DNA from: Denitromonas halophila
GTDB lineage: Bacteria > Pseudomonadota > Gammaproteobacteria > Burkholderiales > Rhodocyclaceae
Direction of reading: 5' to 3'
DNA length: 64,000 nt
Assembly (NCBI RefSeq): GCF_007625155.1
Contig: NZ_VMNK01000023.1
Coordinates: 1 to 64,000, forward strand
Under the pieces are notes generated by a model. The model ran no database searches and was not told the origin of the DNA. It worked only from the letters and a program-made list of their open reading frames with translations. A program made the translations under genes and the position numbers. Of the stretch, positions 1 through 64,000 are shown in pieces (within the stretch, counting starts at the first letter, position 1; each line of letters begins with the position of its first letter).

Positions 1-70
1 CGGGCGTGCCACCCTCGGCCTGCTTGAGAATGGCGATGATCTGACTGTCTGAAAAACGCGATGTCTTCAC
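1..70 (-). CDS. IS3-family transposase OrfA, N-terminus only
   Basis: Reading the minus strand from a GTG at 70 gives about 23 residues containing the motif SRFSDSQIIAILKQAEGG, which is the characteristic start of the OrfA helix-turn-helix protein of IS3-family elements. An AGGAGGAAG ribosome binding site lies six bases before the GTG, which supports this start. The rest of the gene, and the OrfB integrase expected after it, are beyond the window edge. Subgroup cannot be decided from this fragment. Confidence 0.75.
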   Translation of the reverse strand, partial: MKTSRFSDSQIIAILKQAEGGTP

Positions 71-150
71 GTAGAACTTCCTCCTGCTGCAAGTGGAAAA
101 TTCTACTTCTGGCGGCGACTAATTTCCGGGGGGATTACCCCCCGTCGCGA
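1..150 (-). mobile_element. End of an IS3-family insertion sequence (partial)
   Basis: The left edge of the window holds the beginning of an IS3-family transposase gene on the minus strand (see the CDS at 1-70). It is preceded by a short non-coding stretch with a G-run/C-run inverted motif at about 128-145, which could be part of the terminal inverted repeat. The outer boundary near 150 is a guess because the other IS end and the target duplication lie outside the window. The element sits about 175 bases upstream of the HAD-UbiA gene, so it may have interrupted or bordered that gene set. Confidence 0.6.
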
Positions 151-325
151 CTCTAGCGGCATACCTCGATTGCATCGTGACAATATTCACCATGGAAAGC
201 TGCCCATTCGTCGTATCCTTAGGCCATTCTCCGGCCAGAGCCATGATGAAAAATGGGTCGCTATTCACTTCGACTCACAGAGCGGCTGGCTTGATGGAGA
301 ACCAGTAAAGCAGTTTGAGGGATCG

Positions 326-1771
326 ATGTCATCGAAAACAGATATTCCACTGGTTGTCGATCTGGATGGCACGCTCACGCCGACCGATACACTGATCGAG
401 TCGTTGATCAAACTGATCAAGTTATCCCCGCTCAACTTCGTGTGGATTGCGCTATGGCTGCTCAAAGGAAAAGCGCTCTTCAAAGAAGCCGTTGCCGGAA
501 AAGTACGCATCGCGTCAGAGCACCTGCCCTACCGCCAATCCCTACTGAACTATTTGTCCGAGCAAAAATCCGGGGGACGGAAAATCGTGTTGGCGACGGC
601 TGCACATCGATCGATCGCCTTAGCGGTGTCTGAGCACCTTGGCCTCTTTGATGCAGTACTTGCGACAGAAAACAGTATCAATCTGAAGGGTTCGGCGAAA
701 CTGAGTGCAATTCAGGCGCATGTTGGTGATCGGTTCGTCTATGCCGGTGACAGCGCAGCAGATTTGCCGATCTGGCGCGCAGCGGAATCAGCCATCCTGG
801 TCTCTGTATCGCCGAGTCTTGCCAAAAACGTTCGGAAAATCGTTGCGATTGAGCAAGAGTTTCCTGCGGACACTGGTGGTATCACGGTGTGGCTTCGGGC
901 ACTTCGCGTTCATCAGTGGTCAAAAAATTTATTACTGTTTGTACCACTCCTGACAGCTTTTTCATTCTTTGATATCAGTAAATTATCTGCTGTTGCGGTT
1001 GGGTTTCTGTCGTTTTCGTTTGCAGCATCTGCTACCTACATCGTCAATGATCTGCTTGATCTAGACAACGACAGATCCCACCCTAGAAAGCGGCTACGGC
1101 CGTTCGCAAGCGCCTCCATTCCGATATCGCAAGGGCTATGCGCCGCTGCCGTGGCGCTGACGCTTTCGTTGGCAATGGCGCTGTATGTATCAGCCGCCTT
1201 TGCACAATTGCTTCTGCTCTACCTGATCATCACAAGCGCCTATAGCTGGATACTGAAGGAGTACGTCATCATCGACGTGATCGTCCTGTCCTTGCTATAT
1301 ACCCTGCGCATTCTGGCCGGCTCCGTGGGCTCCGGCATCCCTACCAGCTCTTGGTTGCTCGCATTTTCCGTATTCATTTTCTTGAGTCTGGCGCTCGTCA
1401 AGCGATGCGCCGAACTCATCGCACTTGAGGAGATGGGGAAGGACGCAACGCAGGGGCGTGACTACCGTGTGACCGATCTGTCCGTCATCTGGCCGTTGGG
1501 GGTCGGGGCCGCACTATGTTCAGTCGTTATCTTCGGCCTCTTCATAAGCGACGCCGCGACAAGAGCTCGCTATGCAACCCCTGACCTCCTTTGGCTGGTA
1601 GCTATTGGTTTGATCTACTGGCTGACGAGACTCCTCATCAAAACGTCACGAGGTGAGATGTATGACGACCCGATCGTTTATGCCGTCAAGGATTTCGGAA
1701 GCCGCATCACCGTAATTGGTCTGATCACCCTGATGCTCACAGCGCATTTCATGGTGATCGAAAGCACGTAG
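326..1771 (+). CDS. HAD phosphatase-UbiA prenyltransferase fusion (polyprenyl-phosphate phosphoribosyltransferase-like)
   Basis: A 481-residue two-domain protein. The N-terminal half is a HAD-type phosphatase with the nucleophile motif VVDLDGT near residue 11 and a late acidic motif (AGDSAADLP). The C-terminal half is a UbiA-fold membrane protein starting with RVHQWSKN near residue 193, with the metal/diphosphate motif NDLLDLDND near residue 240 and several membrane helices. UbiA proteins of this subgroup transfer 5-phosphoribosyl groups to polyprenyl phosphate (mycobacterial Rv3806c type), and a fused HAD could remove the 5-phosphate; that substrate is inferred. The ATG at 326 was preferred to the in-frame start at 170 because homology begins just after it and a weak GAGGGA precedes it. 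It is followed by an SMR-like gene and a GT-C gene, and base composition is more AT-rich than most of the window, hinting at transfer. Confidence 0.75.
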   Translation: MSSKTDIPLVVDLDGTLTPTDTLIESLIKLIKLSPLNFVWIALWLLKGKALFKEAVAGKVRIASEHLPYRQSLLNYLSEQKSGGRKIVLATAAHRSIALAVSEHLGLFDAVLATENSINLKGSAKLSAIQAHVGDRFVYAGDSAADLPIWRAAESAILVSVSPSLAKNVRKIVAIEQEFPADTGGITVWLRALRVHQWSKNLLLFVPLLTAFSFFDISKLSAVAVGFLSFSFAASATYIVNDLLDLDNDRSHPRKRLRPFASASIPISQGLCAAAVALTLSLAMALYVSAAFAQLLLLYLIITSAYSWILKEYVIIDVIVLSLLYTLRILAGSVGSGIPTSSWLLAFSVFIFLSLALVKRCAELIALEEMGKDATQGRDYRVTDLSVIWPLGVGAALCSVVIFGLFISDAATRARYATPDLLWLVAIGLIYWLTRLLIKTSRGEMYDDPIVYAVKDFGSRITVIGLITLMLTAHFMVIEST

Positions 1772-1852
1772 CTATCTCTCCTTCGGCAGACAGGGTGCGC
1801 ACGTCTTCAACGAAAGCATCAGCTGCAAGCCGCCTCAAGATTGGAATGCCGC

Positions 1853-2218
1853 ATGAAAGTACTATTCGCTGCCCTACTTAGCATTTTTTTGTCGGTTTCT
1901 GCGCAGTTCTTCCTGAAAGCGGGGATGACATCCTCTGTTGCAAAGCAATTCAGTGAAAACTCGCTAAGTGCGAAATCAATTTTCGAGCTCGCAACGAACA
2001 TGCAGATCGTGACTGGATTCGCCCTATATGGCATCGGCGCAATCGTCTGGCTCTCCGTGCTGGCTCAATGGGATGTCAGCAAGGCATACCCAATGGTCGG
2101 GCTGGGTTTTGCCCTGACGGTTGCCGTCGGCCTTTTGATGGGCGAACAGATCACACTGCTTCGATTTGTTGGGGTAAGCATGATCTGTATCGGCGTGGCG
2201 ATGGTCGGTCACAGCTAG
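1853..2218 (+). CDS. SMR/EamA-like small membrane protein, possible lipid-linked sugar flippase subunit
   Basis: A 121-residue protein with four predicted membrane helices. It begins MKVLFAALLSIF and has the SAQFFLKAG segment near the first helix that is typical of small multidrug resistance (EmrE) and ArnE/ArnF-type proteins. Between a UbiA-type gene and a GT-C transferase, a role in flipping a polyprenyl-phosphate sugar across the inner membrane is more likely than drug export, but this is inference from context. An alternative TTG start lies four codons upstream at 1841; neither start has a clear ribosome binding site. ArnE/F-like flippases often work as pairs, and no partner is visible here. 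Confidence 0.65.
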   Translation: MKVLFAALLSIFLSVSAQFFLKAGMTSSVAKQFSENSLSAKSIFELATNMQIVTGFALYGIGAIVWLSVLAQWDVSKAYPMVGLGFALTVAVGLLMGEQITLLRFVGVSMICIGVAMVGHS

Positions 2219-2297
2219 CGGGTCGCGCGTGGGCTCAGCACACGGGCGCATCACCCATCTGAACGAGTACTCACACTTTTCTCGAAGACTAACGTCA

Positions 2298-3584
2298 ATG
2301 TATAGCGCTCCTAAATTAACCGGGCACCGCGAATGGATATGGCTTTCATTGGTCGTTTGCGTCGGGCTTGCGCTGAGAGCCGCAGCGATAGTGCTCTACA
2401 GCCACACGCCGGAAAGTGATGAACTAGCTTATACGAGCATGGCGCTGAACCTTGTCACCGGAAATGGAATCGTCGACCTTCAGGGCGATCACGCAATGTA
2501 CAGCGTGGGCTACCCGTTATTTGTTCTCGCACCGATCTTTTCATTATTTGGAGACAACATCCTTGCGGCAAGGATTGCCAACCTGATCCTGGGTGGCCTG
2601 TCGATTGTCCTCTGCTACCAAGTTGCAAAAGAAGCCGGCGGTAACAGAGCAACACGCCTCATCGCTGCTTCAATATGGGCCGTCTACCTGCCTGCGAGCG
2701 TCTACAGCGTCTACGTTTTAAAAGAAAATCTCATGGTTCCTCTGATGTTAGGAGTCATGTGGTGCGCGCTCAGACTATCAAAAACCCCCTCGATGGCCCC
2801 CTCTGTGGCTTGTGGCCTGCTATTCGGCGCGCTTGCCTTGACGGGAAGTGCGGCGCTATCACTGGCGGGCGCCGTCGCATTTGCACTCTGGCTCAGTCCA
2901 GCACCGACCTCGCGCCGCACGGTATTACTTCTTTGTATTCTGGCTGGCGCAAGCGCTATATCGGCGCCGTGGATCGCCCGGAATATGAACGTTCTGGGCG
3001 CGCCCGTGCTAAACACCAACGGCGGCTTCAATCTCTACCTGGGCAACAATCCGTCGGCTACGGGCATGTTTGTCTCTATTGTCGACACGCCTCGGGGAAA
3101 GAACTGGGAAGCTTTCCGGCGCGCCCAAGGAGAGGTCAAAGCATCCGAAGCGCTGAAACAGGACGCGATCACCTGGATAACGGAGAACCCAGGAGACTTC
3201 ACCGCCTTGGCACTCCGGAAGGCCATGTATTTCTGGACACCACCTTTTCATACAGGCAAAGGCGAACCAAGCCGTGCCGAAACCATTGTTCGTGGGTTGT
3301 GGGCGATCCAATTTGTGATCCTGCTGTTGGCGGCACTTGGCAGCGCAGCACTGTGCCGGGCAAATAGAGGGCAACTCGCAACGCTATGGCTTGCCATAGC
3401 TGGCTACACCGCGGTGCACATGTTGTTCTATGTAATATTCCGATACCGTGAGCCCATCATGCCGGTGGTGGGTATCATTGCCGCATTCGCAATTGAATCC
3501 CTATTTTCGGCCCTGGGACGTTCAAGAGGCAGGGCCTCTCAAACGCCTAAGCCCAAGGTGGCACCGCTGAAAACCAATTCTTGA
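2298..3584 (+). CDS. PMT/ArnT-like GT-C glycosyltransferase (GT39/GT83 type)
   Basis: A 428-residue multi-pass membrane protein. The first periplasmic loop carries the paired acidic residues typical of GT-C enzymes (PESDELAYTSMALNL, near residue 40), followed by a conserved segment with SVGYPLFVLAP and repeated hydrophobic helices. This matches the dolichyl-phosphate-mannose/ArnT superfamily, which moves a sugar from a polyprenyl-phosphate donor onto a periplasmic acceptor. Acceptor and donor are unknown. It follows the HAD-UbiA and SMR-like genes in the same direction, so it is the likely user of the lipid-linked sugar they make. A GTG at 2229 is an alternative start; the ATG at 2298 was chosen because the first membrane helix begins shortly after it. 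Confidence 0.7.
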   Translation: MYSAPKLTGHREWIWLSLVVCVGLALRAAAIVLYSHTPESDELAYTSMALNLVTGNGIVDLQGDHAMYSVGYPLFVLAPIFSLFGDNILAARIANLILGGLSIVLCYQVAKEAGGNRATRLIAASIWAVYLPASVYSVYVLKENLMVPLMLGVMWCALRLSKTPSMAPSVACGLLFGALALTGSAALSLAGAVAFALWLSPAPTSRRTVLLLCILAGASAISAPWIARNMNVLGAPVLNTNGGFNLYLGNNPSATGMFVSIVDTPRGKNWEAFRRAQGEVKASEALKQDAITWITENPGDFTALALRKAMYFWTPPFHTGKGEPSRAETIVRGLWAIQFVILLLAALGSAALCRANRGQLATLWLAIAGYTAVHMLFYVIFRYREPIMPVVGIIAAFAIESLFSALGRSRGRASQTPKPKVAPLKTNS

Positions 3585-3711
3585 CGAGCCTGCCAAGACA
3601 CTCGCCAGTCTAATTTTCCCTACCGTGCTGCATCACGCTTCCCGCTAGGACCAAACTTCGCCGAGGTTCTGGGTACGACCGGTCAGACACCGTATGGCTA
3701 ACATGCACCAA

Positions 3712-3744
3712 CCGCCGCACCGGTGATCTCCATTGGTGCGGCGG
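3712..3744. terminator. Bidirectional hairpin between convergent genes
   Basis: A perfect 10-bp stem (CCGCCGCACC at 3712-3721 with GGTGCGGCGG at 3735-3744) around a 13-base loop lies between the end of the GT-C gene and the end of cysNC. Neither side has a clear T-run, so it may act as a weak or factor-assisted terminator for both converging units. Confidence 0.5.
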
Positions 3745-3753
3745 CCGTATGCC

Positions 3754-5664
3754 TCAGCCCGGTCCCAAAATATGATGCCGCCGCAAGGCTTCAATCACCT
3801 GGTCCGCTGACGCCTCAACCGAATTGCCGACGGTTTTGAGTCGAACCTCCGCATCTTCCGGCGCTTCATACGGCGAATCGATACCCGTGAAGTTCTTCAA
3901 CTCACCCCGTCGCGCCTTTTTGTAGAGCCCTTTCGGGTCGCGCTCTTCGGCGACTTCGAGCGGGGTGTCGACAAACACTTCGAGGAATTCGCCCTCTTCC
4001 ACCAAGCTGCGCGCCATACGCCGCTCGGAGCGGAAGGGCGAGATGAAGGCGGTGATGACGATCAGGCCGGCGTCGACCATCAGCTTTGCGACTTCGGCCA
4101 CGCGGCGGATGTTCTCGACGCGGTCGGCGTCGGTGAAGCCGAGGTCCTTGTTCAAGCCGTGGCGGACATTGTCGCCATCGAGCAGGTAGGTGTGACGGCC
4201 CATGGCGTGGAGCTTCTTCTCGACCATGTTGGCAATCGCCGATTTGCCGGCGCCCGAGAGGCCGGTGAACCACAGCAGGCAGGGTTTCTGGCCTTTCATG
4301 CCGCCGCGCGCGGCTTTGTCGACATCCACATGCTGCATGTGGATGTTGTGCGAGCGGCGCAGGGCGAAATGGATCATGCCGGCGCCGACGGTGCTGTTGC
4401 TCAGCCGGTCGACCAGGATGAAAGCGCCGGTATCGCGGTTGTCGGCGTAGGCGTCGAAGGCGATCTGGCGGTCGAGGCTGAGGTTGCACACCGCGATGCC
4501 GTTGAGATCGAGCTTTTTGGCGGCGACATGCTCCATGGTGTTGACGTTCACCTGATACTTGATTTCGGTAACCGTCGCCCTGACCATTTTGGTGCCGATC
4601 TTGAGCAGATAGGCGCGGCCGGGCAGCAGCGGTTCGTCATGCATCCAGACGATGGTGGTTTCGAACTGATCGGCCGAGCTGGCCGGGTGTTCAGCGATGG
4701 AGATGACGTCGCCACGAGAGACATCGATCTCATCGGCCAGCGTGAGTGTGATCGACTGGCCGGCCACGGCCTGCGGCAGATCGCCATCATGCGTGACGAT
4801 ACGCGCGACGGTGCTTTCCTTGCCCGAGGGCTGAACACGGATGCGGTCGCCCGGCTGGATGACGCCGCTGGAGACGGTGCCGGCGAAGCCGCGGAAATCG
4901 AGATTGGGACGGTTCACCCACTGCACCGGCAGGCGGAACGGCGCCTTCTGCATGCGCTCTTCATCGATCTCGACGGTTTCGAGAAAGCCCATCAGCGTGG
5001 TGCCATGATACCAGGGCAGCTTGTCACTGGGGGCGATGATGTTGTCGCCCTTGAAGGCCGACAGCGGGATGAAGGTGACATCCTCGATGCCGATCCGGGC
5101 GGCAAAGTCGCGGTAATCCTCGACGATCTTGCGGTAGGTCTTTTCCGAGTAGTCGACCAAGTCCATCTTGTTGATGGCGACCACGATGTGGCGGATGCCG
5201 ATCAGCGACACCAGGTAGCTGTGGCGTCGGGTCTGCGTGAGGATGCCCTTGCGCGCGTCGACCATCAGGATGGCCACGTCGGCCGTCGAGGCGCCGGTGA
5301 CCATGTTGCGGGTGTATTGCTCGTGCCCCGGCGTGTCGGCGACGATGAACTTGCGCTTGTCGGTCGAGAAGAAGCGGTAGGCCACATCGATGGTAATGCC
5401 CTGCTCACGCTCGGCGGCGAGGCCATCGACCAACAGGGCGAAATCGATATCCTCGCCTTGGGTGCCGTACTTTTTCGAGTCGGCTTCAACCGCAGCCATC
5501 TGGTCTTCAAACAGCATTTTGGATTCGAACAACAGGCGCCCGATCAGGGTGCTCTTGCCATCGTCCACGCTGCCGCAGGTGATGAAGCGCAGCAGGCTTT
5601 TGTGCTCGTGGCTACGCAAGTATTCGCCAATATCGGAGGCGATGAGATCGGATACGTGGGCCAT
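3754..5664 (-). CDS. cysNC: Sulfate adenylyltransferase subunit 1 / adenylylsulfate kinase fusion (CysN-CysC)
   Basis: A 636-residue cytoplasmic enzyme with two parts. The N-terminal GTPase subunit of ATP sulfurylase has the P-loop GSVDDGKST (31-39), DTPGH (110-114) and NKMD (165-168), followed by EF-Tu-like beta-barrel domains. The C-terminal APS kinase has its own P-loop GLSGAGKS near residue 467 and the [11 protein letters not shown] segment. Together with CysD it makes APS from sulfate and ATP, then phosphorylates it to PAPS. The start ATG overlaps the cysD stop by one base (TAATG), so the two are translationally coupled. The same fusion architecture is seen in NodQ, which supplies PAPS for sulfation of Nod factors. 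No PAPS or APS reductase gene is next to it. Confidence 0.95.
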
Positions 5665-6563
5665 TAAAAGTACCCCTCCTGCTTTTTCTTTTCCATGGAC
5701 GCGGCCGAATCGTGGTCGATCACCCGCCCCTGGCGCTCCGAGGTTTTAGTCAGCAACATTTCCTGGATGATCGCCGGCAGCGTGTCGGCTTCGGATTCCA
5801 CCGCGCCGGTCAGCGGATAGCAGCCCAGGGTGCGGAAGCGCACCTTGCGCATCATCGGCACCTCGCCGGCCTTGAGCGGCATGCGCTCGTCGTCGACCAT
5901 GATCAGCGCGCCGTCACGCTCGACCACCGGGCGCTCCGCCGAGTAGTACAAAGGCACAATGGGGATGTCTTCAAGGTAGATGTATTGCCAGATGTCCAGC
6001 TCGGTCCAGTTCGACAGCGGAAACACCCGCATCGACTCGCCCTTGTGCTTGCGGGCGTTGTAGAGCTTCCACAACTCGGGGCGCTGCACTTTGGGATCCC
6101 AGCGGTGCTGCGCGCTGCGAAAGGAGAAGATGCGCTCCTTGGCGCGCGATTTTTCCTCGTCGCGCCGGGCGCCGCCAAAGGCTGCATCAAAGCCGTACAT
6201 GTCGAGCGCCTGCTTGAGCCCTTCGGTCTTCATGATATCGGTGTGGATCGCCGAGCCGTGGGTGAAGGGATTGATGTCCTTCTCGACGCCTTCGGGGTTG
6301 ATATGCACCCGCAAATCGAGTCCCAGCTCCTTCACCATCTTGTCGCGGAAGCTGTACATCTCGCGAAACTTCCAGCGCGTATCCACATGCAGCAGCGGAA
6401 ACGGCGGCTTGGCCGGGTAGAAGGCCTTCATCGCCAGATGCAGCATCACTGCGCTGTCCTTGCCGATTGAATAGAGCATGACCGGGTTGTCCGCCTCGGC
6501 CACCACCTCGCGCATGATGTGGATGCTTTCGGCCTCAAGCCGTTGCAAATGGGTCAATGTCAT
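5664..6563 (-). CDS. cysD: Sulfate adenylyltransferase subunit 2 (CysD)
   Basis: From the ATG at 6563 the protein is 299 residues, the usual CysD length, and begins [17 protein letters not shown] as CysD proteins do. The PP-loop SIGKDS sits at 32-37, and the C-terminus carries conserved [13 protein letters not shown]. It forms the ATP-PPase catalytic subunit that adenylates sulfate, with CysN driving the reaction by GTP hydrolysis. AAGAGGAC lies five bases before the ATG, a good internal ribosome binding site. Oddly, the reading frame stays open upstream for another 275 codons to 7388, through an HTH/transposase-like region. CysD may therefore be made alone, as a fusion, or both. Confidence 0.93.
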
Positions 6564-7388
6564 TGCTGTCCTCTTGCGAAAACCGTGTTGATCGTCGCTG
6601 GCCGATTGCGCCAACGCCGCATTGTTCGAATCATACGATACTGCCGGCGGTGCCTCGGGCACGCGATGGCGCACCAGCACCAGTCGCGCCGTATTGGCCA
6701 TCAGCCAGCCAGCCACCGCCCCGACCTGCGTAATATCGGCCCCCACCCAGTGCAACTGCAATGGCCGCGCAGCCAAAGCGCACATCCGTTCCAGAAAATC
6801 GACCACGGCCGGCGCCTGCAACGGCACGGCGACGATACGCCAATACAAACGGCCGCGTGGTCCACGCGCAAACAGCACGGTCCGCGTCGTGTCCAGGCGC
6901 TGCTCGCCACACCAAAAGCGCGCGCGCGAATCAAGCGCCGAGGGCTCAGCCGCATCGTGTTTGGCAGATGCGCGAAGAATGGTTTGCCAGTCGGGCGGAT
7001 CAATGCCCCAGCTCGCCACATACCGCGCCACCGTGCGCTCACCCAGGTCAATATCAAAACGACGCACCAGCCAGCGGGCAACCGCCTGATGCTGCCACAG
7101 CCCGCCCGCCTCGCCAGCGCTCTCCGGCGAGCACGCCAGAAACGCGTCGCGAATCTCGGCTTCGATCGCCTTGTCGATCGCGCGACCACTCCCGACCGGC
7201 CGCCCCTGCGGACGGACATCAACGCCCGCCCAACCTCCCTGCGCAAATGCTTTCGCCGCAGCGACAACCGTCGGCACCGACAGACCCGTCGCCGCCGCCA
7301 CCTCGGCCAGGGTTCGCCCCTGTCGGCGCAACTCAACCGCCCGACGCCGGGCCTGGTTCAGCGCATCACCGGTCAAACGCGGCGGCAT
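6564..7388 (-). CDS. HTH plus degenerate IS630-transposase-like domain, open in frame into cysD
   Basis: This 275-codon stretch has an ATG at 7388 and no stop before the cysD start, so on paper it forms the N-terminus of a 574-residue CysD fusion. Residues about 25-55 form a helix-turn-helix ([17 protein letters not shown]), and residues about 65-130 look like the second winged HTH of IS630-type transposases ([14 protein letters not shown]). The following part has the shape of the DDE domain, but the expected acidic positions read WCGEQ and VGADITQ, and the third catalytic motif is gone. It is therefore not an active transposase. It could be a domesticated DNA-binding regulator of the divergent sulfate genes, or a decaying insertion that kept its frame. 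Upstream at 7389-7528 is an AT-rich divergent promoter region shared with cysQ. Confidence 0.6.
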
Positions 7389-7528
7389 GGATCATTCAAT
7401 CGAAGTGGCATAGTGATATATTAAACATTTATTTGCTCCAACTCAGTGTTAAATAATTAACTGCAGCGTCGCCAACAGGGCACTTCTGCATTAACCTGCC
7501 CCATCAACCCCGCCCACGGAGTCCCAGA
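7389..7528. promoter_or_regulatory. AT-rich divergent intergenic region between the cysD-side unit and cysQ
   Basis: A 140-base gap separates two units transcribed away from each other. About 7410-7460 is strikingly AT-rich compared with the GC-rich flanks (TTAAACATTTATTTG and TTAAATAATTAA). It must hold promoters for both directions and possibly an operator, but no sigma70 boxes with good spacing were recognised. Confidence 0.45.
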
Positions 7529-8296
7529 ATGCTTGATCGCCTCGCCCTGCTCGACCGCCTGATACCCATCGTCCGCGATGCCGGCGAGCTGATCATGACG
7601 ATCTACGGATCGGACTTCTCGGTGCGCGGCAAAACCGATCAATCACCGGTCACCGAAGCTGACGAGCGCGCCGAAGCCTTGATTCTGCCCGCCCTCGCGG
7701 CGCTGCTGCCCGGCACCCCCATCGTGGCCGAAGAAGCCGCCGCCGCCGGCAAGATCCCGAGTGTTGGAGAACGTTTCTGGCTGGTCGACCCGCTCGACGG
7801 CACCAAGGAATTCATCAGCCGCAACGGCGAGTTCACCGTCAATATCGCCTTGATTGAAAACGGCCAGCCGACCGTCGGTGTCGTGTTGGCGCCCGCGCTG
7901 GGCCGCCTGTTTGCCGGTGCGGTCGGCCACGGTGCTTTCATCGAAGACACCGACGGTCGCCGTCCAATCACCGTCCGCAGCGTGCCGCCCGAAGGCCTCA
8001 CCGTGGTCGCCAGCCGCTCTCACGGCGACGCCACGGCGCTCGACGCGTTCCTGGCCGGACGCAAGGTCGCCGAACTGCGCGGCGCGGGCTCATCACTCAA
8101 GATCTGCCTGGTCGCCGCCGGTGAGGCCGATCTCTACCCGCGTCTGGGCCGCACCATGGAATGGGACATCGCCGCCGGTCATGCCGTGCTGTCGGCCGCA
8201 GGCGGGCGACTCACCCGCGCCGATGACGCACCGCTGACTTACGGCAAGCCCGACTTCGCCAATCCGCATTTTGTCGCCGCGGGCGCGGCTAACTGA
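7529..8296 (+). CDS. cysQ: 3'(2'),5'-bisphosphate nucleotidase (CysQ)
   Basis: A 255-residue inositol monophosphatase-fold phosphatase. The metal-binding signature DPLDGTKEF is at 87-95, preceded by the acidic pair in VAEEA (near 68), and a second conserved segment is WDIAAGHAVL near the C-terminus. CysQ dephosphorylates PAP, and can lower PAPS, relieving inhibition caused by sulfotransferase or PAPS reductase activity. A GGAG lies before the ATG. It is divergent from the cysD-cysNC unit and followed 18 bases later by an SLC13 permease, which fits a PAPS supply and recycling module. Confidence 0.93.
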   Translation: MLDRLALLDRLIPIVRDAGELIMTIYGSDFSVRGKTDQSPVTEADERAEALILPALAALLPGTPIVAEEAAAAGKIPSVGERFWLVDPLDGTKEFISRNGEFTVNIALIENGQPTVGVVLAPALGRLFAGAVGHGAFIEDTDGRRPITVRSVPPEGLTVVASRSHGDATALDAFLAGRKVAELRGAGSSLKICLVAAGEADLYPRLGRTMEWDIAAGHAVLSAAGGRLTRADDAPLTYGKPDFANPHFVAAGAAN

Positions 8297-8314
8297 CCGG
8301 CGCAACGCCCTTTC

Positions 8315-10048
8315 ATGACCGCCACCTGGGTTCTGCTCTCACTTGCCCTGCTGGTCGCGCTGCTGGTGCATGGCCGCCTGTCTCCAGCACTGCTATTTTG
8401 TGGCTGGGCCGGTGGCTACCATCTGCTGGGCTTGATCAGCGAGCGAGAACTCCTTGAGAGCTACGCCAACCCCGGGCTGGCCGTCTTGCTCTTGTTGCTG
8501 CTGATCTCGCTGGTACTGGAACGCGCGCCGCTCATCGAGCACTTCTCGGACACGCTCCTCAAGGGCGGCGAACGCCTCGCCACCTTCCGCATGTGTCTGA
8601 TCACCGCGGCCTGCTCTGCCTTTCTCAACAACACCGCCGTGGTCAGCACCTTGCTGGGCACCATCACCCGCCAGCGCCATCACCCCGCGTCGCGCTTGCT
8701 GCTGCCGCTGTCTTACGCAGCCGTGCTAGGCGGCATCACCACGCTGGTCGGCACCTCCACCAACCTGGTGGTCAATTCCTTCGCCGAGCGCGCTGGCTTG
8801 CCATCGATTTCGATGTTCCAAATGACCACGGTCGGCGTCCCCGTGGCCCTGGCGTGCATCGTCTGCCTGACGCTCGTCGCCCGCTGGCTACCCGTGCGCA
8901 CCGGCGACGACGGTGGCCCGCGCCAGGCCTATTTTCTGGAAGCCCGCCTGACAGCCGGCTCGCCCCTCATCGGTCGCAGCATTGAAGCAAACAAATTGCG
9001 CAACCTCGACGGACTCTTCCTGGTTGAGATCGTTCGCAGCGGACGGCTCATTTCACCGGTGTCGCCCGAAGAAATCCTGCATGCCGACGATGTGCTGATC
9101 TTCACCGGTGAAGTCGAGAAAATGCAGGTCATCGACCGCTTCCCCGGCTTGCAGGTGTTCGGCACGCGCGCCGATGATCTGCTGCGGTCAAATCTGGTTG
9201 AAGTGGTGATTTCCAGCGATTCGGAACTGGCGAACCGGACCTTGCGCGAGGTCGATTTCCGCACCATGTTCGATGCGGGCGTAGTCGGCATCCGCCGTGG
9301 CGACAAACGCCTGACCGGTCAACTCGGCCGGATACCGCTCCGGGTCGGAGACGCCTTGCTATTGGCAGCTGGCGCCGATTTTGCACAGCACCGCAATCTG
9401 GCACGCAACTTTCACCGTGTGGGCGGCGCCCCGCTGCACCCGAAGCTCACCAATCCGCAAACCCGCTGGGTGGTCGGCGGATTCGCCAGCGTGATCATCG
9501 CTGCCGCCACCAACGTGCTGCCCCTGTTTGCTGGGCTGCTGCTCTTGCTTGGCGCCTTTCTGGCCAGCGGCCTGCTCTCGATGGCTGAGATTCGTCGGCG
9601 CTTTCCGTTTGAACTGATTCTGGTCATCGGCGCCGCCCTGGCCATCGCACGCGTGCTCGAATCCTCGGGCGGCGCAGCGATCATCTCGGACGTTGTCGCC
9701 CATGTTTTTGGCGATCTGGGCGTGTGGGGCGCGTTCATCGGCATCTACCTGATGACCGTGGTCCTCACCGAAGTAGTCACCAACAACGCTGCCGCCGCGC
9801 TGGCCTTCCCCATTGCGCTGTCGACCGCCCACGCCTTCGGCGCCGACCCCACCCCGTTTGTGATGCTGGTGGCCTATGGCGCCAGCGCCGGCTTCCTGAT
9901 CCCCTTCGGCTATCAAACCCACCTGATGGTCTACTCGCCAGGGCGCTACCGGGTGATGGACTTCGTGCGCACCGGCACACCGGTCGCGCTGGTCTATGGA
10001 ACGGTGGTACTGCTGCTGGTGCCGCGGGTGTTTCCGTTCTTCCCCTGA
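8315..10048 (+). CDS. SLC13-family anion permease with TrkA-C/RCK domains, putative sulfate transporter
   Basis: A 577-residue inner membrane protein. Hydrophobic helices at both ends resemble the DASS/ArsB fold, including the re-entrant-type NNTAVVSTLLGT segment near 110 and TNNAAAALAFP in the second half. About 200 central residues form two soluble RCK_C-type repeats (SPLIGRSIEANKLRNLDGLF and the related LANRTLREVDFRTMFDAGVV region). Proteins of this architecture are often sulfate/anion permeases. The position directly after cysQ, and opposite cysD-cysNC, makes sulfate the best guess, but the sequence alone does not fix the substrate. It ends four bases from the convergent deacetylase gene, with no obvious terminator between them. 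Confidence 0.8.
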   Translation: MTATWVLLSLALLVALLVHGRLSPALLFCGWAGGYHLLGLISERELLESYANPGLAVLLLLLLISLVLERAPLIEHFSDTLLKGGERLATFRMCLITAACSAFLNNTAVVSTLLGTITRQRHHPASRLLLPLSYAAVLGGITTLVGTSTNLVVNSFAERAGLPSISMFQMTTVGVPVALACIVCLTLVARWLPVRTGDDGGPRQAYFLEARLTAGSPLIGRSIEANKLRNLDGLFLVEIVRSGRLISPVSPEEILHADDVLIFTGEVEKMQVIDRFPGLQVFGTRADDLLRSNLVEVVISSDSELANRTLREVDFRTMFDAGVVGIRRGDKRLTGQLGRIPLRVGDALLLAAGADFAQHRNLARNFHRVGGAPLHPKLTNPQTRWVVGGFASVIIAAATNVLPLFAGLLLLLGAFLASGLLSMAEIRRRFPFELILVIGAALAIARVLESSGGAAIISDVVAHVFGDLGVWGAFIGIYLMTVVLTEVVTNNAAAALAFPIALSTAHAFGADPTPFVMLVAYGASAGFLIPFGYQTHLMVYSPGRYRVMDFVRTGTPVALVYGTVVLLLVPRVFPFFP

Positions 10049-10052
10049 AAGC

Positions 10053-11000
10053 TCAGCTCGACAACAGATTCTGTAGAAGCCTTAAACCGAAACGATACTT
10101 CGTTCGGTCCCACGGCGTGAAGCGCGGGAGTTGGAACACATCGCTATCGCGCTTGGCGACGCCCCAAACCGTTGCCACGGCCGCATCAAAACCCAGCTCA
10201 GCCGCCAGCCTGGCATGCTCTGAGCGATAGTCTTGCTCAGGCTTTCCGTTCGGATAAGCGAACAAACCAATGCGTTCACCGAGCAAGGCTTCAAGCTGCG
10301 TCTTGCTATCCGCCATCTCTTGTCGCGCCGAATCCAGCTCGGTGGTAGCAAGAATGGGATGTGTCACGGTATGCGCCCCCACCCCCATGCCAGCCCGATG
10401 CCACGCCTGAAGCTGATCCGAACGCATCATCAAATCATCTGGCAACATCGCTTGCGAGGCATTGGCAATCGCCGCCACCTGCGCTTGACGCGAATCTGGC
10501 GGAAGGTGCTTGGTGCGCGGAATCAGGTAGTCAATTGCTTGGCGCTTTTCGGCAATCGTCCCGGTCGCGATCACGCCGAGACCGATCGCGGACAGATCAA
10601 GTTGAGCGAGTGGTGTACGACGTACCGATTCAATCACCGTATCGTTCCACATGCGGCCACCATCCAGGAACCCGGTCGCCACAAACAGCGTCGCCGACGC
10701 GCCATGTCGCTGAAGGATCGGCAACGCATGGGTGAGGTTATCCGCGTAGCCATCATCAAAGGTAATGGCGGCCGCCCGAGCCGGCAGGTCACCCCGCCGC
10801 ATTTGGTCAATGGCCTCGGCGAGCGGGACGACACGAAACCAGCGGCAAATCCACCCGAGCATCCGATCAAACGCGGCAACATCCACTTCGGCCGGAAACA
10901 AGGGGTCAGGCGTCGGCAATACCCGATGAAAGACAAAAATGCTCAAGCGGGCGTTACCGCCCCGGGTACTGGCCAGATGAAACGCCGATCGCATCAACAT
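10053..11000 (-). CDS. Polysaccharide deacetylase family protein (last gene of the XrtA locus)
   Basis: A 315-residue NodB-fold protein. The first catalytic motif ITFDDGYADN is near residues 79-88, and the metal-binding histidines appear in GAHTVTHP. The family removes acetyl groups from N-acetylated sugars of polysaccharides; acceptor and cellular side are not certain, as no clear signal peptide is seen. The ATG at 11000 was chosen. A TTG at 11012 is possible but would overlap the upstream O-ligase gene. It is a second deacetylase, distinct from the DUF3473-type enzyme at 24702-25535. Confidence 0.85.
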   Translation of the reverse strand: MLMRSAFHLASTRGGNARLSIFVFHRVLPTPDPLFPAEVDVAAFDRMLGWICRWFRVVPLAEAIDQMRRGDLPARAAAITFDDGYADNLTHALPILQRHGASATLFVATGFLDGGRMWNDTVIESVRRTPLAQLDLSAIGLGVIATGTIAEKRQAIDYLIPRTKHLPPDSRQAQVAAIANASQAMLPDDLMMRSDQLQAWHRAGMGVGAHTVTHPILATTELDSARQEMADSKTQLEALLGERIGLFAYPNGKPEQDYRSEHARLAAELGFDAAVATVWGVAKRDSDVFQLPRFTPWDRTKYRFGLRLLQNLLSS

Positions 11001-11008
11001 CACGAATC

Positions 11009-12367
11009 TCAACCCGTCGCAACGATGGAGGAGCGTTGGTGAGATGGCGTCTCACCATTTCCCACCTCAGCAGAAGGCACGACGTCTTCTGGCGCCTTGA
11101 CCAACACTTCTTTTGCATAGCGCTCGGTCGCAAGCAGGATAATCATCAGATAGAACGGCATATCCCAGTAAGCAAGACTCAGGAAGGCGCCCCCGACTGC
11201 AAATCCGACCAAACTCACTTTGGTCATGTTCCCAAGCATCGCAACCCACTCGAAGCGGGCACCACGCCCTTCCATCGCGGCCAAACGGCCGGCCACGCGG
11301 TAGGTCAGGATCCAGAAAAGCAGGTATAGCCCCAAACCGATGTAGCCATGGTCGCCGAGAACCTGAAAATAGATACTGTGTGCTACAAAAACCCAATCGG
11401 GATTAGGTGCATAGGCGTTGAAAACAACGGGCGAAGCCGTAGCGAAACCAGCGCCAAAAATGCGATCGTTCGCGATATTGATGGCCATATGCCAAGCGTT
11501 GATCCGACCCAGCGCCGACAAATCCTCCTGATAAGTTTCAATCGTTCCCATACGGGAAAACCACTCTTCCGGCATCAAAAGAAGAATCGCCGGCGTCAGG
11601 GCCAGCAACAAAAATCCCATCGACACCTTAGACCGGCTGCGCCACCACATCATGGCCGCCATGGCAACAATCGCCAGTAGCGCGCCGCGGGAATGACTGC
11701 CGATGACGGCAACCGCACACAACAAAATCGACACCATCAAACCCCGACGCAACCATTTCTCCGGCAGAAATCGAACCAACACAAATTCACGCGCGACGGT
11801 CGCCTGCTTTGCAAGAAAATAGAGAAACGGGATAGAGATAATCAGCGCCAATGCGAGTTCATTGTTACCTTCAACCAGACTTGAGGGCGGCCCCCACACG
11901 CGAAACTCCCCGCCCGTCGTCAGGGTGAAAATGCCGCCTTTAACACCAAAAAAGGCGATGGACCCCGCAACGACCCAGATCAGACCAATAATCTGTTCGC
12001 GATTGGCTACAAGTGCGCCAACCACCAGTGTCATTCCCAGTACCTTGAGCACGTCGATAAGCTTGGCCTGACTGGGCTCGGGCAGCATGGCGGTGAACGA
12101 TGTCAACGTCATCCAGAGAATCATCAAAACCAGCACAACGACAGGGGCCCCGGATTGCCACCGTATCGAGCGTGTGGAGAACAACATACCCAGTGCGATG
12201 ATGACCACTGAAGCCATGGCAAAAGGCAAGCTGTACGCAAAACCCCAGCCTAGGCGGTGAGGGTTCATCAAACCGATCCAGACCCACAGCAAAGCGCCAT
12301 AATACGGCCGCTTGAGCGCAACAACCGCTCCCACAATAAATAGGACGGTGACAATCAGATCCCGCAC
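11009..12367 (-). CDS. Putative O-glycosylation ligase, exosortase A system-associated (Wzy/WaaL-like)
   Basis: A 452-residue multi-pass membrane protein with roughly ten or more hydrophobic helices and a large periplasmic loop before the last third (SVVFNAYAPNPDWVFVAHS), the arrangement of O-antigen ligases and polymerases. The N-terminus MRDLIVTVLFIVGAVVALKR and the LMNPHRLGWGFAY segment match the TIGR03097 family that accompanies exosortase A. It could polymerise the exopolysaccharide repeat units or transfer glycan to protein, and the family name reflects that uncertainty. It is the only Wzy-like protein in the locus. Downstream is the deacetylase gene, upstream the CapK-like ligase gene. 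Confidence 0.87.
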   Translation of the reverse strand: MRDLIVTVLFIVGAVVALKRPYYGALLWVWIGLMNPHRLGWGFAYSLPFAMASVVIIALGMLFSTRSIRWQSGAPVVVLVLMILWMTLTSFTAMLPEPSQAKLIDVLKVLGMTLVVGALVANREQIIGLIWVVAGSIAFFGVKGGIFTLTTGGEFRVWGPPSSLVEGNNELALALIISIPFLYFLAKQATVAREFVLVRFLPEKWLRRGLMVSILLCAVAVIGSHSRGALLAIVAMAAMMWWRSRSKVSMGFLLLALTPAILLLMPEEWFSRMGTIETYQEDLSALGRINAWHMAINIANDRIFGAGFATASPVVFNAYAPNPDWVFVAHSIYFQVLGDHGYIGLGLYLLFWILTYRVAGRLAAMEGRGARFEWVAMLGNMTKVSLVGFAVGGAFLSLAYWDMPFYLMIILLATERYAKEVLVKAPEDVVPSAEVGNGETPSHQRSSIVATG

Positions 12368-12395
12368 GTTGCAACTCCTGTATTCATCACCCTAT

Positions 12396-13745
12396 CTACC
12401 CTGCAATCTTGCTAATGACATAGCGGAACTTGCCAGAGCGCTCTGGCGCCACTTGCGCCACCTGCTCCACCACGATCTCCACCGAGGCGCCGAGGCGCGC
12501 CTGCAGGCCAGATTGAATCGACGCAACATCCCGGTCCGAAAAGCCTTCGCCCGGCTCTACCTGAACCCGCGTCAGGGTCAGTGTTTCCTGAATGATCTTG
12601 AACGCTCGCACAGCGGGAATATCGCGCAATACGTATATCAGTGACAGGCCATGCATCACGGTGCCATCGAGCGCGATGACAAAATCCGTGCTCCGGCCCT
12701 GGATTTCTTTCAATACCGGCAAGCCGCGACCACAGGCACAGGGCGTGTCATCAAGTACGCCAATATCCCCGGTGCGATAGCGGATGAACGGAAAATCACG
12801 CGTCGCCAGATGGGTCACGACGATTTCACCGGACTGCCCTGACGGCAACACCTGGCCCGACGCGTCGACGATCTCGACGACAATATCTTCGGCCGTAATG
12901 TGCATGCTGCCCGACGGGCACTGATGCGCTATGAAGCCGGCATCGCGACCGCCGTAGCCGTTGGCCACCGGGCAGCCAAACAATCGCTCGATGCTTTCGC
13001 GCTGGTCATCGTACAAACGTTCAGAGGTCACAAACACCACCCGAACGCCCAGGTCATCCAGCCGGATACCCCGCTTTTCGGCATGCCGGGCAATATGGCT
13101 GATCGCTGACGGATAGCCAAACAACATAGCCGGACGACGCGCGCGAATGCGGGCCACGAAACCGTCGAGCTTCGTCTCCGACATTTCAAACGCCGGCATC
13201 AGTTCGGTACGCATCAGCGCATCGCGGAACTGACGTACCCGGTCCTGTGCCCCAAGTTCAATCGGCGAGCCCCAAACGACAATCTCACGATCACCAATAT
13301 CGACATCCCACCATCGCGTGGCGCGCCATTTTGCGGCCACATCGTGGGTCACACGCTCATCACCGATGAAAAATATCAGCGGCTCACCGCTGGAGCCGCC
13401 GGTATTAAACCGCGCCAGCCCACGTGCATCGTCCGCACGCAAAGCGTCAGTATTGGCTCGGATGACCGGTTTGGTCAGGAAGGGCAATCGCTGCAGGTCG
13501 GCCACACGGCTGATCGTGGCCGGATCGAATCCCGCCGCCGAAAAGACTTGCCGATAGTACGGAACATGCGCGCTAACATCCGACAGAAAAGCCCTCAGAC
13601 GATCGAGTTGAAAGGTTTCGAGTCGCGCCGCAGGCCACCATTGGGAGGCCTCCATCGCGCGGCGCACGCGCACGGTGTCGTGCTTCTTGAGCCGCTCCTG
13701 CAAGGGAAACACCGCCTGAGACACAAATCGCGTGTAGACACTCAT
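12396..13745 (-). CDS. PaaK/CapK-like adenylate-forming enzyme (phenylacetate-CoA ligase family)
   Basis: A 449-residue ANL-superfamily protein. The phosphate-binding loop FNTGGSSGEPL is near residue 115, RYRTGDIG is near 340, and a small C-terminal domain ends in a GKFRYV segment. Members of this branch inside capsule and exopolysaccharide loci (CapK) are thought to activate an acyl or aryl acid for polysaccharide decoration, but substrates are generally unknown. The ATG at 13745 overlaps the upstream glycosyltransferase stop (ATGA), so an earlier in-frame start at 13838 inside that gene was rejected. It lacks the associated degradation genes expected for true phenylacetate catabolism. Confidence 0.82.
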   Translation of the reverse strand: MSVYTRFVSQAVFPLQERLKKHDTVRVRRAMEASQWWPAARLETFQLDRLRAFLSDVSAHVPYYRQVFSAAGFDPATISRVADLQRLPFLTKPVIRANTDALRADDARGLARFNTGGSSGEPLIFFIGDERVTHDVAAKWRATRWWDVDIGDREIVVWGSPIELGAQDRVRQFRDALMRTELMPAFEMSETKLDGFVARIRARRPAMLFGYPSAISHIARHAEKRGIRLDDLGVRVVFVTSERLYDDQRESIERLFGCPVANGYGGRDAGFIAHQCPSGSMHITAEDIVVEIVDASGQVLPSGQSGEIVVTHLATRDFPFIRYRTGDIGVLDDTPCACGRGLPVLKEIQGRSTDFVIALDGTVMHGLSLIYVLRDIPAVRAFKIIQETLTLTRVQVEPGEGFSDRDVASIQSGLQARLGASVEIVVEQVAQVAPERSGKFRYVISKIAG

Positions 13746-14863
13746 GACCGCGCGCCCTCCACCGAAGAATCGACCGCCGGCAAACCGCCCAAGGCCCGTC
13801 GATACACCGCCAGCCACTGAGCGCTGACCGACGCCCACTGATAGCGCACCACATCAGCAAGCCCGGTCTTGACCAGGCGTTGTCGCAAGGCCTCATCCTC
13901 CAGCAAACGAACCACCGCCTGCGCCATCGGCGCCGGTGCGTCAGGCCGCACCAGCAATGCGGTTTTCTCGTGCTCGACGATATACGGCACGCCGCCGACG
14001 TCAGTCGACACCACAGCAACACCACTGGCCAGCGCCTCGAGTACCGAATTGGGCATGTTGTCGACGCGGCTGGCATTGATCATGACATCCGCCGAGCGAT
14101 AGAGATCGGCCATCTCATCCCGATCCAGGCGACCGGTAAATCGCACGGCGGAGGCAATGCCCAGCGCCTCGGCCTGCGCCTGCAAACTGGTCAACTGCGG
14201 CCCGGATCCGGCCACCGACAACGTCGCCGAAGGCACCGTCTGGCGAATCTGCGCAAAGGCCTGCAGTGCCACGTCGATGCCATAGATAGTCTCAAGATTT
14301 CTCGCGACCACGATGTGAGGTGCCGTGCCAGCGACGGCCGCGCCAGACGGGCGAAAACGCTCGAGATCGATGATGTTCGGCACGATCTCGCCCGCCATGC
14401 CATAGCCTTGAAACACCGCCTGCAAATAACCCGATGGCAGGACCAGCGCGGCCACGTGGCGCATGGCCCGGCGCACGACACCGGCCGACCCACTCAGAAA
14501 GCTTCCGGCTTCACCACCACGATAATTCACGACCACGGGCACCCCACGCAAGCGGGCCACGACAATCGCTGGCGCCGCAAACAAATGCCAGGACCAGCCG
14601 GAATTCGCCATAAGATGCATCAACCGACCCTGGCCGCAGGCGCGCCACAGATCGACGAGATACGGCACCAGACGAAACCCCGCCCGCACACCGGGCAATC
14701 GACCGGCCCACTGCGGACGATAGGCCGCGTTGGTTTGTACCACCGTGACCCGCGCGCCCTCGCTGCGCAACAACTCGGCCAGCTGACGCGTCTGATTGGC
14801 CATGCCACCGGCAGGCGGCGGCAAGGGCCCAACAACAACGAGACTCAAAGACTTGAAGCTCAT
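13742..14863 (-). CDS. GT4-family glycosyltransferase
   Basis: A 373-residue GT-B enzyme. The N-terminus has the nucleotide-sugar glycosyltransferase pattern VVVGPLPPPAGGMA, and the C-terminal donor site has the EX7E-type motif in MPNSVLEALASGVAVVST. It would add one sugar to the lipid-linked exopolysaccharide repeat unit on the cytoplasmic side. The start overlaps the stop of the upstream glycosyltransferase by four bases, and its stop overlaps the CapK-like gene start in the same way, so three genes are translationally coupled. Donor and acceptor cannot be read from sequence. Confidence 0.88.
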   Translation of the reverse strand: MSFKSLSLVVVGPLPPPAGGMANQTRQLAELLRSEGARVTVVQTNAAYRPQWAGRLPGVRAGFRLVPYLVDLWRACGQGRLMHLMANSGWSWHLFAAPAIVVARLRGVPVVVNYRGGEAGSFLSGSAGVVRRAMRHVAALVLPSGYLQAVFQGYGMAGEIVPNIIDLERFRPSGAAVAGTAPHIVVARNLETIYGIDVALQAFAQIRQTVPSATLSVAGSGPQLTSLQAQAEALGIASAVRFTGRLDRDEMADLYRSADVMINASRVDNMPNSVLEALASGVAVVSTDVGGVPYIVEHEKTALLVRPDAPAPMAQAVVRLLEDEALRQRLVKTGLADVVRYQWASVSAQWLAVYRRALGGLPAVDSSVEGARS

Positions 14864-16065
14864 GCAACGTCAGCGCCGGCCAGACGACCGTAGACCGGAA
14901 TGTAGTTCGCCACGCTGTTCTTCCAGTTGCGGACCTCTTCCACAAAGTGGCGACCGGCCACGCTCATTGCACCCCATTGGTCGCGGCGATCGAATAGCGC
15001 ACAGATCGCATCGGACAGCGCCCCCGCATCTCCCGCCGGGAACAACACGCCGGTTTCACCGTCGCGAATCAGCTCGCGATGACCACCGACATCCGAAGCA
15101 ACGAAGATTCGCCCCTGCGCCATGGCCTCCAACGGCTTGAGCGGCGTCACCAGTTCGGTCAGGCGCATCGCGTGGCGCGGATAGGCCAGCACATCAATGA
15201 GATCGTAGTAACGCTTGACCTCGCTATGCGGCACCCGCCCCGGCATGATCACCTTGTCGGCGACACCCAAAGCCGCGGCCTGAGCGCGCAAACGGGTCTC
15301 TTGGGAGCCCCCCCCGACCAGCAACAAGCGCAGATTGGGACGCTGGACGAGCATCTGCGGAAACGCATCCAGCAACAGATCGAGGCCCTCATAGGCATAG
15401 AAGGAACCGATAAACCCGACGACATCACAGCCATCGAGTCCGAGCTCGGTCTTGAGCACGGCATCGGGCACGCCGCAGGGTTGAAACTGCGTGACATCGA
15501 CCGCATTGGGAATCACGGTCACTTTGCCTGCCGGAATCCCCCGCCCGACGATGTCCTTGCGCAAGCCTTCGCAGATGGTGAACACATGGTCGACATTGCG
15601 CAGCGCATAGGTCTCGAGCGCCCGCGTCAGCCGATAACGCACACTGCCCTCGTGAGTCGAGCCATGGTCCACCGCCGCGTCTTCCCAAAAGGCGCGCACC
15701 TCATAGACCACCGGGATGCCACGACGGCGGCCCACGCGCAAGGCAGGCAATGCATTGAGCACCGGCGAGTGCGCGTGCAGCACATCGGGCTGAATCTGCG
15801 TCACCAAAGCGTCAAGTCGCTGCTCGGTGGCTTTCATCAACGCCATTTCACCCACCACCGGCCACTGCATGGCAGGCACGGGCGTGCGATGAAACAGCAG
15901 GCCGTCCACTTCTTCGGACGCTGCGCTGCAAGCCCCCTGCTTCGGCGAGGTCAGGTGATGAGTTTCCCAGCCAAGCGCACGTTGCTCGCGCAGCAAGTTG
16001 GCTGTGCGGAAGGTGTAACCGCTGTGCAAGGGAATGGAGTGATCTAGGATGTGAAGCGTTTTCAT
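14860..16065 (-). CDS. Exosortase A-associated glycosyltransferase, Daro_2409-type (TIGR04063)
   Basis: A 401-residue GT4 enzyme beginning MKTLHILDHSIPLHSGYTF, the diagnostic opening of the XrtA-associated family named after Daro_2409. The donor-binding motif LKPLEAMAQGRIFVASDVGG is near residue 315. It acts in cytoplasmic assembly of the exopolysaccharide repeat unit. It ends with an ATGA overlap with the next glycosyltransferase and is separated from the upstream methyltransferase by 116 bases, so a new transcript may start there. Confidence 0.9.
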   Translation of the reverse strand: MKTLHILDHSIPLHSGYTFRTANLLREQRALGWETHHLTSPKQGACSAASEEVDGLLFHRTPVPAMQWPVVGEMALMKATEQRLDALVTQIQPDVLHAHSPVLNALPALRVGRRRGIPVVYEVRAFWEDAAVDHGSTHEGSVRYRLTRALETYALRNVDHVFTICEGLRKDIVGRGIPAGKVTVIPNAVDVTQFQPCGVPDAVLKTELGLDGCDVVGFIGSFYAYEGLDLLLDAFPQMLVQRPNLRLLLVGGGSQETRLRAQAAALGVADKVIMPGRVPHSEVKRYYDLIDVLAYPRHAMRLTELVTPLKPLEAMAQGRIFVASDVGGHRELIRDGETGVLFPAGDAGALSDAICALFDRRDQWGAMSVAGRHFVEEVRNWKNSVANYIPVYGRLAGADVA

Positions 16066-16181
16066 GCCCGGAAAACAATCGCTGCTATCGGGGAATCAGG
16101 GTAACGTACTTTGACCGAACGGCCGCCCCTACTGGCAGCCAACCGTTAAATTTTCCCATCCGATGCACTGAGCCAATCCCA

Positions 16182-16787
16182 TCAACCGGGATTACGCGCG
16201 CAGGCCAGCAAATTGGTGGCAAACCACGGTCGAAACCGGCTTAGCGCTTCAACCGCGCCGCGCATTCGTTGGGAGTTATTAAAGGGCGTGATTTCGATGT
16301 CGACAAAACCGGTTCTGGCCATCATTGCCTTCAATGTCTGCGGGCAGAACCACGACACATGCTGCGGATTGACCTGCGCATGCCGCCCGAGCAGTATCTC
16401 GGCAAGACGTTTCGGATAGAACGGATTCGGCGTGGTGAGAATCAACTCACCGCCCGGCACGAGATGCTTGCGCATATTGCGCAGAAACCGCCCCGGGTTT
16501 TCCAGGTGTTCAATCAACTCGCCGGCCACCACCACATCGAAGGTCTGCCCAAGGTCTTTGACCTCGGCGTCGCCATGCACGATGTTGTAGCCACGTTCAA
16601 TGAGCTTGCGCACCTCGTCGGCTTCAAAGTCCAGCCCTACCAGCTCTGCTGCCTGCTCACGGATCACACGGTGCAACCACTCCTCGCCCTGCTCGTTGGC
16701 GGAGCGGTGATCAACACAGCCGACATCCAAGACTTTCTTTCCCCGGGTCTTGTTGCGGATGGTGTCGAGGCGATAATTCTCAATCAT
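16182..16787 (-). CDS. Class I SAM-dependent methyltransferase
   Basis: A 201-residue protein. The SAM-binding motif VLDVGCVDHRS is near residue 20, an acidic ribose-binding position follows in VGLDFEADEV, and motif IV/post-motif reads VVVAGELIEHLENPG. Methylation of a sugar or of the terminal residue of the glycan is likely from its place in the exopolysaccharide locus. GGAGGG eight bases before the ATG supports the start. It is separated from the PssE-like gene by 62 bases. Confidence 0.82.
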   Translation of the reverse strand: MIENYRLDTIRNKTRGKKVLDVGCVDHRSANEQGEEWLHRVIREQAAELVGLDFEADEVRKLIERGYNIVHGDAEVKDLGQTFDVVVAGELIEHLENPGRFLRNMRKHLVPGGELILTTPNPFYPKRLAEILLGRHAQVNPQHVSWFCPQTLKAMMARTGFVDIEITPFNNSQRMRGAVEALSRFRPWFATNLLACARNPG

Positions 16788-16849
16788 TTACAGGCCCTCC
16801 ACGAGCACGAACACAAGCGCGCGGATGGCTGAATAGCCAGCGTCCGGAC

Positions 16850-17311
16850 TCATGCCATTCGATTGTTGCACACTCTCATGTATGCCAATAGATCCGGCGC
16901 AAGCGACGGCGCCTCAAGACGCGCGGGCTCGCTCACAAGCACCCTCTCAACGCAGGCTCCGACCTCATCCGGCGCATCGGTCCAGGTCATCGACGATCGC
17001 GCCCCCAGGAAGGCCAGGAAACGGGCCTGATGATTGCCATCCAGCGATGTATTCGCAACGGCCACAAAGCGCTTGCGTTGCGCCAGAAGGGAAAAAACCG
17101 TCGCGCCGCCATGCGTGATGACGAGATCGGCCTCGCTCAACTCCTGATCGATACTCGGCTTGAAACGAAAAAAGGCACCATGAACGGGTTCGTATTGTCC
17201 CGAGCCGATCTGAAACACCACCGGCCCGGGCAGCCTTCCGCTCCCGGCAAGTTCATCAACCGCGCGAATCAATGCATCGAAGTGGGTCGTTCCGACCGTC
17301 ACGAAGATCAC
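16850..17311 (-). CDS. PssE/Cps14G-like glycosyltransferase catalytic subunit (Alg13-like)
   Basis: A 153-residue half-GT-B protein. It opens VIFVTVGTTHFDALIRAVDE, like the C-terminal donor-binding half of GT28 enzymes, and contains ITHGGATVFSLLA, the nucleotide-binding glycine-rich loop. Such proteins work with a membrane-anchored partner (PssD/Alg14 type), which is the gene just upstream. A GTG at 17311 overlaps the partner's stop (GTGA) and has AAGGG at good spacing. The earlier GTG at 17320 would leave no room for a ribosome binding site, so 17311 was chosen. Confidence 0.83.
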   Translation of the reverse strand: MIFVTVGTTHFDALIRAVDELAGSGRLPGPVVFQIGSGQYEPVHGAFFRFKPSIDQELSEADLVITHGGATVFSLLAQRKRFVAVANTSLDGNHQARFLAFLGARSSMTWTDAPDEVGACVERVLVSEPARLEAPSLAPDLLAYMRVCNNRMA

Positions 17312-17790
17312 AACACGCACCCTTGGTAATGTCGATCACTACGACCGGCCACTTGCTCAGGCCACTGGACATAGAAACGCGATGCGAGCCCGAGGCGCTC
17401 GACAAGAAGACCCGTCGCGGATAGCGAATCGGTACGCGTGATGCTTTCGATGTAGACCCTCGGCACGCCCATCAGCTTGGCGACAGCAAAGCCCGGCACG
17501 CAGATCGACGAACCAATACACACCACATAGTCGGGCTTCACGCTTCTGAGCACACCGAGGCTCTGCCACAAGTTGCGGCCAAATCGACGAATGGTGTGCC
17601 AGCGACTGCGCTGCGCGCGAGTTCCCAACGGCACAACACGGTGAATGGGAAACGCCTCCATCCACGGGGAAATCACGGAATCACCCGGCAAAATCAGCGC
17701 GAGATCCACACCTTCGAGCTGATCGAGCAACATCTGCGACTCAAGCTGAAAGCCACCGCCGGGCACATAGAGCAATACCGTGGGTCGCAT
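17308..17790 (-). CDS. PssD/Cps14F-like glycosyltransferase membrane-anchoring subunit (Alg14-like)
   Basis: A 160-residue protein with the Alg14-type start (VLLYVPGGGFQLESQMLLDQL), a middle segment PDYVVCIGSSICVPGFAVAK and a region with VYIESITRTDSLS that matches the conserved ESI/SRV motif of this family. It is thought to bring the catalytic PssE-like subunit to the lipid-linked acceptor. The ATG at 17790 overlaps the upstream amidotransferase stop by one base (TAATG). The split two-subunit enzyme is not one of the standard XrtA-associated families. Confidence 0.83.
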   Translation of the reverse strand: MRPTVLLYVPGGGFQLESQMLLDQLEGVDLALILPGDSVISPWMEAFPIHRVVPLGTRAQRSRWHTIRRFGRNLWQSLGVLRSVKPDYVVCIGSSICVPGFAVAKLMGVPRVYIESITRTDSLSATGLLVERLGLASRFYVQWPEQVAGRSDRHYQGCVL

Positions 17791-19697
17791 TACTGCCCTC
17801 CGGCTCCGCTCCCGCCCCCGCGCAGGAACGACTCGAACATCATCAAAGTCCAAAGTGGCGCGCTGTAATCCCGGCGTCCGGATTGGTGATCGTCCACCAT
17901 GCGCGTCAAAGCCGCCATATCGAACACGCCGGAGTCAGCCATGACCGCACCCGTCAGACGCTCACGGACGCGGTCTTTGAGGGGACCACGGAACCAACGT
18001 GCCAGCGGCACGGCAAAGCCCATTTTCGGACGATAGAGCACGTCATTCGGCAAGACTGGCTCAAGGGACTTCTTGAACAGGAATTTTCCCTCCTGGCCGC
18101 GGATTTTCAGATCATTCGGCAGGCCGGCGAGCCACTCCACCAGCGGGTGATCCATCAAAGGTTCGCGCACCTCAAGCGAGTGAGCCATGCTGGCGCGATC
18201 GACTTTGGTGTTGATATCACCCACCAGATAGGTCTTAAGGTCGAGATACTGGATTTGCGCCAACGGGTCTTCTGTCTGGGCATTGCCGGCGTGGCGCCGG
18301 AACACTTCCAGCGCGTTGTATCCGCCCAACTCCCGCTTGAAGCTATCAGAGAAAACCTGACTGCGCAGATCGTTGCGCAGGATGGACACTGAATGGAAAT
18401 AGGCCTCCACCGAATCCCGCGCGATGGCCTGAAAGGTGGTTTTGGCGCGAAACATGCGCGGCGCCCAATCGGCCTTGGGATAGGCGTAACCGAGCGCGCC
18501 AAACAACGGCCGACGCAGCCCCAGCGGCATCGCATCGCGCATGCGCTGCTCCATCATGTGGAGACGGTAGCGGCGATAGCCCCCAAAGCTCTCATCGCCA
18601 CCATCGCCCGACAAGGCGACGGTGACATGCTTGCGCGCGAGTTCGCACACCCGGTAGGTCGGGATGGCGGAGCTATCGGCGTAGGGCTCGTCGTAGAGCG
18701 CGGAGAGCTTGTCGATCAGGTCGAAATCGTCGGACATGACGGTTTCGGTGTGGTGGTTGGTGTGGTAGCGATCGGCCACCATCTTGGCAAACTCGGATTC
18801 GTTGAAGGCCGGGTCGTCGAAGCCGATCGAGCAGGTATTGACCGGCCCGGACGACAGGTCCGCCATGGTCGCCACCACGGCGCTCGAATCCACCCCACCA
18901 GAAAGGAATGCGCCCAGCGGCACTTCGGAAATCATGCGCAGGCGAATCGATTCGTGAAGCCGCTCATTGAGCTCGGCCACGGCATCATCCAGGCTGATCG
19001 GGTTGTCGAGCGTAAAGCGGACATCCCAATACGGCCGACTCGCCGGGATCGGCTGGCCGCGCCGGAGGGTTAACGTATGACCGGGATCGAGCTTGGCTGC
19101 GCCCTTGAAAATCGTGCGTGGCTCCGCCGCATAACCCAACGCAAAATACTCTTCGACCGCCAGCGGATCGATGCGTCGATCCAGCCCGGGATGCGCCATC
19201 AGCACTTTGAGCTCTGAGCCAAAAGCAAAGCTGCCGTCTTTCATCACCCCGTAGAACAAGGGTTTGACGCCGAGTCGATCACGGGCCAGAAACAAGGTTT
19301 GCCGGTTACGATCCCACAGCGCGAAGGCAAACATGCCGCGAAAACGCTCGACGCAGGCCTCGCCCCACGCCTCCCACGCATGAACGATGACTTCGGTGTC
19401 GCTGTGCGTGCGAAACACATGGCCCAGCGCCTCAAGCTCGGGAACCAACGACTGATAGTTGTAGATCTCACCGTTGAAGACCACTGCGACAGAGTGATCT
19501 TCGTTGAACAGCGGTTGTTGACCGGTTGCCAGGTCGATGATCGACAAACGGCGGTGCGCGAGCGCAACGCCCGGCTCAAAGTGATAACCACCTTCGTCCG
19601 GACCGCGATGGTATTGCACGTCGCTCATGCGCGTGACGAGGTCTCGCGAAAAATCCCGACGTCCTTCCAGATCAAACAGACCGGCAATGCCGCACAT
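17790..19697 (-). CDS. Exosortase A system amidotransferase (asparagine synthase-like, TIGR03108)
   Basis: A 635-residue class II glutamine amidotransferase. The N-terminal catalytic cysteine follows the initiator (MCGIAGLFDLEGRRDF), with the glutaminase motif NGEIYNYQ near 96. The C-terminal synthetase domain has the PP-loop SGGVDSS near 265. The protein resembles AsnB but belongs to the branch found with XrtA. It probably amidates a carboxyl group, for example of a uronic acid in the exopolysaccharide; this is inference. It is coupled to the PssD-like gene by a one-base overlap. Confidence 0.92.
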   Translation of the reverse strand: MCGIAGLFDLEGRRDFSRDLVTRMSDVQYHRGPDEGGYHFEPGVALAHRRLSIIDLATGQQPLFNEDHSVAVVFNGEIYNYQSLVPELEALGHVFRTHSDTEVIVHAWEAWGEACVERFRGMFAFALWDRNRQTLFLARDRLGVKPLFYGVMKDGSFAFGSELKVLMAHPGLDRRIDPLAVEEYFALGYAAEPRTIFKGAAKLDPGHTLTLRRGQPIPASRPYWDVRFTLDNPISLDDAVAELNERLHESIRLRMISEVPLGAFLSGGVDSSAVVATMADLSSGPVNTCSIGFDDPAFNESEFAKMVADRYHTNHHTETVMSDDFDLIDKLSALYDEPYADSSAIPTYRVCELARKHVTVALSGDGGDESFGGYRRYRLHMMEQRMRDAMPLGLRRPLFGALGYAYPKADWAPRMFRAKTTFQAIARDSVEAYFHSVSILRNDLRSQVFSDSFKRELGGYNALEVFRRHAGNAQTEDPLAQIQYLDLKTYLVGDINTKVDRASMAHSLEVREPLMDHPLVEWLAGLPNDLKIRGQEGKFLFKKSLEPVLPNDVLYRPKMGFAVPLARWFRGPLKDRVRERLTGAVMADSGVFDMAALTRMVDDHQSGRRDYSAPLWTLMMFESFLRGGGSGAGGQ

Positions 19698-19707
19698 AGA
19701 TTGCTTC

Positions 19708-20898
19708 TCAGGTTCTTGAATTCATCTCGGACCCCACCACAACGGTTCGGGCCAGCGTTTGATCGTACAGGGCCAAGTAGCGATCTACCATCGCTTCAAG
19801 GCTAAACTGCGTCACGGCACGTGCGCGCGCCGCATGAGACATCTGCTGACGTCGCGCCGGATCTTTCGCCATGCTGGACATGGCCTCGGCCAAAGCACTT
19901 GGATCGCCCGGCGGCACTAGCCATCCGGTTTCGCCGTCGACCACCAGCTCTTCATTCCCCCCAACCCGGGTCGCAATCACGGGCAAACCACATGCCATCG
20001 CTTCCAACAAGGTGTTTGAAATGCCTTCCGCCTGCGATGGTAAAACGAAGCAGTCGAGCGCGGCCATGATCGCCGGCACATCATCCCGCGCACCAGCCAA
20101 CCACACGACATCCTTCAACCCGGCCGCGGCGATCTGCGCTTCAACTTCGGCACGGAGCGGACCATCACCCACCAGCACCAAGCGTGCCGCGAGTGCCTCA
20201 GCACTACCCGCCGCACGCCACGCGGCGAACGCACGCACCAGATTGAGCTGATCCTTGACCGCCTGAAGGCGCCCGACCGTACCGAAAAACAGGCCACCAC
20301 CGCTCAAAAATTCCGACGGAGCGTCCGGCAACTCGGTACGCTCTGCCCGCACCAAAAAGCGCATCACATCGACACCGTTACAGATCCGTGTCACCCGAGC
20401 AGCCGCAATGCCAACACCTTGGGTCAAATATGACGAGAGCTGCGCTGACAAGGCGATGTACTGTGTCACGAATGGCGAATGAAGCCTCCGCAGAAGACGA
20501 TATTTCCGCGACGCACCGCCTGGGTCTGACGTATCCCAGCCATGCTCGCCATGGATGCGCACCGGCACCCGAGCAATCCAGGCAGGCAACGTCATTTCAA
20601 GCGCCGCCAGATTGCGTGTGTGCACAATGGCCGGATTGAGCTTTCGCAACAACCGATACATCGCCCCGAAAAGCTTGAAACCATGCCCCGGAGGTTTGTG
20701 AAGAGAGATGAACTCAACATCGGGACGAGTCACTCGCTTGATGAAATCGCTGTCACAGTCCGACAGCGCGATCACCACATGGCGATATCGACCAATCGGC
20801 ATGCGATTGATGAGATTGACGACACCGTTCTCCAGGCCACCGATACGAAAGCTGTAGAGCACATGCGCCACAAGCGGCGGAGCAGCCACCTCCGTCAT
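19708..20898 (-). CDS. XrtA/PEP-CTERM-associated glycosyltransferase (TIGR03088)
   Basis: A 396-residue GT4 enzyme. It has the family-specific opening VAHVLYSFRIGGLENGVVNL and RIHGEHGWD near residue 118. The donor site is EGISNTLLEAMACGLPVIAT. It participates in repeat-unit assembly. The ATG at 20898 overlaps the exosortase stop (TGATG). The amidotransferase gene follows after 10 bases. Confidence 0.92.
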   Translation of the reverse strand: MTEVAAPPLVAHVLYSFRIGGLENGVVNLINRMPIGRYRHVVIALSDCDSDFIKRVTRPDVEFISLHKPPGHGFKLFGAMYRLLRKLNPAIVHTRNLAALEMTLPAWIARVPVRIHGEHGWDTSDPGGASRKYRLLRRLHSPFVTQYIALSAQLSSYLTQGVGIAAARVTRICNGVDVMRFLVRAERTELPDAPSEFLSGGGLFFGTVGRLQAVKDQLNLVRAFAAWRAAGSAEALAARLVLVGDGPLRAEVEAQIAAAGLKDVVWLAGARDDVPAIMAALDCFVLPSQAEGISNTLLEAMACGLPVIATRVGGNEELVVDGETGWLVPPGDPSALAEAMSSMAKDPARRQQMSHAARARAVTQFSLEAMVDRYLALYDQTLARTVVVGSEMNSRT

Positions 20899-22436
20899 CA
20901 ATCCTTTGCCTCAAAAACGGCATCAATCGCGTGCCCGATCTGCCCGTGGTTCTCCTCAAGAAACGCCACCGCAAGCTTGCGAGCTTCAGCCTTGTCATCC
21001 CCGGGAACGGCAATGACGAGATGCGCACCATCATCCCGACCCAGACTCAATCGACGCAAGGCAATACGGAAGGTGGCGAGATAATCGTTACCTTCAACAT
21101 GCTCACCAATCCGATACCAATGCCAGATATTCAGCGCACCGGCCGGACCAATCAGGCGCGCATAGTTTGTCTGACCGACAGGCATGGCATCGTCAGCCTC
21201 TTCGACAATCCGCCAAGTCTTTCTCTCAGGCCGGAGCTGATTTGACCAGGCCACCATTTCATGTCCCGGCGCCTGATCCGCATAGAGCGCGACGTACAGA
21301 CTGACAACATCACTGTCTCGGCGATAAACGGTGCCGGACTCACCGCGAAAGCCGTGATAATCGGGGCGAAATACCTGAGTATCAGGATCGACGTCCCAGC
21401 CCTCAGCGAGTGCCGGCGGGCTCATGCCTAGCTGAAGATCGCTGTTGGTCGGGCGAACCATAGCACCGGCCCAGGCTGTCATGGCAAGCAAAAGAACAAC
21501 CACGACTACGCCCAGCAGAACAGTTGCACGCGGGGTCCCAGTCTGACCCTTCCAGCCGTGGACTTGCTGGACCTCATCCGGATCGACCCAACGATTGCCA
21601 ATCCAGAACATGACCATGATCACCACCCCAAAAAACACCCAGCCATAGATCAGGTGGTCGACCCCCACGGCAAGTTCGTTATTGCTGAGGTATCCGATCA
21701 GCACAATCATGTAGGCACGAAACCAATTGGCGATGACCGGCACGAGCAGCGCAACCACGATAAACATGGCTCGCTTGATCAAGCTGCGATAGCTAAGGTA
21801 AGCGTAGAGCGTGCCGACCATGAACGACGCAATCAGATAACGAATGCCGCTGCAGGCCTCTACGACCGACCAACGGCCGTTTGGCACAACAAAATAGTGT
21901 CCTTCCTGGAACACAGGCACGCCCGTCAGACGCAATGCGCGAACGGTAAATTCGGCCGTGTAATCCATCATCGTCGGCACCAGGAAATCCCCCGCCGGCG
22001 CCATGAAAAACAAGAACAGCATGGGGAATGCGATTACACGAAAAAACCGGTGCCCAACGCACAGCCAGACCAGCAGCACAAGAACAGCAGTGGCTGCCAA
22101 ATGCTCAACACTTGCAATACTGAATGCGACCCCGGCACACCAAATCACAATGGCCACAACCAGCGGCAACAGCATCGACCAGGCCGGTTGAGGTGCGACA
22201 GCGTTCAATGGCCCCCGACGCGTCCAGATCAGGTAGGCCGAAATCGGCAACACCACCATGCCATGTGCAAAGGTGCCTGATCGCATCCACAGTTCCGCCA
22301 TATCGCGAAAACTCGGCCAGAACGCAAGCAACCAACCCAGCAGCAGGATCAGTAGCAATCCAAGATTATGCGCAAGCATTCCGCGCTCACCCGGCTCGTT
22401 CTCTTTTACGTCGATGGGCATGGAATCGGTTGTCAT
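20898..22436 (-). CDS. xrtA: Exosortase A fused to EpsI domain (XrtA)
   Basis: A 512-residue inner membrane protein. The N-terminal two thirds form the exosortase fold with about eight helices and the catalytic triad positions: Cys in EACSGIR near 195, Arg in NWFRAY near 240 and His in VDHLIYGW near 261. The C-terminal third is the periplasmic EpsI domain. Exosortase cleaves the C-terminal PEP-CTERM sorting tail of exported proteins and is linked to exopolysaccharide display. No PEP-CTERM substrate is seen in the window. The ATG at 22436 is a choice among several in-frame starts; earlier ones at 22460 and 22490 would overlap the upstream glycosyltransferase more deeply. Confidence 0.94.
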   Translation of the reverse strand: MTTDSMPIDVKENEPGERGMLAHNLGLLLILLLGWLLAFWPSFRDMAELWMRSGTFAHGMVVLPISAYLIWTRRGPLNAVAPQPAWSMLLPLVVAIVIWCAGVAFSIASVEHLAATAVLVLLVWLCVGHRFFRVIAFPMLFLFFMAPAGDFLVPTMMDYTAEFTVRALRLTGVPVFQEGHYFVVPNGRWSVVEACSGIRYLIASFMVGTLYAYLSYRSLIKRAMFIVVALLVPVIANWFRAYMIVLIGYLSNNELAVGVDHLIYGWVFFGVVIMVMFWIGNRWVDPDEVQQVHGWKGQTGTPRATVLLGVVVVVLLLAMTAWAGAMVRPTNSDLQLGMSPPALAEGWDVDPDTQVFRPDYHGFRGESGTVYRRDSDVVSLYVALYADQAPGHEMVAWSNQLRPERKTWRIVEEADDAMPVGQTNYARLIGPAGALNIWHWYRIGEHVEGNDYLATFRIALRRLSLGRDDGAHLVIAVPGDDKAEARKLAVAFLEENHGQIGHAIDAVFEAKD

Positions 22437-22444
22437 TGAATTCG

Positions 22445-23641
22445 TCAAGCGGTCAAACATTGGGAAACGGCAGACAGGTGGGCTGGCCAAGCATAAGCGT
22501 TCAAGATCAAATCACGTGCTCGCTGCCCCATGTCGCGTGCCTTTGGCTCAAGGCAGCGTTCAATGGCGGCCACGTAGTCGCCCGGCGTCTCGGCCTCCTC
22601 ATGGGTCAGGCCGACCATGCCACGCAAGCCAGTTGCGGACGCATTGGAGACAACCACGGGTCGAGCCATTGCCATGGCCTCCAACACCTTGTTTTGGATA
22701 CCTCTTGCCACACGCAGCGGGGCCACAACAACATCGGCATGATGCACATAGGGTCTGACGTCTGGCACCGTGCCGGTCACGTGAACATTTTCGAGCGCGT
22801 CGAGCGCCCTGACCGACGGCGCCGGGTTCATTCCGACAACGTGAAAGTGCGCCATTGGATGACGCGCCCGAACGAGCGGCAACACCTCGTTGGCGAACCA
22901 GCAAGCAGCATCAATATTGGGCCAGTAGTCCATGGCGCCGGCAAACACCAGATGGGGGCCGGCCGCTTCGTATGGAGAAACACCCCCATTGACGGGAGAA
23001 AAGAACTCCGCATCCACACCGTTTTCGACCACCAATGTTTTGCCGCCCAACTGCGGAACACCCTGTAAGAAGAGGTCTGTCTCCGCGCGAGTGACAAAAC
23101 TGGCGTAATCTGCCCGTTCGGCCCAGCGCTGTTCGAAGCGACCAAGCAAACGCCCTTCCCTGCGGTACAACCATGACATCGGCCACCGGCGAGACTCGCT
23201 GTATTGGGTCCACTTGGCCGAATCGACATCACAAAAATCGATAAAGGTGCGGTCGAGATGAACGCCTTCCAGATACTGAGCCATCGCACCGCTGAACACC
23301 ACGGCCTGCCGAATACCCTGGGTCTCCACCGTATCGCGCACCCAGCTCGACAAGGCGCGATCACGATAATAAGGAATGGTGAGTGCTTCGCCACCAAACA
23401 AGCCGGTCAAGCTCTTGATGCGCCCGACAACCGGATTGAGCCGCCCCACATGCGCAGAGGCACACCACTGGTCAAGCGCTGGCACATGCTGCCAGTCGTC
23501 AGGATGATCAACAAATGTCCCAAGGTGCACCTCGAAATGCTCTGCGAGATGCTTCAGCAGGTGAAACGACCGCAGCTTATCGCCCTTGTTGGGCGGGTAC
23601 GGAATGCGATGGACCAGATAGAGCAGTGGCGGTTTGTCCAT
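22445..23641 (-). CDS. XrtA/PEP-CTERM-associated glycosyltransferase (TIGR03087)
   Basis: A 398-residue GT4-like enzyme beginning MDKPPLLYLVHRIPYPPNKG, the diagnostic start of the sugar transferase family next to exosortase A. The segment GIQNKVLEAMAMARPVVVS is the donor site. The ATG at 23641 lies two bases after the FemAB gene stop (TGAGCATG), so the 23-codon extension to 23710 was rejected. It contributes a sugar to the exopolysaccharide unit; specificity is unknown. Confidence 0.92.
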   Translation of the reverse strand: MDKPPLLYLVHRIPYPPNKGDKLRSFHLLKHLAEHFEVHLGTFVDHPDDWQHVPALDQWCASAHVGRLNPVVGRIKSLTGLFGGEALTIPYYRDRALSSWVRDTVETQGIRQAVVFSGAMAQYLEGVHLDRTFIDFCDVDSAKWTQYSESRRWPMSWLYRREGRLLGRFEQRWAERADYASFVTRAETDLFLQGVPQLGGKTLVVENGVDAEFFSPVNGGVSPYEAAGPHLVFAGAMDYWPNIDAACWFANEVLPLVRARHPMAHFHVVGMNPAPSVRALDALENVHVTGTVPDVRPYVHHADVVVAPLRVARGIQNKVLEAMAMARPVVVSNASATGLRGMVGLTHEEAETPGDYVAAIERCLEPKARDMGQRARDLILNAYAWPAHLSAVSQCLTA

Positions 23642-23643
23642 GC

Positions 23644-24681
23644 TCAGCCCAGGTTCCGCACGATGTAGGGGCCGAGTGCATTGGCCACGGGCAAGGGCAA
23701 GCGCTTCCACATCGCAATGAAGGCGCGGTACTTGGGATTCATGGGATTGTTTTGCGGCACGGCGTCACGCTTGTACAAGCGGTATTCGTAAGACAAAGGT
23801 TGCGGCTCAAACCCCCAGTTCTTTTTAAAACTGTAGGGGCCGGTGCCGATCTTGCTGCGCCCGTAGTCGAAGAGGCGCGCGCCACGGGCACAGGCTTGCT
23901 GCATGAGGGCCCAGTATTTGAAATCATTGGCCGCGAGGCTCCGCGCAGCCAGGTCGTCGCCGGCATAGTACGGCAAGACTTCATCTCGGAAGTAGAAGCT
24001 GAGGACGCTCGACAGTGTCTTGCCCTCAGGGCTCGTCACCGTCAGCACTTCACATTTCTCACCAAAGACATCCTGAAGCGAGGCAAAGAAGCGCTTGGGT
24101 AGCGCGGGCGTGCCATGGCGACGGACGTTGTCGGCGTAGAGCGCGAAAAACCGCTCTACGTCGGGGTCAATGTGGCTCACGAGGCCATTTTTGATGCCTT
24201 TTCTCACCATCGCCCGCTGCTTGCGGGGCACAGCGGCGAGGTTCGCTTCGACATCGGGGTCTAGCGTCTTGCGAAAAGTGACGTACAGATCCTGTCGCGG
24301 CCAGTCGGTGTGGCGGGCGACCAGATTACGATACTCGAGGTGCTGAACACCCCGCGCCAGCGCGATGCGCTCGGCCTCGGCTTCCAGCAGGGGCACCGCA
24401 GTGGCCTCGCCAACGACCCCGCCGTAGACGCAAAACGGCAGCGATGTCAGTGAATGGCCAAACAGGCGGCTCTGCACTTCGGCCAGCGGCAAAACGGCGA
24501 CAATCTCGCCGCCTCGGCGCGCATAGAGAAAATGGGTGCGATGACCGAACACGTCCTCCATCAGCCCCTGCCAGGCGGCCTGATGAAAAAACGTGGCGTC
24601 GGGGCACTTGAACACGAAGGCGTCCCATGCAGCGTGGTCACTCTCGGTCAAATGGTGAATCGTTAGATCGGGGTGTGACAT
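23644..24681 (-). CDS. FemAB-family XrtA/PEP-CTERM system-associated protein (TIGR03019)
   Basis: A 345-residue GNAT-fold protein of the FemAB type (opening LTIHHLTESDHAAWDAFV; conserved LFDYGRSKIGTGPYSFKKNWG near residue 285). FemAB proteins transfer aminoacyl groups from tRNA to peptidoglycan peptides. The XrtA-associated branch may aminoacylate a sugar or another acceptor, but this has not been shown. It stands between the DUF3473 deacetylase and TIGR03087 glycosyltransferase genes, in the usual order of these loci. Confidence 0.9.
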   Translation of the reverse strand: MSHPDLTIHHLTESDHAAWDAFVFKCPDATFFHQAAWQGLMEDVFGHRTHFLYARRGGEIVAVLPLAEVQSRLFGHSLTSLPFCVYGGVVGEATAVPLLEAEAERIALARGVQHLEYRNLVARHTDWPRQDLYVTFRKTLDPDVEANLAAVPRKQRAMVRKGIKNGLVSHIDPDVERFFALYADNVRRHGTPALPKRFFASLQDVFGEKCEVLTVTSPEGKTLSSVLSFYFRDEVLPYYAGDDLAARSLAANDFKYWALMQQACARGARLFDYGRSKIGTGPYSFKKNWGFEPQPLSYEYRLYKRDAVPQNNPMNPKYRAFIAMWKRLPLPVANALGPYIVRNLG

Positions 24682-24701
24682 GACATTCCGTAATCGAGGG
24701 C

Positions 24702-25535
24702 TTACGCCGCGTCGAGGAAGACCTCGTCCATGCGTCCCCAGGAAAAATCGGACATCAACTGGCGCAGTCTGCCCTCGGTGCGTGACAAATTGACGTAGTG
24801 GCGAAAGCGGGTCTTCAAGGTCGTTCCCTGCACCACCGGTTGGCCCGGATCGACCTCCCAGGGATGGAAGTAGAACATCGCTGAGCGCCGCTCTTGCTCA
24901 TTGACCCGACGGATCAACCACCGCGATGCCGAATACGGCAGCAGGCGAAAATAGCCACCACCGCCGGCCGGCAGATTGCGCCCAAGGTAGCGAACGGTGG
25001 TGATCGGCATCTCGATCAGACCGCTCTCAAGCCGATACGGAAAGCGCGGTGCATTCGGAACACCGTAGTGATCGTGCTTGACCAGATAGACGCTGGAGCT
25101 ATACAGGTAGCCGGCCTCGGCAATGCGGTCATGCGCCCAGGGGTTGCTCTCACCAATCGAAAAACTCGGCGCGCGGTAGCCCTTGACTTCGGTGCCGGCA
25201 ATATCCTCCAGTACCGATTTTGCGAGGCGAATATCCGCACCGAAAGCGTCCGGTGTTTGATCGCTCGCCCGCTGATGGGCATAGCCATGACTGGCCACTT
25301 CATGCCCTTCCATGGCGATCAGACGCACCAGATGCGGATAGCGCTCGGCGATCCAGCCCAAGGTAAAAAAGGTGCCCTTGGCGCCATATTCGTGAAGCAA
25401 GGACAGGATCAGATCCACATTGCGCTCAACACGGCACGGGACGGTATCCCACTGCCGGCGCGGAAAATGCGGCGCGAGGGCGGAGACCTGGAAGTAGTCC
25501 TCCACGTCGATGGTCAGCGCGTTGACGATACTCAT
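24702..25535 (-). CDS. XrtA system polysaccharide deacetylase (DUF3473 type, TIGR03006)
   Basis: A 277-residue NodB-fold protein. It begins MSIVNALTIDVEDYFQVSA, with the first catalytic aspartate pair in DVED, the metal-binding histidines in ASHGYAHQ and the fold-specific motif GYRAPSFSIG near 133. The DUF3473 C-terminal extension carries FYFHPWEVDPGQP. It is expected to remove N-acetyl groups from the exopolysaccharide. The ATG at 25535 overlaps the wecB stop by four bases, so the longer reading frame start inside wecB was rejected. Confidence 0.92.
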   Translation of the reverse strand: MSIVNALTIDVEDYFQVSALAPHFPRRQWDTVPCRVERNVDLILSLLHEYGAKGTFFTLGWIAERYPHLVRLIAMEGHEVASHGYAHQRASDQTPDAFGADIRLAKSVLEDIAGTEVKGYRAPSFSIGESNPWAHDRIAEAGYLYSSSVYLVKHDHYGVPNAPRFPYRLESGLIEMPITTVRYLGRNLPAGGGGYFRLLPYSASRWLIRRVNEQERRSAMFYFHPWEVDPGQPVVQGTTLKTRFRHYVNLSRTEGRLRQLMSDFSWGRMDEVFLDAA

Positions 25536-26695
25536 GCAGGCAACCCGGCCATCGCCAGCGCTTCGCGCTCGGCCAACCAAGCGGACAAATGGGCCGCGAT
25601 GCGCTCTGCCGCACATCCGTCCCAACCTTCGGGAATTCGGCCGCCCTTCCCGCCACCGGCGAGAATGGCATCAACGCCGTCGATGATCGCGCTTGCGTCA
25701 CCTGCGACGATGGTATTGGTGCCTTCGGTGACCGTAATCGGACGTTCGGTGCTTTCCCGCATGGTCAGGCATGGCACGCCGAGCGCGGTTGTTTCTTCCT
25801 GAATGCCGCCGGAGTCGGTCAACACAAGACGTGCGCTGGCCATCAGACCCAGCATTTCGAGATAGCCCTGCGGCGGCAGCACGAGAAAACCCGGCGCGTC
25901 GAGCAGTGCAGACAGGCCATGCGCCTCGATATTCTTGCGGGTTCGCGGGTGCAATGCGAACACCAGCGGCAGTTTCTGACTGACCACATGCAAAGTTTCG
26001 ATCAGACGGCGCAACATGACCGGATCGTCTACATTGGACGGACGATGCAAGGTCACCACGCCGAAGCCGGCGCGGATACGCTGCGGATCCAGCCCTGCCT
26101 GCGCCACCAGGGCCTCGGGCGCGACAGCCTTCTTCTGGTTGGCCATCAGGGTGTCGATCATGACGTTGCCGACAAACACCGCCCGTGCGGGATCAATCCC
26201 CTCCCGCGCCAGGTTGTCATGCGCCGAGCGCTCGGTGGTATAGAGAATGTCAGAGATCTGGTCGGTGAGGACACGATTGACCTCCTCAGGCATGCGCCGA
26301 TCACCACTGCGCAATCCGGCCTCGACATGGATCACCGGCACGTGACGCTTGGCCGCAACAAGCGCACAGGCAAGCGTTGAATTCACGTCGCCCACCACCA
26401 GCACGGCGCGCGCACCATGGGCTTCGATCACGGGTTCAAATCGCTTCATCACCTCGGCGGTCTGCACCGCGTGCGAGGCGGAGCCCACTTCCAGGTTGAT
26501 ATCCGCGCGCGGCAGTTCCAGATCGGTGAACAGTCGATCATTCATCGCCGCATCATAGTGTTGGCCGGTATGCACCAACAGCGTTGGAATCGCGGGAGAA
26601 TGCGCCGCAAAGGCGCGCATGATCGGCGCCATTTTCATGTAATTGGGGCGAGCACCAACAATGCAGATCACCGGGGGGACAACAGACTCAGTCAT
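25532..26695 (-). CDS. wecB: UDP-N-acetylglucosamine 2-epimerase, non-hydrolysing
   Basis: A 387-residue cytoplasmic GT-B fold epimerase (VGARPNYMKMAPI at the N-terminus, HVEAGLRSGDRRMPEEVNR near 125, DSGGIQEE near 285). It converts UDP-GlcNAc to UDP-ManNAc. Its position in the exopolysaccharide operon suggests a ManNAc or ManNAc-derived sugar in the repeat unit. No UDP-ManNAc dehydrogenase is seen nearby. Start and stop both overlap neighbours by four bases (ATGA), showing tight translational coupling with the ATPase and deacetylase genes. Confidence 0.94.
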   Translation of the reverse strand: MTESVVPPVICIVGARPNYMKMAPIMRAFAAHSPAIPTLLVHTGQHYDAAMNDRLFTDLELPRADINLEVGSASHAVQTAEVMKRFEPVIEAHGARAVLVVGDVNSTLACALVAAKRHVPVIHVEAGLRSGDRRMPEEVNRVLTDQISDILYTTERSAHDNLAREGIDPARAVFVGNVMIDTLMANQKKAVAPEALVAQAGLDPQRIRAGFGVVTLHRPSNVDDPVMLRRLIETLHVVSQKLPLVFALHPRTRKNIEAHGLSALLDAPGFLVLPPQGYLEMLGLMASARLVLTDSGGIQEETTALGVPCLTMRESTERPITVTEGTNTIVAGDASAIIDGVDAILAGGGKGGRIPEGWDGCAAERIAAHLSAWLAEREALAMAGLPA

Positions 26696-27771
26696 TTAGC
26701 GGCTTCGTCCTTGTCGTTGTGCTCAGTCGAGGCCGAAACAATCTGGCTCATCAGCGCCAGCGTGGTGGACATCGTCCGCTCCAATTGCGCCAGACGCGCC
26801 TCGATTCTCGCGGCGTCAAACCCGGCCGCCAGTTGGGCGAACTGCTGGGCGATTGCCGGATCGACGTTCAGCTTGTCCATGTCAAACGACGGTAGCGCCG
26901 CCGGCGCGGCAACGCTGGACAATGGTGCGAGACGCGCCGTACCGCTGCCCCGGCCACTGCGCTGCTCTTCTTTCATTTCCGCGAGGACTTCGTCCACCTC
27001 GGATTCACCGAGCGAGCGTTTCTCGAGCAGGAAACCCGCCAGCATCAGTCGATCGCATAAAGTGTTGATTCGGCGAGGCACGCCGCCCGACGCCCGAAAA
27101 ATCGATGGGAAAATCGCATTGTCAAAATGCGGGTCGTCTTTCCAGCCAACATGCTTCAGGCGGTGCTCGACATAGGCGCGAGTCTCTTCCATATCCAGCG
27201 GACCGAGGTGGTAAGACGCAATGACGCGCTGGCGAAGCTGCTGCATTTCGGGGCTCTGCATGATGTCCCGGAATTCGGGCTGGCCCACCAAAAAGCTCTG
27301 GAGCAGTGCATGCTCTTCAAGCTGGAAATTCGACAACATGCGAAGCTCTTCGACCGCGCGCGGTGTCAGGTTCTGAGCCTCATCAACAATCAGCAGCGCC
27401 CGCTTGCCGGCTGCCGTGACCGAAACAAGAAACGTCTCGATCGCAAGCAGCAGCCCGGCTTTGTCCAGCCCCTTGCTTGGCACGCCAAACGCCGCGGCGA
27501 CCAACTGCAGAATATCGTTCGCATCGATTTGCGTACTGACCAACTGGGCGGCCACCACTTTGTTCGAATCAAGCTTTTGCAGCAGGCTACGGACCAGCGT
27601 GGTCTTGCCCGCGCCAATCTCACCCGTAATGACGATAAAGCCTTCATTCTGGTGCAAGCCATATTCCAGATAGGCCATGGCGCGGCGATGGCCGCGGCTG
27701 CCGTAGAAGAAAGCCGGATCAGGATTGAGCTGAAACGGTTTCCCGCTCAGCCGGTAGAAATTCTCATACAT
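26692..27771 (-). CDS. XrtA/PEP-CTERM system-associated ATPase (TIGR03015, ExeA-like)
   Basis: A 359-residue AAA+ ATPase. It begins MYENFYRLSGKPFQLNPDP, with Walker A GEIGAGKTT at 50-58 and Walker B LLIVDEAQ at 126-133. The C-terminal 80 residues are predicted mostly helical and variable. It resembles ExeA/GspA-type ATPases that help assemble outer membrane secretion components. The role in the XrtA locus is not established; help with assembly of the export machinery is the common guess. Confidence 0.92.
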   Translation of the reverse strand: MYENFYRLSGKPFQLNPDPAFFYGSRGHRRAMAYLEYGLHQNEGFIVITGEIGAGKTTLVRSLLQKLDSNKVVAAQLVSTQIDANDILQLVAAAFGVPSKGLDKAGLLLAIETFLVSVTAAGKRALLIVDEAQNLTPRAVEELRMLSNFQLEEHALLQSFLVGQPEFRDIMQSPEMQQLRQRVIASYHLGPLDMEETRAYVEHRLKHVGWKDDPHFDNAIFPSIFRASGGVPRRINTLCDRLMLAGFLLEKRSLGESEVDEVLAEMKEEQRSGRGSGTARLAPLSSVAAPAALPSFDMDKLNVDPAIAQQFAQLAAGFDAARIEARLAQLERTMSTTLALMSQIVSASTEHNDKDEAAK

Positions 27772-27774
27772 GAC

Positions 27775-29286
27775 TTAGAACCGTACGCCCAGCGTCGCTG
27801 TCAGCGCGTTTTCGGTGAATGAGGTGCTGCCGTCGGACTTCTGGTGCCGATAGATCAGCCCCCCGGTCGATTTCGGACCGAGTTTTCGGGAAACACCCAG
27901 ATTGAGTGTTGTGCGTTTGTTGTCCTGCGTGGTCGCTTGCACGTTGTTGCGCCCCACCGACGCAGTGAGCGTTGAAAACGCCGACAATTTGTGATTCAAG
28001 GACACGATCACGCCGCTATCGCGAATCTGGTCGTTGTTGAAGAAATCATCCGTCGCCGAAACGATGAGGTTCTGAGCGACGCGGCTACGTTCAGTACGAT
28101 AGACCGAAAATGTCAGCGAATTACGCACGCCCGACAGGGTGAAATCACCCCTTAGATTACGGCTGACATACTGCGCATTGGTGATAAAGCCCAACTGTAA
28201 ACCGGAGCCCGTAATGCCCGATTGAGCCAACAGCAACCGAGCCGCCGCATCGCGCTGGACCGGGTTCGGGATCTGTGTCGCTAGGCTGTCGTAAATCAGA
28301 CGGTAGTAATAGTCATCAAGCGACTCCGACACCAACTCTTCAGCCGAAGTGTAGTCACGCACATAGCTTAATCGCCAGCTACTGCGGGAGCCGCGATGCG
28401 AAACCTTGACATCATAGCCGCGACCAAACAGACGCTTCTCCGTAAAGGCGGTGACCGAGGTCCGGGTAGTCGGGTACCAATCAAAGCCGACACCGTGCGT
28501 ACTGCCCTCTTCGGTACGGCCGGCATTGTAATTGTTTGACTCGCGGCCGACCGACGCACGGAGAATAAACTGAGGCGTAATCGTATAGCTCAGTCCCACG
28601 CGACCGTTCTGCCGGGAAGCCTCTGTATCGCTATCGCGATAGTGCGTATCGACCTTGTCGTAGGAGGCCGACCAGCCGAGGGGCCCGAAGGCCTCGCCAT
28701 CCTGCAACGCACCTGAAAAGGTATCGGTTCGCCGATTGCTCACCGTGCCACTACCGCCACTCAGCCATTGGCTCTTGTAGCCTAATCGCCCCTTGGCGGA
28801 ATTGCCGAACGCGAACTCGAGACGTGGCCCCAGGTTGAAGGAACGCACCTCGTTGTCTTCGCTGGTGTTCAAGGGGTCGTCACCTGAACGCCCGCTGAAG
28901 AGCGACTGATTCGTTCGGCTGACCGAAGCGCCCATATCGACAAACAGCAGCTGCTCGATGGCCTCGATTTCTCCCCGGCCCCGCAAGGCCAGGAAGGTCG
29001 AGTTGCGATCATCAGAGTTGGCGTAGAGCACGTTGCGCAATGACGCGTCCAGGTTGCCGTTGATCCGGCCCGAGGCCCGCCGTACGTTGATGGCCGGCGA
29101 CACCTCCACCAGGAAATCGCTCTTCCCGTCGGCCGACGTATCAACGTTGTCCGTAAAGGTCATCCGCGTGTTTACGCTCGGCGTAATTAGCACCGTCGAT
29201 TGCGCCCATGCACTCCCCGCCAGCGTGCACAACAGCGCAACAAGGCTTCGCTTCACCACGCGACGAGTATCAGGCTGCTTTATCAT
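27775..29286 (-). CDS. TIGR03016-family XrtA-associated outer membrane beta-barrel protein
   Basis: A 503-residue exported protein. It has a signal peptide (KRSLVALLCTLAGSAWAQS, cleavage after AWA) and many alternating amphipathic strands ending in a C-terminal aromatic (ATLGVRF), the usual Omp signal. Proteins of this family accompany the XrtA locus and are expected to be outer membrane barrels that may take part in export. The start at 29286 overlaps the end of the tyrosine kinase gene by 17 bases. ATGs at 29304 and 29316 also exist but overlap more. Confidence 0.9.
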   Translation of the reverse strand: MIKQPDTRRVVKRSLVALLCTLAGSAWAQSTVLITPSVNTRMTFTDNVDTSADGKSDFLVEVSPAINVRRASGRINGNLDASLRNVLYANSDDRNSTFLALRGRGEIEAIEQLLFVDMGASVSRTNQSLFSGRSGDDPLNTSEDNEVRSFNLGPRLEFAFGNSAKGRLGYKSQWLSGGSGTVSNRRTDTFSGALQDGEAFGPLGWSASYDKVDTHYRDSDTEASRQNGRVGLSYTITPQFILRASVGRESNNYNAGRTEEGSTHGVGFDWYPTTRTSVTAFTEKRLFGRGYDVKVSHRGSRSSWRLSYVRDYTSAEELVSESLDDYYYRLIYDSLATQIPNPVQRDAAARLLLAQSGITGSGLQLGFITNAQYVSRNLRGDFTLSGVRNSLTFSVYRTERSRVAQNLIVSATDDFFNNDQIRDSGVIVSLNHKLSAFSTLTASVGRNNVQATTQDNKRTTLNLGVSRKLGPKSTGGLIYRHQKSDGSTSFTENALTATLGVRF

Positions 29287-30223
29287 CTTCCGGCTCTTGC
29301 CCATATCCGTAGCCATATCCGTAATAGCCCCCCGGCCCTTGGACGGTCGATTTATTCAACAGCATCATTTTGATCGGACACGCCTCGATCGTTGCCAGCG
29401 CCTGCTTCAGCGCTGCGTGCGTCGTACGCTCGGCCTCAACCACCACCACGATCTGCCCCATGTGCGTTGCCAGGACGCGCGACTCAGTGGTCACCAGCAA
29501 GGGCGGCGAATCAAAAATAATAATCCGATCGGAATAGCGACTGGCCATCTCATCCAGCAAGCGGTTCATCCCTTCACTGGCAAGCAGTTCAGTCGCCCGC
29601 TGCGTGGCCGTACCCGCCGGCAGAATACGAAGCTTTTCGATATTGGTTCGCAGAATAACGTCCGGCAGATCGAGCGTCCCGTCGACCAGCACATCCATCA
29701 AGCCACGCTCCTGCGGCAGGCCCATCTGTTTGAGAATCGAGGGTTTGGAGACATCAGCATCGACCAGCAACACCGAGTGATCGAGTTCCATCGCCATGCT
29801 CATGGCCAGATTCAAGGCTGTAAAGCTCTTGCCCTCACCCGGCAATGCACTGGTGACCATGATCAGGTTCCCCTTCGCGACGCGACTCGTCCCTCTCATT
29901 GAGGACGCGTTCCGCAGCAAGGGACGCTTGATCACACGATACTCTTCCGAGATCGAAGTGCGCTGTTGATCTGGCGTCACAAATCCCATATGGGCAAGCC
30001 GGTCAAGATCAATATTCACCTCTCGACTGACCGGCTCCGCCTCTGGCGCATGGATTTCCACCCGCGAACGCTCTTGAAGCGGGACGGCCTCAACGACCGG
30101 CTTAACCGGCTCAACCGGCTCAACCGGCTCAACCGGCACAGATGCTGGCGTAATAACCGGGGCGTCTTGCCCCGCCTGCTTCAACTGCCCAAGCCGTTCA
30201 ACAGCTTTTTCAATAAGACTCAT
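29270..30223 (-). CDS. XrtA-associated tyrosine autokinase (TIGR03018)
   Basis: A 317-residue BY-kinase cytoplasmic domain. Walker A is SALPGEGKSFTALNLA, Walker A' is VLLVDADVSKPSI, Walker B is IIIFDSPPLL, and a tyrosine-rich C-terminus GGYYGYGYGYG is the autophosphorylation cluster. Near residue 30 a short proline-rich repeat (PVEPVEPVEPVKPV) is encoded by a 9-base tandem repeat, with coding unit 30100-30136. It phosphorylates itself in partnership with the chain-length protein upstream and controls polymerisation and export. Confidence 0.93.
   Translation of the reverse strand: MSLIEKAVERLGQLKQAGQDAPVITPASVPVEPVEPVEPVKPVVEAVPLQERSRVEIHAPEAEPVSREVNIDLDRLAHMGFVTPDQQRTSISEEYRVIKRPLLRNASSMRGTSRVAKGNLIMVTSALPGEGKSFTALNLAMSMAMELDHSVLLVDADVSKPSILKQMGLPQERGLMDVLVDGTLDLPDVILRTNIEKLRILPAGTATQRATELLASEGMNRLLDEMASRYSDRIIIFDSPPLLVTTESRVLATHMGQIVVVVEAERTTHAALKQALATIEACPIKMMLLNKSTVQGPGGYYGYGYGYGQEPEDDKAA
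30100..30136 (+). repeat. Tandem 9-base repeat inside the tyrosine kinase gene
   Basis: The plus strand reads four consecutive copies of a 9-base unit close to AACCGGCTC, which on the coding strand gives the Pro-Val-Glu repeats of the kinase. Copy number may vary between strains by slippage without shifting the frame. Confidence 0.7.
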
Positions 30224-30233
30224 GTCACGACCT

Positions 30234-31775
30234 TCACGAAAGTTTCAGCATGGCGATGGCCACTGTCAGCACGCCAAATGCGCCAACATAACCTCCAACA
30301 CCGCCAAAGAAGGCCAGATTGAGACGCTGCCGCCGGCGCTTACGCACCGGATCAGCGGTCGCACTGACCGTGCCGAGCAAGGGCAAGCCTGAGATTTCGC
30401 GCAAATCCCGCCCATCCAGGAATGTCGGTCGCATCTGGCTGAGAATGAACGTAAATGCCAGACCAAACAACAAGGCCGCGCCCCCGCCCAGCGGCATCAG
30501 CAGGATGCGATTGGGCGCTGACGGCTTGAGCGGTACGCTCGGTGGATCGATCAGGCGGAACTCGGCCATGCCCGACGACGACTCCATCTCCACTGACATG
30601 TTGGCCGATTCACGGCGACTGACCAAAGTTTCGTAGTTTTTCTTGTTGATCTCGTAATCGCGGTTCAACTGGGCCAACTCCGCCTCAACCTGCGGCAGCA
30701 GCTTGGCTGACTCCTGCAAGCGAACCTGGCGGCCTTCAAATTCGGCCACCCGCGCTCTGAGCGACGCGACATTGGCGGCAGCGTCGGCCAGCGCGAGCTT
30801 CATTTGCTGATAGACCGGATTGGAGTTCACGTCGCCATAGCCACCGCCTTCGTTGCGGCGAGCAGCCACTTCGACCTTTTTCTGCTCTTTCAGTTGCTCG
30901 ATGATACGACGAGTCCCAATCACGTCCGGATGCGCTTCGGTGTAACGCTGAAGCAAACCATCCAGATTTTTTTCCAACGCATCAACACGACCGTCAATCT
31001 CGGGGATAGACACCTTGCGCTCGACGGTATTCTCCGGCAAAAGCACGGGCTCTTCACCGGTGAGCTGACGCTGCAGCGCGTCTCGAGAATTTTCCGCTTC
31101 GCGCAAAGCGAGGCGCGCCGCCGCCAGTTGAGCAGCAACCTCCCCAACCTGGGTGAGGTAATCCTTGCCGCCCCCCATCAAGTGCATGTTTTTGATTCTG
31201 AAGTCCTTGAGCCGGTTTTCCGCCTCATCCAACCGCTGCTCATAAGTCTTGATCTGCTCCTCGATGAATCGACGAGCAGAATCCGTATCCTTGCGCTTAT
31301 CGCCGAGGCCGGACTCCACAAAAATAGACACCAGAGACTGCACGACACGCTTGGCGCGATCAGGCTGCGTGTCCTCATACGAGAGGGTGAAGAGATTGTC
31401 CCGCCCCGTACCCTTGATCTGCAGCGTTTTGTTCAACTCAACAATCAATTCTTCGCGCTGCTTGTTGGTCTTGACCGTCAGGTCAAGATCGGCCATGCGA
31501 ATCAGCTTCTCGATGTTCGGGCGGCTGATCAACGTCCGCGAAAGAATGGTGATCTGTTGATCCACGTTCGGCTGAACCGCCAAACCTGACATCAGTGGCT
31601 TCAACACCGACTGCGTATCAACAAAAATCCGCGCCGATGATTCATAACGGTCGGGCAGCATATAGATGGCACCCGCAGCAATGGCGCCGACCAGCCAGGC
31701 CGCAGCCAAGCCCCACCAGCGATATAGCCACATGCCGCGCAGGTACGCGACGAGTTGTCGGAGGACGTCTTCCAT
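30234..31775 (-). CDS. XrtA system polysaccharide chain-length determinant (Wzz/EpsF-like, TIGR03007)
   Basis: A 513-residue inner membrane protein. One membrane helix is near residue 20, followed by a long coiled-coil periplasmic region with heptad-like stretches, and a second helix near the C-terminus (LMPLGGGAALLFGLAF); the C-terminal end is cytoplasmic. It is a polysaccharide co-polymerase that sets chain length and pairs with the separate autokinase encoded 10 bases downstream. The ATG at 31775 begins MEDVLRQLVAYLRG; the earlier in-frame start adds 12 residues without support. Confidence 0.92.
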   Translation of the reverse strand: MEDVLRQLVAYLRGMWLYRWWGLAAAWLVGAIAAGAIYMLPDRYESSARIFVDTQSVLKPLMSGLAVQPNVDQQITILSRTLISRPNIEKLIRMADLDLTVKTNKQREELIVELNKTLQIKGTGRDNLFTLSYEDTQPDRAKRVVQSLVSIFVESGLGDKRKDTDSARRFIEEQIKTYEQRLDEAENRLKDFRIKNMHLMGGGKDYLTQVGEVAAQLAAARLALREAENSRDALQRQLTGEEPVLLPENTVERKVSIPEIDGRVDALEKNLDGLLQRYTEAHPDVIGTRRIIEQLKEQKKVEVAARRNEGGGYGDVNSNPVYQQMKLALADAAANVASLRARVAEFEGRQVRLQESAKLLPQVEAELAQLNRDYEINKKNYETLVSRRESANMSVEMESSSGMAEFRLIDPPSVPLKPSAPNRILLMPLGGGAALLFGLAFTFILSQMRPTFLDGRDLREISGLPLLGTVSATADPVRKRRRQRLNLAFFGGVGGYVGAFGVLTVAIAMLKLS

Positions 31776-31840
31776 AGATTCAATTCTGCTTCTGTGTACG
31801 CCGGCCGCCATCGCGGCGGCCGGTCAGTTCGGAACGGAGA

Positions 31841-32461
31841 TCAGAACCAGCTTTGCGGAATGATCAGAACATCGCCGGGACGCATCTCAACGTTAGCCGA
31901 CACATCGCCGCGCTTGAGCAAATCCGACAAGCGAACGCTGTACTGCTTGTTTCCCTCGCCAGTGCGCAGGATCGACGCTTTGTTGCCATCAGCAAACTCG
32001 GTCATGCCACCCACTGCAATCATCACATCGAGCGCAGTCATCTTTTGGCGATACGGCAGGATCATCGGCTTGGCCGCTTCGCCAACCACGCGAATCTGCT
32101 CGCTATACGGGCCAACAAAACTGGTCACGATCACCGTAACGACCGGCTCGCGAATGTACTTTTCCAGCGCCTTCTCGATGTCACGCCCAAGCGTGCTGGC
32201 ATCCTTTCCCATCGCCTGCAGGTCTTCAACCAGCGGCGTGGTGATCTTTCCGTCCGGACGTACCGGCACAGACATCGACAACTCCGGATTGCGCCACACA
32301 ACGATATTGACCGTATCACCCGGTCCGATCACATAGCTGTACTCCGAATCAGCGGCCACAGCGGGCGCTGGCGGAAAACTGTTGCTGGCGCACCCCGACA
32401 GCATTACGAGCGAAGCGAGAGCAACGCTGAAGAGCCCCAGCATGGTTCGCATGAGCTTCAT
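31841..32461 (-). CDS. XrtA-associated polysaccharide export lipoprotein (EpsE/Wza-like, TIGR03027)
   Basis: A 206-residue lipoprotein. A signal peptide ends in the lipobox LSGC near residue 27, followed by the Poly_export domain (YVIGPGDTVNIVVWRNPEL) and SLBB-like repeats. It forms the outer membrane export channel. GGAGGGG six bases before the ATG at 32461 fixes the start against the 15-codon longer frame. It is the first gene of the minus-strand XrtA operon, so its promoter must lie in 32462-32707. Confidence 0.93.
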   Translation of the reverse strand: MKLMRTMLGLFSVALASLVMLSGCASNSFPPAPAVAADSEYSYVIGPGDTVNIVVWRNPELSMSVPVRPDGKITTPLVEDLQAMGKDASTLGRDIEKALEKYIREPVVTVIVTSFVGPYSEQIRVVGEAAKPMILPYRQKMTALDVMIAVGGMTEFADGNKASILRTGEGNKQYSVRLSDLLKRGDVSANVEMRPGDVLIIPQSWF

Positions 32462-32707
32462 TTCCAACCCCTCCAATGTCATTGTGTCGGCAGTGGCTTC
32501 CGACATTCCATCGGAATCCTAGCGACGCCGGGCACGGTCCAAAAGGAACAATTACACAAACGCTTACAGCCTTCCCCCGCGAGAATGACTAAAGTACGAT
32601 GCAATACACGCCGCGCAGCTCAGTCCATTGGCATTATTTGGCTGAGCGCACCGCGACCTGGCATGACACATTCCGCTGCAACTGATCGGTCATCAGAGGG
32701 TCACCAA
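32462..32707. promoter_or_regulatory. Divergent intergenic region between the EPS locus and the acyltransferase gene
   Basis: These 246 bases separate two divergent units and must contain the EPS operon promoter. In related systems RpoN/PrsR control XrtA genes, so I looked for a -24/-12 box on both strands. The best candidates were imperfect and were not called. A low-complexity TTTGTGTAATTGTTCC stretch (minus strand) is the most AT-rich part. Confidence 0.4.
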
Positions 32708-33517
32708 GTGAGTACATTCGAAGCAAGTCAATCCAACAACCCGAGGTTGCAAGCAGCTTATCACGCTATTCCACGAAGAAACGTGACAAACGATTCGGGC
32801 GCGCTCCACTCGCTTGGCATCCCTCCCGCAGATGATCGGGACAGCCGTGAATTCGTACTTTCGCGCAGCGATTTTCAGATTCGCCTGGGCAATGGCGCCG
32901 ACGGCCAGCGAAGCAATGTCAGCATGCTGATTCAACGGATGTATGCATGGCGCGGCCTGCTCACGCACGCCCCATCGCGCATTGACGACCAGCCCAACCA
33001 GCTGACGCTGATTGCCTCACGCGGAACCACCATGTTCGGCACCCTGACCCTGAAGCTGGATTCAGACGAAGGCCTGCTGGCGGATGAGTTGTACTCGAAA
33101 GAAATCAGCGCCGCACGAAAGGCCGGCGCCAAAGTATGCGAACTGACTCGACTCGCCATCGACCCGGCCTTCAACTCAAAAGAAGTCCTCGCCTCGATCT
33201 TTCACCTGGCCTACATCTTCGGCCGGCTGATCCATAACAAAACTGACCTGTTCATTGAGGTCAATCCTCGCCATGTGGCCTTCTACCGGCGCATGCTCGG
33301 TTTCCGGATCGCGGGAGAAGAACGCATCTGCCCCCGGGTAAATGCGCCGGCAGTACTCCTGCACCTCCCTCTAAGCTACGTCGACGAACAGGTCGATCGC
33401 CAAGCGGGGCGCCCAGATTCTGGCGCTCGAAGCCTTTACTCCTACTTCTTCAATGACAACGAACAGCGCGGCCTGCTCAAGCGCCTGCAGGCCGACCCTT
33501 CGCTGATTGCCCTGTAA
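32708..33517 (+). CDS. XrtA-associated N-acyltransferase with FeeM/LuxI-type domain
   Basis: A 269-residue GNAT-like protein. The core LTRLAIDPAFNSKEVLASIF followed by VNPRHVAFYRRMLGF and PRVNAPAVLLHLPL is the FeeM catalytic signature, also seen in the PEP-CTERM/exosortase-associated acyltransferase family related to LuxI enzymes. FeeM enzymes use acyl-ACP to make N-acyl amino acids; the product here is unknown. It could modify the polysaccharide or produce a diffusible lipid signal. A GTG at 32708 with GAGGG eight bases upstream was chosen; an in-frame ATG at 32663 is a possible alternative. It is divergent from the EPS export lipoprotein gene. Confidence 0.72.
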   Translation: MSTFEASQSNNPRLQAAYHAIPRRNVTNDSGALHSLGIPPADDRDSREFVLSRSDFQIRLGNGADGQRSNVSMLIQRMYAWRGLLTHAPSRIDDQPNQLTLIASRGTTMFGTLTLKLDSDEGLLADELYSKEISAARKAGAKVCELTRLAIDPAFNSKEVLASIFHLAYIFGRLIHNKTDLFIEVNPRHVAFYRRMLGFRIAGEERICPRVNAPAVLLHLPLSYVDEQVDRQAGRPDSGARSLYSYFFNDNEQRGLLKRLQADPSLIAL

Positions 33518-33560
33518 GGGCGCGATCACTCAGGAACAAAACCCGAGCGCACCGCCCCGC

Positions 33561-34859
33561 TCAGAACGCGCGCCGCACCTCAACATAGGCGCGATCACTG
33601 CGGTCGAACCGACCGAACACCCCTTGCTCCGAACCACCAAACACGTCGAGACCGGCCGTGCCGCGCCAATTGGCGTCCATCTGCCACACGACTTTTGGCC
33701 GCAACATGTAACCGCCGCCGTTCAAGCTCGACACCAACAACATCTCCACCTCCAGATCGTCACCAAACTGGCGATTCACCAGCAGCGTCGCGCCCTCCTC
33801 GCTCTTGTCCCACACCAGGCCCTCGCGATGATTCAAATAGCGCCGCGCGTAGTACTGGGTGTTCACACGCCACCGCTGCCCGACGGGTACATCCACACCG
33901 ACCACGTAGTCCAGCGTATCTGATGCCACCAATCCATTCGGTGCCGCGAGATCGGTCGTATTGAACTGTCGCCCCCCGGTATGAACGGCCTCGCCCTTGA
34001 GCACAAAATCTCCCATATCCTTGGAGAACGTCGCTCCAAACTGGTTGATTCGGTCATGACGGGCCTCGAACGTCAAAGGCGCGAGCGATGTGCGATAAAA
34101 GGTCGGCGCGGTATCGGTGCTTCGATAGAAAAACCCGGAGACATCCCACCCATTGAGCAACGCCGACAACCGCGCACCCCAATTCATGTTGCCCAGTCGT
34201 TGATCGGGACGATCCTCACCCTCAAACTGCGCACCATCGGCAGCAAAAGGATAGAAATCGCCCCCCGGCTTTCCGATGTTGTCGACCGTGGCAACCGGTA
34301 TCCAAAGCAGCTCACCATGCCATCCGTCGCCAAAATACTCCGCACGTGCGGCCCACTGCGGAATCCGCATCTGGTCAAACTCGGGGAGAAAGAACTCGCG
34401 GGTATCTCTCGCAGACACCACGTCAGCAAAGAACAGACCGACCATCTCACCCCAGACGACATGTTGCCGCCCCAGGCGGTAGTCCCACTTGCCCGCGGAG
34501 ATATCGAGATACGCTTCGCGAATCGTCGCTTCACTGCGCTGATCACGGCGAACCGCAGAGGGATAGACATCCGACTCGATATCCGGCGCGGCATCCGCGT
34601 CAAATCGCCCCGAGAGCTTCCACTTCACCGTCTCGCTCAGCCGCCCACTGCTCTCGAGATTCAAGCGTGCGCGCAGCTTGGACCAGTGCGACGGCGAGTT
34701 ATACGCTCGCGCAGCGGAAAACTCGGCAAACCCATGCAAACCACCACCGCTGTCAGCGGGCCTGGCCACATCGAGCAAATCATCCAGATCGCCAGCGGCC
34801 AGCGCACAGCCCGTGACCGCTGCCAGGCCGAGGCCGACACCCAAACGCCATCGATTCAT
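33561..34859 (-). CDS. DUF1302-family outer membrane protein
   Basis: A 432-residue secreted protein with a signal sequence (RLGVGLGLAAVTGCALAAG) and many beta-strand-like segments ending in the C-terminal aromatic Omp signal (AYVEVRRAF). It matches the DUF1302/alginate-export-like barrel proteins that accompany LolA-like and ABC genes. AGGGAGA five bases before the ATG at 34859 sets the start. It follows the ABC ATPase gene by 10 bases and is probably co-transcribed. Confidence 0.82.
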   Translation of the reverse strand: MNRWRLGVGLGLAAVTGCALAAGDLDDLLDVARPADSGGGLHGFAEFSAARAYNSPSHWSKLRARLNLESSGRLSETVKWKLSGRFDADAAPDIESDVYPSAVRRDQRSEATIREAYLDISAGKWDYRLGRQHVVWGEMVGLFFADVVSARDTREFFLPEFDQMRIPQWAARAEYFGDGWHGELLWIPVATVDNIGKPGGDFYPFAADGAQFEGEDRPDQRLGNMNWGARLSALLNGWDVSGFFYRSTDTAPTFYRTSLAPLTFEARHDRINQFGATFSKDMGDFVLKGEAVHTGGRQFNTTDLAAPNGLVASDTLDYVVGVDVPVGQRWRVNTQYYARRYLNHREGLVWDKSEEGATLLVNRQFGDDLEVEMLLVSSLNGGGYMLRPKVVWQMDANWRGTAGLDVFGGSEQGVFGRFDRSDRAYVEVRRAF

Positions 34860-34869
34860 CAATTTCTCC

Positions 34870-35619
34870 CTAAATTTCCGGATCTTCTTCGTCTTGCGCC
34901 CGACGATCCTGGACAAACATCCACCCATCGGACTGTCGCATCCCCAGCGCCTTGATTTCACCATCCTCAATGCGCACCAAACGGTCAGCCATATTCATCA
35001 CGCGCCGATCATGAGTCGAAAACACAAACGTGGTTCCCGACTCCCGATTGATCTGCTTCATCAACTTCAGAATGCTCTCACCGGTTTTACGATCCAGGTT
35101 CGCAGTCGGTTCATCCGCCAGCACGATCTTGGAGTGCGTGGCCAGCGCCCGCGCAATCGCCACCCGCTGGCGCTGACCACCCGACAGTTGATTCGGCCGG
35201 TGCGAGGCATACTTGCGCAAGCCCACCATGGACAGGTAGTGCTTGACCCGTTCCTGACGCTCCGCCTTGGAGAGTTCAGGAAACTGCAGCAGCGGGTACT
35301 CGACGTTCTCTTCCGCCGACAGCACGGGCATCAAATTGAAGGTCTGGAAGATGAAACCGATCGTTCGCGCACGCAAATCCGCCAGATCATCGGGGCTCTG
35401 TCCGGACACATCCTGCCCGTTGATCAGTACACGACCACTCGAAGGGGTGTCGATACAACCGATAATATTCAGTACTGTCGACTTCCCACTTCCAGACGGC
35501 CCGGCAATGGCCAGAAAAACGCCTGGCTCAATGGACAAAGTCACGTCGCGCAGCGCCGTCACGGTTTGATCGCCCAAGCGATAACGCTTGGAGACATTTT
35601 CGACCTGAACTATCGCCAT
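34870..35619 (-). CDS. ABC transporter ATP-binding protein (LolD/MacB type)
   Basis: A 249-residue ATPase. Walker A is GPSGSGKST near 39, signature is LSGGQRQRVAIARAL, Walker B is VLADEPTANLD, and the H-loop is FVFSTHD. The sequence is closest to the LolD/MacB/FtsE-type group, which works with FtsX-like permeases on lipoproteins or peptides at the inner membrane. No permease gene is present on either side, which is unusual. It lies divergently to the LolA-like gene and upstream of the DUF1302 gene. The start at 35619 (MAIVQVEN) is preferred to 35661. Confidence 0.85.
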   Translation of the reverse strand: MAIVQVENVSKRYRLGDQTVTALRDVTLSIEPGVFLAIAGPSGSGKSTVLNIIGCIDTPSSGRVLINGQDVSGQSPDDLADLRARTIGFIFQTFNLMPVLSAEENVEYPLLQFPELSKAERQERVKHYLSMVGLRKYASHRPNQLSGGQRQRVAIARALATHSKIVLADEPTANLDRKTGESILKLMKQINRESGTTFVFSTHDRRVMNMADRLVRIEDGEIKALGMRQSDGWMFVQDRRAQDEEDPEI

Positions 35620-35663
35620 TTCGTTGCCGTAATAGAAGTGACACTGCCACAAGGATAGCACTC

Positions 35664-36434
35664 ATGACACAGCCATTTCGACTTCGTCGTACGGTCCTGC
35701 GCATCGCCGTTTTATCGGCGCTCATGCCCCTCAGCGGATTGACAAGCGCAGCGGACGCGCCCGACGCCAACGCCCTGCTTGCCAGCACCGATGCGATCCG
35801 CTTCCCGCAGGAAAGCTTCCAGGTCGACATTGACATCGAAAGCCGCCAAAACGACGGCGAAGGCGCCGACCATCATCGCTACCGCGTGCTCTCAAAGGGG
35901 CGCGAAGACACCGTAGTCCTGACCATGGAGCCCGCCAGCGAGCGCGGCCAGATCCTGCTCATGAAACAACGGGATCTGTGGATATTCATGCCCTCCGTCT
36001 CTCAGCCCGTTCGCCTGTCTCTGGCGCAACGGCTCACCGGCCAGGTCGCCAACGGCGATCTCGCCCGCGCGAACTTCACCGGTGACTACACCGCGAAATA
36101 CCTGCGTGAAGAAGCCATGGAAGGGAAAGCGGCGCATGTGCTTGAACTGACCGCCGTCGATGACGGCGTCACCTATGCCAAGGTTGAGTACTGGATTGAC
36201 GCTGCCACGACACGCCCAATCAAGGCTGCGTTCTACGCGATTTCGGGTCGGCTGCTGAAAACCTGCGAATACATGGACTACAAAGAGATGGCCGGCGCCA
36301 TTCGCCCCACCCGCCTCGTCATGACCGATGCGCTCAAGGCAGGCAACGTGTCCGTCATGAGCTACAGCGCGATGAACCCCCGGCCACTGCCGGACAAGCT
36401 ATTCACCAAAGAGTATTTGAAGAAACTGAACTGA
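35664..36434 (+). CDS. Outer membrane lipoprotein-sorting (LolA-like) protein
   Basis: A 256-residue periplasmic protein. It has a signal peptide (RIAVLSALMPLSGLTSAADA) and a LolA-like fold with a conserved MKQRDLWIFMPSVSQPVRLS stretch near 93 and YLKKLN at the end. It is expected to carry a lipidated or hydrophobic cargo across the periplasm, with the ABC ATPase and outer membrane protein of the divergent operon as partners. AAGGA eight bases before the ATG supports the start. It ends at a strong terminator. Confidence 0.85.
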   Translation: MTQPFRLRRTVLRIAVLSALMPLSGLTSAADAPDANALLASTDAIRFPQESFQVDIDIESRQNDGEGADHHRYRVLSKGREDTVVLTMEPASERGQILLMKQRDLWIFMPSVSQPVRLSLAQRLTGQVANGDLARANFTGDYTAKYLREEAMEGKAAHVLELTAVDDGVTYAKVEYWIDAATTRPIKAAFYAISGRLLKTCEYMDYKEMAGAIRPTRLVMTDALKAGNVSVMSYSAMNPRPLPDKLFTKEYLKKLN

Positions 36435-36447
36435 AAGCACCAAAACA

Positions 36448-36470
36448 AAGCGCCGCATAGCGCGGCGCTT
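36448..36470. terminator. First hairpin of a double terminator after the LolA-like gene
   Basis: Nine-bp arms AAGCGCCGC (36448-36456) and GCGGCGCTT (36462-36470) form a compact hairpin just downstream of the stop codon at 36434. It lies in tandem with the stronger hairpin at 36477-36502. Confidence 0.6.
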
Positions 36471-36476
36471 GTAAAG

Positions 36477-36502
36477 AAAAAGGCACCCGAAGGTGCCTTT
36501 TT
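36477..36502. terminator. Bidirectional intrinsic terminator
   Basis: A perfect 11-bp stem AAAAAGGCACC / GGTGCCTTTTT with a CGAA tetraloop. It is flanked by A and T runs on both sides, so it should terminate the LolA-like gene on the plus strand and the porin gene on the minus strand. Confidence 0.85.
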
Positions 36503-36525
36503 CAACTTTCAGATCGACGAATCGA

Positions 36526-37548
36526 TTAGAAAGCGTGACGGATGCCAAGGCCCAGAGCGTTGGAGCTCTTGCCATCTTGCTTGGCCAGCGCGCCCAGACC
36601 GACGTTGTCGTCGTTCGTGGTGCGGTTCACACCGACGTAAGCGATGGTGCGCTTCGACAGGTTGTGGGTGTAGGCCACGGTGAACGAACGGCTGTCCGAA
36701 TCCTGCGCATCTTCGTTGCGGGCACCGTAAGCAACGTGGATGTTGCCCATGCCGACCGGAACGATACCGCCGATCTGATACACCTTCACGTCGCTGTCAT
36801 TCGCATCGACGCTAGCGGTCTGGTAGGAACCGACCAGCTTGAAGCCGCCGAAGTCGTAAGCAGCACCGAGGTAGTGCTCTTTGTGGTCGTCGCCAAGGGT
36901 CGAGTCGCCAGCGTTGATGTAGATGTAATCAACGTTCAGCGGGCCGTTGGCGTAGTTCAGGCCCAGACCGACTTTGTCATCGGTGTTGCGGTTCGGGTTC
37001 TTTGCCTTGTCGTCAGCTTCGGTCGAACCGAAGCTATAGATCACCTGGCCGCTGAAACCACCGAATTTCTTCGACTGGTAGTTGACCGAGTTGTCCCAGC
37101 GAGCGTCCGAACCGGCGTCGACCTGAAGACCACCGCCCGTCAGAATGGCTGCGGGATCCAGGGCACCAGCGGCGACGGCGTCATTGCGGAAAGCATAGTA
37201 ACCCGGCGAGTACTGACGACCCAGACCGATGAAACCGAAGCCGCCTTCCAGACCAACCCAAGCTTGACGGTGGAATTCTTTGGAGGAAGCCGGGGAAGCG
37301 TCGTCGGAGTTGAAGCCCTGCTCCAGCACGAACTTGGCCTTCAGGCCGTTACCCAGGTCTTCTTCGCCCTTGAAGCCGATGCGCGGGCCGTTCAGCACGC
37401 CGTTAGCAACGCCCGAGAACTTGGCGTCACCAGCTTTACCAACACCAACGAAGGTGTCGATGATGCCGTAAACGGTAACGTTGGACTGAGCGAAGGCCGG
37501 AGCGGCGATCATGCCGGCGATGGCCAGGGCGATCAGTTTCTTCTGCAT
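36526..37548 (-). CDS. Gram-negative porin (Burkholderia/Neisseria type)
   Basis: A 340-residue porin with a signal peptide (MQKKLIALAIAGMIAAPAFAQS) and the conserved first strand VTVYGIIDTFVGVG. It is glycine- and aspartate-rich with repeated YxxG turns, and the C-terminal phenylalanine (LGLGIRHAF) is the BAM recognition signal. It forms a general diffusion trimer in the outer membrane. TAGGAGAA four to five bases before the ATG supports the start. Codon use is strongly biased, typical of a highly expressed gene. The terminator at 36477-36502 follows it. Confidence 0.93.
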   Translation of the reverse strand: MQKKLIALAIAGMIAAPAFAQSNVTVYGIIDTFVGVGKAGDAKFSGVANGVLNGPRIGFKGEEDLGNGLKAKFVLEQGFNSDDASPASSKEFHRQAWVGLEGGFGFIGLGRQYSPGYYAFRNDAVAAGALDPAAILTGGGLQVDAGSDARWDNSVNYQSKKFGGFSGQVIYSFGSTEADDKAKNPNRNTDDKVGLGLNYANGPLNVDYIYINAGDSTLGDDHKEHYLGAAYDFGGFKLVGSYQTASVDANDSDVKVYQIGGIVPVGMGNIHVAYGARNEDAQDSDSRSFTVAYTHNLSKRTIAYVGVNRTTNDDNVGLGALAKQDGKSSNALGLGIRHAF

Positions 37549-37694
37549 GGATTTCTCCTAAGATTGTGTAGTTGAATCCCGGGGGTGGCCCGGGCCCGAC
37601 TGACCTCTCAAGCCGAGAAGTTGTGGCAATTTTGCAAACCTTCGCGTCTTGCCGCAAGCACCCTGACTAAATACCGCCACATCTCGGCGCTGTT

Positions 37695-37712
37695 TGTTGC
37701 TTTTGCGCAACA
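37695..37712. promoter_or_regulatory. Inverted repeat upstream of the porin gene
   Basis: TGTTGC and GCAACA form a 6-bp inverted repeat around TTTTGC, about 150 bases upstream of the porin start. It could be a regulator site, but it is also short enough to be chance. Confidence 0.2.
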
Positions 37713-37788
37713 TCCGCCCCATCAGCCAACGCCGTCGACGACCTCCTGGCATTTGACGGGCCCCGCCAGGGCGGGTTTCAACCCGTCA

Positions 37789-37806
37789 GGTCGGCTGATG
37801 CCGACC
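37789..37806. repeat. Small hairpin at the end of the tamA-like gene, REP-like
   Basis: GGTCGGC and GCCGACC are perfectly complementary around a TGAT loop, directly downstream of the TamA-like stop. A second arm CCCGCC/GGCGGG lies just outside (37762-37775). The GTAGGGTCGGC-type core resembles interspersed palindromes common in betaproteobacterial intergenic DNA. It may serve as a terminator. Confidence 0.5.
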
Positions 37807-37833
37807 CTACACAGCACCCGGCGTTCGCAGCCA

Positions 37834-39570
37834 CTAGAACGCCACGGCAATCGCGAAATGCAGCCGCAACGTCCGGTCGTCATGCCCATAGGCAAGATCA
37901 ACCGCCAGCGGCCCGGCCGGGCTGCGCCAGCGGGCACCAAGACCGTAGCCCGCCTTGAAGCGAAAGGTCTCGCGCTCATCGGTGGCATTGCCTGCGTCGA
38001 CAAACCCTGCGATACCCCAGGTGTTGTCGAGCCAATGCACGTATTCGGCGCTCACCGCTGCCATATAGCGCCCACCCACGGTAGCGCTCCCTTCCGTCAC
38101 GCCCAGGCTTTGATAGGCGTAGCCACGCACGCTCTGGGCGCCGCCGGTGCGGAACAGGAAGTCCTGAGGGATGTCATCGCGACTCGGCGCGAGTGTGATG
38201 CCACCATCGGCTCGCAGAATAAACACATCGCGCTCACCCACCGGTTGATAGCGCACAAGCCGACCGGCCAAGCGGAGAAAGTTCTGGTCGGACAAGGCCG
38301 CCTTGGCGCCGCCGCCGATCTGCCCGCTCAGGACAAAGCCCTCACGCGGATCGAGCAGGTTATCGACCTTGCGCCAGGTCCATGTCCAGTTAAGCGACAG
38401 CGCCTTGCGGTTCGACTCCTCAACGCCTTCGGGCGCATAGGTTTCACGCTGGAGCTTGAGCGCGAGATGCGTTTCGATGTCATCGCGCTGGTGTTTGCGC
38501 GCAATACCGATCGCACTATTGGTGATTTTCAGGCCCTGGGTATCGCTGCGTTCGGTCAAGGCGCCGAAGCTATCCTGACGCCCGCCGCGCTCGGGCGGGA
38601 GAAACACATCGGCATAGGCCAGCTGTTCGCGCTGCTGCAAACGCAAGCCTGTAGTCAGAATCCACCCCCGGCCGAGGAGGTTCGCATTACGGTAAGACGC
38701 TTCGGTGCGATAGCCGTTGTTACTACTGAAACCAACGCCCAGCCCGACCCGCTTGGGCGGCGCCTCTACCACACTGACCTGAATCGGCACTTGCTCGGGC
38801 GACACATCGCGCGTGGCGACATTGACAACAACCGACGAAAAATAAGCGGTTGACTGCAGCACGCGCTGGAACTCAAGCAGGCGATCCAGATCATAGGGGT
38901 CGCCCGGCTCAATCAGGTTGTAACGGGACACCAAGTCGGACGGATAGTCTTGAAGCCCTTCGATATTGAGCGACCCCATCGTAAACGCCGGGCCAGAATC
39001 GATCGTCACCGCCAGGCGCACCCGGGCGGTCTCCGGATCCACCTCGGCACGGGTCTTCACCAAACGGGCGGCGGCAAAATCCCGATACGCGACCGCATCC
39101 AGCAAATGCCCTTTAGCGCCGTCCCAATCCGCTTGTCGAAACGACGCGCCAACCGGCAGTTGCCAGGATTGCTTGAGTTGATCTCGTCGATCGGCATGGG
39201 CCGGGTCAGCAAGCGCACCCGAAAACGCGATGTCCACCACCGAAATTTCGGCGCGCGGCCCAAGTATCACCTTGACTTCCATTGGTGAGCGACTGTCCCC
39301 AACCCGCGATACGGTCGGGGTGAAATACCCCTCGGTGGCCAGCAAGGCTTCAACTTCTTTACGGGTTCGTCTAATCAGCGCCTGCCGCTCCCGGTCATCG
39401 GCTGCATTAGGCAAGGCGTCCTCACGCAAGGTGCTCAGATGCGCGGTCAATAGATCGCGGACGGCCTCCGGCGCATCTAGTGCAATGGGTGCGGCAGCGT
39501 AGCTGACGGCGGAAAAACACCAACAAAGCCCAAGCACCCAGCGACACACGGGTCGAAAGATCATAGTCAT
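37834..39570 (-). CDS. tamA: TamA/BamA-family outer membrane protein (autotransporter assembly factor TamA)
   Basis: A 578-residue Omp85-type protein. A signal peptide (LGLCWCFSAVSYAAAP) is followed by about three POTRA domains (one near residue 70, another containing GSLNIEGLQDYP near 220) and a C-terminal 16-stranded barrel with GGAQSVRGYAYQSLG, the conserved VRGY/F motif. It helps insert beta-barrel proteins. tamA usually precedes tamB, but no tamB follows here: the next minus-strand gene is the porin after a 285-base gap. The ATG at 39570 was chosen; another ATG lies two codons downstream. Confidence 0.87.
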   Translation of the reverse strand: MTMIFRPVCRWVLGLCWCFSAVSYAAAPIALDAPEAVRDLLTAHLSTLREDALPNAADDRERQALIRRTRKEVEALLATEGYFTPTVSRVGDSRSPMEVKVILGPRAEISVVDIAFSGALADPAHADRRDQLKQSWQLPVGASFRQADWDGAKGHLLDAVAYRDFAAARLVKTRAEVDPETARVRLAVTIDSGPAFTMGSLNIEGLQDYPSDLVSRYNLIEPGDPYDLDRLLEFQRVLQSTAYFSSVVVNVATRDVSPEQVPIQVSVVEAPPKRVGLGVGFSSNNGYRTEASYRNANLLGRGWILTTGLRLQQREQLAYADVFLPPERGGRQDSFGALTERSDTQGLKITNSAIGIARKHQRDDIETHLALKLQRETYAPEGVEESNRKALSLNWTWTWRKVDNLLDPREGFVLSGQIGGGAKAALSDQNFLRLAGRLVRYQPVGERDVFILRADGGITLAPSRDDIPQDFLFRTGGAQSVRGYAYQSLGVTEGSATVGGRYMAAVSAEYVHWLDNTWGIAGFVDAGNATDERETFRFKAGYGLGARWRSPAGPLAVDLAYGHDDRTLRLHFAIAVAF

Positions 39571-39612
39571 GGCGCCATTGTAGAACGTCGCCCAATTGCA
39601 AAGGACCGACGC

Positions 39613-39636
39613 AAAAAAAAGCGGCCCGAAGGCCGC
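39613..39636 (-). terminator. Intrinsic terminator of the Liv-type binding protein gene
   Basis: On the minus strand a 6-bp GC stem (GCGGCC, loop TTCG, GGCCGC) is followed by an eight-base T run, ideal for factor-independent termination of the gene ending at 39662. Confidence 0.85.
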
Positions 39637-39661
39637 CTCTTTACCGGGAACTGCCACGGAC

Positions 39662-40852
39662 TTATTGCACCGTTTCCATCACGGTCCATTCACCGCCTTT
39701 GACCTGATACAGCGTGATACCGCCGGACTTGAGGTCACCCTTTTCGTCATAAGCGATATTGCTGGAGGTGATACCGGCAAACTGAATCGCCGCCAGCTTT
39801 GGCAGATAGGCACTCGGTTCGGCCGACCCAGCCTGCTTCATGGCCTCAATCATGGCGCGGGTCGCGTCATAGGCGTAGGGCGAATAAATCTCCACGTCTG
39901 AGTTGAACTTGGCCTTGTAGCGCGCGGCGTAGTCGGTGCCACCCGGCATTTGCTCAAGCGGAACACCGGCCAGCGAGGCAATGGCACCTTCGGCGGCTTC
40001 GCCGCCCAGGCTCACGAAGGTCGGCGACTTGACCATCTCGCCGCCCATGAACTTGGCTTCGATCCCCAACTGCTTGATCTGCTTGACCATCGGGCCGGCC
40101 TGCGCATCAGCGCCGCCGTAGTAGATCAGGTCAGGCGCGGTGCCTTTGATGTTGGTCAGGATGGCGGAGAAGTCGGTGGCCTTGTCATTGGTGAACTCGC
40201 GCTTGACGATTTCACCGCCAGCGGCCTTGACGGCTTTCTCGAACTCGTCGGCCAGACCCTGACCATAAGCGGTGCGGTCGTCGATGATGGCGACTTTCTT
40301 GGCCTGCAGCTTCTCAACCGCAAACTTGCCGGCCACCGAGCCCTGCTGGGTGTCGGAGGTCATGGCGCGGAAGGTGGTCTTGTAGCCCTGAGCGGTATAC
40401 ACCGGCGAGGTCGCCATGGCGATCTGCGGAATGCCGGCATCAGAGTAAACCTTGGACGCGGGGATCGAGGTGCCCGAGTTGAAGTGACCAATCATGCCGT
40501 TGATACCTTCATCGACCAGCTTCTGGGCCACAGAGGTACCGGTCTTCGGGTCGGCCATGTCGTCTTCGGACATCAGCTCAAAACGCACCGGCTTGTCGCC
40601 GAACATCGGCTTGCTCGCGTTGGCCTCGTCCACTGCCAGCACGACGCCGTTCTGCATTTCCTTGCCGTAGTGCGCCTGGGGGCCGGTCAAGGGCGCGGCA
40701 AAACCGAGCTTCACGACCATTTCCGCGACCGGGGCCGGTGCGGCGGGTGCTGTAGCGGTTGCCGGTGCCTTGGCCTCTTCCTTGCCGCAGGCACTGACCA
40801 GGGCTGCTGCTACTGCCAGCGCCGACAGCTTGAGAATCATTCTACGTTCCAC
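39662..40852 (-). CDS. Branched-chain amino acid ABC transporter substrate-binding lipoprotein (LivJ/LivK type)
   Basis: A 396-residue periplasmic binding protein. The signal peptide ends with the lipobox LVSACG near residue 21, followed by a low-complexity alanine/proline linker and the type I binding fold (VVKLGFAAPLTGPQAHYGKE, typical of LivK). It binds a branched-chain amino acid or similar ligand. No LivH/M/G/F permease genes are near it, so it works with a transporter elsewhere. A GTG at 40852 has AAGGAG at eight bases and was chosen over ATG at 40840. Confidence 0.88.
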   Translation of the reverse strand: MERRMILKLSALAVAAALVSACGKEEAKAPATATAPAAPAPVAEMVVKLGFAAPLTGPQAHYGKEMQNGVVLAVDEANASKPMFGDKPVRFELMSEDDMADPKTGTSVAQKLVDEGINGMIGHFNSGTSIPASKVYSDAGIPQIAMATSPVYTAQGYKTTFRAMTSDTQQGSVAGKFAVEKLQAKKVAIIDDRTAYGQGLADEFEKAVKAAGGEIVKREFTNDKATDFSAILTNIKGTAPDLIYYGGADAQAGPMVKQIKQLGIEAKFMGGEMVKSPTFVSLGGEAAEGAIASLAGVPLEQMPGGTDYAARYKAKFNSDVEIYSPYAYDATRAMIEAMKQAGSAEPSAYLPKLAAIQFAGITSSNIAYDEKGDLKSGGITLYQVKGGEWTVMETVQ

Positions 40853-41010
40853 GGGGTCGTCTCCTTGTTTTGTCGTGGTTCAGTACAAACGGCCATGGGC
40901 GCCGTGTTGGTGCCCTTCCGTCTCATCATGGATGCTTGGGCCATGTCCCAGTTCCGGGCCATGACAGCCCGTGCATTCGTGTGCAGCAGTCAGCATATCG
41001 CTGCCGCATA

Positions 41011-44000
41011 TCAATTGGAAATCGCCATCAAACTCGCGTTGCCGCCCGCGGCGGCGGTGTTGATGCTGACCGTACGCTCAATCACCAAGCGGGTCAGATC
41101 ATAGGCAACCGACGGGCACAGCAGTGACACGATGGGACCGGGCCGGCCGGCCAATTGGCGACGCAGGTCGTCGGCAAGCGCCGCGTCGCCATCGAACAGC
41201 AGCACCTCGAAAGGCGCGGCCATGACATCGGCCACCACACTCACCCGCTCGCGCACCGGCGCGGGCAAAGCGTTGACCATCGTCTCCAGCCCCGGCCGCG
41301 CGGCCAGCGCAATCCGGCTGCCCGTGGCCAGCGTGGCGGCAATCTGATGCAGCCAGGCGGCGTTGGTCTCGGCCACGCCGGCCAGTTGCGTGCGCGGCAG
41401 GAAGCGCATCCGGTTGTCTTCACCGGTCGGGCCGGTCATCACCAACTCGCGCCCGGCCATGCTGGCTTGGCGATAGGCGTCGAAGTGATCGAGAAGCAAC
41501 ACCACTTCATCACCGCGGATGAACGCCCGCGCCGGGCCATCCAGCCACTCGGCAAACGCCGTCAGCACCGGATCGGCGATCGGCGCCAGCGCGGCGGCCT
41601 CATGCGGCGCAGCGGCGCCGCGCACCAAGCGGTGCAGATACAGCGGGCCGCCCGCTTTCGGGCCGGTGCCCGAGAGCCCCTCGCCGCCGAAGGGCTGCAC
41701 GCCCACCACGGCGCCGATGATGTTGCGGTTGATATAGATATTGCCCACATGCGCCCGGCTGGCCACAAAGGCGATGGTCTCGTCGATGCGTGAATGCACC
41801 CCCAGTGTCAGGCCGTAGCCGGTGTCATTGATCGCATCGACCAGCACACCCAGATCCTGGGCACGGTAGCGCAACACATGCAGCACCGGGCCAAACACTT
41901 CGCGCTTGAGGCTGGCCAGCGAGGTGATCTCAATCAGTGTCGGCGCCATGAAAGTGCCGGCGGAGCACGCCTCGGGCAACGGCATGGCCGAGCATTCGTA
42001 GCGATCACGCATCGACGCCACATGGGCTTCGAGCTGCTCACGCGCCGCGGCATCGATCACCGGGCCGATGTCGTTGCGGACATCTTCGGGCGAGCCGATC
42101 CGCAACTCCGACACCGCGCCTTTGAGCATGCCAATGGTGCGATCGTAGATTTCATCTTGCAGACACAGCACACGCAGCGCCGAGCAGCGCTGACCGGCGG
42201 AATCGTAGCTGGAGGCAATCACATCGGCGACGACCTGCTCGGGCAAGGCGGTGGAATCGACGATCAGCGCGTTCTGCCCGCCAGTCTCGGCAATCAGCGG
42301 AATGTCACCGCCGCGTTGAGCCAGCGTGCGTTGAATCAGGCGTGCCACTTCGGTCGAGCCGGTGAACATCACGCCGCAAGTGCGCGCATCGGCCACCAAG
42401 GCCGAACCGACCACCTCGCCGGTACCCGGCAAGAACTGCAAGGCAGCCACCGGCACGCCCGCCGCATGGAGCAGCGCCACGACTTTGGCGGCAACCAGCG
42501 GCGTTTGCTCGGCGGGCTTGGCCAGCACCGGGTTGCCAGCGGCCAAGGCTGCGGCCACCTGACCGGTGAAGATGGCGAGCGGGAAATTCCAGGGGCTGAT
42601 GCACACCACCGGACCGAGCGCCGGATGCGCCACGGGGTCAAAATGATCCGCTGCCTGACGACCGTAGTAGCGGCAGAAATCGACCGCCTCGCGGATCTCG
42701 GCAATCGCGTTGGCGTAGGTTTTTCCCGCCTCACGCACGAGCAACGCAATCAGTGCTGGAGCGTCGGCCTCCATGGCATCGGCGGCGGCAAACAACATGA
42801 CGGCGCGCTGTGGGGCCGGGGTGGCGGCCCATTCGGGCGCAACGTCGGCAGCGGCCGCCAACGCAGCCTGCACCGTGGCGGCATCCGCCTCGATGACCGT
42901 GCCGACCACATCATCGCGACGCGCCGGGTTGGTCACGTTCTGTGGGGCCCCCTCCACTGCCGCACCGACTACCATGGGCTGCACATTGACGGGGGTGCCA
43001 CGCGATGCCTCCAGCGCCGCGGCAAGACGCGCTCGGACGGCCTCGCTGGAAAGATCGAAACCGACCGAATTCAACCGTGCGGCACCGTACAGGTCCCGCG
43101 GCAGCGCAATCGCCGGATGCGGCGCACCGGCCAGACGCTCGGCGACCTCGATCGGATCGGCAATCAGTTCTTCAACGGGTACGTTTTCGTCGACGATGCG
43201 GTTCACAAAACTGGAATTGGCGCCGTTTTCGAGCAGACGTCGAACCAGATAGGCGAGCAGAGTTTCGTGACTGCCAACCGGCGCGTAGATGCGTACCAGA
43301 CGGCCCATCTTGCCGGAACCGACGACCTGGTCGTACAAGGTTTCACCCATGCCGTGCAGGCACTGGAACTCATAGTCGCCGACATGGTAGTTGCCTTCCG
43401 CCATGTGATACACCGCCGCTAACGTGTGAGCGTTGTGAGTGGCAAACTGCGGATACACCACGTCGCGCGCGGCCAGCAGTTTGCGGGCGCAGGCCAGGTA
43501 GGACACATCAGTGTACACCTTGCGGGTATAGACGGGGTAGCCCGGCAGACCGTCGATCTGCGCACGCTTGATCTCGCTGTCCCAATAGGCGCCTTTGACC
43601 AGACGGATCATCAGCCGGTGACCGCTGCGACGGGCCAGATCGATGATGAAGTCGAGCACGGCAGGCGCACGCTTCTGGTACGCCTGCACAACAAAGCCGA
43701 TGCCGTCCCAACCGGCCAGATCGGGATCGAGCGCGAGGGCTTCGAGCAAATCCAGCGAGGCGTCGAGGCGGTCGGCCTCTTCGGCGTCGATATTCAGACC
43801 GATGTTGTAGCCCTTGGCAAGCAGGCACAGGGCTTTCAGGCGGGGCAGCAGCTCGCGCATGAAACGGTCGCGCTGCGCCCACACATAGCGCGGATGCAGC
43901 GCCGAGAGCTTGACCGAGATGCCGTTGCCGTCGACCACGCCGCGCTGGCCGGCGTCCTGGCCGATGGCATGGATGGCGGTTTCGTAGTCGCGGGTGTAGC

Positions 44001-44676
44001 GCTCGGCGTCGGCGGCGGTCATGGCCGCTTCGCCGAGCATGTCGAAGGAGTAGCGGTAGCCGCGCTTCTCGCAGGCCTTGGCGCGCTCGATGGCTTCGTC
44101 GATGTCCTGCCCGGTCACAAACTGCTCGCCGAGCATGCGCATCGCCAGGTCCATGCCCTTGCGAATCAAGGGTTCGCCACCACGTGCGACGATCCGGTTC
44201 AGTGCCGCACCGAGGCGCTTGTCGCTGTTGGTGGACACCAGACGCCCGGTCACCAGCAAGCCCCAGGTTGCGGCGTTGACGAACAGCGACGGGCTTTGGC
44301 CGATGTGCGCGCGCCAGTCACCACGGGCGATCTTGTCGCGAATCAGCCTGTCGGCGGTGGCGCGGTCGGGCACGCGCAGCAGCGCTTCGGCCAGACACAT
44401 CAAGGCCACGCCCTCCTGACTGGAGAGCGAGAACTCCTTCATCAGTGCGTCCACACCGCTCGAGCGGCTGCGTTTCTCGCGCAAGCCCACCACCAACTTG
44501 CGGGCCAGCGCATGAATCTGCGCACCCAATTTGGCGTCTGTCCGGGCCGCCGCCACCAACATCGGCACACAATCCGGCTCAGGCGTCCGGTAAGCCGCAT
44601 CAATTGCCAGACGCAGGTCGCCGCGATCTTCCGGCGTCAGCGCCGCCGCTTCGCGGCTTTGGGGTGACAGGGCCAT
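41011..44676 (-). CDS. putA: Bifunctional proline dehydrogenase / L-glutamate-gamma-semialdehyde dehydrogenase (PutA)
   Basis: A 1221-residue enzyme. The FAD-dependent proline dehydrogenase domain is in the first 540 residues (RYSFDMLGEAAMTAADAERY near 205, VKGAYWDSEIKRAQ near 358). A central aldehyde dehydrogenase domain has the catalytic Cys in SAGQRCSALRVL near 825, and a C-terminal ALDH-fold domain follows. It oxidises proline to glutamate via P5C with substrate channelling. There is no N-terminal ribbon-helix-helix domain, so unlike the E. coli enzyme it cannot repress its own gene. AAAGGAG four bases before the ATG at 44676 gives the start. Confidence 0.95.
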   Translation of the reverse strand: MALSPQSREAAALTPEDRGDLRLAIDAAYRTPEPDCVPMLVAAARTDAKLGAQIHALARKLVVGLREKRSRSSGVDALMKEFSLSSQEGVALMCLAEALLRVPDRATADRLIRDKIARGDWRAHIGQSPSLFVNAATWGLLVTGRLVSTNSDKRLGAALNRIVARGGEPLIRKGMDLAMRMLGEQFVTGQDIDEAIERAKACEKRGYRYSFDMLGEAAMTAADAERYTRDYETAIHAIGQDAGQRGVVDGNGISVKLSALHPRYVWAQRDRFMRELLPRLKALCLLAKGYNIGLNIDAEEADRLDASLDLLEALALDPDLAGWDGIGFVVQAYQKRAPAVLDFIIDLARRSGHRLMIRLVKGAYWDSEIKRAQIDGLPGYPVYTRKVYTDVSYLACARKLLAARDVVYPQFATHNAHTLAAVYHMAEGNYHVGDYEFQCLHGMGETLYDQVVGSGKMGRLVRIYAPVGSHETLLAYLVRRLLENGANSSFVNRIVDENVPVEELIADPIEVAERLAGAPHPAIALPRDLYGAARLNSVGFDLSSEAVRARLAAALEASRGTPVNVQPMVVGAAVEGAPQNVTNPARRDDVVGTVIEADAATVQAALAAAADVAPEWAATPAPQRAVMLFAAADAMEADAPALIALLVREAGKTYANAIAEIREAVDFCRYYGRQAADHFDPVAHPALGPVVCISPWNFPLAIFTGQVAAALAAGNPVLAKPAEQTPLVAAKVVALLHAAGVPVAALQFLPGTGEVVGSALVADARTCGVMFTGSTEVARLIQRTLAQRGGDIPLIAETGGQNALIVDSTALPEQVVADVIASSYDSAGQRCSALRVLCLQDEIYDRTIGMLKGAVSELRIGSPEDVRNDIGPVIDAAAREQLEAHVASMRDRYECSAMPLPEACSAGTFMAPTLIEITSLASLKREVFGPVLHVLRYRAQDLGVLVDAINDTGYGLTLGVHSRIDETIAFVASRAHVGNIYINRNIIGAVVGVQPFGGEGLSGTGPKAGGPLYLHRLVRGAAAPHEAAALAPIADPVLTAFAEWLDGPARAFIRGDEVVLLLDHFDAYRQASMAGRELVMTGPTGEDNRMRFLPRTQLAGVAETNAAWLHQIAATLATGSRIALAARPGLETMVNALPAPVRERVSVVADVMAAPFEVLLFDGDAALADDLRRQLAGRPGPIVSLLCPSVAYDLTRLVIERTVSINTAAAGGNASLMAISN

Positions 44677-44903
44677 GCAAGACTCCTTTGGACCGGTTTC
44701 GCCATTGCGATGCCCGGCGTGACACGGGTTGGGGGTGCAAACGGACGACGGCACACGACCATCAAGCCCCGCAGTCTAAGGACTCCCGAGCCGCAGGTAA
44801 ATCAAGCCAGGGGCATGTCTGAACGTCTTGGCAACCCTGTTCCACCGGCGCACCAAGAAGGAAAAATTCGCCCTCGGCGACACCACACGGAGGCGGGGCA
44901 CGC

Positions 44904-44934
44904 AAAAAAAAACCGCGGCCAAATCGGGCCGCGG
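44904..44934 (-). terminator. Intrinsic terminator of fbp
   Basis: On the minus strand, CCGCGGCC and GGCCGCGG arms form an 8-bp GC-rich stem with a 6-base loop, followed by nine T residues. It lies 25 bases after the fbp stop. Confidence 0.9.
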
Positions 44935-44958
44935 TGGGTGGTCGCTGAGTGCGTGAAA

Positions 44959-45960
44959 TTACGCTTCGGCGTGGTAGCGAGAGACCCGCTCAACCTCATT
45001 TCTCGAGCCCAGAATCACCGGCACACGCTGGTGGAGCTTGTGCGGCTGAATATCCATAATGCGCTCGTGGCCCGTGGTCGCCGCGCCGCCCGCCTGCTCG
45101 ACAATCATTGCCATCGGGTTGGCTTCGTACATCAGGCGCAGCTTGCCGCCCTGCGCGCGGCATTTGTCATCCACCGGATACATGAACACACCACCGCGGG
45201 TGAGAATGCGGTGTACATCAGCCACCATGGAGGCGACCCAACGCATATTGAAATCGCGCCCACGCGGACCATTCTTGCCTTCCTGCATTTCGCTGACGTA
45301 GCGCTTGATCGGCGCCTCCCAGAAGCGTGCATTAGAGGCGTTGATCGCGAACTCCTGGGTGTCGACCGGCACCGTCATAAACGGGTGGGTATAGACGAAG
45401 CTGCCCATCTCGCGATCAAGCGTGAAGCCATGCACGCCATCACCCACGGTGAGGATCAACTGCGTGGATGGGCCGTACAGCGCGTAGCCCGCCGCCACCT
45501 GCTCGCGGCCAGCCTGCAAGAAATCGGCCTCTACCGGCTCGACGCAGCCCTCGGGGCAACGCAGCACCGAGAAGATGGTGCCGACGGAAATGTTCACATC
45601 AATGTTGGACGAGCCATCGAGCGGATCAAACAGCAACAGGTAGCCGCCCTTGGGGAACTCACGCGGGATCGGGCGCACATCCTCAACCTCTTCAGAGGCC
45701 ATGCCGGCCAGGTGACCGCCCCACTCGTTAGCCTGGATCAGGATCTCGTTCGCGATCACATCGAGCTTCTTTTGCGCCTCGCCCTGCACATTGTCCGAGC
45801 CCGCTTCGCCCAACACGCCGGCCAGCGCGCCTTTGGAGACATTGACGCTGATTGCCTTGACCGCCCGAGCCACCACTTCGATCAGCAGGCGCAAATCGGC
45901 GGTCGTGCGCCCGGCGCGCTGTTGTTCGATGAGGAACTGGGTGAGCGAAATTCGTTGCAT
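44959..45960 (-). CDS. fbp: Class I fructose-1,6-bisphosphatase
   Basis: A 333-residue cytoplasmic gluconeogenic/Calvin-cycle phosphatase. The metal-binding motif [13 protein letters not shown] is near 114, and the substrate site has [10 protein letters not shown]-like and GGVFMYP segments. It hydrolyses fructose 1,6-bisphosphate to fructose 6-phosphate. TTGGAG before the ATG at 45960 decides the start over an eight-codon longer frame. It is divergent from dadA, with 145 bases between them. Confidence 0.94.
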
Positions 45961-46105
45961 GGAACAGACTCCAAGGGGGTTCATGTGTCGTGACTGGCGA
46001 ATTATCCCGTTTTCGGCGCTTCACTGCACGTTGGCGGTATCATTCCGGCTCACTTCCGGCGCCAGCGCCGGTGCCAATTCTCCAAAAGCACACACGATTC
46101 CCCGA

Positions 46106-47371
46106 ATGCACGTCATGGTTCTGGGCGCCGGTCTCGCCGGCGTCACCTCCGCCTGGTATCTGAACAAAGCCGGCTTCGACGTGACCGTTGTCGAGCGCCA
46201 GAGCGCGCCGGCGATGGAGACCAGTTTCGCTAACGGCGGGCAGATTTCGGTGAGCCATCCCGAACCTTGGGCCAACCCCTCGGCACCAATGACCGTGCTG
46301 CGCTGGCTAGGCGACGACGCGGCGCCGCTGCGCTTCCGACCACGGGCCGACTGGCGCCAATGGCTCTGGAGTGCTGCGTTTCTGCGCGAATGCCTGCCTT
46401 GGCGAACCGACCGCAACACCGCGGCCATCGCCGCCCTCGCCCGCTACAGCCGCGAGCAGCTGCAGCACTTGCGTGACGACAGCGGAATCGACTATCGCCA
46501 CCAGAAAAAGGGCATTCTGCATTTGTTTTTCGGCGCCCGCGAAGCCGACGAACCCCTCAAACGCGCCAAGGCATTGGCGCACCTTGGCATTCATGCCGAA
46601 GCCTGCGACCAGGCGCGCTGCATCGCGATTGAACCCGCACTCGGGCAACTGCCGGTCGCGCCGACCGGCGCGCTCTATGCGCCCGACGATGAGTCCGGTG
46701 ATGCCCATGGTTTCACCGTGGCGCTCACGCACGCATTACAGACCAAAGGGGTGACGTTTCGTTACGACACGACCATCGAGCACATCCGTCACGAAGGTGG
46801 GCGCGTCACCGGCGTTGAAGTTGCTACCACCGGCGGCCAGACCGAACGCCTCGAAGCCAACGCCTATGTGATCTGCCTCGGCAGTTACAGCCCCTTGGTG
46901 GTAGCGCCGCTGGGCGAATATCTGCCGGTCTATCCGGTCAAGGGGTATTCAGTCACGCTGCCGGTGATCGACCCCACCCTTTGCCCCGAAGTCAGCCTCA
47001 CCGACGAGGCGCGACGCATCGTCTGTTCGCGCTTTGACGATCAGTTTCGGGTGGCCGGAACGGCCGAACTCAATGGTTACGATCTGAAAATCGACGCGGC
47101 GCGTTGCCGTAATCTGCTCGACTGGGTTGGCCAGAACTTTCCGGGCGCAACCGATTTGTCGGCTGCCGAACCCTGGTGCGGGCTGCGCCCCTCGACACCG
47201 AGCAATCGCCCGCTGATCGGCAAGGGCAAGATGATCAATCTGTACTACAACACCGGCCACGGATCGCTCGGCTGGACGCTGGCTTGCGGCTCGGCAGCGG
47301 CGCTGGCCGACTTGATGTCAGGTACGCCACCGGTACCGGCCTTTCCTTTTCTCGCGGCGCGCTTCGACTAG
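46106..47371 (+). CDS. dadA: D-amino acid dehydrogenase small subunit (DadA)
   Basis: A 421-residue FAD-dependent oxidoreductase. The Rossmann motif VLGAGLAGVTSAWYL is at the very N-terminus, and the FAD-binding C-terminal segment reads LRPSTPSNRPLIGKG and NTGHGSLGWTLACGS. It oxidises D-alanine and other D-amino acids to keto acids, feeding electrons to the membrane quinone pool. The ATG at 46106 was chosen because the Rossmann motif starts five residues later. A longer in-frame reading frame upstream overlaps fbp antisense and is not supported. Confidence 0.92.
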   Translation: MHVMVLGAGLAGVTSAWYLNKAGFDVTVVERQSAPAMETSFANGGQISVSHPEPWANPSAPMTVLRWLGDDAAPLRFRPRADWRQWLWSAAFLRECLPWRTDRNTAAIAALARYSREQLQHLRDDSGIDYRHQKKGILHLFFGAREADEPLKRAKALAHLGIHAEACDQARCIAIEPALGQLPVAPTGALYAPDDESGDAHGFTVALTHALQTKGVTFRYDTTIEHIRHEGGRVTGVEVATTGGQTERLEANAYVICLGSYSPLVVAPLGEYLPVYPVKGYSVTLPVIDPTLCPEVSLTDEARRIVCSRFDDQFRVAGTAELNGYDLKIDAARCRNLLDWVGQNFPGATDLSAAEPWCGLRPSTPSNRPLIGKGKMINLYYNTGHGSLGWTLACGSAAALADLMSGTPPVPAFPFLAARFD

Positions 47372-47382
47372 GGCGTTTGCCC

Positions 47383-47838
47383 TCAATCCGCTTTTGCCGT
47401 ACTGCAACTGACATCTGCCAGCGCTGCGGGATTGCCGATCTCGCCGGTCTCGAAATTAAAGCCCAAAGTTTGAAGATGGAAGGCCAGTGCGGCATCCATC
47501 CCGGTCGCGTGCGTTTCAAACCAGGCCGGCAACTCTTCCACCAAACGACGCCCCAACGCGAGATCGCCCTTGGCGACACGCTTGCGCACGTCATTGACAA
47601 CGGCCAGCACACGGTCGTGCTCGGCCCGGTGACACCCCGGGAAATTCACCTTATCCATCCAGGCATTTTCCTGGTCGAAGTGGGCAACAGTGTGCGCTAC
47701 AAACGCGTCCAGGCGGTCCAGAAATTCGGCATCGTCGGCCTGAACCATCGCATTGTAGCAATCGACGAATTCACGATGGGTGTCGTCCATCGGGGCGAGC
47801 CCAAGCTCAAGATTGTCGGTCCATTCCATGATTGCCAT
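47383..47838 (-). CDS. Bacteriohemerythrin
   Basis: A 151-residue oxygen-binding di-iron protein. The ligand residues are in place: THREF near 20, AHFDQENAWMD near 50, CHRAEHDRV near 68 and THATGMDAAL near 110. Such proteins store, deliver or sense O2. GGAG seven bases before the ATG supports the start. It lies between dadA (convergent) and sspB, with no linked signal-transduction gene. Confidence 0.9.
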   Translation of the reverse strand: MAIMEWTDNLELGLAPMDDTHREFVDCYNAMVQADDAEFLDRLDAFVAHTVAHFDQENAWMDKVNFPGCHRAEHDRVLAVVNDVRKRVAKGDLALGRRLVEELPAWFETHATGMDAALAFHLQTLGFNFETGEIGNPAALADVSCSTAKAD

Positions 47839-47955
47839 AACGCGCTCCGGGGTGAGTCCTGACCTTGTTTATAGCGAAGGCACGACAGCAAAGAGGTGAC
47901 GCATGTCAATCTCACGCTGCCGTCCGGCAGGCGGCGACACGGTATGCATTCAGAT

Positions 47956-48381
47956 TTATTTAATAACCTTGAGGTGGCTGCGCCCGGCGGCGGGTTTGTC
48001 TCCCCCACCAGTAGGCGGCGTGGGCTCATCGGCGGTGTTCGGCACATCGGCGTCGGACGCCCCGGCATAGGTTTCGGCCTCGAAACCCATCCCGTGACCA
48101 TTTTCCTGGGCATAGACGGCGACGACGTTGCTGACCGGAATGCGCACCCACTGCGCCACGCCACCAAAGCGAGCTTGAAACTGGATGATGTCATTCCCCA
48201 AGTCGAGCTGATGTGTCGCGTCAGTGCTTACGTCGAGCACGATCTGCCCGTCTTGTGCCGTTCCGGGCGGAATACGCACATGTTCATCGACCACCGCCGC
48301 AATATGCGGGGTCAGTCCCTGATCGGTGCACCACGCGTGGATCGCGCGAATCAAGTAGGGTTTTGTAGAGACGTCTGACAT
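47956..48381 (-). CDS. sspB: ClpXP protease specificity-enhancing factor
   Basis: A 141-residue adaptor that delivers ssrA-tagged proteins to ClpXP. The folded N-terminal domain has KPYLIRAIHAWCTDQG and GVAQWVRIPVSNVVAVYAQEN. A flexible acidic/proline-rich linker then leads to the C-terminal ClpX-docking peptide RSHLKVIK. It is downstream of sspA in the same direction, with a 61-base gap, the usual betaproteobacterial order. Confidence 0.95.
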   Translation of the reverse strand: MSDVSTKPYLIRAIHAWCTDQGLTPHIAAVVDEHVRIPPGTAQDGQIVLDVSTDATHQLDLGNDIIQFQARFGGVAQWVRIPVSNVVAVYAQENGHGMGFEAETYAGASDADVPNTADEPTPPTGGGDKPAAGRSHLKVIK

Positions 48382-48442
48382 TCCATTTCCTGCAGCTCGG
48401 CTGCGGGTCTGGCGAAGATTTCACCATCCCCGCAGCGTCAAA

Positions 48443-49039
48443 TCAACGGCGCATGACCTTTTCGGACGGGGTCAGCGAATCGATAAAGCCCTGACGGCTG
48501 AACACACGCTCGGAATACTTCATGAGCGGTGCGGCCGCTTTTGGCAGATCGATGCCGTAGTGCTCCAGACGCCACAACAGCGGCGCAACGGCCACGTCGA
48601 GCATCGAGAAGTCATCACCGAGCATGAACTTCTGATTGGCAAACATCGGTGCCAACTGGGTCAGCTGCTCACGCACCTGAGCCCGCACCTTGTCGGCGCC
48701 TTTCTGGTTCTTTTCCAGCAGATCGATACCGGCGAACAGTTCCTGCTCAAACGTGTGCAGAAACTGACGCGCGCGGGCACGCATGATCGGATCAGGCGGC
48801 ATCAGCTGCGGGTGCGGAAAACGCTCATCAATATACTCATTGATGATGTTGGCCTCATGTAAAACGAGGTCGCGATCGACCAGCACGGGCACACGGTTGT
48901 ACGGGTTGATCACGGCAATATCTTCAGGCTTGTGATCGAGATCGACATCGATCACCTGAAAATCCATACCTTTTTCAAAGAGCACAATCCGGCAACGGTG
49001 GCTAAAAGGGTCCGTCGTTCCGGAATACAAATTCATCAT
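48443..49039 (-). CDS. sspA: Stringent starvation protein A (GST-like transcription regulator)
   Basis: A 198-residue GST-fold protein. The N-terminal thioredoxin-like part is MMNLYSGTTDPFSHRCRIVL with FEKGMDF. The segment NPYNRVPVLVDRDLVLHEANI is the conserved GST proline region. It binds RNA polymerase in E. coli rather than acting as a transferase. The start is at 49039; the next codon is also ATG. It follows the bc1 operon and precedes sspB. Confidence 0.94.
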   Translation of the reverse strand: MMNLYSGTTDPFSHRCRIVLFEKGMDFQVIDVDLDHKPEDIAVINPYNRVPVLVDRDLVLHEANIINEYIDERFPHPQLMPPDPIMRARARQFLHTFEQELFAGIDLLEKNQKGADKVRAQVREQLTQLAPMFANQKFMLGDDFSMLDVAVAPLLWRLEHYGIDLPKAAAPLMKYSERVFSRQGFIDSLTPSEKVMRR

Positions 49040-49132
49040 GACAGTAACAGCTCCATGAATGCTCAACGCCGCATGCCAAAAGGCATACGGCGCCAATGAT
49101 CACCGGTGACCGCCAACATGGCGGTCAGCCGA

Positions 49133-49900
49133 TCAGTGAATATCTTTCCAGAAGTTCTTCTTGAGCAGGTAGCTCAGGACGAACAAACCAGCCAGAAATA
49201 GAAGAACGAAGGTGCCGATGTTCTTGCGGCTTTCCGCCATCGGCTCACCCATCCAGACCATGAAGGACACGAGGTCGGCAACCGTCTTGTCGTACTCCGC
49301 AGCCGTTTGCGTACCCGGCTTGCTCAGTTCGAGCGAGACTTCCTTGTGCATGCCGCCGTGACCGTCATCCTTTTCTTCAATATGGGCCACCTGATCGCCC
49401 TGCAGTTCCCACAACACATGGGGCATGCCGACGTTTTCGAAGACCTTGTTGTTCCAGCCAGTGGGCCGGCTCGGATCACGGTAGAACTGGCGCAGATAGG
49501 TGTAGAGCCAATCCGCACCGCTGCCGTCGCCCGACGCACGTGCCCGGGCAACCAGGGTCAGATCCGGCGGCGGCGCACCAAACCAGAGCTTGCCGTTGTC
49601 CCGCGTCATGGCGATCTTCATCTGCTCACCGATCTTGTCGGCGGTAAACAGCAGGTTGTCCTTGATCAGATCTTCGGACAGTCCGATATCCTTGAGGCGG
49701 TTGTAACGCACAAAGCTGGCGGCGTGGCAGTTGAGGCAGTAGTTCACAAACACCTTGGCGCCATTTTGCAAGGCGGCCGGGTCAGTGCTGACCGGCGCCT
49801 TGTCCAGATGCAGCGCTGCACCTGCGGCCATGGCCACAACTGGCGCAAACAGAGCAGCCGCCAACAGGCGCTTTACGAATTTCATTGCACGCGTTTTCAT
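49133..49900 (-). CDS. petC: Ubiquinol-cytochrome c reductase cytochrome c1 subunit
   Basis: A 255-residue protein. A signal peptide (RLLAAALFAPVVAMAAG) is followed by the heme motif CLNCH near 55 and the axial-methionine region NVGMPHVLW, with a C-terminal membrane anchor (FVLLFLAGLFVLSYLLKKNFW). It is part of the bc1 complex in the inner membrane and passes electrons to soluble cytochrome c. The ATG at 49900 overlaps the cytochrome b stop (TGATG), so the longer in-frame start was rejected. Confidence 0.94.
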   Translation of the reverse strand: MKTRAMKFVKRLLAAALFAPVVAMAAGAALHLDKAPVSTDPAALQNGAKVFVNYCLNCHAASFVRYNRLKDIGLSEDLIKDNLLFTADKIGEQMKIAMTRDNGKLWFGAPPPDLTLVARARASGDGSGADWLYTYLRQFYRDPSRPTGWNNKVFENVGMPHVLWELQGDQVAHIEEKDDGHGGMHKEVSLELSKPGTQTAAEYDKTVADLVSFMVWMGEPMAESRKNIGTFVLLFLAGLFVLSYLLKKNFWKDIH

Positions 49901-51171
49901 CAGGAAGTCACCCTTTCCGGTTCGGCTTTGCATTTATCCATCTTGCTGTAGAACGGCATCAGCAGGAAGAACGCGAAGTACAGCACCGAGCAGATCTGCG
50001 TCGTACGGTCCTTGATGCCACCGTTGTCAGGCGGCTGAACGCCCAGATAGCCAAGAATGAAGAAGATGATCACAAAGAGCACCAGCGCCGTCTTGAAGAT
50101 CGGACCTTTGTAGCGGATCGACTTGACCGGGCTACGATCGAGCCACGGCAGGAAGGCGAAGATCACCACCCCGGCGCCCATGGCAATCACGCCCCAGAAC
50201 TTGGCGTCCAGACCGAACAGCGGATAGGTCACGGCGCGCAGCAACGAGTAGAACGGCGTGAAGTACCACACCGGCGCGATGTGCGGCGGCGTCACCAGCG
50301 GATCGGCCGGCAGGAAGTTGTTGTACTCAAGGAAGTACCCGCCGCCCTCAGGGGCGAAGAACAGCACAGCCGAGAACACGAACAGGAAGCCGACCACACC
50401 GACGATGTCCTTCACCGTGTAGTACGGGTGGAAGGGGATGCCGTCGAGCGGAATACCGTTGGCGTCTTTCTTCTTCTTGATTTCGACACCGTCAGGGTTG
50501 TTGGAGCCGACTTCGTGCAGCGCCACGATGTGGGCGAGCACCAGACCGATCAACACCAGCGGCACGGCAATGACGTGGAAAGAAAAGAAGCGGTTCAGGG
50601 TGGCGTCCGAGACGACGAAGTCGCCACGAATGACCAGCGCCAGGTCCGGGCCGATCACGGGGATGGCCGAGAACAGGTTCACGATCACCTGTGCGCCCCA
50701 GAACGACATCTGCCCCCAAGGCAGCAGATAGCCCATGAAGGCTTCCGCCATCAGCGCGAGGAAAATGCCCACGCCGAACAGCCAGATCAGTTCCCGCGGC
50801 TTCCGGTAGGAACCGTAGAGCATCCCGCGGAACATGTGCAGATACACCACGACGAAGAACGCGGAAGCGCCCGTCGAGTGCATGTAGCGGATCAACCAGC
50901 CGCCCGGCACATCACGCATGATGTACTCGACCGCCGCAAACGCCACCGGCACGCCAGAGGCATTGAGTGAGGCGTCCGGCTTGTAGTGCATGACCAGGAA
51001 GATGCCGGTCACGATCTGGATCACCAGCACCATCAGCGCCAGTGAACCGAAGAAGTACCAGAAGTTGAAGTTCTTCGGTGCGTAGTACTCGGACAAATGC
51101 GCCTTCCAGGTCGACGTCAGCGGAAAACGCTCGTCAACCCAGTTCAGCAGAGCTTGAGATTTCGTCGTCAT
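49900..51171 (-). CDS. petB: Cytochrome b subunit of the bc1 complex
   Basis: A 423-residue eight-helix membrane protein that binds two b hemes. The N-terminal NFWYFFGSLALMVLVIQIVTG and GAQVIVNLFSAIPVIGPDL segments (Qo site, VIGPDL) are typical, and the ALLFFAPEGGGYFLEYNNF-like loop carries the conserved PE signature as EG. It is fused length rather than split. It starts four bases after the Rieske gene stop. It oxidises ubiquinol and drives proton translocation. Confidence 0.95.
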   Translation of the reverse strand: MTTKSQALLNWVDERFPLTSTWKAHLSEYYAPKNFNFWYFFGSLALMVLVIQIVTGIFLVMHYKPDASLNASGVPVAFAAVEYIMRDVPGGWLIRYMHSTGASAFFVVVYLHMFRGMLYGSYRKPRELIWLFGVGIFLALMAEAFMGYLLPWGQMSFWGAQVIVNLFSAIPVIGPDLALVIRGDFVVSDATLNRFFSFHVIAVPLVLIGLVLAHIVALHEVGSNNPDGVEIKKKKDANGIPLDGIPFHPYYTVKDIVGVVGFLFVFSAVLFFAPEGGGYFLEYNNFLPADPLVTPPHIAPVWYFTPFYSLLRAVTYPLFGLDAKFWGVIAMGAGVVIFAFLPWLDRSPVKSIRYKGPIFKTALVLFVIIFFILGYLGVQPPDNGGIKDRTTQICSVLYFAFFLLMPFYSKMDKCKAEPERVTS

Positions 51172-51174
51172 GAG

Positions 51175-51768
51175 TTATGCCGTCCCATCTTCGCCAATCA
51201 GGATCTTGGTGTCCGCCAGGTACTTGTGCGGCGGAATGTCCAGGTTCGTCGGGGCCGGCTTGCCGGCGTACACCCGAGCGGCCAGGTCGAAGGTCGAACC
51301 GTGGCAGGGGCACAGGAAGCCGCCCGGCCAGGCATCGCCCAGGCCACTTTCGGCGCCAATCTTGAACTTCTGGGACGGAGAACAGCCCAGGTGCGTACAG
51401 ATGCCGATGGTAACCAGGAATTCGGGCTTGATCGAACGCGCCTTGTTCTTGGCATACTCGGGCTGAACTGACTTGTCCGACGCCGGATCGGCCAACTGAT
51501 CATCCAGCTTGTCCAAGGTCGCCAGCATCTCTTCGGTGCGACGCAGAATCCAGACCGGCTTGCCTTGCCACTCGACCGTCATCATCTCGCCCGGCGCCAG
51601 CTTGCTGACGTCGGCCTCGACCGGCGCACCCGCTGCCTTGGCGCGCTCCGACGGTGTCAGGCTTGCCACAAACGGAACGGCTGTTGCCGCCGCTGCCGCG
51701 CCACCTGCGACCGACGTGGCCAGCAACAACTGCCGACGGCCACTGTCCATCTTTTCCTCAACGCTCAT
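51175..51768 (-). CDS. petA: Ubiquinol-cytochrome c reductase iron-sulfur subunit (Rieske)
   Basis: A 197-residue protein. The N-terminal Tat-type signal anchor is SGRRQLLLATSVAGGAAAAA, and the two cluster ligand motifs are CTHLGC and CPCHGS in the C-terminal beta domain. First gene of the petA-petB-petC operon; the intergenic region 51769-51998 holds its promoter (a TATACT candidate at 51822-51827 on the minus strand). Confidence 0.95.
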   Translation of the reverse strand: MSVEEKMDSGRRQLLLATSVAGGAAAAATAVPFVASLTPSERAKAAGAPVEADVSKLAPGEMMTVEWQGKPVWILRRTEEMLATLDKLDDQLADPASDKSVQPEYAKNKARSIKPEFLVTIGICTHLGCSPSQKFKIGAESGLGDAWPGGFLCPCHGSTFDLAARVYAGKPAPTNLDIPPHKYLADTKILIGEDGTA

Positions 51769-51821
51769 GAGCCCATTCCCCGCAAAAAGGAAGCAAAAAT
51801 GCTAGATACAAAAACCGCGAG

Positions 51822-51850
51822 AGTATAACGAATATGGCAGCGCGAAAAAA
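51822..51850 (-). promoter_or_regulatory. Candidate sigma70 promoter of petABC
   Basis: On the minus strand TATACT (51827-51822) lies 54 bases before the Rieske start codon, with a T-rich hexamer 17 bases further upstream as a poor -35 element. This is the best promoter-like pair in the gap; the rest of 51769-51998 is AT-rich with no gene. Confidence 0.4.
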
Positions 51851-51998
51851 CCCCGATCTTTCAAAAACTTTTATAATCAAACGCTTACAACGAAAGTCGG
51901 AAGCGTTTTTTGATACAAATCAGGCCCAACACGCCAAAAATGCTGCGCAACAACATCGCAGCTGGCTAATTTTCCATCCGAGAATCCGTCTCGCCCGC

Positions 51999-53222
51999 TC
52001 AAACCACACCTTTCTGACGAAGCTGACTGATCGCCACCTCGTCCAAACCCAAGCCCTTCAATACGCTATCGGTATGCGCCCCCAGGGCCGGGCCGATCCA
52101 TTCCGTCGCCCCGGGCGTTGCCGTCAGTTTCGGCACCACGCTGGGGATCGCCAGCGATTCGCCACCGGGCAAACCCACCCGTTCGATCATTTGTCGCGCC
52201 AGATACTGCGGGTCCGCAAACATGTCGGCCACGGAGTAGATGTTTGAGACGGGCACATCGGCCGCCTTGAGCGTCTCGAGGACGACCTGTCCGTCATGCC
52301 GACCGACCCAGTCGTCGATGACACCGTAGATTTCAGCCGCGCGGGCATCACGCCCCGCGTTGTCCGCCAGCGCCGCATCGTCCGCCAGATCCGGCCGACC
52401 GACAGCGCGCATCAGACGCTTGAAAATGGCGTCGCCATTGCCGCCGACGATGATGTGCTTGCCGTCGCGCGCGGTGTGCGTGTTCGACGGCGTAATCCCT
52501 GGCATCACATTACCGGTGCGCTCTCGGATGAATCCGTAGTGATCGAACTCCGGCACCATGCTCTCCATCATGGCGAACACGGCCTCGTACAGGGCCACAT
52601 CGACCACCTGTCCTTGCCCCCCGGCGACCTCGCGATGACGCAGTGCCATCAAGGCACCCAACGCAGCCCACAGCGCAGCGATCGAATCGCCGATCGAGAT
52701 GCCGGTCTTGAACGGCGGTAGCTCCGGGTCGCCGGTGATGTAGCGCAAGCCGCCCATGGATTCACCAATGGCGCCGAAACCTGGTTGATCGCGATACGGC
52801 CCGGTCTGACCAAAGCCCGACAAGCGCACCATCACCAGCCCTGGGTTGTCGGCGTTGAGCACATCCCAGCCCAAACCCAGTTTTTCCATCACACCAGGGC
52901 GGAAGTTTTCGACGACGATGTCGGCATTCGCCACCAGTTGACGCGCGATGGCGACACCTTCTGGCGACTTCAGATTGAGCGTCACCGACTGTTTGTTACG
53001 TGCCTGCACATACCACCACAGCGAGGTATCGCCATGCAGTTTGCGCCACTTGCGCAAAGGGTCACCGGTGCCCGGCGTCTCAATCTTGATCACCTCGGCG
53101 CCAAATTCGGCCAGGATGCGGGTGCAGAATGGGCCCGCAATCAAGGTGCCGAACTCGATCACCCGCACGCCTTGCAGCGGCTTGTCGCTCACGCCCTGCT
53201 CGGCCTTGGGTGCATCAGACAT
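51999..53222 (-). CDS. Class III CoA-transferase, CaiB/BaiF family
   Basis: A 407-residue cytoplasmic enzyme. It has the family opening GVRVIEFGTLIAGPFCTRIL and the catalytic aspartate region in NYRPG-like form VENFRPGVMEKLGLGWD near 105-121, with the C-terminal EALKAADVPV-type segment. It moves CoA between carboxylic acids; substrates are not readable. GAGGTG nine bases before the ATG at 53222 supports the start. It is transcribed from the recR side with 13 bases between genes. Confidence 0.9.
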   Translation of the reverse strand: MSDAPKAEQGVSDKPLQGVRVIEFGTLIAGPFCTRILAEFGAEVIKIETPGTGDPLRKWRKLHGDTSLWWYVQARNKQSVTLNLKSPEGVAIARQLVANADIVVENFRPGVMEKLGLGWDVLNADNPGLVMVRLSGFGQTGPYRDQPGFGAIGESMGGLRYITGDPELPPFKTGISIGDSIAALWAALGALMALRHREVAGGQGQVVDVALYEAVFAMMESMVPEFDHYGFIRERTGNVMPGITPSNTHTARDGKHIIVGGNGDAIFKRLMRAVGRPDLADDAALADNAGRDARAAEIYGVIDDWVGRHDGQVVLETLKAADVPVSNIYSVADMFADPQYLARQMIERVGLPGGESLAIPSVVPKLTATPGATEWIGPALGAHTDSVLKGLGLDEVAISQLRQKGVV

Positions 53223-53235
53223 GTGCGCTTTCACC

Positions 53236-53829
53236 TCAGACCGAACGCCGTTCGATCAGCGCCTGGGCGATGGTGCCGATGTCGGTGTGCTCCAGCTCGC
53301 CACCCACCGGCACGCCACGCGCGATGCGACTGACCTTCAGGCCGCGCGCGCGCATCAACTCGCCGACGGTATGCGCCGTCACTTCGCCTTCATTGGTGAA
53401 ATTGGTGGCCAGAATCACTTCTTCAACCTGACCATCGGTGGCCCGCTCGACCAGCTTCTCGAGCTTAAGCTCCCGTGGGCCGATGCCATCGAGCGGCGAC
53501 ATGCGGCCCATGAGCACGTAGTACATGCCCTTGAAGGCATGCGTCTGCTCCATCATGGCCAGATCGGACGGCATCTCGACCACGCACAGCAAGCGCGGAT
53601 CGCGCTGCGGGTTGGCGCAGCGCTGGCAGATGTCGTCTTCCGTAAAGGTATTGCATCGCGCGCAATGGCGCAGCACCTCAAGCGCCTTGCTCAAGGCGCT
53701 CGCCAGCCGCGCCGCACCGCGCTGGTCGCGCTGCAGCATGTGGTAGGCCATGCGCTGGGCCGACTTCGGCCCAACCCCGGGCAGGCAGCGCAAGGCTTCG
53801 ATGAGGGCATCAAGCGTAGAAGGGGTCAT
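53236..53829 (-). CDS. recR: Recombination mediator RecR
   Basis: A 197-residue protein. N-terminal helix-hairpin-helix ([19 protein letters not shown]) is followed by a zinc finger ([16 protein letters not shown]), then a Toprim domain ([12 protein letters not shown] with acidic residue) and a C-terminal Walker-like HTDIGT segment. With RecFO it loads RecA at gaps. The ATG at 53829 gives the usual length; the longer reading frame to 53952 runs through a palindromic repeat and was rejected. It is downstream of ybaB and dnaX as in most proteobacteria. Confidence 0.95.
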
Positions 53830-53871
53830 GGGTGGTCGTGTCGTGCCTTTGAAGCGCCGGTGACATGCCGT

Positions 53872-53962
53872 GCAGGTTGGGTTGAGCAGCGCGAAGCCCA
53901 ACATGCGGCGTACCGAGTTGGCAGGATGTGTGTTGGGCTTCGCTACGCTCAACCCAAGCTAC
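53872..53962. repeat. Inverted pair of REP-like palindromes (BIME-like)
   Basis: Two 32-base copies of an interspersed palindrome lie head-to-head in the gap between ybaB and recR, at 53872-53903 and 53931-53962. Each has the core GTTGGGCTTCGC...AACCC in opposite orientation; they differ at about six positions. The core is a widespread intergenic element type in Gram-negative genomes (GTAGGTTGGG...AGCGAAGCCCAAC). The pair could form a long hairpin in the dnaX-ybaB-recR transcript. Confidence 0.75.
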
Positions 53963-53985
53963 ACCCTCGACAGCCATCGTCAAAC

Positions 53986-54309
53986 TCAGAACGGCATCTT
54001 GAAGCCGGGGGGCAGATTCAGCCCGGCCGAGAACCCCGCCATTTTTTCCTGACTGGTGGCATCGACACGGCGCACGGCGTCGTTGACGGCTGCTGCCAGC
54101 AAGTCTTCGAGCATTTCGCGATCATCCATTACCGACTCGTCGATCTGAACGCGACGCACATCGTGCTTGCAGGTCATGGTGATCTTGACCATGCCGGCAC
54201 CGGCCTGGCCCTCGACTTCGATCGACGCCAACTCTTCCTGCGCCTTCTGCATGTTTTCCTGCATCTTCTGGGCCTGTTTCATCAGGCCTGCAATACCGCC
54301 CTTCATCAT
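53986..54309 (-). CDS. ybaB: YbaB/EbfC family nucleoid-associated protein
   Basis: A 107-residue dimeric DNA-binding protein: [20 protein letters not shown], a central [14 protein letters not shown] strand pair and an acidic helix-rich C-terminus ending [12 protein letters not shown]. It lies between dnaX and recR, in the usual order. GGAG nine bases before the ATG at 54309 decides the start. Confidence 0.95.
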
Positions 54310-54337
54310 GTTGCTTTCTCCAGTGCAATCCGGTGTG

Positions 54338-56200
54338 TCACAAGGGGCGTACCGACGCTTCCTGCAAGGTCGCGTCAAAACGCTCGATCATTTCCTGTAC
54401 GAAAGGGTCCTGTTCCAGCGAGGCAATCGCCTGCGCCTGCCGGGCCTCACGCGTTGCCGCGTCGCGCTGCGCCGGCGTTTCGCCCTCGATGCCGCCGATC
54501 TCGATGTTCAGCTTCACGGGGCGATCAAAATGGCGATCAATCTCGGCCTGCAGCCGTTCGAGATTGCCACGGTTCATGGCAATCAGGTGGCGATGCGCTT
54601 CGCTCAGCCGCAGGCGAATACTGCCCTCCGCCATACCCAGCCATTCGCAGTGCTGAGCCAACTCACGCACCAGGCCTTTCAGGCCGATCTCTACGATCAG
54701 GCCATGCCAGTCGACATCGCCTGAGGGCACGTCGGCGGACGCGCGCTGCGCTGCCACCGGCGCGCTCGCCGGCGCGGCGACCTCAGCGGGCTCACGCTCC
54801 GGCGGCTCTGATACGCCGGCATCATCCGACGAGGCGGCATGCGCCTCTTCGGGCAAATCTTCCCAAGGCGGGACATCGCCTCGCGACACGGGCTTAGGCG
54901 CCGGTGCGGCGGCAAGCGGTTCAGGCGCGGGCTTTGCCACCGGCGCGACCGCGGCGGGCTTGTCCGCCACGGGCGGCCGAGTCGGCGCTGCGGTTGCGAC
55001 AGGGGCCGAAACGGGTGCGGCGCCAGGTGTCGAATCAAGCGCAGGCGCAATCGGTCGGGTTGGCGTTCGCGCGGCGAGCGCCGGCACGCTGCCACCACCG
55101 CCGGCCAAAGGCGCCGCTTGCGCGGGCCGGAAAGCATGCAGACGCAACAGCGTCATGACAAAACCAGCGGGCTCATCCGGCGCCAGGGGCAGCTCGTCAC
55201 GACCATGGATCGCGATCTGATAAGCCAGTTGCAGGAATTCGGGGTCGAAGGCATCGACATAGGGCTGCAAACGCGTGCGCTCTACTTCGTCGGCAATCGC
55301 ACTCGGCGCAAACTGAAACACCGCGATGCGCTGCACCAGCGAGGCCAGCGCCTGCAGCGCGGCATCAAAAGACAGACTGCGCGCATCCATGGCCTCGGCC
55401 ACGGCCAGCATGGCCGACACGTCGTTGCTGACCAGACCGTCGAGAATTTCAAACAGATGGTCTTCACCCACCGAGCCGAGCATGGCCTGCACGCCGGCTT
55501 CTTCGACCTTGCCGGCGCCATGCGCGATGGCCTGATCGAGCAGCGACAGCGCATCGCGCATCGAACCACTGGCGCCTTTGGCAATGTGGCGCAACGCAGG
55601 CGGATCAAACGGCACCGCTTCGGTCTCGAGAATGCGCGACAGATGCTCGACGATATGTCCCGGCGGCATCTGCTTGAGATTGAACTGCAGGCAGCGCGAC
55701 AGCACCGTGACCGGAATCTTCTGCGGATCGGTGGTGGCGAGGATGAACTTGATGTGCTCGGGCGGCTCTTCCAGCGTCTTCAACATGGCATTGAAGGCCG
55801 AGTTGGAGAGCATGTGCACTTCGTCGATCACGTACACCTTGAAACGGCCCCGCGTCGGCGCGTATACCGCGTTTTCGAGCAACTGGCGCATCTCGTCGAC
55901 ACGCGTGTTGGTGGCCGCGTCGACCTCCAGCAAATCCACAAACCGCCCGGCGTCGATCTCTTGGCAGGACGAGCACACACCACAAGGCGTGGCGGTCACA
56001 CCGGTCTCGCAATTGAGCGCCTTGGCGAGGATTCGGGCGATGGTGGTTTTGCCCACGCCGCGCGTCCCGGTAAACAGGTAGGCGTGATGCAAACGCCCGG
56101 TTTCGAGCGCGTGCGTCAGCGCCCGAACCACATGCTCCTGCCCCACCAGGGTGTCAAAACCCTTGGGACGCCATTTACGCGCGAGGACCTGATAACTCAT
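54338..56200 (-). CDS. dnaX: DNA polymerase III subunits gamma/tau
   Basis: A 620-residue clamp-loader ATPase. It starts [20 protein letters not shown], with Walker [10 protein letters not shown] near 45, the four-cysteine zinc finger (C-x8-C-x2-C pattern near 64-79) and the SRC sensor. The proline/alanine-rich linker around residues 360-480 leads to the tau C-terminal domain. I saw no A-rich slippery heptamer of the E. coli type, so programmed frameshifting to gamma is not evident. The start has no strong ribosome binding site visible. Confidence 0.93.
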
Positions 56201-56521
56201 GGCGGGATTCTAGCAGAGGCGGCGGTTTCGCCGGCAGTGTCGCAAGGCATTCGAAATAGTCAAAAACTACAACAATAACTATATCAATACATTTTCAATG
56301 CTTTACCGGGTGGCACCTCCTGGCAACACGCCAACTCGTGTGCCCGCAGCGCCGCCACGGACCGCCCCACAGATTCTGGCCATACCTGACGGTCGCATCG
56401 AGCCCCATCCATCGATCTACAGTCATTTACCTGAGCTATAAGCGACTTAGTTATTTATCGTTGGAAACTATGTCTCGAGTTGGAGACACTGGGGCATCAA
56501 GATCATTTTCCGGAGAACGCC
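56201..56521. other. Intergenic region between dnaX and the ZIP gene
   Basis: A 321-base non-coding gap between divergent genes. It holds the promoter regions of dnaX (leftwards) and the ZIP transporter (rightwards). An AT-rich stretch lies at 56250-56300 and another at 56425-56465. No ORF, RNA or repeat is recognised; a Zur-like or Fur-like palindrome was looked for and not found. Confidence 0.5.
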
Positions 56522-57436
56522 ATGAGCACCCGCGAGCTTCGTCTCCTGTCCCACACGCTGATGCCGCACCCCCTGCCCCGCCATTGGATCGGCGCGGCCT
56601 TGCTTCTTGTCGGCATCGCCATCTACGGCCGCGATCTGTATCAGTTCGCCTCAGGCATGGCCACCGACCCGGTGGTCGGGCGCGCCTTCTCCGGCGGCAT
56701 GCTGGCCGCCATGGCCACCGCGCTGGGCACACTGCCGGTGCTGTTCGCGCGGCCCTTGTCGGCCCGCACACAGGCAGCGATGCTCGGCTTCGGCGCGGGC
56801 GTGATGCTGGCAGCGACCGCGTTCTCGTTGGTGCTGCCGGGGCTGGATGCGGCGCGCGAGATCTGGAACGACCCGTGGATCGCCGGCGGCGTGATGGCCG
56901 CCGGCATCGTGGCCGGTGGTGGCGCGCTGCTGTGGCTGGACGGCCGTCTGCCGCATGAGCATTTCCTTAACGGCACCGACGGCGTCGACACCGAGACGCT
57001 GGCTCGGGTCTGGCTCTTCGTGTTCGCCATTGCCCTCCACAATCTGCCTGAAGGCTTGGCCATTGGTGTGGCTGCCGCCAAGGATGGCGCCGGTGCCGCT
57101 GCGCTGGCCATGGGCATCGCGATCCAGGACATCCCGGAGGGGCTGGTGGTGGCGCTGGCCTTGCGTGGCGCCGGCTACCGGGCCGGCACCGCCGCGTTGG
57201 TGGGGGCGGCCTCGGGTCTGGTCGAGCCGGTCGCCGCCGTGCTGGGCGCCAGCCTGATTCAGGTCTCGGCCGTCGCCTTGCCCTGGGGATTGGCGCTGGC
57301 GGCTGGCGCCATGTTGCTGGTGGTGAGCCACGAGATCATCCCGGAATCGCATCGCAGCGGCCACGAGGGCGCCGCATCGAAGGGCCTGCTGATCGGCTTC
57401 TGCGTGATGATGCTGCTCGACACCGCGCTGGCCTGA
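56522..57436 (+). CDS. ZIP-family metal transporter
   Basis: A 304-residue inner membrane protein. The helix IV metal site has AIALHNLPEGLAIG, and helix V has AIQDIPEGLVVALAL, the paired HN-PEG and QD-PEG motifs of ZIP proteins. It imports a divalent metal such as zinc, possibly with wide specificity. GGAG five bases before the ATG at 56522 supports the start. It ends at a hairpin terminator shared with the ffs gene. Confidence 0.9.
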   Translation: MSTRELRLLSHTLMPHPLPRHWIGAALLLVGIAIYGRDLYQFASGMATDPVVGRAFSGGMLAAMATALGTLPVLFARPLSARTQAAMLGFGAGVMLAATAFSLVLPGLDAAREIWNDPWIAGGVMAAGIVAGGGALLWLDGRLPHEHFLNGTDGVDTETLARVWLFVFAIALHNLPEGLAIGVAAAKDGAGAAALAMGIAIQDIPEGLVVALALRGAGYRAGTAALVGAASGLVEPVAAVLGASLIQVSAVALPWGLALAAGAMLLVVSHEIIPESHRSGHEGAASKGLLIGFCVMMLLDTALA

Positions 57437-57452
57437 ACAAGGCAGCGCAAAG

Positions 57453-57482
57453 AAAACGCCGACCCTCGCGGATCGGCGTTTT
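57453..57482. terminator. Bidirectional terminator between ZIP gene and ffs
   Basis: A 10-bp stem AAAACGCCGA / TCGGCGTTTT with a 10-base loop CCCTCGCGGA. T-runs lie on both strands, so it can stop transcription of the ZIP gene and of the SRP RNA on the minus strand. Confidence 0.8.
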
Positions 57483-57492
57483 TGGTGTTCAG

Positions 57493-57594
<102 letters not shown>

Positions 57595-57669
57595 GACGGC
57601 ATTGTATCAGCTTCTCCCGGCGGTGGGCGCTGCGTCTATCGCACTGCGTCAATTGCCGGGAGTGGCTCC

Positions 57670-59346
57670 TTACCTGAGATCGGGGAAGTCGTCCTCGAAG
57701 AACTCCATCGCCCCTTTGTCGCCGCGCGCCTCTTCGTGCTTGCGCAATTCGACGCGCCGGATCTTGCCCGAAATGGTCTTCGGCAAATCGGCAAACTCCA
57801 GGCGACGGATGCGCTTGTAGGGCGCCAGGTTCTCGCGCGTGAAGGCAAAGATGTCGCGCGCCAACTCAGCGCTCGGGCTCTGGCCTTCGACCAGAATCAC
57901 GAAGGCCTTGGGCACCGCCAAGCGCACCGGATCGGGGCTGGGCACCACGGCCGCTTCAGCCACCGCCGGGTGCTCAATAAGCACGCTTTCGAGCTCGAAG
58001 GGGCTGATCCGGTAGTCGGAGGCCTTGAACACATCATCGGCACGACCAACATAAGTGATGTAGCCCTCGTCGTCGATCTGCGCCACATCGCCGGTGTGAT
58101 AGAAACCGTCGCGCATCACTTCGGCAGTTTTGGCTTCATCACCGGCGTAGCAAAGCATCAGCCCCATCGGACGGGCCGACAGGTCGAGACAGACTTCACC
58201 CTCCTCCGCCGGTTTGCCTTCGCTGTCGATGAGCGCAATCTTGTAGCCCGGCAGCGGGCGCCCCATCGAACCCGGCTTGAGCCGCTGGCCCGGCGGGTTG
58301 CCGATCTGGGCAGTGGTTTCGGTCTGGCCAAAACCGTCACGAATGGTGATCCCCCAGGCCTTTTCGACCTGCTCGATCACTTCCGGATTGAGCGGCTCGC
58401 CGGCGCCGATCAGCTCGCGCAGCGAGGTCTTGTAGGCGCCCAGATTCTGCTGGATGAGCATGCGCCACACGGTCGGTGGGGCGCACAAGGTGTTGATCTC
58501 GTACTTGACCAGCACATCGAGCAGCGCTTTGGCGTCGAAGCGAGTGTAGTTGTAAAGGAAGACCGTGGCGCCAGCATTCCAGGGCGCGAAGAAGCAGCTC
58601 CAGGCATGCTTGGCCCAGCCCGGCGAGGAGATGTTCATGTGGCGGTCGCCCGGCTGCAGGCCGATCCAGAACATGGTCGACAAATGACCGATCGGGTAGG
58701 ACTGATGGCTGTGCTGCACCAGCTTGGGCTTGGAGGTGGTGCCGGAGGTGAAGTACAGCAGCAGCGGATCGGTAACCCGGGTGATGCCATCGGGCGTGAA
58801 GTGCGCGTCCGCCGCATCGGCGTCCGCGTACGACAACCAGCCTTCACACGGCGCGCCGACGGCAATGCGAGTAAAGCCGCTCTTGCCATCGAATTTGTCG
58901 ACATGCGCATGTCCGATCACCGCGTGCCTGACCTGGCCGCGCTCGATCCGGTCATCCAGATCGTCCGGCGTGAGCAGCGTGGTCGCGGGGATCACCACCG
59001 CCCCCAGCTTGATAGCGGCCAGCATGGTCTCCCACAGCGGAACCTCGTTGCCGAGCATGATCAGAATGTGATCGCCACGCGATACGCCTTGCGCGCGCAA
59101 CCAGTTGGCCACTTGATTGGAGCGCGCCGACATCTGCGCAAAGCTGCGCTTCGACTCGCTGCCGTCCTGCTCGACAAGCCATAGCGCCGGCTGGTCGTTG
59201 TTTTTGGCCATGGCGTCGAAGTAATCGATGGCCCAGTTGAACTCACTCAACTGCGGCCACTGAAACCCGGCGTAGGCCGTGTCGTAGTCGGTACGGTTGG
59301 CCAGCAGAAAATCGCGGGCCTCAAGAAATTTGGCGACAACACTCAT
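57670..59346 (-). CDS. AMP-binding acyl-CoA synthetase, medium-chain type
   Basis: A 558-residue ANL-superfamily enzyme. The P-loop LYFTSGTTSKPKLVQHSH is near 215, GQTETT is near 340, and the adenylate-binding YHTGDVAQIDDEGY is near 430. The C-terminal catalytic lysine lies in PKTISGKIRR. It activates a carboxylic acid as AMP ester and then CoA thioester; the acid is unknown. It is the last gene before ffs on the minus strand, and a 144-base gap with no gene separates it from rlmB. Confidence 0.9.
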   Translation of the reverse strand: MSVVAKFLEARDFLLANRTDYDTAYAGFQWPQLSEFNWAIDYFDAMAKNNDQPALWLVEQDGSESKRSFAQMSARSNQVANWLRAQGVSRGDHILIMLGNEVPLWETMLAAIKLGAVVIPATTLLTPDDLDDRIERGQVRHAVIGHAHVDKFDGKSGFTRIAVGAPCEGWLSYADADAADAHFTPDGITRVTDPLLLYFTSGTTSKPKLVQHSHQSYPIGHLSTMFWIGLQPGDRHMNISSPGWAKHAWSCFFAPWNAGATVFLYNYTRFDAKALLDVLVKYEINTLCAPPTVWRMLIQQNLGAYKTSLRELIGAGEPLNPEVIEQVEKAWGITIRDGFGQTETTAQIGNPPGQRLKPGSMGRPLPGYKIALIDSEGKPAEEGEVCLDLSARPMGLMLCYAGDEAKTAEVMRDGFYHTGDVAQIDDEGYITYVGRADDVFKASDYRISPFELESVLIEHPAVAEAAVVPSPDPVRLAVPKAFVILVEGQSPSAELARDIFAFTRENLAPYKRIRRLEFADLPKTISGKIRRVELRKHEEARGDKGAMEFFEDDFPDLR

Positions 59347-59490
59347 CTAGACGTCTCCCTCAACGGTGTATCCGTGGCTGAATCGCCGCACGGCGCCATA
59401 CGGCACCGTACAGGCAAGAGCGCATTGATACCGTTGACGTCAACGTAATGCAAGCCGAAATCGGCATCGAAGCCGATTAGTTGATTCGCA

Positions 59491-60243
59491 TCAAGCGCGA
59501 CGCTGCCTTGCGGCCTCAAACAAACAGATGCCGCTGGCCACCGACACATTCAGACTATCGACCGAGCCATACATCGGGATGCGCGCCAGCACATCGCAGG
59601 TGTCACGTGTCAGTCGGCGCAGGCCGTCGCCCTCGGCGCCCAGCACCCAGGCGACCGGACCGGTCTGGTCGACGGCGTAGAGGTCTTGCTCGGCCTCCCC
59701 CGCCGCACCGATGATCCACACGCCGGCGTCCTGCATCTGGCGCAGCGCGCGCGACAGATTGGTAACCGTCACATAAGGTACCGTGTCGGCCGCGCCGCTG
59801 GCGACCTTGATGGCTGTGGCATTGAGGCTGGCCGAGCGATCCTTGGGCGCGATCACCGCCTGTGCGCCGGCCGCATCGGCCGCACGCAGGCACGCCCCCA
59901 GATTGTGCGGATCGGTCACGCCGTCGAGCACCAATAGCAGCGCCGGGCCTTCGAGCGTATCGAGGATGTCATCGAGCTGTAGCACCTTGTGACGCGCGTC
60001 GACCCGCGCCACCACGCCCTGGTGCACTGCCCCGCCGGCCATGCCGTCAAGACGGCCGGTATCGGTCGGGATCACGCGGACATTTTGCGTCTCGGCCAGC
60101 GCGACCAGATCCCGCGCGCGACCATCATTGCGCTGCGCGGCGACATGGATTTCGACCACGCCCTCGGGATCGTTGCGCAGGCGCGAGCGCACCGCATGAA
60201 AACCAAAAATGAAGCGGGTCTCGCGCCCGGAGGGATTAGCCAC
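59491..60243 (-). CDS. rlmB: 23S rRNA (guanosine-2251-2'-O)-methyltransferase
   Basis: A 250-residue SPOUT methyltransferase. It opens [19 protein letters not shown], and its knot-forming motifs are [33 protein letters not shown] and [16 protein letters not shown]. It modifies G2251 in 23S rRNA. A GTG at 60243 overlaps the rnr stop by eight bases, with AAAGGT at seven bases; the long reading frame to 60312 is rejected. It is translationally coupled to rnr. Confidence 0.92.
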
Positions 60244-62521
60244 GTCGTTTACCTTTCTTTTGTTTGCCAGCGCCCGCACCGGAAGATGTCTCGGTGACCA
60301 GACGAAAATCAATCTTGGTGGTTTCCATATCGACGCGCATCAACTGCACCGTGATGCGGTCCGACAAACGGAAACGCTTGCCGCTACGCTCACCGAGCAA
60401 CTCGTGACGCGACTCGTCGTAATGGAAATAGTCTTCGCCCAACTCGGAAATGTGCACCAGCCCTTCGATGAACACATTGTCCAGCGCCACGAAGAGGCCG
60501 AAGGGTACCACCGAGGACACGCTGCCGGTGAACACCTCGCCGACCCGATCCTGCATGTAGAAACACTTCAGCCAGGACTCGACATCGCGCGAGGCTTCGT
60601 CGGCGCGGCGCTCGGTTTGCGAGCAATGCAGACCGATCTGCTCCCAGTCCCCCGGACGGTATTGCTGGCCGGTGAGCACCGCCTTGATCGCGCGGTGCAC
60701 CAGCAGATCGGGATAGCGGCGGATCGGCGAGGTGAAGTGCGTGTAAGCCTCGTAGGCCAGGCCAAAGTGACCGACGTTGTCCGGGCTGTAAATCGCCTGA
60801 CGCAAGGAACGCAGCATCACCGTCTGCAACAGCGGCATGTCCGGCCGGTCTTTTACCTTGCTCAGCAAGGCCGCGTAATCCTTGGCCGTGGGGTCATCCC
60901 CGCCCCCGAGCTGCAGGCCGAACTCGCCAAGAAAGCTGCGCAACTGTTCGATCTTCTCCGGCTTGGGGCTCTCGTGCACCCGATACAAGGCCGGATGGTG
61001 ATTGGCCTGCAAAAAGTCCGATGCACACACGTTGGCGGCCAGCATGCACTCCTCAATGACCCGGTGCGCATCGTTGCGCACCTCGGGCACGATGCGGTCG
61101 ATCTTGCCCTCGTCATTGAAGATCATCCGGGTTTCGGTGGTTTCGAAATCGATGGCGCCGCGCTTCGCACGCGCCTTGAGCAACACACGGAAGAGTTGAT
61201 CGAGGTTTTCGAGCTGCGGCAGGCGCTCGGCCAGTGCCTCTCGGACCTCGGGGTCTTTTTCATAGAGCGCCGCCGCGACCTGGTTATAGGTCAGCCGGGC
61301 GTGCGAAAACATCACCGCCGGGTAGAAGCGGAACTGCTTGACTGCCCCGGTCGGCGAAATGTTCATGTCGCACACCATGCACAAACGGTCGACTTGCGGG
61401 TTGAGCGAGCACAGACCATTGGAGAGATTCTCCGGCAACATCGGAATCACGCGACGCGGGAAATACACCGAGTTGCCACGGTCGAAGGCGTCCGAATCCA
61501 GTGCCGAGCCCGGCTCAACATAGTGCGACACATCGGCAATCGCCACCAACAGGCGGAAGCCCCGACCAACACGCTCGCAATACACCGCGTCGTCAAAGTC
61601 CTTGGCGGTTTCACCATCGATGGTGACCAGCGGCAAATGGCGAATATCCTCCCGCCCGGCCAGGTCTTTTTTGCGCACGCCCTTTGGCAGGGCGCGGGCC
61701 TGTGCCTTGGACTCCGCCGAGAATTCGAACGGCAGCTCATGCTTGCGCAACGCCACTTCAACTTCCATGCCCGGGTCAGCGTAACGCCCCAGCGTCTCGA
61801 CCAGGCGGCCCACTGGCAGCGCATGCTTGCTGGGCTGCTCGACCAACTCGACCACCACCACCTCGCCAGCCTCGACCTTTTTCTTGCGGCCGCCCGGCGC
61901 GAGCAGGATGTCACGTGCGATGCGCCGGTTCTCCGGCACCACGACGAGTACGCCATGTTCGCTGACCACACGGCCGACCACCCGCGTGTTGGCGCGCTCG
62001 AGCACTTCGACGATCTGACCTTCCGGCCGGCCGCGGCGATCCATGCCGGAGACACGCACAATCGCGCGATCACCATGCAACACTTCACGCATCTGGCGCG
62101 GTCCGAGGAACACATCGCCCGACCCGTCGTCGGGAATGAGAAAACCGAAGCCATCGGGATGGCCTTCGACCCGGCCACGAATCAGCGCGGCCTTGTCAGG
62201 GATGAGATAAGCATCACGCCGGTTACGCACCAGCTCACCTTCGCGCTCCATTGCGCGTACCCGACGCTCGAAAAACGGCATTTCGTCAGCACGGATATCC
62301 AGCGCTTCGGCCAGTTGTGGCAACTGCATCGGATGGCCTGCCTCAACCAGAATCTGGAGCACATACTCCCGGCTCGGCAAGGGATATTCGTAACGCTCGG
62401 TCTCGCGCGCAAAGAACGGATCGGCGCGGCGAATGGCGCTGAGTTTGCGTTTTGACTTGCGCACCGGCGCGGCTTCAGCCTGGCTGACCTGGGGTTTTGT
62501 TTTTTTTGTGGGTCGATTCAT
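60236..62521 (-). CDS. rnr: Ribonuclease R
   Basis: A 761-residue 3'-5' exoribonuclease. It has the cold-shock-like N-terminal domains, the RNB domain with the catalytic acidic cluster in [16 protein letters not shown], and an S1 domain and basic tail (KQKKGKRRG) at the C-terminus. It degrades structured RNA, including rRNA and tmRNA-released messages. AAAAGG six bases before the ATG at 62521 supports the start over a TTG two codons upstream. The start codon touches the -35 box of the divergent tRNA-Leu gene. Confidence 0.94.
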
Positions 62522-62548
62522 TGACAACCTTTTTTGAACAGATATAAT
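62521..62548 (+). promoter_or_regulatory. Consensus sigma70 promoter of the first tRNA-Leu gene
   Basis: TTGACA at 62521-62526 and TATAAT at 62543-62548 with a 16-base spacer. The -35 box abuts the start codon of rnr, which is transcribed in the opposite direction, so the two compete for space. Confidence 0.85.
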
Positions 62549-62557
62549 GCGCGGCTC

Positions 62558-62644
62558 GCCCAGATGGCGGAATTGGTAGACGCGCTAGCTTCAGGTGCTA
62601 GTATCCTTACGGATGTGGAGGTTCGAGTCCTCTTCTGGGCACCA
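62558..62644 (+). tRNA. tRNA-Leu (anticodon CAG)
   Basis: An 87-nucleotide cloverleaf with a class II long variable arm. The acceptor stem GCCCAGA pairs with TCTGGGC; the D-loop has the GGTAGAC-type sequence; the anticodon loop is TTCAGGT with CAG at 34-36; the T-loop GGTTCGAGTCC is canonical. CCA is encoded at 62642-62644. Confidence 0.96.
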
Positions 62645-62652
62645 AATCCGGG

Positions 62653-62686
62653 AAAGCCAGTCAGATTTCTGACTGGCTTTTTCTTT
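62653..62686 (+). terminator. Intrinsic terminator of the first tRNA-Leu gene
   Basis: AAAGCCAGTCAG (62653-62664) and CTGACTGGCTTT (62669-62680) form a 12-bp stem with an ATTT loop, followed by TTCTTTTT. It ends the unit nine bases after the CCA. Confidence 0.88.
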
Positions 62687-62742
62687 TTCCGAACCGGGTA
62701 AAGAGTCAGCGTTCGCCAGCCCTGTTTTTCTTGAAATAATAA

Positions 62743-62770
62743 TTGCACTTTTTTTTCCTGAAGCTATAAT
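62743..62770 (+). promoter_or_regulatory. Sigma70 promoter of the second tRNA-Leu gene
   Basis: TTGCAC at 62743-62748 and TATAAT at 62765-62770 with a 16-base spacer. The second tRNA therefore has its own promoter, separate from the first unit. Confidence 0.82.
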
Positions 62771-62780
62771 TTGCGCTCTT

Positions 62781-62867
62781 GCCCAGATGGCGGAATTGGT
62801 AGACGCGCTAGCTTCAGGTGCTAGTATTCTTACGGATGTGGAGGTTCGAGTCCTCTTCTGGGCACCA
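62781..62867 (+). tRNA. tRNA-Leu (anticodon CAG), second copy
   Basis: Identical in structure to the copy at 62558 and differing by a single base in the long variable arm (TTC rather than TCC, a G-U pair instead of G-C). CCA is encoded at the 3' end. The 223-base spacing of the two copies and their separate promoters suggest an old tandem duplication. Confidence 0.96.
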
Positions 62868-62873
62868 GTTTCA

Positions 62874-62903
62874 AAAAGAGCCGACCGAAAGGTCGGCTCT
62901 TTT
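62874..62903 (+). terminator. Intrinsic terminator of the second tRNA-Leu gene
   Basis: AAAAGAGCCGACC and GGTCGGCTCTTTT pair over 13 bp with a GAAA tetraloop, ending in a T-run. Confidence 0.88.
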
Positions 62904-62951
62904 ACGTTCACTCGGCTCAAAAGCGACTCAAGCATCGCCGACTCAAGCACA

Positions 62952-62980
62952 GCGTAGCGGCGAGATCCTCGCCGCTACGC
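62952..62980. repeat. Perfect 13-bp inverted repeat beyond purA
   Basis: GCGTAGCGGCGAG and CTCGCCGCTACGC pair perfectly around ATC, 10 bases after the purA stop on the minus strand. It lacks a T-run, so it is either a factor-assisted terminator or another small interspersed palindrome. Confidence 0.6.
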
Positions 62981-62989
62981 CACGCCAGA

Positions 62990-64000
62990 TTACTTGAACG
63001 GATGACGCTGGACGATGGTCTGATCCCGATCCGGACCAGTCGAGATCATGTCCACCGGCACCGCACACACTTCTTCAATCCGCTTCAGATACGCGCGGGC
63101 AGTCGCCGGCAGCGCATCGTAATCCTTGACGCCAACGGTGCTTTCCTTCCAGCCCGGCAGCGTTTCATACACTGGCACACAGCGCGCCGTCTCTTCAGCG
63201 CCCACCGGCAGAATATCGGACAGTTTGCCGTCGATTTGGTAACCGGTGCACAGCTTGACCTCTTCCACCCCGTCGAGCACGTCGAGCTTGGTCACACACA
63301 GACCCGACACGCCGTTGATCTGGATAGACCGCTTGAGCGCAGCCGCATCGAACCAGCCGCAGCGACGCGCCCGGCCCGTGGTCGCACCAAATTCGTTGCC
63401 CTTGGTGGCCAAGTGCTTGCCGACCGGATCCAGCTTGCTCTCGGCGTCGTACAACTCGGTCGGGAACGGCCCCGAGCCCACGCGCGTAGTGTAGGCCTTG
63501 GTGATGCCCAGGACATAATGCAGCATGCTCGGCCCCACGCCGGCGCCTGCAGCTGCCGCACCTGCGACGCAGTTGCTGGAGGTCACGAACGGATAGGTGC
63601 CGTGATCGATATCGAGCAGCGTCCCTTGGGCCCCTTCAAACAGCAGGTTGGCACCCTCGCGGTGCGCATCATAGAGCGCGCGCGGCACATCGGCGACCAA
63701 GGCTTCGAGTCGCGGCGCCATGGCCAGCGACGCATCCAGCGTTTCCTGGAAATCCACCGGCGCAGCACGGTAGTACTGGGTCAGCATGAAGTTGTGATAG
63801 TCGAGCAGTTCCGCCAATTGCTCGGCAAAACGCTTCGGACGCATCAAGTCCTGCACACGCAGACCGCGGCGAGCCACTTTGTCTTCATAGGCCGGCCCGA
63901 TGCCACGCCCGGTGGTGCCAATCTTGTTGATGCCACGCGCCGCCTCACGGGCGATATCAAGCGCCTGGTGGTAAGGCATGATCAACGGACAGGCTTCGGA
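62990..64000 (-). CDS. purA: Adenylosuccinate synthetase, 5' end beyond the window
   Basis: About 336 C-terminal residues are seen. The IMPYHQALD segment near the window edge matches the catalytic region, followed by the [18 protein letters not shown]/substrate loop and GARRCGWFD-type segment in the C-terminal third. It makes adenylosuccinate from IMP, aspartate and GTP. The open frame continues to base 64000 without a start, so the first 90 or so residues, including the P-loop, lie outside. Confidence 0.95.

Follow-up and report, generated by a model that had tools for sequence, protein, structure and literature searches.

Among the described systems closest to the gene reported here, the IS630-family (Tc1/mariner-type) transposases (our loci L100, L112 and L114, and Mos1 in the PDB) contain tandem helix-turn-helix (HTH) units followed by an RNase H-like core, the same order that is found in the fusion. 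Eukaryotes offer well-known cases of transposase domestication, and that of the Pax type would be the parallel to the proposed bacterial taming of a transposase, with its partition of HTH1 and HTH2 readers, discussed below. NadR is one of the trigger enzymes that act on DNA, and the TldR factors originated from TnpB. According to passages of PMC6978683, PutA and BirA belong to these trigger enzymes, each acting at its own promoter. Host transcription factors recruited from mobile elements (Xre/Ner-SfsB and antitoxins) are treated in sections of a review (PMC8987985), in which the term 'dde' occurs 0 times, and TldR proteins appear as RNA-guided factors in part of PMC13418256. A description of a CysD-transposase fusion was not found in searches of the open-licence PMC literature and may exist elsewhere; the examined parts of PMC10853773, a paper that touches on CysD and fusions, do not describe one. 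Nor did these searches find a bacterial DDE transposase serving as the DNA-binding part of a housekeeping enzyme.

The window analysed in this work is a stretch of 64,000 nt from Denitromonas halophila (contig NZ_VMNK01000023.1), and its relevant features are collected in Table 1. The cysD frame in it is open upstream into a transposase-like domain. We propose, at a probability of roughly 0.6, that this domain is a domesticated transposase that would make CysD an autoregulatory enzyme; the DNA binding and the sensed signal are parts that we infer from sequence comparison.

Table 1. Features at the fused cysD locus (positions in the window; residues of the fused frame)
Feature	Position	Strand	Basis or remark
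CysNC (GTPase subunit + APS kinase)	3754..5664	-	NF004035, 1074 bits; 1-nt overlap with cysD stop
Fused gene, IS630-derived DNA-binding domain (predicted) + CysD	5664..7388	-	574 aa + stop; open frame, in-frame counterparts in relatives
CysD half, 299 aa, intact	5664..6563	-	TIGR02039, NF009214
Linker (about residues 246-276), probably disordered	6564..6653	-	pLDDT <50 in most of linker
Internal Shine-Dalgarno (SD) AGAGGA for separate CysD	6569..6574	-	ends 5 nt upstream of ATG 6561-6563
RNase H-like DDE core (residues 156-241) without catalytic residues	6666..6923	-	AlphaFold2 model, Foldseek, catalytic columns
HTH2 (residues 73-126)	7011..7172	-	AlphaFold2 model; HTH_33/HTH_32 matches below cut-off
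HTH1 (residues 7-55), invariant L36 S37 P39 T40 A43 A44 K46	7224..7370	-	AlphaFold2 model; 28-sequence alignment; Pfam HTH_29
AAATGTTTAATA, conserved promoter motif, candidate operator box 2	7419..7430	-	
GTTAATTATTTAACA, box 1	7447..7461	-	box 1 TTTAA 28 nt upstream of box 2 TTTAA
cysQ, divergent from fused gene	7529..8296	+	TIGR01331, E 5.5e-84
DASS/SLC13-type transporter, putative sulfate	8315..10048	+	CitMHS, TrkA_C; TIGR00785 below cut-off

Residues 276-574 of the fused frame are CysD (TIGR02039, E 1.7e-156); the full-length models score above their cut-offs and the partner CysN lies downstream. Residues 1-275 match winged-HTH families, with 30.9 bits (E 3e-07) for Pfam HTH_29, whose cut-off is 28.1. 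The IS630 transposase model of NCBIfam aligns to residues 14-132 (E 4.5e-13) with 49 bits, which is below its cut-off of 100 and does not by itself assign the protein to the IS630 family. The same model gave 32.6-79.4 bits with all four other long forms searched and 52.0 bits with a stand-alone form of the domain, and did not match the one short form searched. In the AlphaFold2 model of the N-terminal domain (alignment of 28 sequences, pLDDT 83.6) the tandem HTH and RNase H-like core of the IS630 family are both predicted, and HTH1, HTH2, core and linker recur in the model of the full-length fusion (35 sequences, pLDDT 73.2). In Foldseek the best PDB matches (E 1e-5 to 1e-3) were TnsB, Mos1 and retroviral integrases; their TM-scores are low, 0.22-0.27 on the query, which we would put down to a different placement of the domains, and a PDB sequence search with the domain profile gave 0 hits. 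The sequence-only reading had described the 574-residue frame as a two-HTH, triad-less transposase-like domain joined to an intact CysD with no stop between them, and profile matches, predicted structure and catalytic columns bear this description out, as does the position of AGAGGA for the ribosome binding site that it had placed before CysD. HTH and enzyme thus lie in one chain, as in a trigger enzyme.

The transposase function of the domain appears to be lost. In the window's fusion the columns of the acidic triad are occupied by G, V and S, and among 30 fused representatives, hand-picked with near-duplicates avoided, the triad is complete in none; the first, second and third columns are acidic in 5, 6 and 2 of the 30, L030 keeps two of the residues, and the NPxE context is present in none. 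The triad is likewise incomplete in the stand-alone form (L123). An aspartate of the window's linker aligns one place before the third catalytic column, outside any NPxE motif. At an E threshold of 0.001 the domain is single-copy in the window genome, and three pairs of inverted repeats of at least 14 nt were detected in 5400-7700, none of them flanking the domain; the terminal inverted repeats and multiple copies of an IS630 element were therefore not seen.

Fused CysD is spread over many beta- and gammaproteobacteria. Within the genus, domain and CysD are in one frame in 8 of 10 genomes, the window's own included, and the two genomes without the fusion are both 86% complete. The family set (297 genomes, the matching records among them bearing the names Rhodocyclaceae or Zoogloeaceae) contains the in-frame fusion in 31 genomes, again with the window's own; these frames of at least 575 aa were all read and all contain CysD. 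This recurrence in genus and family excludes a chance frame, and with the fusions of other genera it answers in the positive the question, raised by the sequence-only reading, of whether the N-terminal extension recurs. Three further fusions of the family are cut by contig ends and one genome (G011) has HTH1 only, while the remaining matches among the 79 matched family genomes are mostly transposase-length frames of about 350 aa; locus L156 was not parsed and is absent from this reading. A scan of named genomes yielded 37 loci. In 35 of them a single frame holds both the HTH domain and CysD, as recognised by pattern in 34 and by eye in L067; the other two (L037, L053) have a frame open to the contig end. 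The genera with fusions include Denitromonas, Methyloversatilis, Azohydromonas, Comamonas, Achromobacter, Allopusillimonas, Pusillimonas, Oceanimonas, Pseudomonas and Halopseudomonas, and the domain keeps 26-46% identity across genera and classes. A class-wide sample of 369 genomes gave matches in 25; L121, L126 and L128 are new fusions and most of the other loci read are transposases. Two long frames were rejected as fusions, the 638-aa frame of G508 being a transposase with a run-on frame and the 688-aa frame of G043 a plain CysD preceded by an open frame unrelated to the domain.

Other arrangements of the domain exist. At L123 (G1044) it is a separate 268-aa gene directly before a plain cysD, in one lineage, and L144 is an HTH1-only form. 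CysD of the fused type (E 1e-110) was detected in 71 of the 297 family genomes, at least 32 with the long fusion, 6 with a short form and 1 with HTH1 only (a tally obtained by matching separate search results by hand), and many CysD of this type do without the domain. Ten of the 12 genomes of the Methyloversatilis group (g6) have one fused and one shorter-framed CysD copy, and the other two (G125, G282) lack a fused one. Of the shorter copies L157 and L158 were read, and neither has the domain. On the CysD tree, from which L020 was left out for want of a pattern match, the 39 long fusions need seven changes, two of them forced by the starred branches, and the short forms make up a single clade (support 100/99) with plain forms nested. 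The pattern is consistent with an old origin of the fusion and its repeated loss or transfer.

The short form was read at 16 loci in several families and consists of CysD with an N-terminal part of ~185 aa that lacks HTH1. This part is homologous to HTH2 and the core (hhalign probability 86.6, E 4.5e-6, columns 99-252); the initial search with the long-form profile HMM found one of five short loci (L089), and a later long-form HMM, run unfiltered, matched 11 of 11 further ones (E 6e-4 to 3e-11). By one and the same rule, a start codon with SD is present at CysD in 0 of the 16 short loci, in 27 of 41 long-type fusions and in 10 of 24 plain cysD genes. Nine of the 16 short loci have no ATG, GTG or TTG within 15 codons of CysD, so that CysD can be made there only as a fusion, and three have an ATG lacking an SD; judged from these sequences, the fusion must be the working enzyme in most short-form loci. 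In G452 no CysD other than the short-form fusion was detected at E 1e-60.

Selection was estimated by the NG86 method in 23 pairs of relatives, chosen by hand with near-duplicates avoided. The sequence-only reading had suggested dN/dS of the N-terminal part as a check; in its HTH part (the first ~115 residues) the ratio is 0-0.20 in all 23 pairs and shows purifying selection. The core gave 0.12-0.51 in 22 pairs, CysD 0-0.13 and the linker 0.10-1.05, one core and one linker value being undefined for the pair L054/L065. In most pairs the HTH part is thus the slower-evolving one, and 28 sequences share an invariant recognition helix. In 15 of the 22 defined pairs the linker has a lower dS than CysD; this could reflect retention of a ribosome-binding site, though weakly, as Methyloversatilis pairs without an internal SD are included. 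Thirty linkers of the representatives used for the catalytic columns (1,949 codons) contain no stop; a single linker would be open by chance with P 0.02-0.75 in shuffles, and the product of these probabilities is 10^-14.7 if they are independent, which is not fully the case.

Upstream of the fused gene, the blocks TAA.TATTTAA and GTTTAATATA are invariant and 28 nt apart in the eight genomes of the genus, and the spacer is otherwise variable. The 4.4-Mb window assembly has one exact match to WAATKTTTAAYA, at the fused-gene promoter; a broad regulon in this genome was rejected, with 13 one-mismatch sites against 10 in the reversed-pattern control. TGTTTAA, on either strand, is found upstream of 20 of 34 long representatives, chosen by hand against near-duplicates (shuffle mean 1.0, maximum 5). 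With the HTH1-only locus L144, which has the motif, the count is 21 of 35 loci with HTH1, versus 1 of 16 short loci and 0 of 24 plain cysD genes; the loci share ancestry, so the Fisher and shuffle figures of this section overstate independence. Exact TGTTTAA is missing at the other 14 of the 35, where variants in Methyloversatilis, Azohydromonas and Pseudomonas were recognised by eye only. TGTCGCA or its complement was present at 2 of the 35 HTH1-bearing loci, while TGTCGCA or TGCGACA was present at 13 of the 16 short loci and absent from the 24 plain cysD upstreams. In the short form the two make an inverted pair, TGTCGCA-N~81-TGCGACA, with arms 87-89 nt apart, in 13 of 16 loci with at most one mismatch and in eight of them exactly; in shuffles with two mismatches allowed the mean was 0.06. 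In whole-genome searches of 11 short-form genomes the exact pair lay at the fused gene in five (G511, G625, G452, G516, G373), solely elsewhere in three (G487, G630, G658) and nowhere in three (G421, G632, G535), and it also turned up in all three genomes without the short form (G000, G505, G356) as chance matches and in the reversed control. From these comparisons, the promoter motif tends to follow which HTH is kept. The long-form motif includes TTTAAT, 5/6 of a -10 box, and part of it may thus be core promoter; a sigma-70 scan of 7340-7560 found no promoter. Full IS630 relatives end in TATTAACCCGGCAATCAAATAG (L114/L115) or a similar sequence (L117), and the idea that the motif is the left terminal inverted repeat of the ancestral element was dropped, no convincing match to IS630 ends being visible by eye.

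Divergent cysQ adjoins the fusion in 28 of the 37 named loci. Another contig of the same genome carries a second sulfate cluster with CysB, a sulfite/nitrite-reductase-like protein, CysH, plain CysD and a kinase-less CysN, so the fused gene is part of a second module able to make PAPS. Beside this module is an exosortase/exopolysaccharide cluster. PAPS, a sulfate-assimilation intermediate, is reported in part of PMC6113621 to serve Vibrio vulnificus as a messenger that controls c-di-GMP and biofilm; a PAPS module under separate control near an exopolysaccharide cluster is plausible in this light. For sulfation of exopolysaccharide as a possible purpose of the module no sign was seen, neither Sulfotransfer_1 nor Sulfotransfer_3 having any match in the genome. 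Of 37 genomes tested, with or without the fusion, 33 encode a CysB-like protein (at E 1e-30, none in G452, G487, G839 and G1042); another regulator therefore exists, and the fusion as a general replacement of CysB was rejected.

In the mechanism that we favour, a Tc1/mariner-type (IS630-family) transposase would have lost its catalytic residues and C-terminal part, and the remaining domain would have become the N-terminal DNA-binding half of CysD, the small subunit of ATP sulfurylase. The transposase-derived HTH would hold the fused protein at motifs in its own promoter, which would be common to the divergent cysQ and transporter gene, while the CysD half would partner CysN(C). Binding would probably change with the state of the sulfate-activating complex, that is with CysD free or CysNC-bound or with ATP/APS occupancy, and would in this way adjust the output of the PAPS module to need; as the signal sensed, the state of the CysD-CysN complex would be the simplest proposal. 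Of the earlier proposal of a domesticated transposase that regulates a sulfate gene, domestication is well supported by in-frame conservation, selection, loss of the triad, a clade in which most loci can make CysD only as a fusion, and the stand-alone form, and for regulation the evidence is circumstantial (motifs that match the architecture, and divergent cysQ). The odds seem about even that a paired-type DNA-binding region was partitioned, so that proteins keeping HTH1 use TGTTTAA operators and those keeping HTH2 and core use the TGTCGCA/TGCGACA pair 88 bp apart; sulfate activation would then be controlled by its own enzyme, whose transposon-derived DNA readers are interchangeable.

The main rival, which we regard as unlikely, gives the domain a structural or allosteric role within the sulfate-activating complex (protein contacts, localisation or stability); it would have lost DNA binding, and the motifs would be core-promoter elements or the sites of another regulator. 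This rival would account for retention of the core, which DNA binding through the HTHs should not require, and for the entire loss of HTH1 in the short form, and it can draw on the -10-like TTTAAT, on CysB in most genomes and on the long loci without exact TGTTTAA. Against it speaks that the HTH part is in most pairs the slower-evolving one and has an invariant recognition helix, that the motifs switch with the retained HTH and are missing at plain cysD genes, and that the HTH1-only and separate-gene forms exist. Less probable again is that the halves of the long form are mainly separate products, with CysD from the internal start as the enzyme and the read-through fusion a scarce autoregulator or by-product. 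The higher share of CysD starts with SD in long-type fusions than in plain cysD genes and, weakly, the low linker dS would agree with it, yet no stop separates domain from CysD in the long fusions read, so that the domain is never made without CysD, and such a start is lacking in 14 of 41 long-type fusions and in every short locus. The internal start does persist in the window, and for this reason the strain likely yields both the 574-aa and the 299-aa product; the sequence-only reading had left translation as a fusion or separately open, and both are likely in the window's lineage.

That reading had also considered a decaying insertion that stayed in frame and has no function. Single linkers can indeed be open by chance and the catalytic residues are lost; selection and distribution nevertheless refute it, as dN/dS of the HTH part is well below 1, identity is kept across genera and classes, and most short-form loci have no separate CysD start. 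An absence of extended relatives, with stops or frameshifts in sister strains, is what decay should have left, and this was not what we found.

A domesticated transposase domain that makes CysD autoregulatory therefore remains the reading we prefer, and it would point to an unrecognised layer of control for a second, PAPS-type sulfate-activation module. The stand-alone, long-fused, HTH1-only and HTH2-only forms and their candidate operators allow direct tests of how a transposase was tamed step by step and of how DNA reader and operator evolved together. Compared with ordinary CysD (TIGR02039/NF009214), which equals the C-terminal 299 aa of the fusion and is matched above both cut-offs, the fusion has an extra N-terminal domain of 275 aa outside both models. 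Unlike IS630 transposases, it has no complete triad, no NPxE C-terminal part, a single copy and no flanking inverted repeats, and CysD is attached. PutA, BirA and NadR are metabolic enzymes that control their own operons, and by analogy the fused CysD may do so too, with an unrelated enzyme and an unrelated DNA-binding domain of transposase origin. In the recruited factors (Xre/Ner-SfsB, antitoxins and TldR), a mobile-element protein was tamed into a regulator, like the role proposed for the fusion; the tamed protein there is a phage repressor, an antitoxin or TnpB, whereas in fused CysD it would be a DDE transposase attached to an enzyme.

The HTH1-only fusion L144 joins HTH1 to CysD through a linker (see the table below), and TGTTTAA, the candidate promoter motif of HTH1-bearing loci, is present upstream; this locus represents a natural minimal version of the fusion. 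Upstream of fused cysD at 13 loci (L089, L091, L092, L093, L098, L146, L152-L155 and L161-L163), the promoter is spanned by an inverted pair, TGTCGCA...TGCGACA, with a distance of 87-89 nt, which is exact in eight loci and carries one mismatch in five, and in several the second arm lies within the first codons of the gene. The pair is possibly a paired operator or a MITE-like relic.

Loci and gene clusters discussed here
Feature	Location	Content
HTH1-only fusion (L144)	G011:C25:26700-29600	HTH1 (about 62 aa), linker, CysD
Second, conventional sulfate cluster (L132)	G000:C26:289000-303500	CysB, CysH, plain CysD, CysN without kinase
Exosortase (EpsH)-type exopolysaccharide cluster	window 10053-34970	exosortase, Asn synthase, glycosyltransferases, Wzy, deacetylases, Wzz/export proteins

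In two of the fusions from the class-wide genome sample (L126 and L128), one gene directly precedes the fusion, and its product presumably resembles a KpsC-type capsule export protein.

No CysB-like protein was found at E 1e-30 in G452 and G487 (short form) or G839 and G1042 (long form), and cys regulation may therefore be different in these four genomes. The plain CysD of L132 shares 49% identity with the CysD part of the fused protein. In 10 of the 12 Methyloversatilis-group (g6) genomes there are two close copies of CysD (83-89% identical to the query): a fused copy and another in a shorter frame.
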